The notes beneath the pieces were generated by a model that was given only the letters and a program-made list of their open reading frames with translations, searched no databases and had not been told where the DNA came from. From assembly GCA_943327105.2 (NCBI GenBank), contig CALPVV020000008.1, positions 1-44,456 on the forward strand: a DNA stretch of 44,456 nucleotides. The letters run 5' to 3'. Source of the DNA: Nitrosovibrio sp. Nv4. Lineage in GTDB: Bacteria > Bdellovibrionota > UBA1018 > CAIMNF01. Positions 1 to 44,456 of this stretch are shown piece by piece (the stretch's first letter is position 1; the number at the start of each line of letters is the position of its first letter). Both the position numbers and the translations under genes were made by a program.

Positions 1-831
1 ATTGAAACCACCTCAGAACGCTCAAACAACACAGTAGTTAAAATTCAAGAAACTCATAGCGGTTGGAGCATGAGAAAACGAAAACTCCTCAGACTTATCG
101 ATCAAGTTTCTAACCAGGTTGAGGGGTTTTTACCTAACGGCGGACTCACTGACCTTGATTCGTTCAACCAAACAAAACGAGTTCAGGCATATAACCTGAT
201 TTGGAACTTATCAATATACGAGCCAGGTATTAATCGATTGATTGAACTTTTGAATTCTGAAAATCTTGACACCAAGTCAACGACACGCCAATTGATCGCT
301 CTGATGGGAGCAAAGGAATACAACGACTTCTGCTACAGTCATGGAGCAAAGCCAGGGTTTTCAAATCAGCCATTTGATTTTGATCAATACGACATCAGCC
401 TTTCGGAAACAATCAAGGGAACCACCACTGTCGTCAGTTGCATTACCCCCTGGATGAGAACCATCTATTCTTTAAGGGAGAAACTTGCAAAACACAGAGA
501 AATTTTTGAAAAAAACATCCATGATGAACATACAGCAAAACTAAAAATACGTTGGTTAAACCATACCTTTCATCAACTTCAATCAAATATGGATTTATCA
601 TTATTGATTAAACTTGTTGGCGTAGAAAATTCATATTTTCAGCTGAGCCTGGCTGGTTATCGTAAAGGCGATGAACGGGCTCAAGATGAAGAGGGACGAT
701 CAACCTATTATTCAAATACGATTGGCTCGATCAATACTTCCATTAGAAGCGGTCCACTAGACGACATTTCATCAACCAGCACCATTCTTCAACATGAAAT
801 TTCAGCGAGGTACCTCACCGATGGTTTCTAA
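1..831 (+). CDS. Hypothetical protein, 5' end cut off by the window edge
   Basis: The frame is open from base 1. The codons before the first ATG (position 70) read as ordinary coding sequence, so I treat the gene as truncated by the window edge rather than starting at 70. The visible part is about 276 residues, soluble-looking and mostly helical, with no membrane segment, catalytic motif or repeat that I recognise. The C-terminus runs into the next gene: this stop codon (829-831) lies just inside the protease gene that starts at 821, so the two are probably translated from one mRNA. The partner is a secreted subtilisin-like protease, so a role in its secretion or control is conceivable, but nothing in the residues shows it. 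Function unknown. Confidence 0.7.
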   Translation: METTSERSNNTVVKIQETHSGWSMRKRKLLRLIDQVSNQVEGFLPNGGLTDLDSFNQTKRVQAYNLIWNLSIYEPGINRLIELLNSENLDTKSTTRQLIALMGAKEYNDFCYSHGAKPGFSNQPFDFDQYDISLSETIKGTTTVVSCITPWMRTIYSLREKLAKHREIFEKNIHDEHTAKLKIRWLNHTFHQLQSNMDLSLLIKLVGVENSYFQLSLAGYRKGDERAQDEEGRSTYYSNTIGSINTSIRSGPLDDISSTSTILQHEISARYLTDGF

Positions 832-3436
832 ACTATTCATCGCTGCTGCATCTTTATACTGGGGAATTCAAAATGATGGAGAACCTCAACGAATCTTGAT
901 TGATCACTTTACCTCTGGTTACGTGATGGGGATCAAGGGAGAAGACATTCACTTACCGGAAGATTCGGTTTCAGATGTAAATGAAAAAGTAATCGTTGCG
1001 GTTCTCGATACGGGCATTGACTTCTCACACCCTTCACTAAAAAAAGTAATCGCCGGAAAAGGTTATAACTTTACCGCTAATAACGAAGATACAAGCGATC
1101 AACACGGTCACGGTACTCACATTTCAGGAATCATTGCCTTGCAAGCCACTCAAAACGCTTTGATCTTACCTGTGAAGGTGGTTCAAACCGGACCAAATGC
1201 GCCGATCAGACCACAAGATACGGAACCCGGAGCTGGAACTGCGCTTACTGAAAATGTGGCAAAAGGTGTGGTTTATGCCATCAACACTGGTGCAAAAGTA
1301 ATCAATCTTTCGCTTGCTTGGCCAGCATCTATTCGCTCAAAGAAAATGGACGAAGCGATGAAGCTAGCTGAGTCAAAAGGGGTGGTTGTCGTTGCATCGG
1401 CAGCAAATGATGGAACATCGGCTAATCTTTATCCCTGCATCTATAATAACGTGATCTGCGTAGGAGCACATGGTCCGGATGGATCTTTCACCTATTTTTC
1501 AAATCACGGTTCAATGGTAGATCTTCTTGCACCGGGGATTGCAATACTCAGCACTTGGCCAATGACTAAGACGCCGGTTACCTATGCAGGTCAGATCGGT
1601 TATGAGTTTCGAAACGGAACATCCATGGCAGCACCCTATGTTGCAGGGGCAGCGGCTGAAATGATTTCTCGAGGCTATAGCGCCAATGAAACAAAAAACA
1701 GATTAATGCTTGGTACTCGTACAACAAAAGCTGCCACTCTTTACCATTCCAGTGTTGCTGGAAACTATACCGTGAATCACCCACATGAAATTAAAACATC
1801 ACGGTTTGGAAATCTTGATATTTCAAGAGCATTAGCAGTGAAGCCACGCTCATTGATCTTGCCGTCTAAAAAATCAAGAATTGAAATCAACTGGAACGGG
1901 TCCGACCGATTGGTTAGTGTTCGGGTTAAATTCAAAAACAACTGGATTAAAAACTTAAAAACATCGATCACCATAGCCAATCAGAAGTTTGAGTTGAATT
2001 CGATAAAAGAAAATGAAGAGTTTGATCTGGCGCTTCAGTTTGAAATTTCAACCCAAACTGAAAGCACCTTTGACGAACAGGCAACAATAGAAACCATAGA
2101 AATCGATGGAACCGAAACTAAGATCAAAATTCCGGTCTCTTTCACCATTAACCGGATCATTACCAGAAGCACCCTTCCATCAAATTCTGAAATCATTCCT
2201 TTAACTATTTCAAACCCGGGTAATTACGATTCAATCCGATCTATCATCAAGTCAGATCGCTCTACCGATCTCGAGTACTTTTTAATTCGAAATGCCGAAA
2301 TCGCTATCACACGTAACGGTATCACTATCGGAACCGGGAATCTTCAACTGAATGATTCTGAAAAAATATTGAATTTATACCGACTGGAAGAAAATCGTTA
2401 CGCATTGATCACCACTCTTGTTGTAAAAGGAGAATCAAGACCACGGTTTAAAATCAGAAAGTTTGACTCTAAAATGAATCAAATCCAAGAGTTTTTAATT
2501 GGCACGGAAACAACCGTATTAAATGAAAACTTCATCTGGAAAAATACGATTCATGGTGACTCCCTGGTATGGGTTTCAATTGGCTATACCCCTGAATCAG
2601 AAAAGCCACCCTTTGATCCTTGGAACCCAAAAGCCACAGACATTAAAATGCCAAGAATTTACCAGGCTTGGGATTCGGAAATTCACTCCATCAAACTAGA
2701 AGATGATGAACTCCCCTTACAGATTCTTCCTAATGATCAAGTTTTGATCGTAAAAGGAACCAGCTATTTTTCACAATATTTCATGATTGATCTGAATAAA
2801 AACAAAACCTTGATCAGTTCGAATGATTATAGAATGCTGATCGGATTGGATGGGTCCAACAAATTACTGAATTTAGATGGGTCTGATACCAATACCATCA
2901 TCATGTCCGGTGCATCCACCCCGGGAAACATGCGCGCTACCGGGATCGATTCATCAATTGCTAAAACCAATACCGATTTTATCTTAAGGCGTGACGGCAC
3001 TTTGGACTCTTTGATACAGGTTTCCGGTGCTTATACTGATGGCAATAAATCGTTCTATTATGCACAAACCCACTTCGATTTGAAGTTTTTCAGATCTGAT
3101 TCGAACCAGACTCATTCAACTTCTTTGAATCGCTATAGCTATATTCCATCAATGATCTTTGCTAAGAGCTTTTTTCCTATTGTCTCGAAAGACATAAATC
3201 AAAAGGGTGTCCCAACAGTATATATTCCAGCTTCTCTTACCAATGCAAACGCGTCTGAAATGATTTTTGCAGATGTAGACTCCGGTGAAATATCCCGACC
3301 TGCAATTTACCATTTTAAAACCGGTAATAACTGCAGTTCTCTCGGAAATATAATTCCAGCGACTCTGAATTCAACCTCAAAGCAGGCATTCATTTGCGGC
3401 TCTGATTTGGTATTGATTCCAATTATTGCTCCCTAG
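821..3436 (+). CDS. Secreted subtilisin-like serine protease (peptidase S8)
   Basis: Predicted exported endopeptidase of 871 residues. I chose the ATG at 821 because GCGAGG lies about 10 bases upstream and the product starts MVSKLFIAAASLYWG, a plausible though weak signal peptide. The earlier in-frame ATG at 794 has no ribosome binding site. The catalytic triad is complete: Asp63 in VLDTGID, His97 in HGHGTH and Ser268 in NGTSMAAP. The oxyanion Asn lies in the SAAND segment. The S8 domain covers roughly residues 50-335. The remaining 530 residues have no motif I recognise and look beta-rich, possibly a binding or secretion module. The start overlaps the end of the upstream gene by 11 bases. 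The stop shares a CTAG palindrome with the stop of hutH on the other strand. Substrate unknown. Confidence 0.88.
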   Translation: MVSKLFIAAASLYWGIQNDGEPQRILIDHFTSGYVMGIKGEDIHLPEDSVSDVNEKVIVAVLDTGIDFSHPSLKKVIAGKGYNFTANNEDTSDQHGHGTHISGIIALQATQNALILPVKVVQTGPNAPIRPQDTEPGAGTALTENVAKGVVYAINTGAKVINLSLAWPASIRSKKMDEAMKLAESKGVVVVASAANDGTSANLYPCIYNNVICVGAHGPDGSFTYFSNHGSMVDLLAPGIAILSTWPMTKTPVTYAGQIGYEFRNGTSMAAPYVAGAAAEMISRGYSANETKNRLMLGTRTTKAATLYHSSVAGNYTVNHPHEIKTSRFGNLDISRALAVKPRSLILPSKKSRIEINWNGSDRLVSVRVKFKNNWIKNLKTSITIANQKFELNSIKENEEFDLALQFEISTQTESTFDEQATIETIEIDGTETKIKIPVSFTINRIITRSTLPSNSEIIPLTISNPGNYDSIRSIIKSDRSTDLEYFLIRNAEIAITRNGITIGTGNLQLNDSEKILNLYRLEENRYALITTLVVKGESRPRFKIRKFDSKMNQIQEFLIGTETTVLNENFIWKNTIHGDSLVWVSIGYTPESEKPPFDPWNPKATDIKMPRIYQAWDSEIHSIKLEDDELPLQILPNDQVLIVKGTSYFSQYFMIDLNKNKTLISSNDYRMLIGLDGSNKLLNLDGSDTNTIIMSGASTPGNMRATGIDSSIAKTNTDFILRRDGTLDSLIQVSGAYTDGNKSFYYAQTHFDLKFFRSDSNQTHSTSLNRYSYIPSMIFAKSFFPIVSKDINQKGVPTVYIPASLTNANASEMIFADVDSGEISRPAIYHFKTGNNCSSLGNIIPATLNSTSKQAFICGSDLVLIPIIAP

Positions 3437-4926
3437 AAGGTAGCGATGACAGTAGTGATTGCCTCAATTGATTCATAAAACGGCGCATCTTCTTCAAAGT
3501 AAGGTACTTTTTTCCGAACCTGCGCATGTATCTTTTCCAACTTCTCAGTCGATTTTAACGGGCGAAGTAAATCGATACCTTGCGCAGCGGCCATAAGTTC
3601 CATGGCTAGTATTCTTTCCACGTTTTTCACAACCATCAGGCACTTACGCGAAGCCCAGGCACCCATACTTACATGGTCTTCCTTATCTGCCGATGTTGGA
3701 ATCGTATCAACAGATGCCGGATGACAAAGGGTTTTGTTTTCACTCACAATGCTTGCGGCTGCGACTTGAACAATCATGAAACCACTGTTGATTCCGGCCT
3801 TCTTCATCAGAAATGCTGGCAAATCTGAGATTGCAGGATTGATCATTTTTTCGATTCTTTGTTCTGAAATGCTTCCGATTTCAGCCATGGCAATGGATAA
3901 ATAGTCCATTGCTAGCGCAAGATATTGCCCGTGAAAATTACCTCCACTCAACACTTCTCCCTCTTTAGGGAAAACCAGTGGATTATCGGTAACTGAATTG
4001 ATTTCACGCTCAATGGTTTCCCGAACAAAACGAATAGTATCAAGTGAAGCGCCATGAACCTGTGGAATACAACGAAGGCTATAAGGGTCTTGAACCCTAG
4101 TGCAATTGACATGGCTTTTTGCGATTTCACTTTTTTTAGGGTGGTTCAATAAATCACGCATTATTTTTGCGGTTTCAATTTGACCCGGATGTGGTCTCAC
4201 CGCATGGATCTTCTCATCAAACGCGGTGCTTGTTCCCCTCAATGCCTCAAGCGTCATCGCACTTGAAATGCTTGCCACTCTGAAAAGTCGTTCTGATTCT
4301 AAAACTGCAAATACAGCAAGTGCTGCCATGAATTGCGTACCATTGATCAACGCAAGTCCCTCTTTGGGTCCGAGTGAAACCGGTTTTAATTTTTTTATTT
4401 CTAGTGCTTTTTTACCTGAAACCAGTTTTCCATTCACATACGCTTTTCCCTCACCAATCAAGACAAGGGCAAGATGGGCTAAGGGAGAAAGATCACCACT
4501 CGCACCCACACTTCCCTGTTCGGGAATCCATGGTGTAATGTCATGATTCAATAGATCAATCAGGCCTTCAACAACTCGCACACTGACTCCAGAGTGTCCT
4601 TGAGTAAGGTTTGCCGCACGGAGAAGTACCATTGCTCTCACTTTTTCGCGAGATAGAGGCTCACCGGTACCAACAGCATGTGACCTTAGAAGGTTCAATT
4701 GTAGTTGAGCAAGATCTTTTGCCTCAACCTTCACATTCGATAAAATACCAAAACCGGTATTCACGCCGTAGATCACTTCGCCTGAATCCGACTTCTTTTT
4801 CAAAAATTCATGAGCAATTTTGATCTTCTTCTTCGCTATAGGGGCGAGTTTGACTTTTTCGTTCTTAAGCGCAACTTGTTGAACCTGTTCAAGAGTGAGT
4901 TTATTTTTTCCAATTTCCAATGCCAT
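3433..4926 (-). CDS. hutH: Histidine ammonia-lyase
   Basis: Converts L-histidine to trans-urocanate and ammonia, the first step of histidine degradation. The 497-residue product has the usual length. It carries the Ala142-Ser143-Gly144 triplet (in GASGDLSPLAH) that cyclises into the MIO electrophile. Tyr53 in YGVNTGFG, His83 and Asn195 fall at the positions known in the Pseudomonas putida enzyme, and a KEDH motif near residue 416 favours histidine over phenylalanine as substrate. It is the last gene of a minus-strand operon, starting 2 bases after the rpe stop. No hutU, hutI or hutG is in view, so urocanate would need genes elsewhere or have another use. The stop codon overlaps that of the convergent protease gene. 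A tyrosine ammonia-lyase is a less likely alternative. Confidence 0.93.
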   Translation of the reverse strand: MALEIGKNKLTLEQVQQVALKNEKVKLAPIAKKKIKIAHEFLKKKSDSGEVIYGVNTGFGILSNVKVEAKDLAQLQLNLLRSHAVGTGEPLSREKVRAMVLLRAANLTQGHSGVSVRVVEGLIDLLNHDITPWIPEQGSVGASGDLSPLAHLALVLIGEGKAYVNGKLVSGKKALEIKKLKPVSLGPKEGLALINGTQFMAALAVFAVLESERLFRVASISSAMTLEALRGTSTAFDEKIHAVRPHPGQIETAKIMRDLLNHPKKSEIAKSHVNCTRVQDPYSLRCIPQVHGASLDTIRFVRETIEREINSVTDNPLVFPKEGEVLSGGNFHGQYLALAMDYLSIAMAEIGSISEQRIEKMINPAISDLPAFLMKKAGINSGFMIVQVAAASIVSENKTLCHPASVDTIPTSADKEDHVSMGAWASRKCLMVVKNVERILAMELMAAAQGIDLLRPLKSTEKLEKIHAQVRKKVPYFEEDAPFYESIEAITTVIATF

Positions 4927-4928
4927 GA

Positions 4929-5576
4929 TTATTTTGCTGCCTGTTCGAGTTGTTGAATTGCTTGATTACGGTCAGCTGAGCCGAAAACAGCTGAGCCGGC
5001 CACGAATATCTCTGCGCCTGATTTTTTTGCATCTTTGATGGTCTCCAGATTAATTCCACCATCAATTGAAATCAGAAAACCAAGGTTTTGTTCTTTTTTC
5101 TGTTTTGAAAGCCATCGACATTTGTTCAATGATGATGGCATGAATTTTTGCCCCCCAAAACCTGGTTCAACACTCATGACCAGAACCAAGTCGAGTTTTG
5201 ACAGAAGAGGCTCAATCATTTCAATCGGTGTACCTGGCTTGATGGAAATCCCCGCTTTTTTACCAAGCGCATGAATCTGATCGATCAGCATTTCAGCATT
5301 TGCAGCCGCTTCATCATGAAAAGTGATCCAATCAGCGCCCGCTTCAGCAAACCATGGAATCATTTTTTCAGGTTCATTCACCATCAAATGACAATCCAGT
5401 ATCATCTTCGTTTTAGAACGCAATGCCTTCACAACCAGAGGCCCAATGGTCAAATTCGGAACAAAATGTCCATCCATGACATCAACATGGATCAACTTAG
5501 CTCCAGCATTTTCAACATCAGTAACTTCTTTTCCAAGAATGGTGAAATCAGCAGAAAGAATTGAAGGAGCAATCAT
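4929..5576 (-). CDS. rpe: Ribulose-phosphate 3-epimerase
   Basis: Cytoplasmic TIM-barrel enzyme of the pentose phosphate pathway that interconverts D-ribulose 5-phosphate and D-xylulose 5-phosphate. The 215-residue product has the normal length. It shows the family signatures: the APSILSADF start, HVDVMDGHFVPN with the metal-binding His and catalytic Asp, the MSVEPGFGGQ phosphate loop and the C-terminal DGGIN. The start codon overlaps the fmt stop in an ATGA arrangement, which implies translational coupling. hutH follows after only 2 bases, so rpe sits inside the operon LptF/G-def-fmt-rpe-hutH. Confidence 0.96.
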   Translation of the reverse strand: MIAPSILSADFTILGKEVTDVENAGAKLIHVDVMDGHFVPNLTIGPLVVKALRSKTKMILDCHLMVNEPEKMIPWFAEAGADWITFHDEAAANAEMLIDQIHALGKKAGISIKPGTPIEMIEPLLSKLDLVLVMSVEPGFGGQKFMPSSLNKCRWLSKQKKEQNLGFLISIDGGINLETIKDAKKSGAEIFVAGSAVFGSADRNQAIQQLEQAAK

Positions 5577-6517
5577 GTTTTGACCTCTTGCGGAAACGGA
5601 ATATTTCGGTTTTTAATGCCGTTCAAAAAATCGGAAGTCGGCACCGCTTTTTTTCCTTCTTCCTGAAGCGCAGTAATCTCAAATGCGCCATCAGCGCATT
5701 GAAGCAGAAGTGCATTTCCTTGCACCACCAGCTCACCTGTTTTGCCGACATTTTTCTTCTCTGATGGTTTGCCTGTTTTAATTTTTATTTTTAATCCCGC
5801 TGTTGTTTCAATTCTGGTTCCAGGCCAGGGGTTTAAACCCCTCACTTGCAAGTCAATTTCACGAACCGATTTCATTGGTGAGATCGCTTCCATTTCCTTA
5901 GTCAACTTATGAGCATAAGTTACTTTTGATTCGTCCTGGACGACCGGCTTGATTGTGCCATCTACCATACCATTCAAAGTAGGCATGATCAGATCAGCGC
6001 CCATCACACTTAATCGGTCATGAAGCGATTCGGCGGTATCGTTATCGGTAATTTTGGTTTTTGCTTGCATCAACATATCGCCAGCATCAAGCTTAGGCAC
6101 AATTTTCATGGTGGTGATGCCGGTTTCTTCATCACCTGCAAGTAATGAGCAGTGAATCGGGGCAGCCCCCCTCCAGCGCGGTAAAAGTGAAGAGTGAATG
6201 TTAATGCATCCGTATTTTGGAGCTTCAATCACTGATAATTTCAAAATCTGTCCATATGCGACGATCACAAAGAAATCGGCTTCATATGATTTCAGTTTTT
6301 CAACTTCTTCTGGTAACGAAACCTTTTCAGGTGTGAAGACGGGAACGCCAGCCTCAAGTGCAACTTTTTTTACCGGCGAGGGCTGCATCTGAAGTCCTCT
6401 CCCTACCGGTTTGTCCGGTTGAGTGTATACCGCCACTACTTCTGTTTCTTGCAATAAACGCTTCAATGTCGGAACAGCAAAATCCGGAGTTCCCATGAAA
6501 ACCACTTTTAATTTCAT
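5573..6517 (-). CDS. fmt: Methionyl-tRNA formyltransferase
   Basis: Transfers a formyl group from 10-formyltetrahydrofolate to Met-tRNA(fMet) for translation initiation. The 314-residue product has the usual two-domain length. The N-terminal Rossmann formyltransferase domain begins VVFMGTPDFAVP. The catalytic and folate-binding segment includes INIHSSLLPRWRGAAPI and the acidic LDAGDM stretch. The C-terminal OB-like domain (about residues 205-310) contains LNPWPGTR. The start overlaps the def stop by ATGA and the stop overlaps the rpe start by ATGA. Def and Fmt add and remove the same formyl group, so co-transcription is the common arrangement. Confidence 0.97.
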   Translation of the reverse strand: MKLKVVFMGTPDFAVPTLKRLLQETEVVAVYTQPDKPVGRGLQMQPSPVKKVALEAGVPVFTPEKVSLPEEVEKLKSYEADFFVIVAYGQILKLSVIEAPKYGCINIHSSLLPRWRGAAPIHCSLLAGDEETGITTMKIVPKLDAGDMLMQAKTKITDNDTAESLHDRLSVMGADLIMPTLNGMVDGTIKPVVQDESKVTYAHKLTKEMEAISPMKSVREIDLQVRGLNPWPGTRIETTAGLKIKIKTGKPSEKKNVGKTGELVVQGNALLLQCADGAFEITALQEEGKKAVPTSDFLNGIKNRNIPFPQEVKT

Positions 6518-7065
6518 CGTTCTCTCTCTCTTCGCGTTTTGATCAGTTTCTTCTTGGCAAAATCTTTTTTCAGCTGGCTTAAACGATCAATGAACAAAGT
6601 CCCTTCAAGGTGATCCAATTCATGTTGAACACAAACCGAGAGAAGTCCCTCTGCGCTCAATTCTTTTTGAAGCCCATCTACATTCTGATATTTGACTTTG
6701 ATTTTTTCAGCGCGCTTCACTTCAGACCTGAAATCAGGAACAGATAAGCAACCTTCTCTGGTAACCGTTGCACCTTCCCGATAAATGATTTCTGGATTGA
6801 TCAGGATGATCGGATTCTTCTTTACCATCTCTTGATCAGGATTAATTTCTTCATCTTCATCATCGGGTGAATAATCAACATCAATCACCACAAGGCGTTC
6901 GAGTAATCCAACTTGATTGGCGGCAAGACCAATTCCTGGCGCATCGTACATCGTCTCAAGCATATCATCGGCAATCTTGAAGTAAGAATGATCAACTCGA
7001 GCAATGGGAAGCGCCTTTTGCGCAAGCACCATGTCGGGAAATGTGTAGATTTTCAACTTCGCCAT
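6514..7065 (-). CDS. def: Peptide deformylase
   Basis: Removes the N-formyl group from nascent proteins using a metal (usually Fe2+). The product is 183 residues. All three family motifs are present: GIGLAANQ (44-51), EGCLS (104-108, the metal-ligand Cys106) and HELDH (148-152, two metal-ligand His and the catalytic Glu149). A long acidic loop (about residues 63-80, rich in Asp and Glu) lies between the first two motifs. The very basic C-terminus (KKKLIKTRRERER) could approach the ribosome, as C-terminal tails of deformylases do. It lies 15 bases after the permease gene and overlaps fmt by 4 bases. Confidence 0.97.
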   Translation of the reverse strand: MAKLKIYTFPDMVLAQKALPIARVDHSYFKIADDMLETMYDAPGIGLAANQVGLLERLVVIDVDYSPDDEDEEINPDQEMVKKNPIILINPEIIYREGATVTREGCLSVPDFRSEVKRAEKIKVKYQNVDGLQKELSAEGLLSVCVQHELDHLEGTLFIDRLSQLKKDFAKKKLIKTRRERER

Positions 7066-7080
7066 TTTGAATATCCTTCC

Positions 7081-8148
7081 TCATGCCATCCGCTTCAACA
7101 GCACTGCTGCAAGGGCACCAAATACCATGGATGGTAACCATGCAGCCAAAATCGGAGTAATCATACCATTTTGACCCAATGAAAGACAAATCGAGTAACT
7201 CAACCAGTAAAAGAAAGTAATGACCAAGGCCATGGTCAGATCTCGTCCAAGCCTGCCTTCTCGGTTACGACTTACGGAAAACGGCAAGGCGAGCAAACAC
7301 ATGATCAGCGGGATAAAGCTTAAACTAAATCTAGAGTGAAGCTTTACCTCCATGACTTTAGAATCAATTCCGCTTTTTTTATTTCGTTCAATGAATCGAA
7401 TCAGGTCCTTGATTCTGAGGCGATCGACTTCTTTTTCGATGACTTTGAAATCCTTGGGGGTTTCCTTGATTTTAAGTGCGTGAGACTTGAAGGGCTCAAC
7501 AATGGGAAATCCGGTTTTTGGGTCAAACCGGGTTGTTTTACCTTGGGTCATTTCCCACTCTTTACCATTATAAGTCGCCGTTTCGGCCTGTAAAAATTCA
7601 ACCAAGTCAAACTGTGGAGAGAAAACGTAAACACCGATTCCGAGAATTCGATCCAACTTCGGGTCAAACGTCTGCAGATTATAAATCAAATTGTTAGATC
7701 GATACCAGATTTTGTCTTGCTTGACGTCGAGGAAGAAGTCCTGCTTCTTTTTGATTTCACGCCAATAGTATAGGCTTTTTTTCTCATGAAATACCGGCAA
7801 AACGCGGTCTTGTACAACGAGAGATATACAGCAAAGCACGAAAATGATCGGAAACAAAACGCCAAGCATCTGCATCAGACTAATGCCAATGGAATGGCAT
7901 GCGATCAATTCATTGGTTCGACTCAAGGTTGAAAAAGTAAGTACGGTGGCAATTAGCGTTGCGGGGGGAGCCACCATCACCAACATGCGAGGCAGGTCAT
8001 AGAGACTATAAATCAGTAAATGATTGAAACTGAACTCGTTGAGCTGGGTCACGATATTTTGAAAAAAGAAAAGCCCTGCTAACCCGAAGAGGGAAAGCAT
8101 GAGGTTTTTAAAAAAAGTCATACCGAGGTATCGTGCTAGTATTTGCAT
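7081..8148 (-). CDS. LptF/LptG family permease of the LPS export complex
   Basis: Inner-membrane component of the LptB2FG transporter that extracts lipopolysaccharide and feeds it to LptC. The 355-residue product has the family layout: two N-terminal transmembrane stretches (about 12-30 and 55-80), one near residues 95-120, a periplasmic beta-jellyroll region (about 125-270), and three C-terminal hydrophobic helices (about 275-355). The start MQILARYLGMTFFKN resembles the amphipathic beginning typical of LptF and LptG. I cannot tell F from G by eye, and no second paralogue or lptB is in view. It is the first gene of the operon with def, fmt, rpe and hutH. Its start is only 26 bases from the divergent lepB start, and no clear ribosome binding site precedes it. 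Confidence 0.85.
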   Translation of the reverse strand: MQILARYLGMTFFKNLMLSLFGLAGLFFFQNIVTQLNEFSFNHLLIYSLYDLPRMLVMVAPPATLIATVLTFSTLSRTNELIACHSIGISLMQMLGVLFPIIFVLCCISLVVQDRVLPVFHEKKSLYYWREIKKKQDFFLDVKQDKIWYRSNNLIYNLQTFDPKLDRILGIGVYVFSPQFDLVEFLQAETATYNGKEWEMTQGKTTRFDPKTGFPIVEPFKSHALKIKETPKDFKVIEKEVDRLRIKDLIRFIERNKKSGIDSKVMEVKLHSRFSLSFIPLIMCLLALPFSVSRNREGRLGRDLTMALVITFFYWLSYSICLSLGQNGMITPILAAWLPSMVFGALAAVLLKRMA

Positions 8149-8174
8149 GAAAAGGAGTTTAAAGTATTTCCATT

Positions 8175-8957
8175 ATGTCAGAAGAATCCAAGGAAGAAAA
8201 CAAGAACCAACCCGCATCAAAACAGTCTTGGCAGAAATCACTCTGGGACAATTTTGTTTCTCTCGGCTCAGCGTTATTGCTGGTTCTGGTCATTCGCTCC
8301 AGCTTCATTGAAGCCTTCAAAATCCCCTCTGGTTCCATGATCCCTACCCTTCTCGTGGGTGACCAGATCTTCGTGAACAAACTCGCTTACGGCCTGCGTG
8401 TGCCTTTTACCGAATGGGTCATGGACAAGCCACTTTACTTTTTCCGTACAAAAGAGCCCGCTCGAGGCGATATTATTGTCTTCAAGTATCCTGAAGACCC
8501 TGAAATCTACTTCATTAAACGCATTGTGGCGATCCCTGGCGATACCGTTGAGATGAGAAACAAGCTGGTCTACATCAATGGAAAACCATACGATCGTACC
8601 CCTGTATCTAACGACAAACTCGACAAGATCTTCACCTCACTTCAGGACTCTTCAAGCGAATATCCTCGTGATCGTATGAAAGTATTTGAAGATAAATTCG
8701 ATAAAACAACCGGCACAATCATGGTTGACTCACAAAGCTTCTACTCAGTCGATATGCCTGAAATCAAAGTACCTGAGGGCAAGTATTTCGTCATGGGCGA
8801 TAACCGCGATAACTCCAAAGACAGCCGTTTTTGGGGCTTTGTTCCTTTTGAATACATCAAAGGAAATGCGGTCGTGATCTGGCTTTCAGTATGGATGGAC
8901 TTTGATCAAAAGACGTTTACTTTTCATCCCGAAAGAATTGGAACGATATTGCATTAG
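8175..8957 (+). CDS. lepB: Signal peptidase I
   Basis: Inner-membrane serine protease that removes signal peptides from Sec and Tat exported proteins. The 260-residue product has a charged cytoplasmic N-terminus, one transmembrane segment (about 27-42), and the conserved boxes: PSGSM with nucleophile Ser54, IKRIVAIPGD with general base Lys115, and the C-terminal MGDNRDNSKDSR box. An AAAGGAG sits at 8151-8157, 17 bases from the ATG, farther than usual, but no other ordinary in-frame start exists before an upstream stop. The last 41 bases overlap the 3' end of the convergent CFI-box gene. It would process the many signal-peptide proteins encoded nearby. Confidence 0.96.
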   Translation: MSEESKEENKNQPASKQSWQKSLWDNFVSLGSALLLVLVIRSSFIEAFKIPSGSMIPTLLVGDQIFVNKLAYGLRVPFTEWVMDKPLYFFRTKEPARGDIIVFKYPEDPEIYFIKRIVAIPGDTVEMRNKLVYINGKPYDRTPVSNDKLDKIFTSLQDSSSEYPRDRMKVFEDKFDKTTGTIMVDSQSFYSVDMPEIKVPEGKYFVMGDNRDNSKDSRFWGFVPFEYIKGNAVVIWLSVWMDFDQKTFTFHPERIGTILH

Positions 8958-9648
8958 CAATTTTTCCAAGTAAATTGGCTACTATTTTCTGAAATTTTGA
9001 GTCTGATCGAATCAGAAAAACGGCAATACTTGGACTGATTTTATAATAAATCGAGATGAACTTTCTTCCGAAGTGGTTCCTGGCCAACACTTCGTCACGG
9101 AATCGTTTTAAGGTAATCACCACTCCATCTTCGCAATGCTCTTCGACCGCCGTGGCGATGAAACACTTTCCACCCCCGAGGGTCACATATGATTCCTTAA
9201 AAAGTGGTCTATTGCGAGGGGTGTCGTAAGTCAGAAATTTTCTCAGCATCTCTCGACTCAAACGTTCGTAATTGGTTCCTTTGGAAAAAATAACAAATTT
9301 ATCGAGATAATATTTAACCTTGGCTTTGTCCTTACCTTTGAATTTGTCATAAATCTTTGCCAGGTCCCAATAAACGCCGGTTAACATCAACAATTCAGCA
9401 GAGTCTGATTTCGGATCAAAAGCACGGGGATTAAGGTCACTTCCACCTTTACTACGTTGAAGACTTTCCAAATATGAAAGATAACATTGCAATGCTTGGC
9501 GATAGTTTTTGCTATTTTGTGATACAACACCCAGTTTAACCAGCTCCATACGTTTATTGAAGCGTGCCATATGGTTTTCACGCGCGGCTTTTTCAACCTG
9601 CGCTTTATATTTACGCCTAGCCCGCATGGAAAGTGTATTATCGCTCAC
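8917..9648 (-). CDS. TPR-like protein with C-terminal CFI-box domain
   Basis: A 243-residue protein with a basic helical N-terminal half (about 1-150) that reads like degenerate TPR helices (NYRQALQCYLSYLES and similar). The C-terminal segment starts at KCFIATAV (Cys162) and continues RFRDEVLARNHFGRKFISIYY. This matches the CFI-box C-terminal domain, named for its Cys-Phe-Ile start, seen on many otherwise unrelated bacterial proteins and of unknown function. There is no signal peptide. A hydrophobic patch (ISPSIAVFLI) follows the box and may touch membrane. It lies 9 bases downstream of priA, probably in the same operon, and overlaps lepB by 41 bases on the opposite strand. The real biological role is unknown. 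Confidence 0.72.
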   Translation of the reverse strand: MSDNTLSMRARRKYKAQVEKAARENHMARFNKRMELVKLGVVSQNSKNYRQALQCYLSYLESLQRSKGGSDLNPRAFDPKSDSAELLMLTGVYWDLAKIYDKFKGKDKAKVKYYLDKFVIFSKGTNYERLSREMLRKFLTYDTPRNRPLFKESYVTLGGGKCFIATAVEEHCEDGVVITLKRFRDEVLARNHFGRKFISIYYKISPSIAVFLIRSDSKFQKIVANLLGKIANAISFQFFRDEK

Positions 9649-9657
9649 ACTTATATT

Positions 9658-11652
9658 TTATGAGGTATATGGGTCTACGTCCACTACTAGCTCAATTTCT
9701 TCAATTTGTGCCATGGATTTCAATTTTTTTGACAGTTTCATCAAAGCGTCAATTGTTGGTGCTTTGAAATAAAGATCAAATCGATAGTCATTATTCGCCT
9801 TGAACAACAGCGCTTCCGACGGACCCATTAGACGAGAGCGTTCGGTTTCTGACTCACCAGAGAGATACTCAATCATGCGCTCGATTTTTTTTCTGAGTTC
9901 GAATTCATTTTTTCCGAAAAATCTAAATCTTACAAATCTTGAAAATGGAGGATAATGCAGCTCTTTCCTCATCATGAGTTCATCTTCGATGAATTGCTCC
10001 TGCGATTCCTCACCTCGAAGAACCTTGATCACTGGGTGCTCAAGATCATACCCTTGAATCAAAACTTGCCCGGGCAATTCAGCACGTCCTGCACGACCCG
10101 CAACCTGAATCAGTGTTTGCAAGGCTCGTTCAGTAGCTCTGAAGTCGGGCCATCGAAGCAACATGTCGGCAGAAACAACAACGACGCAAGTTACTTTTGC
10201 AAAGTCATGTCCTTTGACCAGCATCTGCGTACCAATCAAAATATTGGCGTCACCTCGCCTGAATCCATCTAAAGTTTCTTCCAATCTTTTTTGGGAGGTA
10301 ATCTGGTCACGGTCAAGTCGAAGCACTTTTGCTTCTGGCAGTAATATCTTCAATTCATCTTCAAGTGACTCGGTTCCGAATCCCATTCCCTGAAGTCCGT
10401 AACTTCCACACTGTTCGCAACTCGCCGGTACTTTTTCCTGGTGGCCGCAAATATGGCACTTTAACTCATTTTTCCGCTGATAATGAGTCAGGGTAATTGA
10501 GCATTGTGGGCACTCTTTGATCCACCCGCAATCCTGGCAAAGAATGAACTGCGAAAAGCCACGTCGATTCAAGTAAACAATGATCTGTTCACCCCGATCA
10601 ATCGTCTGCTGCATGATTTCGATCGTTTTTTCGGCAAAAGGGGTTTTTACTTTTTCATGAACTACCAGCAATTCTTCATTCAAGTGAATCAATTTGATTT
10701 CAGGCAACATTTGACCCGAATAGCGCTTCAATAATTTCAGATGCTGATAACGGCCTTCTTTCACTCGCTGAATTGACTCTAGGCTTGGAGTCGCACTACC
10801 CAGCACGATTGGAACCTTTTGAACATGACCACGATAAACAGCTAAGTCCCGAGCTTGATAGCGAAATCGTTCTTCTTGTTTATAAGTTTGATCATGCTCT
10901 TCATCAACAACGATCAAACCAAGGTCTTTCATCGGCGCAAAAACTGCAGAACGTGCACCAATGACTACACGGATTTCTCCCGTCTTTATTTTTTTCCACT
11001 GCACCTGGCGTAACCCCTCGGCTAGAGCAGAATGCCAAAGAGCCACGGGCTCACCCAACGACTTTTCAAATCGATCTTTCAATTGGGCGGTAAGTGCAAT
11101 TTCAGGAACTAGAATAAGGACACTGTTTCCCTGAGATAACCTTTTTTTTGCAAGCTCGATGTAGACTTCAGACTTGCCACTTCCGGTAACCCCTTCGAGT
11201 AAAAACACAGGAACCGCACCCGAATTTAATTTTTCTTCAATTGAATTTACAGCCGCAGCTTGTTCTTCATTCAAATTTATTTTCTTCGGTGGTGTCGGGG
11301 TAGCTTTTGATTTTCTGGTAGAAAGATCTTTTTCGGGTGAAGGCGGCATCGCAGAAAAAAAAGCTTCACCTATCGGATACTGATAATACTCGGAACCAAA
11401 TTTGCAAATTTTTACAATTTCAGTAGGCAGGGAAAAATCTGACGATATTTTCTGAATCACTGATTTTAATTCGACGCCCTCGGGTAAGGTAGGCTTCTCT
11501 TCTGATATCTCAATCACACAACCCGTTAGTTTTGAACGCCCAAAAGGAACCACCACCCAGTCGCCAATACAAACCTCTCCGAACTCTTCGTTTGAATAAG
11601 CATAATCAAACAAGCGATCAAGGGGTCTTGGAATGGCGATCTTTAAAAACAT
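9658..11652 (-). CDS. priA: Primosomal replication protein N' (PriA helicase)
   Basis: 3'-to-5' DNA helicase that reloads the replicative helicase at stalled or recombined forks. The product is 664 residues, somewhat shorter than the 732-residue E. coli protein. In order: an N-terminal 3'-DNA-binding region (FDYAYS, GDWVVVPFG), Walker A GVTGSGKS (154-161), the DEEH box (250-253), helicase motif GSATPSLES, a zinc-binding insertion with paired Cys (CQDCG, CPQC, CHICG, CEQCG), and motifs IGTQMLVKGHDF and VAGRAGR. It starts 2 bases after galU on the same strand, so it is probably co-transcribed. Confidence 0.96.
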   Translation of the reverse strand: MFLKIAIPRPLDRLFDYAYSNEEFGEVCIGDWVVVPFGRSKLTGCVIEISEEKPTLPEGVELKSVIQKISSDFSLPTEIVKICKFGSEYYQYPIGEAFFSAMPPSPEKDLSTRKSKATPTPPKKINLNEEQAAAVNSIEEKLNSGAVPVFLLEGVTGSGKSEVYIELAKKRLSQGNSVLILVPEIALTAQLKDRFEKSLGEPVALWHSALAEGLRQVQWKKIKTGEIRVVIGARSAVFAPMKDLGLIVVDEEHDQTYKQEERFRYQARDLAVYRGHVQKVPIVLGSATPSLESIQRVKEGRYQHLKLLKRYSGQMLPEIKLIHLNEELLVVHEKVKTPFAEKTIEIMQQTIDRGEQIIVYLNRRGFSQFILCQDCGWIKECPQCSITLTHYQRKNELKCHICGHQEKVPASCEQCGSYGLQGMGFGTESLEDELKILLPEAKVLRLDRDQITSQKRLEETLDGFRRGDANILIGTQMLVKGHDFAKVTCVVVVSADMLLRWPDFRATERALQTLIQVAGRAGRAELPGQVLIQGYDLEHPVIKVLRGEESQEQFIEDELMMRKELHYPPFSRFVRFRFFGKNEFELRKKIERMIEYLSGESETERSRLMGPSEALLFKANNDYRFDLYFKAPTIDALMKLSKKLKSMAQIEEIELVVDVDPYTS

Positions 11653-11654
11653 GA

Positions 11655-12527
11655 TTAGTCTTTTAGATGTTTTTTCATCAGGTTAATCAAGCCATCACGA
11701 AGATCGGGCCTGCGAAGTCCAAAAGTTAAGGTTGCATCAAGATATCCGATTCGGTCACCCGTATCATATCGATCACCGATAAACTCGTGTGCAAGCAAGC
11801 CTTCATTCAAGGAAAGCTTTAGAAGTGAGTCAGTGAATTGAATTTCTCCGTTTTTACCTGGTTTAGTTTCAGAGATGTATTTGAAAATCACAGGGTCAAC
11901 GACGTATCGTCCAGGAATCGCATGTCTGCCTGGTGAATCTTTTACCGAAGGCTTTTCAACAATTTGTTCAACTCTGAAGGTTTTTTCTGAAATTTTGCTT
12001 CCACTGACAATGCCGTATTTGACAACATCCAGCTCGGGCACTTCCATCACACCCACTACGCTCATACCATTCGAGCGCTGAATGTCGATCAACTGTTTTG
12101 TACATGCTGCAACACCTGAATAAGGCGAGGTATCGATCATGTCGTCACCAAGTAACACGGCAAATGTTTCATTTCCGACTACATCTTTGGCACATCCCAC
12201 AGCATGGCCAAGACCAGCAGGTGATTCTTGAATCACCGGAATGATATTACAGCTTTCTGCAATTCTACGAATGTCTTTGGCCCATTCTTCCTTACCTGCA
12301 CCTGCCAATCGATCTTCAAGCTCGTGATTTCGGGTGAAAAAATTCTGAATAGCCTCTTTACCATGAGCGGTAATCAAAACGATGTCATGGATACCGCTTT
12401 GAACGGCCTCATCAATGATGTAATGAATCATTGGCTTATCGATGATCGGGATCATCTCTTTAGGAATGGACTTAGTAATTGGAAGGAATCGGGTTCCCAA
12501 ACCTGCTGCTGGAATAACGGCTTTCAT
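11655..12527 (-). CDS. galU: UTP-glucose-1-phosphate uridylyltransferase
   Basis: Makes UDP-glucose from UTP and glucose 1-phosphate for envelope polysaccharide and LPS sugars. The 290-residue product has the normal length. The N-terminal nucleotide-binding signature PAAGLGTRFLP and KEMIPIIDKP are intact, followed by LGDDMI (metal and sugar site) and EKP. It is the first gene of the minus-strand set galU-priA-CFI-box. Only 38 bases separate it from the divergent outer-membrane-protein gene, so its promoter must lie in or overlap that short gap. Confidence 0.96.
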   Translation of the reverse strand: MKAVIPAAGLGTRFLPITKSIPKEMIPIIDKPMIHYIIDEAVQSGIHDIVLITAHGKEAIQNFFTRNHELEDRLAGAGKEEWAKDIRRIAESCNIIPVIQESPAGLGHAVGCAKDVVGNETFAVLLGDDMIDTSPYSGVAACTKQLIDIQRSNGMSVVGVMEVPELDVVKYGIVSGSKISEKTFRVEQIVEKPSVKDSPGRHAIPGRYVVDPVIFKYISETKPGKNGEIQFTDSLLKLSLNEGLLAHEFIGDRYDTGDRIGYLDATLTFGLRRPDLRDGLINLMKKHLKD

Positions 12528-12565
12528 ATTGGAAAGATACCTTATTCAGGCTAACCTAAAAAGCA

Positions 12566-13384
12566 ATGAATCGAACAATTTTGACCATTCTTGCGCTTTT
12601 GAGCTCTATTTCCAATCAATCAGCCAGCGCAGTTGAGTTTCACAGTCCGAGAACTCTGGGTCTGGGTGGTGCGGGTCGCGCTACCCCCCTTCTGAATGAC
12701 ACGATCTATTTAAATCCGTCTTATGCATCATTTTCACCTGTTTACAGTTTGAGCGGCAGTTATACATCGGTCAAACCCAGCGGTCGAAATTACAACGTCT
12801 CGGTTCAAGACTCCCGAACGGAACTTTTTCAAGGCGGGATCGGCTATACAAAACGAGAAGGTGATGGGGTCGTGAGCATCGGCGCCAGCCGTCGTGCAGT
12901 TGATCAACTCGGAATCGGGCTTGGTTCGAAATTCATCATTAATGACACCACTCGCAAAATGAAGTCCGATATGATTTTTTCAACGACTTATATTCCATTC
13001 AGCTGGATTAATGGAACTTTAGTCATCGATAACTTACTTGGTAATTTTGACCGTACCATTTACCTCGGCACGAAATTCATTCCCACACAGAATGTAAATA
13101 TCTATTTCGATCCCTTTTATAGTCCTGATTATTCTTCTGGCAATAAGGCAGGTTATCACTTAGGCGTTGAATTTGGTTTATTGGCAGATTTTTTCTTAAG
13201 ATTTGGAAAGTACCAGGATGCTGAGATTCCATATCTCAAAACACGTGGAAACGGTTTTGGGATCAGCGTCGGTTGGATCGGACCCAAAATCAACTTTGAC
13301 TTTGCTCTTTCCCGCGCACTTCAAACCAATGAAAACGATTCGATGATCAGCGTGAATTCTTTTTCGACGACGGTGTTCTTTTAG
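12566..13384 (+). CDS. Predicted outer-membrane beta-barrel protein
   Basis: A 272-residue exported protein with a signal peptide (MNRTILTILALLSSISNQSASA). The mature start has RTLGLGGAGRA followed by LNPSYASFSP, the GLGGAG...LNPA pattern seen in FadL, PorV and related barrel families. The rest alternates polar and hydrophobic residues in short strands, and the last residue is Phe (TTVFF), the typical barrel-insertion signature. I infer an outer-membrane barrel of about 10-12 strands. The substrate, if it is a channel, is not apparent. It diverges from galU, and its last 38 bases overlap the end of the convergent hydrolase gene. No strong ribosome binding site is visible. Confidence 0.65.
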   Translation: MNRTILTILALLSSISNQSASAVEFHSPRTLGLGGAGRATPLLNDTIYLNPSYASFSPVYSLSGSYTSVKPSGRNYNVSVQDSRTELFQGGIGYTKREGDGVVSIGASRRAVDQLGIGLGSKFIINDTTRKMKSDMIFSTTYIPFSWINGTLVIDNLLGNFDRTIYLGTKFIPTQNVNIYFDPFYSPDYSSGNKAGYHLGVEFGLLADFFLRFGKYQDAEIPYLKTRGNGFGISVGWIGPKINFDFALSRALQTNENDSMISVNSFSTTVFF

Positions 13385-14252
13385 GGTCAGGGTTGCAAGT
13401 AAATAGCCATAACGCTTTAACCAAAGTCCAATGATCAAGCAAAGTGGGTTTATGGTTTTCTTCAATAATCTGTAGCGAATTACCGGCTTGATGAATCTTT
13501 TCACGACAACGTACAGTGGTAGAATCTATCGCTACTGTTTTTTTGGTCTCACTTGCCTTAACCGAATCAAAGAGCGATGCACCAAAAACAGAAGGTGATC
13601 CATTTGGAACATTGATTACTTCTAAGCTTCTAGAAGGGCTAGGCACAACCTCATTTAACCACTGACTCAACCTTTTCTTTGCACTCTCTGAATAGATCGC
13701 ATCATAAAATGTTGCCTTTTTAAGTTGCTGAAAAAAACTCGATCGAGGATTTGAAGTGATCAAGCGAGAAAGATATTCACCCCCTCCGCTATGCGCACTG
13801 ACATGATCTAAACGTACAAAAACTGAATTGAAGCCAAAGGCGCTGATCACTTTTGAAAAGGTTATATCAAAATCATTCATTAATTCTGGGTATTGGTCAC
13901 AGTGCCCCCTTGATATTGGAACGAGTATTGCCGTATCAATAAAAGCATCCACTTCCCGTTGCATGCCATAACCTTCAATTAAAGTTTTCATATCAAGATC
14001 AGAAGGCATGATTGAAGCATCCCTCCATGAAAAATCAAAAAGATCATTGAAGGGCTTTCCGCTAACAGGATCTTGAGTCCAACCATGCAGGTGAAGTCGA
14101 ATTTTAGTAATCGATGTGATCGGTGCCGATTCAGACTTGATCATCAACCAAGTTTTAGAATAACCGGGTACACTCAAGGCTTTAAATTCATATGCCGCTG
14201 CAGACTGCTGAAACAAACCAACGCTTATCACTATAAAAAAAATGGTTTTCAT
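13347..14252 (-). CDS. Secreted alpha/beta-hydrolase-like protein
   Basis: A 301-residue product starting at MKTIFFIVISVGLFQQSAAA, a clear signal peptide. I prefer this ATG (14252), 4 bases after the ABC ATPase stop, to an in-frame start at 14282 that would add ten charged residues before the signal. Features consistent with an alpha/beta hydrolase are LHLHGW near residues 53-58 (HG oxyanion motif), AHSGGGEY with candidate nucleophile Ser155, and a late LDHW histidine. Overall it resembles secreted esterases or peptidases, but I cannot assign a family. It may be co-transcribed with the upstream transporter genes. The 3' end overlaps the outer-membrane-protein gene by 38 bases. Confidence 0.6.
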   Translation of the reverse strand: MKTIFFIVISVGLFQQSAAAYEFKALSVPGYSKTWLMIKSESAPITSITKIRLHLHGWTQDPVSGKPFNDLFDFSWRDASIMPSDLDMKTLIEGYGMQREVDAFIDTAILVPISRGHCDQYPELMNDFDITFSKVISAFGFNSVFVRLDHVSAHSGGGEYLSRLITSNPRSSFFQQLKKATFYDAIYSESAKKRLSQWLNEVVPSPSRSLEVINVPNGSPSVFGASLFDSVKASETKKTVAIDSTTVRCREKIHQAGNSLQIIEENHKPTLLDHWTLVKALWLFTCNPDPKRTPSSKKNSR

Positions 14253-14256
14253 ATAC

Positions 14257-15012
14257 CTAGTAAATGACTTTCTTTTTTCCATTATCTGGACTTCTTACCA
14301 CATGGACCATTCTGTTCGGGTAAAGTTCATTCAAGTTCTCACTGGTCAGCACTTGTTCAACAGTGCCTGAAGTAGTGATTTTGCCATCTTTAATGAACCA
14401 CAATTCATCTGAAAGTTCAGATAAGAGATTTAAATCATGGGAAGCGATAATGATACCCATCCCCTTTTTGATCGACTCTCTAAGAGAACTTACCAGATGA
14501 AATGAATGATCAAGATCTATTTTTGAAAAAGTCTCATCTAAAATAAGCCATTTGGGTGATTGTAGTACGCCTCGAGCAATCATCACCCTTTGTTTTTCGC
14601 CATCACTCATTTCATCAAAAATACGATTAATTAAAGATGAAATATCAAATCTCTCTATGATTTCGGCTATAGATTCTATTGAATCTGGGTTTGCATTTTT
14701 CGCAAGCTCCATCAACTCTCGAACCGACACCTGGAATGCCGACTGGAAATCGCTTCCAAGATATAATATTTTTTTAGCCTTTATAGATGCCGATGTCGAA
14801 CTAAGAAAAATGGGATTTCCATCAATCCAGCTTTCTCCAGAAATATTTAGATTTTGATTTTTCCAGGCAATGGCTTTCAAAAAACTCGTTTTGCCGGACC
14901 CATTCGGACCATAAACTCCGATCACTTTTTTGGGCTCAAGCTCCATCGAAGCCTCTCTGACCAGAATTTTTCCATTTGCTGATTTAACAATTATTTTTCT
15001 CAATGAGATCAT
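14257..15012 (-). CDS. ABC transporter ATP-binding protein, BtuD/FhuC type
   Basis: Cytoplasmic ATPase of an importer for a metal chelate or corrinoid. The 251-residue product has Walker A GPNGSGKT (35-42), the signature MSDGEKQR in place of the usual LSGGQ, Walker B WLILDE, and the switch SHDLN. The D-loop reads ETFSKIDLD. Length and motif spacing match the FecE/BtuD class. It overlaps the permease gene by 4 bases (start ATG at 15012), in the operon order binding protein, permease, ATPase. The Asp in the signature is a mild departure that is seen in some family members. Confidence 0.88.
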   Translation of the reverse strand: MISLRKIIVKSANGKILVREASMELEPKKVIGVYGPNGSGKTSFLKAIAWKNQNLNISGESWIDGNPIFLSSTSASIKAKKILYLGSDFQSAFQVSVRELMELAKNANPDSIESIAEIIERFDISSLINRIFDEMSDGEKQRVMIARGVLQSPKWLILDETFSKIDLDHSFHLVSSLRESIKKGMGIIIASHDLNLLSELSDELWFIKDGKITTSGTVEQVLTSENLNELYPNRMVHVVRSPDNGKKKVIY

Positions 15013-15950
15013 GTTTCAGAGCCTCGACTGAATTTGCGATAAATAAAAAGATAAATAAATACTGGAGCGCCAATAAGTGCTGTAATCGCTCCGACTGGTA
15101 GCTCAAGTGGATACGAAACCGCATGTGCAACCGCATCACTCAATACTAATGCAATCCCACCCCAAACGAATACATACGGAAGTATTTTTGAATGAATCGA
15201 TGTCCCCATTTTCTTACGTACCAGATGTGGAACCATTAATCCGACAAATCCGATCATTCCAGCTGCACTCACACAAAATCCGACCAGAATAGAAACAAGA
15301 ATCACTGCGATTTTTTGGGTATCTTTTTTGGAAACTCCAAAACCCTCTACCATCGCTTCACCAAATAAAAAGCCGTCTAATTTTTTTGAAAACATCTGAA
15401 AATAAGCAAAAAATGATATCGAGACTACAAAAAGGGCAATTGCTGTTTTCAAACCAACCCTGGATAAATCACCCAACAGCCAAAATGTGATCGTTTGAAC
15501 TCCGTGCGGATCAGCTAAAGCCATCCATATCGCCAGCAAACTCGAACAAAACATACTGATCATCACACCCAATAAAATGACCGAATCAAATCGAAGATCA
15601 TTCTTCATGATCACCCGTAGAATCAAAATCAACACCAGTACTGCGCCAATTACCGCACCTGCATTGAGTCCGAATAAGCCGATATGAAATCCGAAAGAAT
15701 TGAAAACAGCAGCACCCAGTGCCGCCCCAGAGGCGATCCCAAGTGTATATGGTTCTGCAAGCGGGTTATTCAAAACTGTTTGCATAACCGAGCCTGAAAG
15801 TGCAAGTGCACTACCTATCGAAAAAGCCAAGATCAGACGTGGAACTCGTAGCTCCATTAAAATCAATGAAGCATTTTTAAAATCAAGCCTAAGAAACAGT
15901 TCGAGTAAAACCGCAATAAGTAAAACAAGTATCGTTTTATATTTACTCAC
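15009..15950 (-). CDS. ABC transporter permease, BtuC/FecD type
   Basis: Inner-membrane permease of 313 residues with about nine to ten hydrophobic helices. Family signatures include LRVPRLILAFSIGSALALSG near the N-terminus, NPLAEPYTLGIASGAALGA, and GMIGFVGLMVPHL in the cytoplasmic coupling region. This is the BtuC/FhuB/FecD family that imports vitamin B12, heme or ferric siderophores. It starts with GTG, overlapping the end of the binding-protein gene by 8 bases. Substrate assignment rests mainly on the BtuF-like binding protein next door. Confidence 0.92.
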   Translation of the reverse strand: MSKYKTILVLLIAVLLELFLRLDFKNASLILMELRVPRLILAFSIGSALALSGSVMQTVLNNPLAEPYTLGIASGAALGAAVFNSFGFHIGLFGLNAGAVIGAVLVLILILRVIMKNDLRFDSVILLGVMISMFCSSLLAIWMALADPHGVQTITFWLLGDLSRVGLKTAIALFVVSISFFAYFQMFSKKLDGFLFGEAMVEGFGVSKKDTQKIAVILVSILVGFCVSAAGMIGFVGLMVPHLVRKKMGTSIHSKILPYVFVWGGIALVLSDAVAHAVSYPLELPVGAITALIGAPVFIYLFIYRKFSRGSET

Positions 15951-16746
15951 CCTTCATCATCCTTTCAGCAGCTGAAATCAATCTTAATGAACAACGTGCA
16001 AAATCATCGCCATTCAATATAGTGACTCTGCTTTTTTTCCAGATCTCTTTCATTCTGCCCAGATCTTCTTGATTTTGAATCATTTCAAAAACAAAAACCT
16101 CATCAGGGTTTTTTTCAAACACGGCTTCCTTAGAAACTTTTGGGTACGATTGCTTTAACGATTGAAACACGTTTTCGTAGCCAATGCGTGAAAAGACATC
16201 ATTTAGAAAACTGTCCGAACCCACTGTAATGAGTGGTTGAAATTGTATTTGTAAAAATACTTTCTTTTTTGATTTTATGCTTTTGAGTTTTTTCAGCCGC
16301 TCGTCCCAATCATTAGCCAGCTTTATTCCCTTTGCAGGCTCACCCAGTACATTCCCGAGTTCGATGATCCATTCGTTCATCTTTTTGAAGTTCTCTTTTG
16401 GTAGAATCACCACATTCAATTTAAGTTTTTTTAGTTTTTCAACCTGTTCAAAGCGATTGTACTCGACAGAACCAATTACCAGGTCTGGATGTAAAGACAA
16501 AATTTTCTCAACTTCTAGATTCGGATAAGGTCCGACCGTTGGGACTGCCTTCATGAGTTGGGGATAGTGTGAATATTCAGAAGCGCCGATTATTTTTTTC
16601 AGCCCTTTTTCATTTCCTAAAATCTCAGCAACCCATTCTGAAACCATTGGGTTCAGAGTAACAATGCGCTCTGCCGATACGGCAAGCTGAGCCATAAAGA
16701 AAGTGATAAAACAAAAAGCCAGTCGAATACGCCTAGCGTTTCGCAT
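15943..16746 (-). CDS. Periplasmic substrate-binding protein, BtuF-like
   Basis: A 267-residue exported protein with an N-terminal signal (RLAFCFITFFMAQLAVSA). The fold is the class III binding protein: RIVTLNP at the mature start, PDLVIG, and a late lobe with ITVGSDSFLNDVFSRIGYENVF and YPKVSKEAVF, which resemble BtuF and related cobalamin- or heme-binding proteins. The operon order (binding protein, permease, ATPase) is standard. Cobalamin or another corrinoid is my first guess, heme or a siderophore the alternative. The gene overlaps lgt by 14 bases, so it has no leader of its own and no room for a cobalamin riboswitch. Confidence 0.78.
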   Translation of the reverse strand: MRNARRIRLAFCFITFFMAQLAVSAERIVTLNPMVSEWVAEILGNEKGLKKIIGASEYSHYPQLMKAVPTVGPYPNLEVEKILSLHPDLVIGSVEYNRFEQVEKLKKLKLNVVILPKENFKKMNEWIIELGNVLGEPAKGIKLANDWDERLKKLKSIKSKKKVFLQIQFQPLITVGSDSFLNDVFSRIGYENVFQSLKQSYPKVSKEAVFEKNPDEVFVFEMIQNQEDLGRMKEIWKKSRVTILNGDDFARCSLRLISAAERMMKGE

Positions 16747-17527
16747 GCGCTCCTGATTTGTTTAGTCGATAATTAAGAACAAGTGCGGCGGTGATAAACA
16801 CTAATATTGATATGAACTGGCTGGTTGAAAGAATGCCATCAATCAAGAACCCACGAATCGAATCACCACGGAAAATTTCAATAATACTTCGAATGATCGG
16901 GTACACCATGAAGTAAGTGAGCCCAACTTGACCTGCAAACTTTTTGTGTTTGCCGATATACGCTAGACCTGCAAAGAGAATAAATAATGATGCCGATTCA
17001 TAAAGCTGGGTCGGATGCAGTGGAACAGCTCTAAGGCTGATGTCTACCAATTCTGAATTCAGTTTGATTCCCCAGGGTAAATTCGTTGGACTTCCATAGC
17101 AACAACCAGCACCCAAACATCCGATACGACCAAACGCATGTGCGATGACAACGCCCGGAGAAAGAATATCAATCATCGTCCATGGCGAAAGCTTGTGTTT
17201 ATAGAAGAAAAAAACCGAATAAGCGGTAGAGGCAATCAAACCGCCAAAGAAAACCAGACCACCTTCCCACACCTTGATGATGTCGAGGGGGTTTTGCATG
17301 AAGTAGTCCAAGCGGGTGATCACGAATAGAATACGAGCACCAACGAAACCGTACATCAGAAGCCAAAATGAAAGATCTGAAACAAGATCAGGATTTACTT
17401 TATTTCTTGCGGCAAGTTTTCTTACAAATGAAATTGCCGTTAAAAATCCGATGGCAATCATCAGGCCGTATGTATGGAGTGGGATCTTGATAAAACCGAG
17501 GTTCAGTTCAAGTAGCGTTGGATACAT
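16733..17527 (-). CDS. lgt: Prolipoprotein diacylglyceryl transferase
   Basis: Inner-membrane enzyme that moves a diacylglyceryl group from phosphatidylglycerol to the lipobox Cys, the first step of lipoprotein maturation. I start it at the ATG at 17527 (MYPTLLELNLGFIKIPLHTYG): this gives 264 residues, the usual size, with AAGGA about 12 bases upstream. A longer open frame reaches 17665 but runs deep inside lspA and encodes nothing family-like. Conserved elements include HTYG, GLVFFGG and the GRIGC...CCYG signature. It has about seven hydrophobic helices. It overlaps the lspA 3' end by 20 bases, joining two consecutive steps of one pathway. Confidence 0.95.
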   Translation of the reverse strand: MYPTLLELNLGFIKIPLHTYGLMIAIGFLTAISFVRKLAARNKVNPDLVSDLSFWLLMYGFVGARILFVITRLDYFMQNPLDIIKVWEGGLVFFGGLIASTAYSVFFFYKHKLSPWTMIDILSPGVVIAHAFGRIGCLGAGCCYGSPTNLPWGIKLNSELVDISLRAVPLHPTQLYESASLFILFAGLAYIGKHKKFAGQVGLTYFMVYPIIRSIIEIFRGDSIRGFLIDGILSTSQFISILVFITAALVLNYRLNKSGAHAKR

Positions 17528-18020
17528 TTCCAGAGTTTTCCTTCTTGCTGGTCTTTTCCATAGTAGACAACAGAAGGATCGCAACTCCAACACAAATCGC
17601 GGAATCAGCGACGTTGAAAGCAGGGAAGTAATAGGCGTTTTTGTAGTGGAAATCGAGGAAATCAACTACGTAACCGAGTCGCACCCGGTCAATAAGATTC
17701 CCAACAGCGCCCCCGGTAACAAGCCCTAGAGCCAATGACCGCCAACGAGACTCTTTTGGTAGATCACGATATAAAAATCCGAGAATCACCATAGCAATGA
17801 TCGGTACCGCTAAAAAGAATGGAACACGAAAAGCAGGATTGGCAGAAGCCATGAATCCAAAAGCTGCACCTGTGTTTCGAACATAGGTCAGGCTGAAATA
17901 GTCCATGATCACCTGAACCGATTCACCATATTCAAACTTAGATAAAACCAGAAGTTTTGTCCATTGATCTAATATGATCACCACAAAAATCGTAATAAAG
18001 AAGTAGAGTGCCTTTTTCAT
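17508..18020 (-). CDS. lspA: Lipoprotein signal peptidase (signal peptidase II)
   Basis: Aspartyl protease of the inner membrane that cleaves signal peptides from diacylglyceryl-prolipoproteins. I chose the ATG at 18020 (MKKALYFFITIF), giving 170 residues and an 8-base gap after the upstream gene. The earlier in-frame start at 18047 would overlap that gene. The catalytic Asp pair is intact: Asp120 in VVDFLDF and Asp139 in FNVADS. DQWTK near residue 20 and RNTGAAFG are also family signatures. It has four predicted transmembrane helices and sits in the operon with lgt, its partner in lipoprotein processing. Confidence 0.96.
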   Translation of the reverse strand: MKKALYFFITIFVVIILDQWTKLLVLSKFEYGESVQVIMDYFSLTYVRNTGAAFGFMASANPAFRVPFFLAVPIIAMVILGFLYRDLPKESRWRSLALGLVTGGAVGNLIDRVRLGYVVDFLDFHYKNAYYFPAFNVADSAICVGVAILLLSTMEKTSKKENSGNVSNAT

Positions 18021-18028
18021 GAATGGAC

Positions 18029-18601
18029 CTACCAAGCCGATCCCCAAAGATGAATTCCATCATCGAACTGTTTGGAAAGATCTTTGTTTTTAGTCGAGGT
18101 AGAATTGAACTCATCTGGCGTTAAAACCATCGGTTCTAATTTTTTGCCCAACGGATGACGAGAGGTTACTTTTTTAATTTCTTCCGGAGTCTCTGAAACC
18201 ACGAGAAGATTGTAGTTGCTGTCTGTGCGTGATTTACCCGTTGCACGACTACCGAACAAAACCCCTTTGGTAGACATCGGTTCAATCATTTGCTTCAAAC
18301 CCTCAAGATCAGAGATCGCGCAGAATGTTTTCAACAATTGAATCGAAGGATGGTCATTTTGAAGACAAACTTCTCGATTGTTATTCAAGAAGATCACCAA
18401 ACCAAGCTCCTGCAGAGACTTCAATATTTTGGTAATTCCTTCCACTCCCCCCAAACCACGAACACCTTTTAACTTTGATGAAAGAACGCGTGGTGTAAAC
18501 GCCGTGGTTGGTTCAGTAATGAGAAACCGAAGCAATTTCTGCTCAGGTGTCACAAAAAAAATAGTATCGAGGCTTAATTGAGGCTTATTCGTTCTTGCCA
18601 T
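18029..18601 (-). CDS. Winged-helix protein with a degenerate nucleotidyltransferase-like domain
   Basis: A 190-residue cytoplasmic protein. Residues about 15-80 read like a winged-helix DNA-binding region (TPEQKLLRFLI, SSKLKGVRGLGGVEGITKILKSLQELGLV). Residues about 110-140 contain GVLFGSRATGKSRTDS followed by NYNLLVV. This is the Gly-Ser...Asp-x-Asp motif of minimal nucleotidyltransferases, but both metal-binding Asp positions are Asn. I infer a fold relative that has lost catalysis and may act as a regulator. It precedes lspA by 8 bases and probably heads the operon. Similar winged-helix plus nucleotidyltransferase fusions are known in bacteria, but I cannot name this one. Confidence 0.6.
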   Translation of the reverse strand: MARTNKPQLSLDTIFFVTPEQKLLRFLITEPTTAFTPRVLSSKLKGVRGLGGVEGITKILKSLQELGLVIFLNNNREVCLQNDHPSIQLLKTFCAISDLEGLKQMIEPMSTKGVLFGSRATGKSRTDSNYNLLVVSETPEEIKKVTSRHPLGKKLEPMVLTPDEFNSTSTKNKDLSKQFDDGIHLWGSAW

Positions 18602-18708
18602 AGAGCAAACGACTATATCAGAAACCTGAGTGTTTTTCCAGTTCTTAGTGACACTGTCGTCTTTGACACCATGTTATCTTCTTGAAATTTTTACGTTTTT
18701 TTAAATCT

Positions 18709-18815
18709 AACCCATTGAAGTCAGGTACAATTTACCGGTGCAGAATGACACTGTTTTAGTAAATTAATTTAGTGTAATCAACGCACTGCTTTAAGTTTCG
18801 TGTTTTCAATGGGTT
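18709..18815. repeat. 11-base perfect inverted repeat with an 85-base spacer
   Basis: AACCCATTGAA at 18709-18719 is the exact reverse complement of TTCAATGGGTT at 18805-18815. A match of this length is unlikely by chance in a 400-base spacer. It could close a structured RNA leader, mark paired regulator sites, or be a relic. No coding sequence lies between the arms. Confidence 0.6.
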
Positions 18816-18850
18816 ACGGCATCGCATTTCTAAACCACTACTTTCTAAAC

Positions 18851-18868
18851 TTGGCACAGCTCTCGCTA
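18851..18868 (+). promoter_or_regulatory. Candidate sigma54 (-24/-12) promoter
   Basis: TTGGCACAGCTCTCGCTA has the invariant GG (18853-18854) and GC (18865-18866) separated by exactly 10 bases, with a TTGGCAC -24 box. The -12 box is TCGC instead of TTGC, a single mismatch. Transcription would start near 18878, giving a leader of about 120 bases before the ATG at 18999. No -10 hexamer fits a sigma70 reading of the same TTGGCA. Confidence 0.5.
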
Positions 18869-18998
18869 CATAGTTAGGCGTGGGTGATTCAAGATGAACC
18901 CCCGCAAAAGAATTAATCAGAACCCAAGGATTGGGTTCAAACGAAAGCAGAAATTTCAGGATGGAATCACTGCAATCATCAATAGAAGGAGTAACCCC

Positions 18999-19409
18999 AT
19001 GAAGCAAGAGACCATGATGAAATTTAAGAAGTTGTTCGAAGATCAAAAAGCCGGCTTGCTCTACTCTTACAAATTGATGAATGAAGATTTCACACTCAAG
19101 AGCGAAGACCTTTCGGATGAATCAGATCTTTCCAGTGCAACTCTTGAGCAAGGAATGAAAATGCGACTTCGTAGTCGCGAAGCTCTCTACCTAAAAAAGA
19201 TCGATGAAGCTTTGATGAAAATCCAAGCTGGAACCTTCGGCACATGTGAGTGCTGTGAAGAAGATATCGAGCTCTCAAGACTTGAAGTTCGTCCAACTGC
19301 TACCCTTTGCATATCATGCAAAGAGTCAGAAGAGATGAATGAATCCCGCTCTGCTGATGGCCGTAGATCCAAAAGTCTTGGATCAAAAGGACATCTTCGC
19401 ATCGCTTGA
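18999..19409 (+). CDS. DksA/TraR-family zinc-finger protein (first copy)
   Basis: A 136-residue protein of the DksA/TraR family, which binds in the secondary channel of RNA polymerase and alters promoter choice, often with ppGpp. I start it at 18999 because AAGGAG lies 7 bases upstream; the longer frame from 18894 has no such site. The N-terminal helices form a coiled coil whose tip reads DESDLS, close to the DxxDxA tip of DksA but with Ser in place of Ala. The zinc finger is C83-x2-C86 and C104-x2-C107 with the RPTATLCISC segment. It is convergent with a paralogue at 19624-20007. A possible sigma54 promoter lies upstream. Confidence 0.9.
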   Translation: MKQETMMKFKKLFEDQKAGLLYSYKLMNEDFTLKSEDLSDESDLSSATLEQGMKMRLRSREALYLKKIDEALMKIQAGTFGTCECCEEDIELSRLEVRPTATLCISCKESEEMNESRSADGRRSKSLGSKGHLRIA

Positions 19410-19436
19410 CCCCCAGACACCCCCCGTTGGATTTGA

Positions 19437-19458
19437 AGTGTGTTTCTCCCGGCACACT
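19437..19458. repeat. Small hairpin after the first DksA/TraR gene
   Basis: AGTGTG (19437-19442) pairs with CACACT (19453-19458) around a 10-base loop. Allowing one bulge, the stem extends into TTGA and CAAG on either side. It may be part of the transcript end of the first DksA/TraR gene, but no T tract follows. Confidence 0.4.
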
Positions 19459-19463
19459 CAAGG

Positions 19464-19482
19464 GCAAATCAGGATGATTTGC
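19464..19482. repeat. Perfect 7-base hairpin
   Basis: GCAAATC (19464-19470) and GATTTGC (19476-19482) are exact inverted copies with a 5-base loop. It lies 55 bases after the stop of the first DksA/TraR gene and could protect the 3' end of its mRNA. It is not a classical terminator. Confidence 0.45.
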
Positions 19483-19558
19483 TGAATCTGAAAATGAACA
19501 AGATGTTTGTTTTCACTCTCTCAAAGGAATTGAGATGGATCCCCGGGTACCATCGTAG

Positions 19559-19599
19559 CCTTGACTTCCGGTTTTCAGGAAGAAAGCTGGAAGTCAGGG
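19559..19599. terminator. Long hairpin, possible bidirectional transcript end
   Basis: CCTTGACTTCC (19559-19569) pairs with GGAAGTCAGGG (19589-19599): ten Watson-Crick pairs and one wobble in RNA. An alternative inner stem uses CTTCC and GGAAG at 19578-19582. The + strand downstream sequence, CATTTATATTT, is T-rich but broken. It probably helps end both convergent transcripts, but it is weaker than a canonical terminator. Confidence 0.45.
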
Positions 19600-19623
19600 C
19601 ATTTATATTTCAGATTTTAAAAA

Positions 19624-20007
19624 TTAGTGAACAAAGTGGAAACGACCACCAAGCACCATGGATGCTGATTGTTTTTCTTCTTCTTCTTTGCAAGAGATGC
19701 ACATATTTGCGGTAGGACGAGCCTGAAGACGGCGAATCTCAATATGCTCACCGCAAGATTCACACTCACCGTATGAACCATCTTCGATTTTTCTGAGCGC
19801 ATCATTCACCTTCTGAAGAGTCATGTTTTCACGATTCTTCAATTGCATGTGAATGCTTTGCTCAATATCAGCATTGGCTTGATCAACTTCGTCTTTATCT
19901 TCCGGATTCACCATAAGGTGGGAATCCAGAACTGAAAAATTCATTAAAAGTTGTTCGCGTTGTTCGATGAAAATCTTTTTGAATTTAACCAAATCAGATT
20001 TACGCAT
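19624..20007 (-). CDS. DksA/TraR-family zinc-finger protein (second copy)
   Basis: A 127-residue paralogue of the gene at 18999-19409. The coiled-coil tip reads DEVDQA, matching the DxxDxA motif that reaches the polymerase active site in DksA. The zinc finger is C82-x2-C85 and C103-x2-C106, and RPTANMCISCKE matches the other copy closely. A good ribosome binding site (GGGGAG, about 6 bases from the ATG) is present. It lies 40 bases downstream of mglA on the same strand, so it may be expressed with the dnaX-recR-mglA set. Its size and intact tip make it the better candidate of the two for a DksA-type polymerase regulator. Confidence 0.9.
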   Translation of the reverse strand: MRKSDLVKFKKIFIEQREQLLMNFSVLDSHLMVNPEDKDEVDQANADIEQSIHMQLKNRENMTLQKVNDALRKIEDGSYGECESCGEHIEIRRLQARPTANMCISCKEEEEKQSASMVLGGRFHFVH

Positions 20008-20047
20008 GTTGAGCTCCCCCTCATCCCAGTTGCTATAACCTAGTATT

Positions 20048-20641
20048 TTAATTTCCCCTTAAACCTCTTAATGCATCGATGACCATTTGGCTAATATTTT
20101 CTAATGTTTCCATTACCCCTTTTCCCTGATTTGAAATAGCTTCAAAATACGGCCTTTTTGTGGGGTTAAATGTTTTTTCTAATTCTTGGATACTTGCCGC
20201 ACGAGGTAAATCTCGCTTGTTATATTGAAAAACAATGGGCATTCGGGCCAGATCATAGCCCTGTCTAATCAGTGCCGCCTGAAACTGTTCCCATGCTTCA
20301 ATGTTTTCTTCCATGCGTTCACGCGCAGAATCAACTACAAAAACCACCCCATCGACACCCTTTAAGATGAAATCACGTGATGCTTCATAAAAAATCTGTC
20401 CGGGGATTGAATAGAGGTGAAATCGAGTTTTGTATCCTCTGACTTCACCCACCGATAACGGTAGAAAATCAAAAAAGAGCGTGCGCTCATTCTCAGTACT
20501 CAGGCTGACCAGTTTTCCCGCATGGTCTGAACGCGTATTCTCGTAAATAAACTGAATATTCGTGGTTTTTCCAGATAATCCGGTGCCCACATAAACAATC
20601 TTACAGTTCACTTCCTTGGTAACAGAATTTACGAAGCTCAT
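20048..20641 (-). CDS. mglA: MglA-type Ras-like GTPase
   Basis: Small cytoplasmic GTPase that sets the leading cell pole in Myxococcus gliding and is needed for prey invasion in Bdellovibrio (established for those organisms). The 197-residue product has the P-loop GTGLSGKT (19-26), a switch region ending SIPGQIFYEASRDFILKG, VVFVVDSARERM, and the NKRD guanine-specificity motif. This is the MglA pattern rather than a generic Ras protein. mglB, the GTPase-activating partner, is not next to it. The start overlaps the recR stop by 4 bases (ATGA), so the two are translationally coupled. Confidence 0.94.
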   Translation of the reverse strand: MSFVNSVTKEVNCKIVYVGTGLSGKTTNIQFIYENTRSDHAGKLVSLSTENERTLFFDFLPLSVGEVRGYKTRFHLYSIPGQIFYEASRDFILKGVDGVVFVVDSARERMEENIEAWEQFQAALIRQGYDLARMPIVFQYNKRDLPRAASIQELEKTFNPTKRPYFEAISNQGKGVMETLENISQMVIDALRGLRGN

Positions 20642-21231
20642 TTATACATTTCCGTGCGGTTTTCCAGAGCCTTCACTAGCGTCTGGCGATCAGTGAACTC
20701 GATTGTACCACCAAACGGGATGCCATATGCAACCTGAGAAACCTTGATTCCGATCGGCTTCAGCAATCGTGATAGATACATTCCGGTGGCCTCACCCTCA
20801 ACAGATGGGTTTAGTACGAAAATAATCTCGGTTACATCTTTTGCTTTGAGCCTCATCAGCAATTCCTTGATCTTAATATCATCAGGACCCACTCCATCAA
20901 GAGGCGAAAGAAGACCATGAAGCACATGGTACAAACCTCGATAGGACCCGGTTTTCTCAATCGGAGTCACATCACTCGGCCGCTCCACTACACAAATCTG
21001 TTGATGATCACGCTTTTGATCTTCACAAATCTCGCAGAGTTCATTTTCTGAGAAACTGAAGCATTCACTGCAGTAACGTAACTTTTGCTTTGCATTGACT
21101 AACGCCGATGCCAGTGATTCGGCATAATCAGCGCCCTGGTCAAGAATGAAATAAGCCATGCGAGTTGCCGACTTTTCACCGATACCTGGAAGCTTGGACA
21201 ATTCGAAGATCAATTTTGAAAGTGGGTTCAT
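20638..21231 (-). CDS. recR: Recombination mediator protein RecR
   Basis: Works with RecO and RecF to load RecA on single-stranded gaps. The 197-residue product has the normal size. It has the N-terminal helix-hairpin-helix (LSKLPGIGEKSATRMAYFIL), the four-Cys zinc site (YCSEC, CEIC) and the Toprim domain (ICVVE, VLHGLLSPLDGVGPDDI). It overlaps dnaX and mglA by 4 bases each. The small nucleoid protein gene ybaB, which often lies between dnaX and recR, is absent here. Confidence 0.96.
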   Translation of the reverse strand: MNPLSKLIFELSKLPGIGEKSATRMAYFILDQGADYAESLASALVNAKQKLRYCSECFSFSENELCEICEDQKRDHQQICVVERPSDVTPIEKTGSYRGLYHVLHGLLSPLDGVGPDDIKIKELLMRLKAKDVTEIIFVLNPSVEGEATGMYLSRLLKPIGIKVSQVAYGIPFGGTIEFTDRQTLVKALENRTEMYK

Positions 21232-23090
21232 TTGTCTTTATCACTCAATTCTATATGTAGTTCGCCGCCAAAAAGGGCTTTAGCCTCTTGAACGATGCGA
21301 TTGGAAAGAATGCTATTCATTTTTTCGTCACGAGCCTCTCGCTTAAGACGAATACCCTTCTCGGCCATGCTCTCACCCTGGTTTTTTGAGAAAAATATCT
21401 CAATTGTCGACTTGGTTCCAAAGTGACCTTCGATCAACTGTGCAAACTGATCACGAAAGGCCTTCAACTGAAGCTGTTCGGCTTTTGATTGATCTCTCTC
21501 CCTAAATCCGAGCTTTAGATTGTCGCTGTCTTTTTCAGGAATACTCCATTCGACCACCGACTCAAGAATGAAAGCAAGTACTGGCTTTACTTCAAAACAA
21601 AACTCGATAAAACCTTCCCATGTTTTTGGGCGATTGCTCTTTAATACAGGCGTCGAAACATTCACTTCTGATGATTGCTCAACAGCTCTCTTTTCGCCGA
21701 ACTTCATGCCACCGAACAATTCTTTTGCCGGAGGCTTCTCGGGCGAAACCGGTGTGGATACCTCAACTGATCTAGGAGTACTGACCGATGTCTGCACTAT
21801 CGCTTGCTTTGCAGTTGGCGCCTGATTGGATTGAAAAACCGCTGGTCTTACTTCCTCGGGCGCGCTTGGCCGGGGAGCCCCCCGATCGGAATTCATCGGG
21901 GCTCTTTTTTTGAGATCTTCGTCATCATCAGCGTCTTCGTTCACGCCGTAATCACTCTCATCATCTTGATCTACACTGACTTTGATCAGTCCTTCTGCAA
22001 GAGCGGTCTTCACGACTAAAAGATCGAAAATCAGTTTCGGTTGGGCAGCCTTTGAAAGCATGTCCAAACCATGATGAAACACTTGAAAAATCAGTTCATT
22101 TTCTTCAAGAGGTCGAAGGTTTTGCAATTTTGAAATCTGCTCAAGCTCATCGTCATTGAAGTGGGTTTCGGGCTTTTCAACTCCGACTTGAATCAAGATG
22201 AGTGCGTGGATCATTTCGATCACCATCTTCATCAATACCTTGAGATCGACACCTTGATTGAATGCCTGCTGAGCAATGCCGAGCGCGCCTTTTGCATCAC
22301 GGCCAATCACTTTGCTCACCAGCGCTAAAACAAGTTCAGTCCCAATAAGACCAACACTCTCGCGAACGGCTTGTGCCGTAATCTTCATTCCAGAAAATGA
22401 AATCACCTGATCGAGAATGGAAAGCGCATCACGCATTGAACCCTCAGCGGCTCTCGCGATCAAATTCAAAGCGGCATCTTCCGCTTCAATTTTTTCAGCC
22501 AAAAGCACTTCTTTCATGCGATCGGTAATCTGAGCAACAGTGACGCGCTTGAAATCAAAACGCTGACAGCGCCCCAAAATAGTTTCAGGAATTTTATGAG
22601 ATTCAGTCGTCGCAAAAATGAATACAACATGTTCAGGCGGTTCTTCGAGGGTCTTCAAAAGGGCGTTGAACGCCGCTGTTGAAAGCATGTGAACCTCGTC
22701 GATGATGTAGATCTTGTATTTGCCTGAGCTTGGCAGGAATTTAGCACCTTCGCGAATCTCGCGAACCGAATCAACACCGTTGTTCGATGCTCCGTCGATT
22801 TCCATCACGTTCACGCTATTACCGGCTGCAATTTCAATACAATCGGGACAATGGTCACATGAATAAAGAAGACCATCTTTTTCGACACGATTTTCACAAC
22901 GAAGTGATTTTGAAAAAATACGGGCAATTGAAGTCTTACCAATTCCGCGAGAACCGGAAAAAACGTAGGCCTGATGGGTACGATTCAACTTGATCGCATT
23001 GACCAAGGTCTTTACCACCGAGAGCTGTCCGACGATGTCTGAAAATTGCTTAGGACGGTATTTACGCGCCAGTACGAGATAAGAGCTCAA
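21228..23090 (-). CDS. dnaX: DNA polymerase III subunit gamma/tau
   Basis: Clamp-loader ATPase and replisome organiser. The 620-residue tau-type product begins with a TTG codon with GGGAG 7 bases upstream. Walker A is GSRGIGKT (46-53), the zinc module uses Cys65, Cys78, Cys81 and Cys84, DEVHML is Walker B, and the LGRCQRFDF arginine-finger segment follows. Domains I-III end near residue 370. An acidic linker with an A7 run and a strong hairpin comes next (codons 394-396), then a Pro-rich linker and a tau-like C-terminal domain. The A7-hairpin site could give a shorter gamma-like product. It lies 26 bases after the protease-fusion gene and overlaps recR by ATGA. Confidence 0.95.
   Translation of the reverse strand: MSSYLVLARKYRPKQFSDIVGQLSVVKTLVNAIKLNRTHQAYVFSGSRGIGKTSIARIFSKSLRCENRVEKDGLLYSCDHCPDCIEIAAGNSVNVMEIDGASNNGVDSVREIREGAKFLPSSGKYKIYIIDEVHMLSTAAFNALLKTLEEPPEHVVFIFATTESHKIPETILGRCQRFDFKRVTVAQITDRMKEVLLAEKIEAEDAALNLIARAAEGSMRDALSILDQVISFSGMKITAQAVRESVGLIGTELVLALVSKVIGRDAKGALGIAQQAFNQGVDLKVLMKMVIEMIHALILIQVGVEKPETHFNDDELEQISKLQNLRPLEENELIFQVFHHGLDMLSKAAQPKLIFDLLVVKTALAEGLIKVSVDQDDESDYGVNEDADDDEDLKKRAPMNSDRGAPRPSAPEEVRPAVFQSNQAPTAKQAIVQTSVSTPRSVEVSTPVSPEKPPAKELFGGMKFGEKRAVEQSSEVNVSTPVLKSNRPKTWEGFIEFCFEVKPVLAFILESVVEWSIPEKDSDNLKLGFRERDQSKAEQLQLKAFRDQFAQLIEGHFGTKSTIEIFFSKNQGESMAEKGIRLKREARDEKMNSILSNRIVQEAKALFGGELHIELSDKDK
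21875..21911 (-). promoter_or_regulatory. Candidate slippage/frameshift site in dnaX (A7 plus hairpin)
   Basis: On the coding strand, seven A bases (21911-21905, codons CTC AAA AAA AGA) are followed at once by a 10-pair stem: GAGCCCCGAT (21904-21895) pairs with ATCGGGGGGCTC (21886-21875), leaving two bulged G and an 8-base loop. Loss of one A, or a +1 or -2 shift, gives GAG CCC CGA TGA and ends the protein at about 398 residues. A -1 shift stays open for 44 codons and ends at about 439 residues. Both sizes suit a gamma-type subunit. Read on the + strand, the same hairpin is followed by T7 and looks like an intrinsic terminator. Confidence 0.55.
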
Positions 23091-23116
23091 AACATTTCTC
23101 CCGCTGGAAACGTAGC

Positions 23117-25339
23117 TTATTCAGCAGGGAAATTCAATTTCCAAATCGCCTCAATCGACGCGGTATCCCAGCCTTGTTTTATCAGGAGATTTTTCACATT
23201 TCCAAGTGATGACGCACGTGATCCATTGGTGATTTTCCAAAGATCAGCAAACGTTTTAGAATGAGACTCCGCGTCTTGATGAAGATCGATCAAATCCCAC
23301 AAGAACCCGTTCACGCGCCATTCGTTTGTTGGATGCCCACAAACATCAGCTGGAATATTCTCAACCTTGATCGGAGCACGACGAGGAACCATATATTCAA
23401 AACCTGGATCTTGAGCATTCAAATCAAAATTCAACCAAGATGCATAAAAAGATGCCCATCCTTCTGACAAGGCAATCGCATCTTCATAGCACCGATCAAT
23501 GTAATGTTCGCCACCACCAAAAACACCGATGTTTCCCTGATGGTAAATAGCATGTCCCATTTCATGTGAAACCACATCCCACTGGTGACCAAAAGTAAGG
23601 TGAACCCTTGAGCCGTCGAAATAATCTCCTTTTTCAGGCCACATGAAATCAACACGATACTTCCAAAAATTGAGACCAATCTCATTTCCGATTTTCTTTT
23701 CCGCATTGGTCAATACTTGCCAGATGCCGATGACTTCACCCGCTTCGCTGGTTTCCTCAAAAATAAACTTTTGTGGAACACCACACTTCAATTTGAAGAT
23801 CAAATCAAAGGTCTTTCCATCATTGGATGAACTCACCACTCCATATCGCTGAGTCTCGAGAGCTGTGGTCACAAAGTAATCATTTTTCAGGCAATCGACA
23901 TCTTGAATCATTCCGTTTTGATCTGATTCGTAAGTCTGATAAGGAGAATTTGAACCCGTGTGAAGTTGCGCCCTGAATTTGATTCCTGAAACCGGTGTTT
24001 CAACTCCTTTCACCATTCTCACAAAACGAAGCGAAAGACCTTTTGAAGCAACGCCCGTTTCGATCCGATCTGGATTAATGAATGGATTTCCAGAAAAGTG
24101 TTGCTGATCAACTTCCCCAAATTCATAAAAAGGCTTAACTCCTGCAAGCTCTTCTGATTGCATCAAAATCACTTTTTTCATGGCGGCCAAGACATTCACT
24201 CTTCCACCGGTAATCGTTTTCTCTTGAAGCGATGGAACCGGAGTTACCGTTTCCATCAAAATGCGTTTCAGATCTTGGCCGGTTAGTTTCGGATTCACTG
24301 AAAGCAAGAGCGCGGCAACACCACTCATATGAGATGCGGCCATCGAGGTGCCTGACATTTTTGAATAAGAGCCTTTCAAGACAGTGCTGACGACATTTTC
24401 CCCTGGTGCCGCAAGTTCGACCATTTTTTTTCCATAATTTGAAGACTTTGCAAGATTGTCATTTTCATCCGTGTTCGCTACTGCAATTACGTTTGAAAAG
24501 CGAAGATTAGCAGGGTGACGTGGAGTTTGGTCATTATCACCTTTATTGTTTCCAGCTGAAACCACAAACAGAACACCTTTTGCTTCCGCTTCTCGTACAG
24601 CTTCTTCCAAGGCTTTCGAATATCCGATTCCACCCCAGCTGGCATTAATGACTTTAGCCCCCATTTTTACCGCGTAATGAATTGCCGCAATCGCATCTGA
24701 TCCCCAACCAAGGCCCTTGCTCATCCATCGAACCGGAAGAATCTTGATTCGTGGTGCGATTCCTGAAATTCCAATACCGTTATTCTGGAGTGCCCCAATC
24801 GTTCCGGCTACATGGGTTCCGTGATTAAAATCATCCTGTGCGTTGGCTTCTTCTGAAATCGGGTCAGATTTTGGGTCATCTTCTTTCGCATTGAAGTTCC
24901 AACCTTGAACATCATCAACAAAACCATTGTGATCGTCGTCGATTCCGTTATTTGGAATTTCATTTTTATTGATAAATAGATTCGATTTCAGATCCGTATG
25001 ATTCAAATCAACTCCGGTATCCACTACCGCAACGATTATTTCAGGGTTTGACTGGTTCGTATTTTCTGAAGCAAGCTTCAAAGCCTCTATCACGCCTGAT
25101 TTCTGCAAAGACCACTGCTCACCCAGTTTCGGATCATTGGCAATTTCAAGCTTGGGCTTTTCAATTCTGATCAGTTGGTCCTTTTCAACCCACTCCACAC
25201 TCGGGTCCGCGATAAAGTTTTCAAAATCACCCTTTTGAAGATGCCAGTTTCCGTTTGTTTTCACCATGAATCGAGCCGCATGCGCTTGAGTTGAAATCAC
25301 TGCTGAAAATAGGACTGCGATCACTGAAGTTGTTTTCAT
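23117..25339 (-). CDS. Secreted two-protease fusion: subtilisin-like S8 domain plus HExxH metallopeptidase-like domain
   Basis: A 740-residue exported protein. I start it at the ATG at 25339 (MKTTSVIAVLFSAVISTQAHA, a clear signal peptide); the longer frame begins at TTG and adds nine residues before it. Residues about 22-65 resemble a short S8 propeptide (SVEWVEKDQLIRI). The S8 triad is complete: Asp107 in VVDTGVD, His173 in NHGTHVAGT, Ser332 in SGTSMAA, with the oxyanion Asn264 in SAGNN. After a linker with beta-rich segments (about 400-560), residues 592-596 read HEMGH, and Glu626 follows in SEGWASF 29 residues later, a gluzincin-type zinc site. Both catalytic centres look intact. It may share a transcript with dnaX. 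Confidence 0.85.
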   Translation of the reverse strand: MKTTSVIAVLFSAVISTQAHAARFMVKTNGNWHLQKGDFENFIADPSVEWVEKDQLIRIEKPKLEIANDPKLGEQWSLQKSGVIEALKLASENTNQSNPEIIVAVVDTGVDLNHTDLKSNLFINKNEIPNNGIDDDHNGFVDDVQGWNFNAKEDDPKSDPISEEANAQDDFNHGTHVAGTIGALQNNGIGISGIAPRIKILPVRWMSKGLGWGSDAIAAIHYAVKMGAKVINASWGGIGYSKALEEAVREAEAKGVLFVVSAGNNKGDNDQTPRHPANLRFSNVIAVANTDENDNLAKSSNYGKKMVELAAPGENVVSTVLKGSYSKMSGTSMAASHMSGVAALLLSVNPKLTGQDLKRILMETVTPVPSLQEKTITGGRVNVLAAMKKVILMQSEELAGVKPFYEFGEVDQQHFSGNPFINPDRIETGVASKGLSLRFVRMVKGVETPVSGIKFRAQLHTGSNSPYQTYESDQNGMIQDVDCLKNDYFVTTALETQRYGVVSSSNDGKTFDLIFKLKCGVPQKFIFEETSEAGEVIGIWQVLTNAEKKIGNEIGLNFWKYRVDFMWPEKGDYFDGSRVHLTFGHQWDVVSHEMGHAIYHQGNIGVFGGGEHYIDRCYEDAIALSEGWASFYASWLNFDLNAQDPGFEYMVPRRAPIKVENIPADVCGHPTNEWRVNGFLWDLIDLHQDAESHSKTFADLWKITNGSRASSLGNVKNLLIKQGWDTASIEAIWKLNFPAE

Positions 25340-25501
25340 ACAAAAATCATATCGATTCCGATTCAAATGAAAATCAAAATTTGAATGAAACCGGCTTTTA
25401 CGGCTTTAACATTAAAGATTTTTCAAAGGGTCTTGTTTTTAAAGGTTTTTTAACAACATAGTCTTTGCTCATGGTTCACGATTGCGCTACCAACAGGACC
25501 T
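25340..25501. promoter_or_regulatory. Divergent control region of two secreted-enzyme units
   Basis: 162 non-coding bases between the protease fusion (-) and the three-gene operon (+). It is T-rich near 25420-25450 and must hold promoters for both directions. I see no hexamer pair that I would trust. AGGACC sits just before the ATG at 25502 as a weak ribosome binding site. Confidence 0.5.
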
Positions 25502-26860
25502 ATGAAGAATCATTACTCTCGCTCGAATGGTTTCAGATTTTTAACGTTACTGGGCCTATTCACCCCTCTCACCAGCGATGCATACAATATTGAACTATTG
25601 AGAAACGATAAGGAAGCCTCTACTCACGCTTATTCACAATTTGAATACCGTCGAGCAGAACGAAAATCTGGTGAATTAAAAGACCTAACCTTTAACCTGC
25701 TGGCAGAATCGATCAATGAAATTGAAAAAATGGGGAGTGTTTGCGAAATTGAACTTTTGCGCACTTTTGACGGAAAACTGCGCGCCGCAAGCCTTCCCAA
25801 TGAAATAAACGATTTAAAAAACTACCGAATCGTCTGGCGCGCTCACAATCTGATCGATGATTTGTTTTTTGAAATAATGGAACAAACCTCAGAAGCCTAT
25901 TCATCACTTCTTCAATATGATGTCATTGAGCCCTCAACATATGAAATCAATGAAATGAGGGAGTTACTTATCGAAAAAGGAATTTCTAAGTTTGACCTTT
26001 CGATGATTTATGAAGTTTTTCAAAAACATTCAATTGAAAACCCGGGGTGCTCAATCAACAACTGGTCACGAACCGCCAATCAGATCTTTCAATTGACTGG
26101 TAACGCATTTTCGATTCGATTATTGAATATCGCAGCGAAAGAAAATGGGGTTTTGAATTGGGAAGAGTTCAAACTCGTTGAATCCTTTCGCTCTCAAGCA
26201 GTAGAAAATTGGAACATTCAACTTCGAAATTACCTTAACATCTTGAAAGACATCAAAAACAAATCTCTTCCAGCCAATCATCGTGATTCGGACTTCAAAC
26301 CGAATCAACTCAGCTCTAAAATCAAAAATAGAAAACAAGGAATCACCTACAGACAGGATCTTTATTACCGTTACAACCCGACACAAATCAGAATGATTGA
26401 AGATCTTTTGAAAAAAACATTCGATCGCATGGATGCTACCAAAGCCGAGGTCGTGTTTACTTATAAGGATAGTTCAGAAGCGATTCCTGTATCACCTATG
26501 GGCCAGTACTTTTTGGCTCGTAAACTTCTTCGCAAGGACATGGATGAGCTGAATCGATCTACATTTTTCTCAGGAAAACCAATCACTCATGAAGACTTGA
26601 TCGCGACTTCTCTTGAAACCGGGCTAATTAATTCTGAAATCGTAGATTCAGTTCTTAAGATTGATGACTTATGGAACCCAGAGGTGAAAAAATGGAAAAA
26701 AATCTCTAATTACGCATTTAGAGTTACCGGCACCGCAACGATTTTCTTGCCACCTCCATACAACATTGTTTCTTCAATGGCTCTAGTATTCCTTGATGGA
26801 ATGATCGATCGGAAATCCAGAAAACCCTCACAAGCAGATCAAGACTATGATGTATTTTAA
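25502..26860 (+). CDS. Exported protein of unknown function
   Basis: A 452-residue protein with a likely signal peptide (FRFLTLLGLFTPLTSDA). The mature part is mostly helical, rich in Lys, Asn and Glu, with two Cys (at about 79 and 182) that could form a disulfide in the periplasm. A hydrophobic segment near the C-terminus (TATIFLPPPYNIVSSMALVFLDG) could insert in a membrane. I recognise no domain. It is the first gene of an operon with a metallopeptidase (overlapping by 14 bases) and a protein-glutaminase-like protein, so a shared job is likely: chaperone, inhibitor, immunity or toxin-delivery roles are all possible, but none is shown by the sequence. Confidence 0.72.
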   Translation: MKNHYSRSNGFRFLTLLGLFTPLTSDAYNIELLRNDKEASTHAYSQFEYRRAERKSGELKDLTFNLLAESINEIEKMGSVCEIELLRTFDGKLRAASLPNEINDLKNYRIVWRAHNLIDDLFFEIMEQTSEAYSSLLQYDVIEPSTYEINEMRELLIEKGISKFDLSMIYEVFQKHSIENPGCSINNWSRTANQIFQLTGNAFSIRLLNIAAKENGVLNWEEFKLVESFRSQAVENWNIQLRNYLNILKDIKNKSLPANHRDSDFKPNQLSSKIKNRKQGITYRQDLYYRYNPTQIRMIEDLLKKTFDRMDATKAEVVFTYKDSSEAIPVSPMGQYFLARKLLRKDMDELNRSTFFSGKPITHEDLIATSLETGLINSEIVDSVLKIDDLWNPEVKKWKKISNYAFRVTGTATIFLPPPYNIVSSMALVFLDGMIDRKSRKPSQADQDYDVF

Positions 26861-28076
26861 ATTTCTTTTTTTCATAACATTGATTCTTTCCACTTCTGAT
26901 AGTGCTTTTTCCCAAACTACGGCTACCGTGCTGTTAAGAGGAAACCACTTCAAGCCCTATTTTGAAGAAGTGACACTTCCCTATCTTGAATCAAATAATC
27001 ATTTTGACGGTTATTTTTTTAAAATTGTTAAAGGTAAGAGCGATGAACCCATTTCAATCAATGAGCCAGATGAATCGCTTAACCTGAAAGCCGCAACAGC
27101 ATATTATCACCTGAATAAAGCACGTGATTTTTGGGTAAATGAAATGAAGTCCGAGTTTGTCAAAAACCTTCCAAAAATGACTGTTCGATTAGATATCATC
27201 AACAAATTTAGCGACCTTGGTCACTATCAACATGAATCAATTGAACCACAGTATAATAACGCCCTCTCCATACCTGCAGGCGTGCCAATGGAGGGTGTAG
27301 ATATTCCCGCATGGGGGCCTGAGATCTGGTTCAGGCCGGTTAAAGTGATTCGCACTGAAGATTTGCCAGCAAACGGCCTTGGCACACAAGGAAACCCGCT
27401 TAGTAAATATGTCTCAATGCTGTCGGGTCCGATCAAATCATCAGCGACGAATCGATTCATCCAAATCACACTTCAGAAGCTATTTTATCCGGACTCACAA
27501 AAGGCACCCTACAAAGACCTGATTTTAAGACAATTCGCAACACTTGCAGCGACTGCATTAATTCAGGAAGGCGTAAAACGCTCTGACAAGTTATTTATCG
27601 AAAAATACTATTACCTTGATACTGCAATGATTCCTGAAATTATTTACCATGAATTTTCTCATATTGCCCTGAGCGATAAGCTGGCACTTTCACTTTCGAC
27701 ACCAATGTTAGAAGGTATGGCTGATTTTTTTGCAACTTCAATCAGCGGGAATCCTCACATTGCAAGCAAGATCAAAGACTACTCTTTATCCATGCCGAAG
27801 AATGCGAAAAACAAATCCACTTATAACCCTATCTACGAAACAAATCTTTTTGCGAATTCAGACTTTGTTCTCTCTGTACTTTGGAATTTAAAACAAGAAC
27901 TACCTGAAACTGGAAATCGATTGATTTATGAGGCCAGAAACAGGCTAGCTACTGAGACTTCCGACATTAGGCACGATTTAATTGGTTCATTGTTGGAAGC
28001 TTGCTATCAAATTTGCGAATATCCGCGTAGAGATCGTATGAAAATGAGGGAGATTTTTGAGGAAAAGGGGTTTTAA
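26847..28076 (+). CDS. Secreted HExxH zinc metallopeptidase-like protein
   Basis: A 409-residue protein with a signal peptide (FKFLFFITLILSTSDSAFS). Residues 268-272 read HEFSH, and Glu289 follows in EGMADFF, 16 residues after the second His. This is the gluzincin arrangement (two His and a downstream Glu as zinc ligands, first Glu as general base). The rest has no family I can name. The motif block resembles the C-terminal block of the protease fusion encoded at 23117-25339 (HEMGH...SEGWASF), so the two may be distant relatives. ATG 26847 and ATG 26850 are both possible starts. The stop abuts the next start with no gap. Confidence 0.75.
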   Translation: MMYFKFLFFITLILSTSDSAFSQTTATVLLRGNHFKPYFEEVTLPYLESNNHFDGYFFKIVKGKSDEPISINEPDESLNLKAATAYYHLNKARDFWVNEMKSEFVKNLPKMTVRLDIINKFSDLGHYQHESIEPQYNNALSIPAGVPMEGVDIPAWGPEIWFRPVKVIRTEDLPANGLGTQGNPLSKYVSMLSGPIKSSATNRFIQITLQKLFYPDSQKAPYKDLILRQFATLAATALIQEGVKRSDKLFIEKYYYLDTAMIPEIIYHEFSHIALSDKLALSLSTPMLEGMADFFATSISGNPHIASKIKDYSLSMPKNAKNKSTYNPIYETNLFANSDFVLSVLWNLKQELPETGNRLIYEARNRLATETSDIRHDLIGSLLEACYQICEYPRRDRMKMREIFEEKGF

Positions 28077-28751
28077 ATGTTGCTAAGAATTTTTGTATTA
28101 ACTCTATCATTGGCTTTTGGAGCCAGTGCGTTTGCTGAAAATCCAATTGTTGATCGCTATTACGACAGAAGTTTGCCAACTTACCTGTTCCAAACACTTA
28201 CGACCGATTCCCGATATACCGATCCAGCATTCATCCCTACCAATTTATCTTCAATTGAGGATGCCCAAAAACTAATGGTTGAACTGAAGTATTATCGTAA
28301 ATCTTATGCCGAATGTTATCAAAGAGCTCACCTCTGGTCGCTAGAAATGCGACAAATGGCAAAAGTGAACAGCCAGAAAGTTTTTTTATTCTTTACTGAT
28401 AAATATATAAGGGAAAATTCATTTAAATGGTGGTTTCATGTTGCTCCGTTTGTACTGGTCAATGGGAAGGAAATGGTTTTAGATCCTTATTTTTTTGATC
28501 AACCGGTTGACCTTCAAACCTGGAGTGATCACTTCATGCCCAAGCATCCGAAGTGTCGACTGGCTGACTCTTATCAAGATTATGAAGACCACAATCAGGA
28601 CGAAGACTGTATTTATCGTAAAATGCCAATGTACTATTACGCTCCTAATGACATTGAAATGAGGGATAAAAAAAACGAAGTAGTTTCTGATTGGATCGAT
28701 TACTCGGTCATTGCAGCCTATAAATCGCTTTTACCTTGGTGGCGACGCTGA
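28077..28751 (+). CDS. Secreted protein-glutaminase-like protein (Cys-His-Asp)
   Basis: A 224-residue exported protein with a signal peptide (RIFVLTLSLAFGASAFA). The mature part has ECYQRAHLW with candidate nucleophile Cys80, WWFHVAPFVLV with His121, and MVLDPYFF with Asp136. This order and spacing match the protein-glutaminase (protein glutamine deamidase) fold, where Cys-His-Asp converts protein-bound Gln to Glu. Known secreted members are made as proenzymes and cleaved by a protease. The gene starts directly after the stop of the metallopeptidase gene, so the pair may be processed together (inference). The 3' end is 1 base from that of mltG. A papain-like peptidase is an alternative reading. 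Confidence 0.66.
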   Translation: MLLRIFVLTLSLAFGASAFAENPIVDRYYDRSLPTYLFQTLTTDSRYTDPAFIPTNLSSIEDAQKLMVELKYYRKSYAECYQRAHLWSLEMRQMAKVNSQKVFLFFTDKYIRENSFKWWFHVAPFVLVNGKEMVLDPYFFDQPVDLQTWSDHFMPKHPKCRLADSYQDYEDHNQDEDCIYRKMPMYYYAPNDIEMRDKKNEVVSDWIDYSVIAAYKSLLPWWRR

Positions 28752-28752
28752 G

Positions 28753-29802
28753 TTAGTGTTTCTTTTTTCCAAGGTCACGCCAGCTTTTACCTTCTCGCGC
28801 AGCTGCATTCAATTGAGTCTGCTTAACCCAATTGAGATGTTCCTGATAGGTGTGAGAAAAAACATGGGTTCCATCGTTTCTTGAAACGAAATACAAATAT
28901 TTGGTTTCAGCAGGAAACAATACAGCCTTGATTGAATCTGGGTGTACGTTAGAGATTGGTCCAACGGGAAGAGCAGGTACCGTATACGTATTATATGGAG
29001 TCGGTCTCAGGAGGTCGCTTTTGTGCAAGTTGCCCGAATAAGTCTCCCAGATTCCATATATAATAGTCGGATCACTCTGAATTTTCATTTTTTTAATCAG
29101 ACGATTATGAAATACAGAGCTAATAATTGGTCGTTCTTCAGCCGCACCGGTTTCTTTTTCAATAATTGAAGCCATGGTAACAACCTGTTTTCTTGGCCAG
29201 CTCAGGGTTTTTGCCCTTTCTTCAAACTCTTGTGACCAGTTTTTTAAAAACATTTGCACCATTTTACGGATCATGAACTCCGGTTTTTCACGCTTGTCGT
29301 AGAAATAAGTGTTTGGATAGAGATAGCCCTCAAGTGAATGAATGCCCTCATTACCCAATCCCAATGAGCGAATGAGCTCGTGGCTTCTCAATAACTTGAG
29401 CACTTCTTCTTTTGTACCGATTCCTGCCGACTGCATGGTTTCGGCAACTTGATAAATATTATCGCCTTCCTTAACTAAGAGAGGGCGTTGGATTCCGATT
29501 CCGCTTTTAAGAATTTTGAATATTTCAGATGGCGCGGCATTTACCGGAATTTCGTATTCCGCTGCCTTAATTCCACTCCATCCCCCCGTAAACTTGCCAT
29601 ACCAATAGAATGAACGGGCGTTTGTAACCAGATTAACCTTTTCCAGTGCTTCAGAAACATCAACAGGAGACATTCCCTTATATAGGTCAAAAGTGGCCTT
29701 TGCATGACTGATTGGGCTATTACCAAACTGGTAAAAATAAAAAGAGGCCCCCGAAAACACCAAAGCGATGAGAATTGCGACCAATCTAATAGAGTTTTTC
29801 AC
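28753..29802 (-). CDS. mltG: Endolytic murein transglycosylase MltG
   Basis: Inner-membrane lytic transglycosylase that cuts nascent peptidoglycan strands and is thought to end their synthesis. The 349-residue product has one N-terminal transmembrane segment (about 7-25), a LysM-like stretch (about 105-145), and the YceG catalytic region with SIIEKETG (general acid Glu215), SVFHNRL and SDPTIIYG. Length is typical. It runs divergently from rho, with 130 bases between the two start codons. Confidence 0.94.
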   Translation of the reverse strand: MKNSIRLVAILIALVFSGASFYFYQFGNSPISHAKATFDLYKGMSPVDVSEALEKVNLVTNARSFYWYGKFTGGWSGIKAAEYEIPVNAAPSEIFKILKSGIGIQRPLLVKEGDNIYQVAETMQSAGIGTKEEVLKLLRSHELIRSLGLGNEGIHSLEGYLYPNTYFYDKREKPEFMIRKMVQMFLKNWSQEFEERAKTLSWPRKQVVTMASIIEKETGAAEERPIISSVFHNRLIKKMKIQSDPTIIYGIWETYSGNLHKSDLLRPTPYNTYTVPALPVGPISNVHPDSIKAVLFPAETKYLYFVSRNDGTHVFSHTYQEHLNWVKQTQLNAAAREGKSWRDLGKKKH

Positions 29803-29932
29803 TGAATTTATTGTAGACGCCCCCTAAAACCTTTGCTAATATTTTTTTAATCCAAAAGTTACTAATTCGGTTCATTAATTCATCCACATCAATTTTTTTC
29901 GTTCAATCCACTCATTAATAAGGAGTTGTGTC
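29803..29932. promoter_or_regulatory. Divergent control region of mltG and rho
   Basis: 130 AT-rich bases between the mltG start (-) and the rho start (+). It carries several T and A runs and the rho ribosome binding site at its right end. Promoters for both genes must lie here. I could not single out a convincing hexamer pair. Confidence 0.45.
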
Positions 29933-29935
29933 ATT
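29920..29935 (+). promoter_or_regulatory. Ribosome binding site and ATT start of rho
   Basis: AAGGAG at 29920-29925 is the best Shine-Dalgarno in this region. Seven bases later comes ATT (29933-29935) in the rho frame. No in-frame ATG, GTG or TTG occurs between the upstream stop (29876) and the GTG at 30071, and that GTG has no site before it. The codons from 29933 to 30070 read as coding sequence. Confidence 0.65.
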
Positions 29936-31465
29936 AGCACTCAAAACAAAAAACCAAGCCCAGTTAGACGCCCGATTCCAGGTCGCAATCAACCCAAAGC
30001 ACCACGCGCTGAGGAATCTGTTGATTCAGTTGTAAATGTTCAAGAAGACATCCAAGTTGAAGAACCTGTAGTGACAACCGCTGCACCTGCGGAAAGTGAA
30101 GCACCTGCGGCTCCTGCTCCTGCTCCAAAATCTTTTGTGATTCAACCTAAAGCAGAAAAGGCTGAAGGCGAATCGGTTGCACCGGCTGCATCTTCTGATG
30201 CTTCTTCTGCTCCATTGATGCACCTCAAAAACCTTAAAAACATGAAGATCGGTGAATTGATCGAACTTGCTCACTCCCTCGGAGTTGAAAACGCGGGCAA
30301 TATGCGTAAGCAAGATCTGATTTTTACTACGCTTCAACGCAAGGCTGAAAAAAACGAGCACATTTACGCTGACGGCGTTCTTGAGTGTCTGCCGGATGGG
30401 TTCGGTTTCCTTCGTGCTCCAGAATATAATTATCTTCCGGGCCCGGATGATGTTTATGTTTCTCCATCTCAAATTCGTCGTTTTGGTCTTCGTACCGGTG
30501 ACACCATCAGCGGTTCAGTTCGTGCTCCTAAAGAAGGCGAACGTTATTTCGCACTACTCAAAGTCGAACAAGTTAACTTTCAAGCTGCCGAGCTCAACAG
30601 TGACCGAGCGCTGTTTGACAACCTCACCCCTCTTTATCCAAAAGAGCGCCTGAACCTTGAGTATCAACCGACCAATCATAGCACTCGAATTATCGACCTA
30701 ATGGTTCCACTCGGAAAAGGTCAGCGTTGTTTGATCGTTGCGCCTCCGCGTGCAGGTAAAACCGTACTCATGCAAGATGTGGCTAATGCCATCACTCACA
30801 ATCACCCTGAAGTGAAACTGATTGTTCTATTGATTGATGAGCGTCCAGAAGAAGTAACTGACATGCAACGCTCTGTTAAGGGTGAAGTCATCAGCTCTAC
30901 TTTCGACGAGCAAGCATCCCGTCACGTTCAAGTCGCTGAAATGGTAATCGAGAAAGCAAAACGTCTTGTTGAAAACAAATATGACGTTGTCATTCTTCTC
31001 GACTCTATCACCCGTCTTGCTCGTGCATACAATGCGGTTGTGCCTCCATCCGGAAAAATCCTTTCCGGTGGTGTTGACTCAAACGCTCTTCACAAACCGA
31101 AGCGATTCTTCGGTGCTGCCCGTAATATTGAAGAAGGTGGCTCTCTCACGATTATCGCTACTTCACTCGTAGACACCGGTTCAAGAATGGACGAGGTTAT
31201 TTTCGAGGAATTCAAAGGAACAGGTAACTCCGAGATCGTTCTTGATCGCAAGTTGATGGAAAAGCGTATTTTCCCATGTCTTGATATCAACAAATCAGCA
31301 ACCCGTAAGGAAGACCTTCTCTTGCCTAAAGATGTGATTAACCGCATCTGGATCTTGAGAAAAGTCCTTCACCCGATGAACACTGTTGATGCGATGGAAT
31401 TCTTGCTTGATAAGGTGGCTCACACCAAAACCAATGAAGAGTTCATTAAGTCAATGAGCAGCTGA
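29933..31465 (+). CDS. rho: Transcription termination factor Rho
   Basis: Hexameric RNA-dependent ATPase that ends transcription at Rho-dependent sites. Starting at ATT 29933 the product has 510 residues; from the GTG at 30071 it has 464. The core is unmistakable: the RHO_N region near residue 96 ([18 protein letters not shown]), the RNA-binding cold-shock-like fold (DGFGFLRAP), Walker A APPRAGKT (270-277 with the ATT start), and [13 protein letters not shown]. The first 95 residues are basic ([13 protein letters not shown]) then rich in Ala, Pro and Glu, and look disordered. A rare start codon would suit an autoregulated gene (compare infC of E. coli), but that is inference. Confidence 0.96.
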
Positions 31466-31483
31466 TTTTTTAGGGGCTGAACA

Positions 31484-32560
31484 ATGTTTGATAAGTTAGG
31501 CGCAGTAGAAAACCGATTTTTAGAAATCGAAAGCAAACTCTCGGACCCATCTCTTGCGGATAGGCCTGATGAGTTTCGCCGTCTTTCAAAAGAGCATTCT
31601 TCTCTTCAAGAGATCGTAGACGAGTATCGTATCTATAAAAAACTGAAATCTGACATTTCATCCAACAAGGAAATGCTGGCCGAATCAGACGATGAAATCT
31701 CTGCAATGGCTAAAGAAGAGTTGAAAGAACTCGAGCCGCAACTTGAAGTCTCTACCAAGAAACTTCAATTACTTCTCTTGCCACAGGACCCGAATGACCA
31801 GAAAAACATTCTTCTGGAAATTCGTGCGGGTGCCGGTGGTGAAGAGGCTGCCCTTTTTGCGGGTGAAATGTACCGACTTTATCAAAAGTTTGCAGAACGC
31901 CAAGGCTGGAGAGTTGAATTAATTTCTGCCAGTCAGGCTGAAAAAGGTGGTTTTAAAGAAATCATCGGCATGATCGAAGGCAATAAGGTTTACAGTCGCT
32001 TGAAATATGAGGCTGGTGTGCATCGAGTTCAGCGAGTTCCTGAAACAGAAGCGATGGGCCGAGTTCATACCTCAACCATTACTGTGGCAATCCTTCCAGA
32101 AGCCGAAGAAGTTGATGTTAAAATCAACCAAGTTGATCTTCGAATCGATGTTTATCGCTCAAGTGGCGCCGGCGGACAGTCGGTCAACACTACCGATTCA
32201 GCTGTTCGAATCACACACATCCCTACCGGAGTAGTGGTTGCGTGTCAGGATGAGCGCTCACAACTCAAAAACAAAGAGAAGGCGATGAAGATCCTACGTT
32301 CACGTATTCTTGAGGCCGAACAAGAGCGTGCCGCGAAAGAACATTCGGATACACGTCGTGAAATGGTCGGTACCGGTGACCGCTCTGAACGAATTCGCAC
32401 CTACAATTTTCCTCAAGGTCGCCTGACCGATCACCGCATTGGATATACCACTCATGGATTACCAGACATCATGGAAGGTCACGTTGAAGCTTTATTTGAT
32501 GCGCTTCAAACTCATTATCAGGCAGAGTCTCTGAAAAAAGCTGGATATGCTCAAGCTTAA
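31484..32560 (+). CDS. prfA: Peptide chain release factor 1
   Basis: Recognises UAA and UAG stop codons and triggers peptide release. The 358-residue product has the normal size. The codon-recognition tripeptide is PET (in RVPETEAMGRVHTS), which marks RF1 rather than RF2, and the catalytic GGQ is at 230-232 (SSGAGGQSVNTTDS). It starts 18 bases after rho with AGGGG upstream, and its last codons overlap prmC, whose product methylates the Gln of this GGQ. The overlap (14 bases) suggests translational coupling of enzyme and substrate. Confidence 0.97.
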   Translation: MFDKLGAVENRFLEIESKLSDPSLADRPDEFRRLSKEHSSLQEIVDEYRIYKKLKSDISSNKEMLAESDDEISAMAKEELKELEPQLEVSTKKLQLLLLPQDPNDQKNILLEIRAGAGGEEAALFAGEMYRLYQKFAERQGWRVELISASQAEKGGFKEIIGMIEGNKVYSRLKYEAGVHRVQRVPETEAMGRVHTSTITVAILPEAEEVDVKINQVDLRIDVYRSSGAGGQSVNTTDSAVRITHIPTGVVVACQDERSQLKNKEKAMKILRSRILEAEQERAAKEHSDTRREMVGTGDRSERIRTYNFPQGRLTDHRIGYTTHGLPDIMEGHVEALFDALQTHYQAESLKKAGYAQA

Positions 32561-33467
32561 GCAAAAAATACTCGATTTATTTGCCGAGCATGGACATGAA
32601 AAATCACCTGAAGCTGAAGCAAATCTGATCTTATTCAATGCTTATCGACACCGTTATCCGATCATCCAGAAATACTCTGAGATTCTTCAAGGAACTTTTA
32701 CTGATAAATTTCCGATGACCGCTGAAATCGAAGAAGAAGCCATGAAGATGGCCAATCAACGCATTAAAGGGATTCCGCTTCAACACATCACTGGCAATCA
32801 GTTCTTTTTTGAACATGATTACATCGTGAATTCACATGTGCTCATTCCTAGGCCTGAAACTGAAATTTTAATCAGCAATGTACTGGATGTGATTTCGAAG
32901 AAGTGGCCAAAAAAGCCGTTTCGATTTGCAGAATTAGGACTTGGTTCAGGAATTCTTTCTACCGAAATCCTTGCGCATTACAAATCTGCTCTTGGCATAG
33001 CAAGTGAAGTCAGCCCTCAGGCGATTGCAATGGCCAGACAAAATCTCGATCACATTCTTGGTCCTGGAAATTGGGAAGATCGATTTTCTATCCTGGAGCC
33101 CGCCGACCTTCACATCGGTTTTGAGATTTTTGGTGATTACAAACCAATGGATTTAATTATTTCAAATCCACCCTATGTTTCAGTGAACGATGAAATTGAA
33201 GCTGAAGTTCTCAGACACGAACCACATGGAGCACTTTTTCCAATGGTTGGAGGTTCTGACGAAGGTGGTAAAGAAAACCCGAATTTCTTTTACGAAAACT
33301 TTCTTTTTAACCATTCTAAAATATTGAAACCAGATGGAATCGTTTTCTTTGAAATCCCTCATGAACGTGCGGATGAAATTGAGCATGAATTCAAGAATGC
33401 AGGATTTAAAACCAATCTGATTCCAGATTTGACCGGTCGCTCACGCGTCTTAATGGCTCAAAAGTAA
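32547..33467 (+). CDS. prmC: Release factor glutamine N5-methyltransferase
   Basis: Uses S-adenosylmethionine to methylate the Gln in the GGQ motif of release factors. The 306-residue product has an N-terminal helical domain ending in PLQHITGNQFF and a methyltransferase domain with IPRPETE, a divergent SAM motif (ELGLGSGILS), and the catalytic NPPYV that defines HemK/PrmC enzymes. It is located right behind prfA with a 14-base overlap. A 38-base gap follows before murA. Confidence 0.95.
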   Translation: MLKLKQKILDLFAEHGHEKSPEAEANLILFNAYRHRYPIIQKYSEILQGTFTDKFPMTAEIEEEAMKMANQRIKGIPLQHITGNQFFFEHDYIVNSHVLIPRPETEILISNVLDVISKKWPKKPFRFAELGLGSGILSTEILAHYKSALGIASEVSPQAIAMARQNLDHILGPGNWEDRFSILEPADLHIGFEIFGDYKPMDLIISNPPYVSVNDEIEAEVLRHEPHGALFPMVGGSDEGGKENPNFFYENFLFNHSKILKPDGIVFFEIPHERADEIEHEFKNAGFKTNLIPDLTGRSRVLMAQK

Positions 33468-33505
33468 CATTTGCCCCTCACCCACCACTGGACTATGCTT
33501 CCATT

Positions 33506-34771
33506 ATGGATCGTTTGAGAATCGTTGGTGGTAAACCTCTTATTGGCGAAGTTGAAATTAGCGGAGCAAAGAATGCAGCATTGCCCATTCTTTTTGCTTC
33601 TATTTTATCTTCAGAAAAATCGGTGATTCGAAACATACCGCTATTAGCCGATATCAACACGACTCTAAAAGTTCTCGATTCTCTTGGCCTTAAGACTCTT
33701 TTCAAACTTGAAAATCACACCATTGAAATTGATGGCTCTACATTGAATTCTCATGAAGCTCCTTATGAACTGGTGAGAACAATGCGAGCCTCAGTCCTGG
33801 TTCTTGGTCCTCTTCTGGCTCGAAGAAAGATTGCACGAGTCAGTCTTCCCGGAGGATGCGCAATTGGAGCACGACCGGTTAACTTTCATTTGGAAGCACT
33901 TGAAAAGATGGGCGCTGTTTTCAACATTGAGGCTGGTTACATTGATGGTGCTGCCCCAAATGGACTTAAAGGAAGCAAGATAGAATTTCCCTTTCCAAGC
34001 GTAGGCGCAACAGAAAATATCTTAATGGCCAGTGTTCTTGCCGAAGGCAACACTCGTATCGAAAACGCTGCGTGTGAACCTGAAATTGTTGATCTTGCCA
34101 TCGCACTTCGTTCAATGGGTGCTAAAATTTCGGGTGAAGGTACCCCAATCATAGAAGTTGAAGGAGTAAAAGCATTGCATGGAATGAACCATTCGGTGGC
34201 TCCTGACCGTATTGAAGCGGCAACCTATCTTTGCGCCGGGCTGATCACTAAAGGAAAAGTAACGGTCACCGGAATCAATGAAAACTTCATGAAGTCGCCA
34301 CTTTCTCTTTTGAAAGAGTCCGGTGCTTTAATTTCATCCACTGCAAATTCAATTACAGCAGAGTATGTAAAGCCACTTTTACCGCTTCGAATCACCACGG
34401 AACCATTTCCAGGGTTTCCAACTGACATGCAAGCACAGTTCATGGCACTTCTAACTCAAGCTAATGGTGAATCAGTGATCTCTGAAACCATTTTTGAAAA
34501 CCGCTTCATGCACGTTCCAGAACTGACCAGGCTTGGTGCAAAGATCGATATTAAAGGAAACGAGGCAACGGTGAAAGGCCCTGTAAGTCTTTCCGGAGCC
34601 ATTGTCATGGCAACAGATCTTCGAGCAAGTGCTTCCCTCATCATTGCTGGGCTGATCGCAAAAGGTGAAACAATCATTCGACGCATCTACCATCTTGATC
34701 GTGGATATGAACATATTGAACAGAAACTGATTAAACTTGGTGCTGAAATTTATAGGGAACATGAAAAATGA
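33506..34771 (+). CDS. murA: UDP-N-acetylglucosamine 1-carboxyvinyltransferase
   Basis: First committed enzyme of peptidoglycan synthesis; it adds enolpyruvate from PEP to UDP-GlcNAc. The 421-residue product has the normal length. Lys22-Asn23 in SGAKNAALP and the reactive Cys118 in PGGCAIGARP are present, so it should be fosfomycin-sensitive by known chemistry. Two inside-out alpha/beta repeats cover the full protein. It overlaps the O-methyltransferase gene by 4 bases (ATGA). Confidence 0.97.
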   Translation: MDRLRIVGGKPLIGEVEISGAKNAALPILFASILSSEKSVIRNIPLLADINTTLKVLDSLGLKTLFKLENHTIEIDGSTLNSHEAPYELVRTMRASVLVLGPLLARRKIARVSLPGGCAIGARPVNFHLEALEKMGAVFNIEAGYIDGAAPNGLKGSKIEFPFPSVGATENILMASVLAEGNTRIENAACEPEIVDLAIALRSMGAKISGEGTPIIEVEGVKALHGMNHSVAPDRIEAATYLCAGLITKGKVTVTGINENFMKSPLSLLKESGALISSTANSITAEYVKPLLPLRITTEPFPGFPTDMQAQFMALLTQANGESVISETIFENRFMHVPELTRLGAKIDIKGNEATVKGPVSLSGAIVMATDLRASASLIIAGLIAKGETIIRRIYHLDRGYEHIEQKLIKLGAEIYREHEK

Positions 34772-35436
34772 GTGAAGTAATCATTACCCCTGAACCCATT
34801 CATGAATATTGTAAAAAACACAGCACTGTACCAAGTTCATCTCTTCAAAACTTGATTACGGTTACCCTAGAATACGCCCCTCAAGTTGCTCACATGCAAG
34901 TTGGCAACCTGGAGGGTAATTTTTTATCAATTATCTTAAAACTAATGAATGCCAAAACCGTCGTCGAATTTGGCACATTTACCGGTTATAGCGCACTTGC
35001 CATGGCAGAGGCACTACCCGATGACGGTAAGGTGACCACACTCGACCGTGATCCTCGGGCTACTGCGATTGCCCTTGAACACTGGAACAATAGTAATCAA
35101 AAAGAAAAAATCGAGCTCTTACTTGGCGATGCAAAAAATTCTGCTCAAACACTTGAAGATGAAATCAACTCTGGAAAGCGTAACCTGTTTGATCTTGCTT
35201 TTATTGATGCCGATAAATCAGGGTATGAATTCTATTTTGAATCTTCTTTAAAATTGGTCCGAAAAGGTGGCGCCATTATCGTTGATAATGTTCTTTGGTA
35301 TGGCGGTGTATTAAACCCTCAAGATAATTCAGATAGAAAGATTCATGCTTTCAATGAAAAAATAGCGTCAGATTCTCGTGTGCAAAAAGTAATGCTACCC
35401 ATACGGGATGGCATCACCCTGATGATTAAATTATGA
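34768..35436 (+). CDS. SAM-dependent O-methyltransferase (COMT/CCoAOMT-like family)
   Basis: A 222-residue cytoplasmic methyltransferase. The motif VVEFGTFTGYSALAMA (near residue 70) is the SAM-binding loop, followed by TLDRDPRA, LAFIDADKSGYEFYF (metal-binding Asp region) and IVDNVLWYGGV, the signature of metal-dependent O-methyltransferases of the caffeoyl-CoA/catechol family. The substrate is unknown. It is coupled to murA by a 4-base overlap. The stop overlaps the end of the convergent pseudouridine synthase gene by 6 bases. Confidence 0.88.
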   Translation: MSEVIITPEPIHEYCKKHSTVPSSSLQNLITVTLEYAPQVAHMQVGNLEGNFLSIILKLMNAKTVVEFGTFTGYSALAMAEALPDDGKVTTLDRDPRATAIALEHWNNSNQKEKIELLLGDAKNSAQTLEDEINSGKRNLFDLAFIDADKSGYEFYFESSLKLVRKGGAIIVDNVLWYGGVLNPQDNSDRKIHAFNEKIASDSRVQKVMLPIRDGITLMIKL

Positions 35437-36177
35437 ATCGATCATCAGACATAGACCCGCAATCTCAAACAATTTCATCCATGGTTTATTCCATCGGGTT
35501 TTGAATTTCATCCGCTCTAGACTTTTAGGATGATTAAATTCAATCGAATAAGACTTTAAAAAAAGGTGGTTCGCCATAGGACCACTTCCACCGATCAACT
35601 CGCGCCAAAGCCGGTTGTGTTTGCCGTCTCCATGAACTGTATCACCAACCAATGGGTGTGATATTGATCTGAAATGCCGTCTAATCTGATGTAATCTTCC
35701 GGTCAAAGGATGAACTTTTAATATTGAATACCGCTCTTTTTCATAGCGCCCTGTTGAATAAGGAATTTCAAACCGGTGTAGTGTTTCATATTCCGTAACA
35801 CTGTCTAGAAGTGTCCCGTCATCAAGATTTTTAGAAAGTGGCTTATCGATCACTCCAGAATCCGCTGTCCAACCACGAACGAGACAGACATAGGTTTTCT
35901 TCACACTTTTTGAAATGAATTGATCCTGGAGCAGTCTTGCACCATCAGAAGATAATGAAAAAACCATCACTCCACTTGTAGCTTTATCGAGTCGATGGAC
36001 GGTGAAAATTTCTCGTTCAAGTTGTTTTCGAAGTAAAATCAGAACATTGTTTTTTCTAACAACCTTACCTTCCATTGCATAGGCAACAGGGGTGTGAACT
36101 TGAAAACCAGAAGGTTTATCAATGACAACAATATCTTCATCCTGATGATAGATTCGCAGATTATTGGGTTTACTCAT
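35431..36177 (-). CDS. RluA-family pseudouridine synthase, TruC-like
   Basis: Isomerises uridine to pseudouridine in RNA. The 248-residue product has the catalytic motif VHRLDKATSG with Asp64, plus YICLVRG-like YVCLVRG and GRLHQIRRHF. The late HPLVGDTVHGDGKHNRL segment is close to TruC, which acts on U65 of tRNA, so TruC is my first choice within the RluA family. No S4 domain is present. It overlaps the rsmI-like gene by 4 bases and the convergent O-methyltransferase gene by 6. Confidence 0.88.
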   Translation of the reverse strand: MSKPNNLRIYHQDEDIVVIDKPSGFQVHTPVAYAMEGKVVRKNNVLILLRKQLEREIFTVHRLDKATSGVMVFSLSSDGARLLQDQFISKSVKKTYVCLVRGWTADSGVIDKPLSKNLDDGTLLDSVTEYETLHRFEIPYSTGRYEKERYSILKVHPLTGRLHQIRRHFRSISHPLVGDTVHGDGKHNRLWRELIGGSGPMANHLFLKSYSIEFNHPKSLERMKFKTRWNKPWMKLFEIAGLCLMIDS

Positions 36178-36872
36178 GAACCTGAGATCACCAAGACAAA
36201 TTCAGGCTTATGCTGTTCGGCTGAAAATTTTTGAAACTCAGAAAATGATCCATAAAATGATGCTTCATTTTGAGAGTTCAGGTTTTCGGCGATGAAGAAT
36301 TTACGGCCCTTTAACCTTGATGATCCGATGTCTGACACCAAAGCCGAAAGTCTGTATGGAGTATCCATCACGATCAATGTTTCATTTCTAGATGCCAACA
36401 AGTCGAGTTCTTTTTTTCTTTCGGAATGATCGGTAGATAAAAAGCCAGCAAAAGTGAATTTAGAATGATCCATCCCACTCAACGACAAAGCCAAAATAAC
36501 CGAATTTGGAAATGGTGTGGCCGTGACCTTGATCGAATTTTCATGACATTGCTTAACCAGTTTTTGACCAGGATCGCAAAATGCAGGCATTCCACCATCA
36601 CTCATCAAGAACGCAGTCATTCCATTTTTCAACTTGGCGATGATCTCGGTACGTAAACTGTCTTGTGTGTGTTCATTGAATAAAATGAAACGCTCGATTG
36701 CTTCGCGAGGTAACCCCCACTTGATCCAGCGCTGTCGTGCAACCTTGTGTTCCTCAACCAATAACAAAACATCGTCTTGCAAACAGTGACCCTTCAATAG
36801 ATCGAGGGCCACTGTTTCAAGTGGTAAGGCTTCATCAAGTGGTGTTGGAATCAGAACAAGCTTTTGTTTCAC
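36174..36872 (-). CDS. Tetrapyrrole-methylase-fold protein, RsmI-like
   Basis: A 232-residue SAM-dependent methyltransferase. The order of motifs follows RsmI, which methylates the ribose of C1402 in 16S r[11 protein letters not shown] at the start, [13 protein letters not shown] (SAM loop; usually SDAGTP), [30 protein letters not shown], and [10 protein letters not shown]. It is shorter than typical RsmI (about 280-290), lacking its C-terminal part. A degenerate paralogue is possible. It starts with GTG, overlapping the fumC stop by 4 bases (GTGA). Confidence 0.82.
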
Positions 36873-38260
36873 TTCGGACCAATCATGTCTTCAGGGCGTA
36901 CCCATTTATCGAAATCTTCAGATTTTACCAAATCAAGATCAAGGGCGGCTTGTTTCAGTGTTTTTCCTTCTTTATGTGCTTTTTTTGCAATTTTAGCGGC
37001 ATTGTCGTAACCAATGTGAGGATTCAGTGCAGTAACCAACATCAATGACTCAGTAAGATGCTTTTGAATTTGTTCTTTATTGGCAATCAAACCTTCCACA
37101 CAGAACTCACGGAAGCTTCTACAGCCATCTGCAAGCACTCGGGTAGACTGAAGAAAATTATGAATCATGAGTGGTTTGTAAACATTGAGTTCAAAGTTTC
37201 CTGATGCACCACCGATATTGATCGCAACATCATTCCCCATCACCTGAGCACATAACATAGTTAATGCCTCACACTGAGTAGGGTTAACCTTTCCTGGCAT
37301 AATCGAAGAACCTGGTTCATTTTCCGGAAGAGAAAGCTCGCCGATTCCACATCGAGGGCCTGAACCCAACCAGCGAATATCGTTTGCTATCTTAAACAAT
37401 GCGGCAGCAAGTCCTTTTAAAGAACCATGCGCGTGAACGATTGCATCGTTTGCGGCCAAAGCTTCAAACTTGTTTGGTGCGGTTACAAATGGAAGTTTAG
37501 TAAACTGTGCAATTTCTTCAGCTACTTTTACGGCGTACGCAGGCGTTGAATTTAATCCGGTACCGACTGCAGTTCCACCCAATGCCAACTCATAAAGATG
37601 AGGAAGGCTATACTCTACGTGTTTAATAGCGTGAGTAAGTTGAGCCACATAACCGGAAAACTCCTGTTCTAAAGTAAGAGGAGTTGCGTCCATCAAATGA
37701 GTACGGCCAATTTTAACGATTCCAGAAAACTCTTTTGCTTTCTTATCAAGAGCATCACGTAGGGCTTTCACGTGAGGAAGCATCATGTTCACAGCCTGTG
37801 CAGCAGCAATGCTCATTGCGGTCGGGAAAACATCGTTAGAACTCTGACCTTTGTTTACATCATCATTCGGATGAACCTTACGTGCTTCGCCGCGCTCTCC
37901 GCCCATGATCTCGCTAGCTCGGTTTGCAAGAACTTCATTGACGTTCATATTTGTCTGGGTTCCTGAACCGGTTTGCCAAACATAAAGAGGGAATTCTTGG
38001 TTGTGTTTATTCGCTAAAACTTCATCCGCCGCTGCTACGATTGCGTTGGCTTTTTCCTGTGCTAGACCGGATTGACTATTCACCACAGCCGCCGCTCTTT
38101 TTGCGGTGACAAGAGCATGAATTAATTCAGAAGGCATGTGTTCAGTTGAAATATGAAAGTGATGGAGTGACCGTTGAGTTTGAGCTCCCCAAAGGCGGTC
38201 TGAGGGTACATTGATCGGGCCAAAAGTGTCTTTTTCGATACGAAAGTGTTTGTTTTCCAT
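36869..38260 (-). CDS. fumC: Class II fumarate hydratase
   Basis: Interconverts fumarate and malate in the TCA cycle without an iron-sulfur cluster. The 463-residue product has the normal length. Signatures are [42 protein letters not shown] and [11 protein letters not shown] with the catalytic Ser loop. It heads the operon with the rsmI-like and truC-like genes, overlapping by 4 bases. The start codon ATG at 38260 is the only one with family-like sequence after it. Confidence 0.97.
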
Positions 38261-38306
38261 GAGCTTTTTTTCTCACAAAAAACTCTCAACTGCACTAATT
38301 TTCAGC

Positions 38307-38855
38307 TTATTTTTTGAAATTCGAAAGATCGATTGGTTTTACGTTTCCACAATTGGCAGATACAAATTCCGCTTGGTAATTCACATCTGTTTTCTTGCCA
38401 CTTTTTTCATTGATCTTCATTGTTCCGACATAATGCGCCGAATCCTTTACAGTCCAATCGCCGGTCCCATTCATTCCGTTCGCACACTTAAATTTGATTA
38501 CAATGTGGGTAGATGTTTTTACCGGAAATTCTTGAGTGCATTCTTTAGAGTTTTGTTGGCTTAGAAATGATTCTGACTTCAACATTTCAGGAGTATAGCA
38601 AACCTCAATTCCCTTTGAACTTACAGCAAATGGAGAACCCCCCTTACCCATTTTTGCCATCATCGCTTCCATTTGCTTTTTCTGCTCAGGGGTCATTTTT
38701 GCAAGTGTCGCTTTTAAAATTGCCTGTGGATCATACTCTTTTCCATCTTGCTTCATTTTTGACTGAACAGACCACAAACCCGGCTTGATAGATAATGCCG
38801 CCTGAGATGAACCGATTGTGATTAAGAATGCCGTAATTAAAATCATTGTTTTCAT
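38307..38855 (-). CDS. Exported DUF3617-like protein
   Basis: A 182-residue exported protein with a signal peptide (MKTMILITAFLITIGSSQA). I start it at the ATG at 38855; the longer frame begins at TTG. The mature protein opens with IKPGLWSVQSKM, then KMTPEQKKQMEAMM, EVCYTPE and a Cys-containing C-terminal half (KECTQEF, KFKCANG, SANCG). This PGLW...CLT-type pattern with paired Cys matches DUF3617, a periplasmic family of unknown function. It lies 12 bases after ppc on the same strand. Confidence 0.72.
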   Translation of the reverse strand: MKTMILITAFLITIGSSQAALSIKPGLWSVQSKMKQDGKEYDPQAILKATLAKMTPEQKKQMEAMMAKMGKGGSPFAVSSKGIEVCYTPEMLKSESFLSQQNSKECTQEFPVKTSTHIVIKFKCANGMNGTGDWTVKDSAHYVGTMKINEKSGKKTDVNYQAEFVSANCGNVKPIDLSNFKK

Positions 38856-38867
38856 ATTTTTTTCCAA

Positions 38868-41216
38868 TCAGCCCGTTGTGAGCATGCCACTAGCAATACC
38901 AGCTACTGTTAATCTCAGCAACGAAAGATCATTTTCATTTTGCGCCAATATTTCCAAAATATTGAGAGGGTGAATCATGGGCGCCCTTAGTTCGATGCTT
39001 TCTCCCAACCAAGGTCTATACCACATTGGATCTTTTTTACCGGTTACTTCCTCGAAAAACTTTTGCGTAAGAGAAAGTTCGCGTTTAAATCGTAAAATGA
39101 ATTTATCCGCCTCTGTCGGCTTTAATAACGACTTTTTTAGATACATTTCAAAAACCGGCATTTCAATTTTTGCCAAAGTAAATCCCAGTGCATGTACGTA
39201 GGAACGGAAAACCGCATGATTTGTAAATGATTCTTTCAGTTTCTTTTTTTCAATTTTTGAGGTTTCACTCCACGAACTGCCAATACCCCAAAAAGTTGGA
39301 AACAATATTCTTGTTTGAGTCCAACACAATACCCAAGGTATTGCCCTGAGACCCGATACGGTCAAACCACTTGAAGCGCGCTTTGTCGGTCGTGAACCGA
39401 TTTTTAATGCCTTAAGATACGGATACGGCGTAGCCAATTCTACCAACTTTAAAAAGTCGGGGTCGGTAATCATCATCTGATAATTTTTTTTGGTCTTATC
39501 TGCGAATTTTTCCAATTCTGTATTTCGCTCATAGCGATATCGGCCTCTTGAAGCCAGATTAGTATTTTCACTGATCTGGAAAAGCTGACTTTCTAAAATC
39601 TCAGGACTCGCAAAAGTCCTCTCAACCATTTCTCCTTGTACTGTTGCCTTATATACGTTTAATGCATTTTTTGGCCAACCTGCGATCTGATCCTTGATAG
39701 CACCACCACCGCGGTCAACACTTCCACCAGACCCATGAAAGAAAACAGCTTTAACTCCCTCTTTATTGCAGGCTCGATCGATTGCAACGATCGAATTAAG
39801 AATTGCAAGACGGCTGGAAATCACTCCCGATTCTTTGGCTGAGTCAGAATAACCAACCATCACCTCAACAACATTGCCCCAATCTTTTTGAACAATTTTG
39901 CGAATCTTAGGATCCTTCAGCAGTTCCGAAACAATTGAGGCTCCCGAATCAAGAGCTTCTTTTTGTTCAAATAGTGGCACCACAGGAATCCTGGAGTTAC
40001 CAACTTGCCGTTTGATCATTTTTCCAGCTATGCGAATATGATCAATACTCTGAGCCATGCTGATAATCATTCCCCTAGCGTAAAACGTGGGGTCATTGCC
40101 CTTTGAAAATTGACCAATTTTTCTTAACATTCTTCCAATTGCCAGATGATCACCACTCGGATCTGACATGAGTACGCCGGAATCTTCACGCAATTCAAGA
40201 GGCACAACCATGCCTGGAAAAATTTTAAATAGTTGATCGAGCCTTGCAAGTGGCAATGGCAGGCTTTTACCAAAATGTTTTTGGTGTTGGTATAAAAGTA
40301 AATTCAATGAATCATGTACTTTTAAAATCCTACTCGCATCCCCGATTTTTAATTTTTTAATCGTTGTCTGAGTTTTCAAAAATTTCAAAACCGCATCATT
40401 TAATTGCGGTAAATTTGTTTTATTAATCAAATTTCGATATTCAATTATTTGTTTTTTAACGTATTTTAGCAGCAAATCACGCGACATCTGCAGACTATCG
40501 GTCATCACCACTTCATCCACTCCTGGATGACCATCCTTATCACCGCCGACCCAGCTTCTAATGTAGGCTGGAGTTTTTTTTCTTCCGAAATCAAGAAGAA
40601 CGGACAAATTTGAGTCTCTTAATAGAATAGAATAAACATGTTCGGCTTCATCCTGAACTCTAGGTTTTCGCATTCTTACAATTTCAATTTGCCAAGCAAG
40701 CTCAAGAAGTGATCTCAAACTTTCAGTACTGTAATCAATGCCATGCTCGAAGGCCTCTACTAGCGTTTTTTGAATTTCGTGGAATACGGCTATGTTTTCA
40801 GGTGCTCTCGATTCCGTCGGGTGAGCGGTCAAAACAAAATAAATGGCTTCAGCGCCTTCAATCGATTTTTCCTGATGACGCTTTTTCAATCTGAAGGTTC
40901 GATATGCGTTTTCACATGCGTTCATCAGCTCGAGCATCAGCGTATATGCTTTAGCAAAATCGTATTTTTCTTTTTTCGTTAGTCTTTTTAAAAGCAAGAA
41001 TGTTTTTTCAAGTTCTTTTAAAACAATCTTTTCTTCCGCGCCTCTCAGAGACACCATTCTTTGTCTTACTAACTCTATATTCTCAAATGACCTTTTTCCC
41101 AGACGATCTTCAATTACATTTCCAAGTATCGCCACCGACCACTTCACCATGGTTCTTAATTCAGCAGGAAGTTGATTTAATGTTTTTTGATTCATTTCGA
41201 TTATTTTATCATGCAC
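38868..41216 (-). CDS. ppc: Phosphoenolpyruvate carboxylase (short form)
   Basis: Makes oxaloacetate from PEP and bicarbonate, refilling the TCA cycle. The product is 782 residues, about 100 shorter than the E. coli enzyme (883). The essential regions are intact: the catalytic His132 in TAHPTES, GGDKDGHPGVD, VMVGYSDSAKESGV, the HGSGGSVDRGGG loop, SGLRAIPW and a C-terminal GIASGMLTTG resembling the canonical GMRNTG. The GTG at 41216 and an ATG at 41195 are both possible starts; neither has a strong ribosome binding site. An intrinsic terminator ends 12 bases upstream of the GTG. Confidence 0.92.
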   Translation of the reverse strand: MHDKIIEMNQKTLNQLPAELRTMVKWSVAILGNVIEDRLGKRSFENIELVRQRMVSLRGAEEKIVLKELEKTFLLLKRLTKKEKYDFAKAYTLMLELMNACENAYRTFRLKKRHQEKSIEGAEAIYFVLTAHPTESRAPENIAVFHEIQKTLVEAFEHGIDYSTESLRSLLELAWQIEIVRMRKPRVQDEAEHVYSILLRDSNLSVLLDFGRKKTPAYIRSWVGGDKDGHPGVDEVVMTDSLQMSRDLLLKYVKKQIIEYRNLINKTNLPQLNDAVLKFLKTQTTIKKLKIGDASRILKVHDSLNLLLYQHQKHFGKSLPLPLARLDQLFKIFPGMVVPLELREDSGVLMSDPSGDHLAIGRMLRKIGQFSKGNDPTFYARGMIISMAQSIDHIRIAGKMIKRQVGNSRIPVVPLFEQKEALDSGASIVSELLKDPKIRKIVQKDWGNVVEVMVGYSDSAKESGVISSRLAILNSIVAIDRACNKEGVKAVFFHGSGGSVDRGGGAIKDQIAGWPKNALNVYKATVQGEMVERTFASPEILESQLFQISENTNLASRGRYRYERNTELEKFADKTKKNYQMMITDPDFLKLVELATPYPYLKALKIGSRPTKRASSGLTVSGLRAIPWVLCWTQTRILFPTFWGIGSSWSETSKIEKKKLKESFTNHAVFRSYVHALGFTLAKIEMPVFEMYLKKSLLKPTEADKFILRFKRELSLTQKFFEEVTGKKDPMWYRPWLGESIELRAPMIHPLNILEILAQNENDLSLLRLTVAGIASGMLTTG

Positions 41217-41227
41217 AAATTGAGCCT

Positions 41228-41267
41228 AAAAAAAAATAAAAAACCCAGCCTTCAATGAAGGCTGGGT
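41228..41267 (-). terminator. Strong Rho-independent terminator
   Basis: Read on the minus strand, ACCCAGCCTT and AAGGCTGGGT (41267-41243) form a perfect stem of at least 10 pairs with a 5-base loop, followed by TTTTTTATTTTTTTTT (to 41228). It ends the transcript of the 100-residue gene at 41292-41594. It lies only 12 bases before the GTG start of ppc. Confidence 0.9.
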
Positions 41268-41291
41268 CATCAAATTTTTTACACTTTTCAA

Positions 41292-41594
41292 TCAAGCTGC
41301 GTATTGATCTTCTTCGCTGATGTCTGCTTGCCAGATCTGATACAGCGTTTCACCTTTAGAGTTTTGAAACCAATAAGATGCATGATTGGGTGGTTCTTGC
41401 CCCAAACACGCTTGAGCGAAAGCATGAACTGTAGTTGTGCCTTCAGCTGTCTTGATTTTAAATTCGTGATTAGGTTGTTTTTGTACGGTAAATGTCTTTG
41501 TATTGTCGCTGACGAAATAAAAAGCTTCACCCTCTTTTACCAAACCGTCGTGAACCAGCTTTGTGAGATCAAATTTGCCTTTTTTCTTACTCAT
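41292..41594 (-). CDS. Small cytoplasmic protein, possibly RAMA-like
   Basis: A 100-residue protein with an excellent ribosome binding site (AAGGAG, 8 bases before the ATG) and its own strong terminator, so it is a real, separately transcribed gene. The sequence LTKLVHDGLVKEGEAFYF, then GTTTVHAFAQACLG and NHASYWF, recalls the RAMA domain (a small fold found in type I restriction and methylase-associated proteins), but the match is by eye only. It has no signal peptide. It sits between lpxC and ppc, neither of which suggests a function. Confidence 0.72.
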   Translation of the reverse strand: MSKKKGKFDLTKLVHDGLVKEGEAFYFVSDNTKTFTVQKQPNHEFKIKTAEGTTTVHAFAQACLGQEPPNHASYWFQNSKGETLYQIWQADISEEDQYAA

Positions 41595-41671
41595 TCAAGG
41601 TCTCCTTATGTATTTAACTGATCGGAAGAACCTGAACTCTAATGAAGCTATTTTTTTAGCTATTTAAATCG

Positions 41672-41693
41672 AAAAACTGTCAGCTAATTGACA
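41672..41693 (-). terminator. Weak intrinsic terminator after lpxC
   Basis: Directly after the lpxC stop, TGTCA and TGACA (41693-41689 and 41682-41678 on the minus strand) form a 5-base stem with a 6-base loop, followed by G and TTTTT. It is short, so termination would be partial. The same TGTCA-N6-TGACA motif also occurs upstream of lpxC, so it may be an operator instead. Confidence 0.45.
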
Positions 41694-42638
41694 CTAGATT
41701 GAACGTTGAATTTCAGCAGCCCAACTGGTTTCAAGAACACCGAGATTTTTTTCCTCAGTAATCGCCTCTTCAACGGTAACGACCTCAAAGTTTTCAGGAT
41801 TTGAAAATATCGCGTGAATCAATTCAGAGTGCATTTCATGGCCTGCTTTAACCAGAGTCACATCTCCCAGGACCTGAACTGGCGCAAGGGCGAAATCACC
41901 GATTGCATCCAGCACTTTATGACGTACAAATTCGTCGTCATACCGAAGTCCTTCAAGATTAAGAACCTTTTCTTCATCCATGACCACTGCATTTTCAAAA
42001 GAACCACCAAGAGCCAGGCCCATCTTCTTGAGCGCTTCTACATCTCTCATGAAGCCAAATGTACGTGCAAATGCAACTTCCTTATAATTGGTTTCACCAA
42101 CTGTATAAGAAAACGACTGAGTTCCGATTGCTGGGTGAGTCCACTCAATGCGTGCATCAATATGAAAACGAGTAGAAGGTTCGATTAATGCGATTTTATC
42201 ACCCTTACGAACTTCGATTCTTTTTCTTAAAATTGCGACTTTTCTCAATGCAGTTTGATCTTCAACCACACCTACGGTTTCAATCGCTTTACAAAATGGG
42301 GCAGCCGAACCATCCATGATCGGCACTTCTGGTCCGGTCACTTCAATCAAGGCATTATCAATTTGCATCATCTTAAGCGCACAAAGAAGGTGTTCAACTG
42401 TGGAAATTTTTGCGATATCGCGACCAATGGTTGTAGCCAATTTGGTTTGAGTAACAAAATCATAGGTTGCAGGAATGGTGACCGGCTTTTCCAAGTCCGT
42501 ACGAATAAATATCACACCGGCATTCGGATGAGCGGGTTTAATGGTTACTTTGGCAACCTTGCCGGAGTGCAGACCGATTCCTTCGATGACTACCGGTTGG
42601 CTGATTGTCTTTTGATAAATTGAATTTTCTACTGTCAT
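41694..42638 (-). CDS. lpxC: UDP-3-O-acyl-N-acetylglucosamine deacetylase
   Basis: Zinc amidase and first committed step of lipid A synthesis, so the cell makes LPS. The 314-residue product has the normal size. Zinc ligands are His83 in VEHLL, His240 and Asp244 in HKVLDAIGD; the LHSG start, PIMDGSA and FARTFGF motifs are also present. A good site (GAGGG) lies 6 bases before the ATG. A 184-base gap with inverted repeats separates it from ruvB. Confidence 0.97.
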   Translation of the reverse strand: MTVENSIYQKTISQPVVIEGIGLHSGKVAKVTIKPAHPNAGVIFIRTDLEKPVTIPATYDFVTQTKLATTIGRDIAKISTVEHLLCALKMMQIDNALIEVTGPEVPIMDGSAAPFCKAIETVGVVEDQTALRKVAILRKRIEVRKGDKIALIEPSTRFHIDARIEWTHPAIGTQSFSYTVGETNYKEVAFARTFGFMRDVEALKKMGLALGGSFENAVVMDEEKVLNLEGLRYDDEFVRHKVLDAIGDFALAPVQVLGDVTLVKAGHEMHSELIHAIFSNPENFEVVTVEEAITEEKNLGVLETSWAAEIQRSI

Positions 42639-42706
42639 GTTATTCCCTCAACAACCTTAATGAAAGCAAGGTACATGCCATGACGCTTTGCGAATTAAAT
42701 ATTTTT

Positions 42707-42722
42707 CCTGTTTAATTACAGG
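42707..42722. promoter_or_regulatory. CCTGT-N6-ACAGG inverted repeat
   Basis: CCTGT (42707-42711) and ACAGG (42718-42722) are exact inverted copies with a TTAATT centre. The shape recalls a repressor operator. The LexA box of E. coli has an 8-base spacer, so I do not call it LexA. Confidence 0.35.
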
Positions 42723-42740
42723 TACTTATGGGTTGTTTTT

Positions 42741-42756
42741 TGTCATTATTTTGACA
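42741..42756. promoter_or_regulatory. TGTCA-N6-TGACA inverted repeat
   Basis: TGTCA (42741-42745) and TGACA (42752-42756) with a 6-base centre, about 103 bases before the lpxC start. The same 5-6-5 pattern recurs at 41678-41693, about 84 bases before the start of the next gene. The half-site spacing suits a Crp/Fnr-type dimer. Confidence 0.4.
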
Positions 42757-42800
42757 TTAGCGTTTTATCTAAATCACTGTAACCGCATGTACACGATGAT

Positions 42801-42818
42801 TGTGCACTAAAGTGCACA
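42801..42818. repeat. Hairpin after ruvB
   Basis: TGTGCAC (42801-42807) and GTGCACA (42812-42818) form a perfect 7-pair stem with a TAAA tetraloop, just after the ruvB stop. No T run follows on the minus strand, so it is more likely an mRNA-stabilising or Rho-linked 3' end than an intrinsic terminator. Confidence 0.5.
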
Positions 42819-42822
42819 CCTT

Positions 42823-43848
42823 CTAGAGTTGGACCTTAGGCGGATAACCCAAATGGGTAAAAGCCAGTTGTGTAACCACGCGACCGCGTGGGGTACGTTG
42901 AATGAATCCCTCTTGAACCAAGAACGGTTCGTATACTTCTTCAATCGTATCTCGCTCTTCAGAAAGCATACTGGAAAGGGTTTCGATACCGACTGGACCA
43001 CCATCAAATTTTTCAATCATCGATATTAGTAACTTTCTATCCATTGCATCCAGGCCTCGATCATCAACATCAAATAACCTAAGAGCCTCATCAACCGTTT
43101 TTTTATCGATTTCGAATCCTTTTACTGCTTTGAATTTAACTTGTGCGAAATCTCGAACTCTTCGAATCAGACGATTTGCAATTCTCGGCGTTCCTCTTGA
43201 TCTTTTTGCAATCTCAAGCGCTCCGTCATTTTGAACTTCGATGTCTAGCAAACTCGCCGAACGCATGACAATTTTTGCAAGATCATCGTGATTGTAAAAA
43301 TCGAGGCGCATTTCAACACCAAATCGTCCTCGCAATGGACTTGAAAGCAAACCTGTTCTCGTGGTCGCACCAACAAGAGTGAACCTAGGTAAATCAATGC
43401 GATATGTTCTTGCTGATGGCCCTTGTCCGGCAATCAAATCAAGCTTGAAATCTTCCATGGCGCCATAAAGAACTTCTTCAATTGCCATTTGAAGACGATG
43501 AATCTCATCAATAAAAAGAACATCACCTGGCTGAAGATTAGTTAGAACAGCTGCTAGATCTCCTTTTTTTTCAACTGTTGGCCCTGTGACAATATGAATT
43601 TGGGTTCCCATCTCACGGGCAATAATCTGCGCAAGTGTTGTTTTACCAAGACCCGGCGGGCCTGCCAAAAGTACGTGATCCAAGGCATCTCCGCGCTGTT
43701 TTGCTGCTTTGATGAAAAGGGCAATTTTCTCACGGACAGAGTCTTGGCCGATGTACTCACCAAGCATCTGCGGGCGCAGCGTTTGCTCTACTTGAATCTC
43801 GCTGCGTTCGTTTATATTTTCTTCGCGTGAAATGATCCGTTCATCCAT
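42823..43848 (-). CDS. ruvB: Holliday junction branch-migration helicase RuvB
   Basis: AAA+ motor that drives branch migration with RuvA. The 341-residue product has Walker A GPPGLGKT (63-70), Walker B FIDEIHRL (112-119), sensor motif GATTRTG, the arginine-finger region SPLRGRFG, and a C-terminal winged helix ending near TPRGRV. The ATG has a strong site (GGGGG, 7 bases away) that overlaps the end of ruvA. It lies 9 bases after ruvA. Confidence 0.98.
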
Positions 43849-43857
43849 AAAGCCCCC

Positions 43858-44456
43858 TTAGTTTGCTTGAATCGCAAACTTGATGATGTCTTCAACTTTT
43901 GCATCACTCTTGGTGAGAGACTCATGCTTGCGAAGTGCATTTTCAACCATTTGTTTTGCAACGAATTCTTTATACCCAAGCCCCTGAAGAGCGAGATATG
44001 CTTCCATGAACAATTTATTCGGAATTACCGCTCCACTTTGATTTGTTGTTGCTTTAGAAGAAGCAACCCTTCCAAAAACTCCCTGCTCTTGTTTTTTCAA
44101 GATTACATCTTTCAATTCAAGAACCATTCGTTCAGCGGTTTTTTTTCCCACACCAGAAATATTGGTTAATGCACCTTTATCTTCGCTGGTAATCATTTCT
44201 ATTATGGATGCTGCATCAGAATGAGAAAGTAGACCAAGTCCAAGCTTAGGGCCAACACCAGAAACAGAGAGTAGGGTAGTGAATAGATTTTTTTCAGCCG
44301 CGTTCAAGAATCCGTATAAATCAAAAGCATCTTCACGAATATGTGAGTACACATAAACTTCTGCCTTCTCTCCTGTGATCAACGTTTCATATCTTGGGTG
44401 ATCCGGGGTCCTGACTTGATAACCAATCCAACCACCGACATCGCTGCCAACAGCCA
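43858..44456 (-). CDS. ruvA: Holliday junction protein RuvA, 5' end cut off by the window edge
   Basis: Tetrameric protein that holds Holliday junctions and loads RuvB. A TTG at 44382 is in frame, but the RuvA pattern continues beyond it to the window edge (GWIGYQV, then REDAFDLYGF after it), so the gene is open at its start and about 20 residues are missing. The two helix-hairpin-helix motifs (VSGVGPKLGLGLL and ISGVGKKTAERMVLEL) and the C-terminal RuvB-binding domain (AYLALQGLGYKEFVAKQMV) are complete. Confidence 0.96.
   Translation of the reverse strand, partial: AVGSDVGGWIGYQVRTPDHPRYETLITGEKAEVYVYSHIREDAFDLYGFLNAAEKNLFTTLLSVSGVGPKLGLGLLSHSDAASIIEMITSEDKGALTNISGVGKKTAERMVLELKDVILKKQEQGVFGRVASSKATTNQSGAVIPNKLFMEAYLALQGLGYKEFVAKQMVENALRKHESLTKSDAKVEDIIKFAIQAN

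Follow-up and report, generated by a model that had tools for sequence, protein, structure and literature searches.

A candidate RF2-like +1 frameshift site in the dnaX linker of a bacterial genus

The dnaX gene in the window, i.e., the whole stretch of 44,456 nucleotides analyzed here, carries a short motif laid out like the frameshift site of prfB, the gene for RF2, and we put at roughly 70% the probability that RF2-like +1 frameshifting at this site makes a gamma-type DnaX subunit of about 413 residues. This assessment comes from comparing dnaX within the genus, the family, and the phylum. A gamma-type short DnaX arising from the stretch past domain III had already been proposed in the first-pass annotation, which ascribed it to an A7 run with a hairpin; conservation supports the broad idea but not the A7/hairpin device.

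The dnaX linker and its putative +1 site

The gene product matched TIGR02397 (dnaX_nterm; 433 bits, with a cut-off of 250) and NF004046 (455.7 bits, with a cut-off of 400), and the clamp-loader ATPase, the lid, and domain III of DnaX were all found by the Pfam and TIGR02397/NF004046 matches (Table 1). Both the A7 run and the stem lie in the linker, past the domain III match that ends at residue 368. Read in frame, the 3' arm of the stem is CGG GGG GCT CCC CGG, a Shine-Dalgarno (SD)-like hexamer followed by one spacer codon, a slippery CCC-C, and a rare arginine codon, and the arm extends by one base into the slippery codon. The -1 frame has no stop right after the site, the nearest one being 33 codons from CCC and 43 from the A7 run.

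Table 1. Features of the dnaX region (positions in the window; dnaX codons are numbered from the TTG at 23090 as codon 1)
Feature	Position	Strand	Basis
dnaX	21228..23090	minus	profile matches TIGR02397 and NF004046; Pfam clamp-loader domains
Domain III (PF12169), residues 237-368; linker starts after it	21987..22382	minus	Pfam; coordinates by arithmetic from the residue range
A7 run	21905-21911	minus	sequence; ordinary in own genome; 0/11 congeners at the same place
10-pair stem-loop, 8-base loop, two bulged G	21875-21904 (G21904-C21875)	minus	folding
SD-like hexamer CGG GGG, codons 403-404	21879..21884	minus	CGG GGG or CGG AGG in 7/12 genus species
3-nt spacer, codon GCT 405	21876..21878	minus	spacing equal to prfB consensus
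Slippery CCC-C: P-site CCC 406 and first base of codon 407	21872..21875	minus	sequence
Rare Arg codon CGG 407, A-site codon at the shift	21870..21872	minus	sequence, codon usage
+1-frame stop TAA, end of predicted 413-residue gamma (tail GQARPRK)	21848..21850	minus	three-frame reading
recR-like gene (presumed); ATG overlaps the dnaX stop	20638..21231	minus	ORF list

To judge how ordinary such features are in the genome itself, we used 344 ORFs chosen mechanically from 400 kb of it, together with codon (synonymous) shuffles. CGG, GGG, and CCC make up 6.4%, 9.8%, and 13.9% of their synonyms in these ORFs, and the in-frame motif occurs in them once, in dnaX. The strict DNA pattern CGGRGGNNNCCCC has three matches in the whole G000 genome, one of them in dnaX, and a single match in the whole G005 genome, also in dnaX; it is common in the GC-rich congeners, with 22 matches in G002 versus 17 for the reversed pattern.

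The proposed shift would take place while codon 406, CCC, occupies the P site and the rare codon 407, CGG, waits in the A site. The upstream CGGGGG would pair with the anti-Shine-Dalgarno end of the 16S rRNA at a close, prfB-like spacing, the pairing would loosen the E site, and the tRNA-Pro would re-pair one base forward, on the overlapping CCC. Reading would then go on in the +1 frame (GGC CAA GCG CGC CCG AGG AAG TAA) and reach a stop seven codons later, to give a 413-residue gamma made up of domains I to III and the first part of the linker and ending in the tail GQARPRK. Only a share of the ribosomes would shift, while the unshifted ones would make the 620-residue tau. We infer in this model that the shift occurs, and likewise its rate, the tRNA taking part, and the role of gamma. 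In this species, the stem, which reaches one base into the slippery codon, may act as an additional duplex on the upstream side of the shift site. A section of PMC6321510 describes an internal SD adjoining the E site as promoting +1 and lowering -1 shifting, counts hungry A-site codons and stems upstream among the other modulators of frameshifting, and states that upstream stems can mimic an SD duplex. The A site here holds a sense codon and not the slow TGAC of prfB, so the efficiency of the +1 shift could be low.

The dnaX stop overlaps the ATG of the following ORF, which we take to be recR-like, at 21228-21231. As a consequence of this overlap, ribosomes stopping early at the gamma stop would miss the junction of the two genes. 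Upstream of dnaX, the minus strand carries at 23117-25366 an ORF of 749 residues that by eye resembles a secreted subtilisin-type protease; its protease-like part is joined to a C-terminal part with a zinc-protease-like HEMGH motif (by eye).

Conservation of the motif in the genus and of prfB in the family

The genus set comprised 12 genomes (G000 to G011), in each of which dnaX was read (without its 5' end in L128), and with the outgroup genus (L013) it formed the family set of 13 dnaX. An in-frame xGG RGG NNN (CCCC or CTTC) was found at the start of the linker in 7 of the 12 genus dnaX, the slippery quartet being CCCC in six carriers and CTTC in one and the A-site codon being CGG in six and CAA in one. 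The nearest congener, L003, which is 90% identical to the window dnaX over the core, keeps the 3' arm of the stem as GAT CGG GGG GCG CCC CGG CC. In the aligned linkers, the motif reads CGG AGG GCT CCC CGG in L007, L008, and L128, CGG GGG TTG CCC CAA in L005, and CGG GGG TCA CTT CGG in L009. Since L007, L008, and L128 are close relatives, the independent cases are fewer than seven.

In all seven carriers a +1 stop follows the motif within 4 to 8 codons (7, 6, 4, 6, 5, 8, and 6 codons). Synonymous redraws put the probability of meeting a +1 stop within 8 codons at 0.09 to 0.79 per gene, with a product of 2.9e-5 that is rough, the species being related; taken singly, the stops of L009, L005, and L003 are weak evidence (chance of 0.79, 0.50, and 0.48, respectively). 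The -1 stop lies 7 to 79 codons from the slippery codon in the carriers, and in L009 it is nearer (7 codons) than the +1 stop (8 codons).

The motif was found in none of the 134 sampled dnaX outside the family, in none of 80 named dnaX, and not in the dnaX of the outgroup genus. Widening the slip set added a single match, which falls at codon 500 of L156 and not in the linker. Under looser RF2-like criteria, the linkers of dnaX from outside the family gave 3 sites versus 4.1 +/- 1.9 expected, i.e., no sign of +1 signals in the rest of the sample; within the family the looser scan returned the seven sites and one at codon 414 of L008, which was taken as a chance match, its +1 stop being 49 codons off. 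Five of the 12 genus species lack the strict motif, L010 to L012 wholly; L004 and L006 have weakened-looking forms of it (GAA AGG TTA CCC AGG, with a +1 stop after 9 codons, and CGG AGG GCG GCC AGG, with a +1 stop after 3 codons and a -1 stop after 2). Placed on a poorly resolved tree, presence of the motif takes 3 changes, and 67 of 500 shuffles of the label were as low, so the clustering is not significant; one gain and two losses would explain the three changes. When the 40 nt before the slippery codon were folded, L002, L007, and L009 gave a stem ending there (that of L007 refolds otherwise in a longer context) and L003 and L005 did not, so that an upstream stem is not a general feature of the carriers.

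Two readings would leave the frame unchanged or the motif without function. An SD-like stretch might do no more than pause ribosomes after domain III, e.g., for folding; the hexamer is indeed kept in 7 of the 12 genus species, and elongation pausing by internal SD pairing is suggested in a section of PMC6321510, but pausing leaves unexplained both why a slippery CCC-C or CTT-C stands precisely 3 nt away and why +1 stops follow so closely in every carrier, and we consider it improbable as the whole account. Equally improbable in our view is that the DNA pattern is the chance product of a protein motif (RGAPRP or RRAPRP) or of a GC-rich patch. The linker is rich in proline and arginine, and the motif codes for R-x-x-P-R in five of the seven carriers; against this, the nucleotide pattern persists in L009 and L005 even though the encoded residues differ (SL and LP in place of AP), and the patch in L003 reaches 78% GC within a gene of 40% GC. 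In synonymous shuffles that kept the protein and the codons of each gene (n = 2000), the motif never appeared in more than 3 of the 12 genes (mean, 0.078), and it arose in 0.05 to 2.4% of the shuffles per carrier gene, which likewise speaks against an origin in the protein sequence.

RF2-like +1 shifting, the reading that we favor, has a counterpart in prfB of the same genus. A prfB over the cut-off was found in 10 of the 13 family genomes (9 of the 12 in the genus) and was not found in the draft assemblies G000, G005, and G008. Its +1 site is present in all nine genus genomes with prfB and in the outgroup genus (L287 to L296, 10/10): the zero frame is short, has a start codon, and ends in ...xGA GGT TCN CTT TGA C, and RF2 continues in the +1 frame. 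Given this site in all 10 prfB found, SD-driven +1 shifting very likely operates in the lineage. The SD-like part of the family prfB is xGAGGT, not GGGGG. Pattern RGGGGGNNNCTTTGAC matched only in G009 and G001 of the 13 genomes, and these matches were rejected as prfB, the three-frame translations not being prfB-like and the prfB of both genomes being located elsewhere, with xGAGGT.

The A7 run, its hairpin, and A runs in other dnaX linkers

The sequence features listed in the first-pass annotation were reproduced. Codons 393-396 read CTC AAA AAA AGA, folding of positions -45 to +25 around the CCC codon gave the stem with its 10 pairs, 8-base loop, and two bulged G, and at the A7 run the +1 frame meets TGA after 3 codons and the -1 frame TAG after 43. 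When a different 66-nt stretch was folded, a 7-pair version and a second small hairpin were favored. The first base of the CCC codon lies 20 nt downstream of the first base of the +1 TGA.

The device that had been read from these features, slippage or a -1 shift at A7 with a downstream hairpin, did not survive comparison: the run occurs at the same place in none of 11 congeners, and the conservation check of run and stem in relatives found the nearest congener, L003, to have neither the run there nor the 5' arm of the stem. The A7 pattern itself matches 2408 times when both strands of the 2.31-Mb genome are searched and overlaps within longer runs are counted, and a sense A7 or longer run is present in 136 of the 344 own ORFs. 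Sense A7 in these ORFs was seen 161 times versus 135.9 +/- 8.8 expected from codon shuffles and is not avoided, while A8 was seen 32 times versus 43.6 and A9 or longer 7 times versus 26.3 expected from synonymous shuffles; A7 thus seems to be tolerated in the genome, and runs from 8 or 9 upward to be avoided. Compared with other genic sequence of the genome, the stem is unusually stable, equal folding being found in 0 of 1376 random genic 39-mers and at 2 of 200 A7-or-longer sites (the dnaX site and another that lies where its ORF ends). Its strength is not above its own base composition (z = 0.08).

The phylum sample comprised 155 loci, or 147 distinct dnaX after near-copies were dropped, with family f16 left out; the f15 and f18 loci are mostly the best 30 of 59 and the best 30 of 47 genomes searched and are not random samples. 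Sense runs of A9 or longer were found 35 times in the linkers versus 14.2 +/- 2.8 in 300 synonymous shuffles, none of which reached 35, whereas A7 (17 versus 15.8 expected) and A8 (11 versus 11.9) were not above chance. Runs of A9 or longer were not enriched in the dnaX core (0 versus 0.9) or in the C-terminal part (14 versus 15.7). The linker runs, A9 to A12 in length, belong to f15 (21 of 30; L171 and part of L232 to L259), f18 (8 of 33; L136, L203, L207, L210, L213, L214, L222, and L226), f9 (3 of 3; L151, L152, and L190), f7 (2 of 2; L133 and L135), and f20 (1 of 1; L145), the f15 and f18 counts referring mostly to best-scoring loci. None was found in the other 15 sampled families, which include 51 sampled dnaX of the order of the window. 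Both shifted frames stop within 15 codons in 32 of the 35 runs versus 56% at random codons of the same genes. The A9 to A12 linker runs of several families are likely Thermus-type slippage sites, and the slippage idea fits these relatives better than it fits the dnaX of the window.

RNA polymerase slippage on A7, or a ribosomal shift there, yielding a DnaX shortened to about 398 or 439 residues, is in our judgment very unlikely. What speaks for it is the presence of A7 and stem together, the +1 stop 3 codons downstream, the enrichment of A9 or longer linker runs in other families of the phylum sample, and an in-frame A AAA AAA at codon 446 in the linker of L003, with stops within 3 (-1) and 2 (+1) codons; the last is the best sign found for such a reading and may have arisen by chance or mark a second site. 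Set against these are the absence of the run from its place in 11 of 11 congeners, the lack of A7 enrichment in linkers, and its tolerance in the ORFs of the genome, and on the genus comparison, the own-genome control, and the phylum-wide linker test A7 was ruled out as a programmed site. The A7 site is not a heptamer suited to a -1 tandem slip, and no A AAA AAG is found in the dnaX linker here; the downstream stem was rejected as a -1 stimulator too, since it follows the run almost without a spacer and the run offers no slippery heptamer. The stem lies 3' of the run and would not yet be transcribed when the polymerase crosses it, so it should have no effect on slippage there. Together, A7 and stem are not supported as a frameshift or slippage device. 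The same features read in antisense, i.e., on the plus strand at 21880-21911, look terminator-like, with no evident plus-strand gene before them. An intrinsic terminator of antisense transcripts, formed by the stem and T7, is less probable still. The terminator-like match (hairpin and then T7, 21880-21901 on the plus strand) is there, but 10 such matches occur in 5.9 kb versus 5.7 +/- 2.4 expected, the plus-strand ORFs that run up to it lie antisense to dnaX, and the nearest relative, L003, lacks the feature.

Some other A-rich linker sites may be recorded here. Runs of A9 to A10 occur at codons 377 to 426 in 7 of the 80 named dnaX, which judging by their record titles come from several phyla (L057, L081, L084, L098, L099, L102, and L111). 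The E. coli-like A AAA AAG was found in the linkers of the order of the window in 1 of 31 f2 dnaX (L126); in frame, it stands at codon 377 of L126, with a -1 stop after 4 codons, and at codon 390 of L143, with a -1 stop after 39.

Relation to known recoding systems

Like prfB, the dnaX site combines an SD-like purine hexamer, one spacer codon, and a slippery P-site codon followed by a pyrimidine with a one-base forward shift, and in both genes the hexamer ends 3 nt before the slippery codon (CGGGGG GCT CCC in dnaX); the prfB consensus according to PMC12421855 is AGGGGG and, three nucleotides further on, CTTT. The dnaX of L009 even has TCA CTT, as do several prfB of the family. The differences are equally clear. 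The slippery quartet is CTTT in prfB and CCCC or CTTC, pyrimidine quartets too, in the dnaX carriers; the A site holds TGA and then C in prfB but a rare sense CGG (CAA in L005) in dnaX; and the shift restores full length in prfB, whereas in dnaX it would shorten the product, with no feedback by RF2 to be expected. The dnaX site thus would work like a prfB site without being one.

With the -1 frameshift of E. coli dnaX, the proposed shift shares the gene, the place after domain III, an internal SD-like stimulator, and a gamma product. E. coli, however, shifts in the opposite direction, on A AAA AAG with an SD-like element upstream and a stem downstream; the heptamer is present in the linker of 0 of 13 family dnaX, no stem stands at the right downstream spacing here, and the SD-like spacing is 3 nt, compared with the 8 to 11 nt given for E. 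coli dnaX in a section of PMC6321510. Slippage on A9 in Thermus thermophilus affects the same gene at the same place, and other families of the phylum sample have A9 to A12; the run here, in contrast, is A7, A9 or longer is found in the linker of 0 of 13 family dnaX, and the run is not conserved in the genus. Thermus-type sites have near stops in both frames, as described for T. thermophilus dnaX in section 21 of PMC5009743, and the A7 here has only one (3 versus 43 codons). According to the same section, Caulobacter crescentus obtains gamma by proteolysis of DnaX, without -1 frameshifting or slippage; a protease thus makes the short form there, in place of the +1 shift proposed here.

The routes to a short DnaX described in the portions concerned of PMC5009743, PMC1088944, PMC3711429, PMC6321510, and PMC12421855 are -1 shifting, its reversed form, slippage, and proteolysis, and a +1 shift in dnaX was not found in the open-licence literature searched. 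Baranov et al. (PMC1088944, section 5) note in that section that a truncated product of slippage is hard to judge by comparison, and since the +1 tail of dnaX is short, their caution applies to the +1 site as well.

The +1 site is probably a new route to a known short form of DnaX. To our knowledge, prfB is nearly the sole bacterial housekeeping gene for which a programmed +1 shift is known. A true +1 site in dnaX, where the A-site codon is a sense codon, would mean that other genes can recruit the SD-spaced +1 device, and a further route to gamma would join the -1 shifting, slippage, and proteolysis treated in section 21 of PMC5009743. We regard it as fairly probable that the short DnaX is made in one phylum by two or more unrelated recoding routes sited at one and the same place in dnaX, an RF2-like +1 shift in the genus and slippage on A9 to A12 in other families. 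If both routes are true, the short form would be kept while the device making it is repeatedly replaced, and if gamma is indeed kept while the device changes between families, the disputed importance of the short subunit would become testable by comparison.
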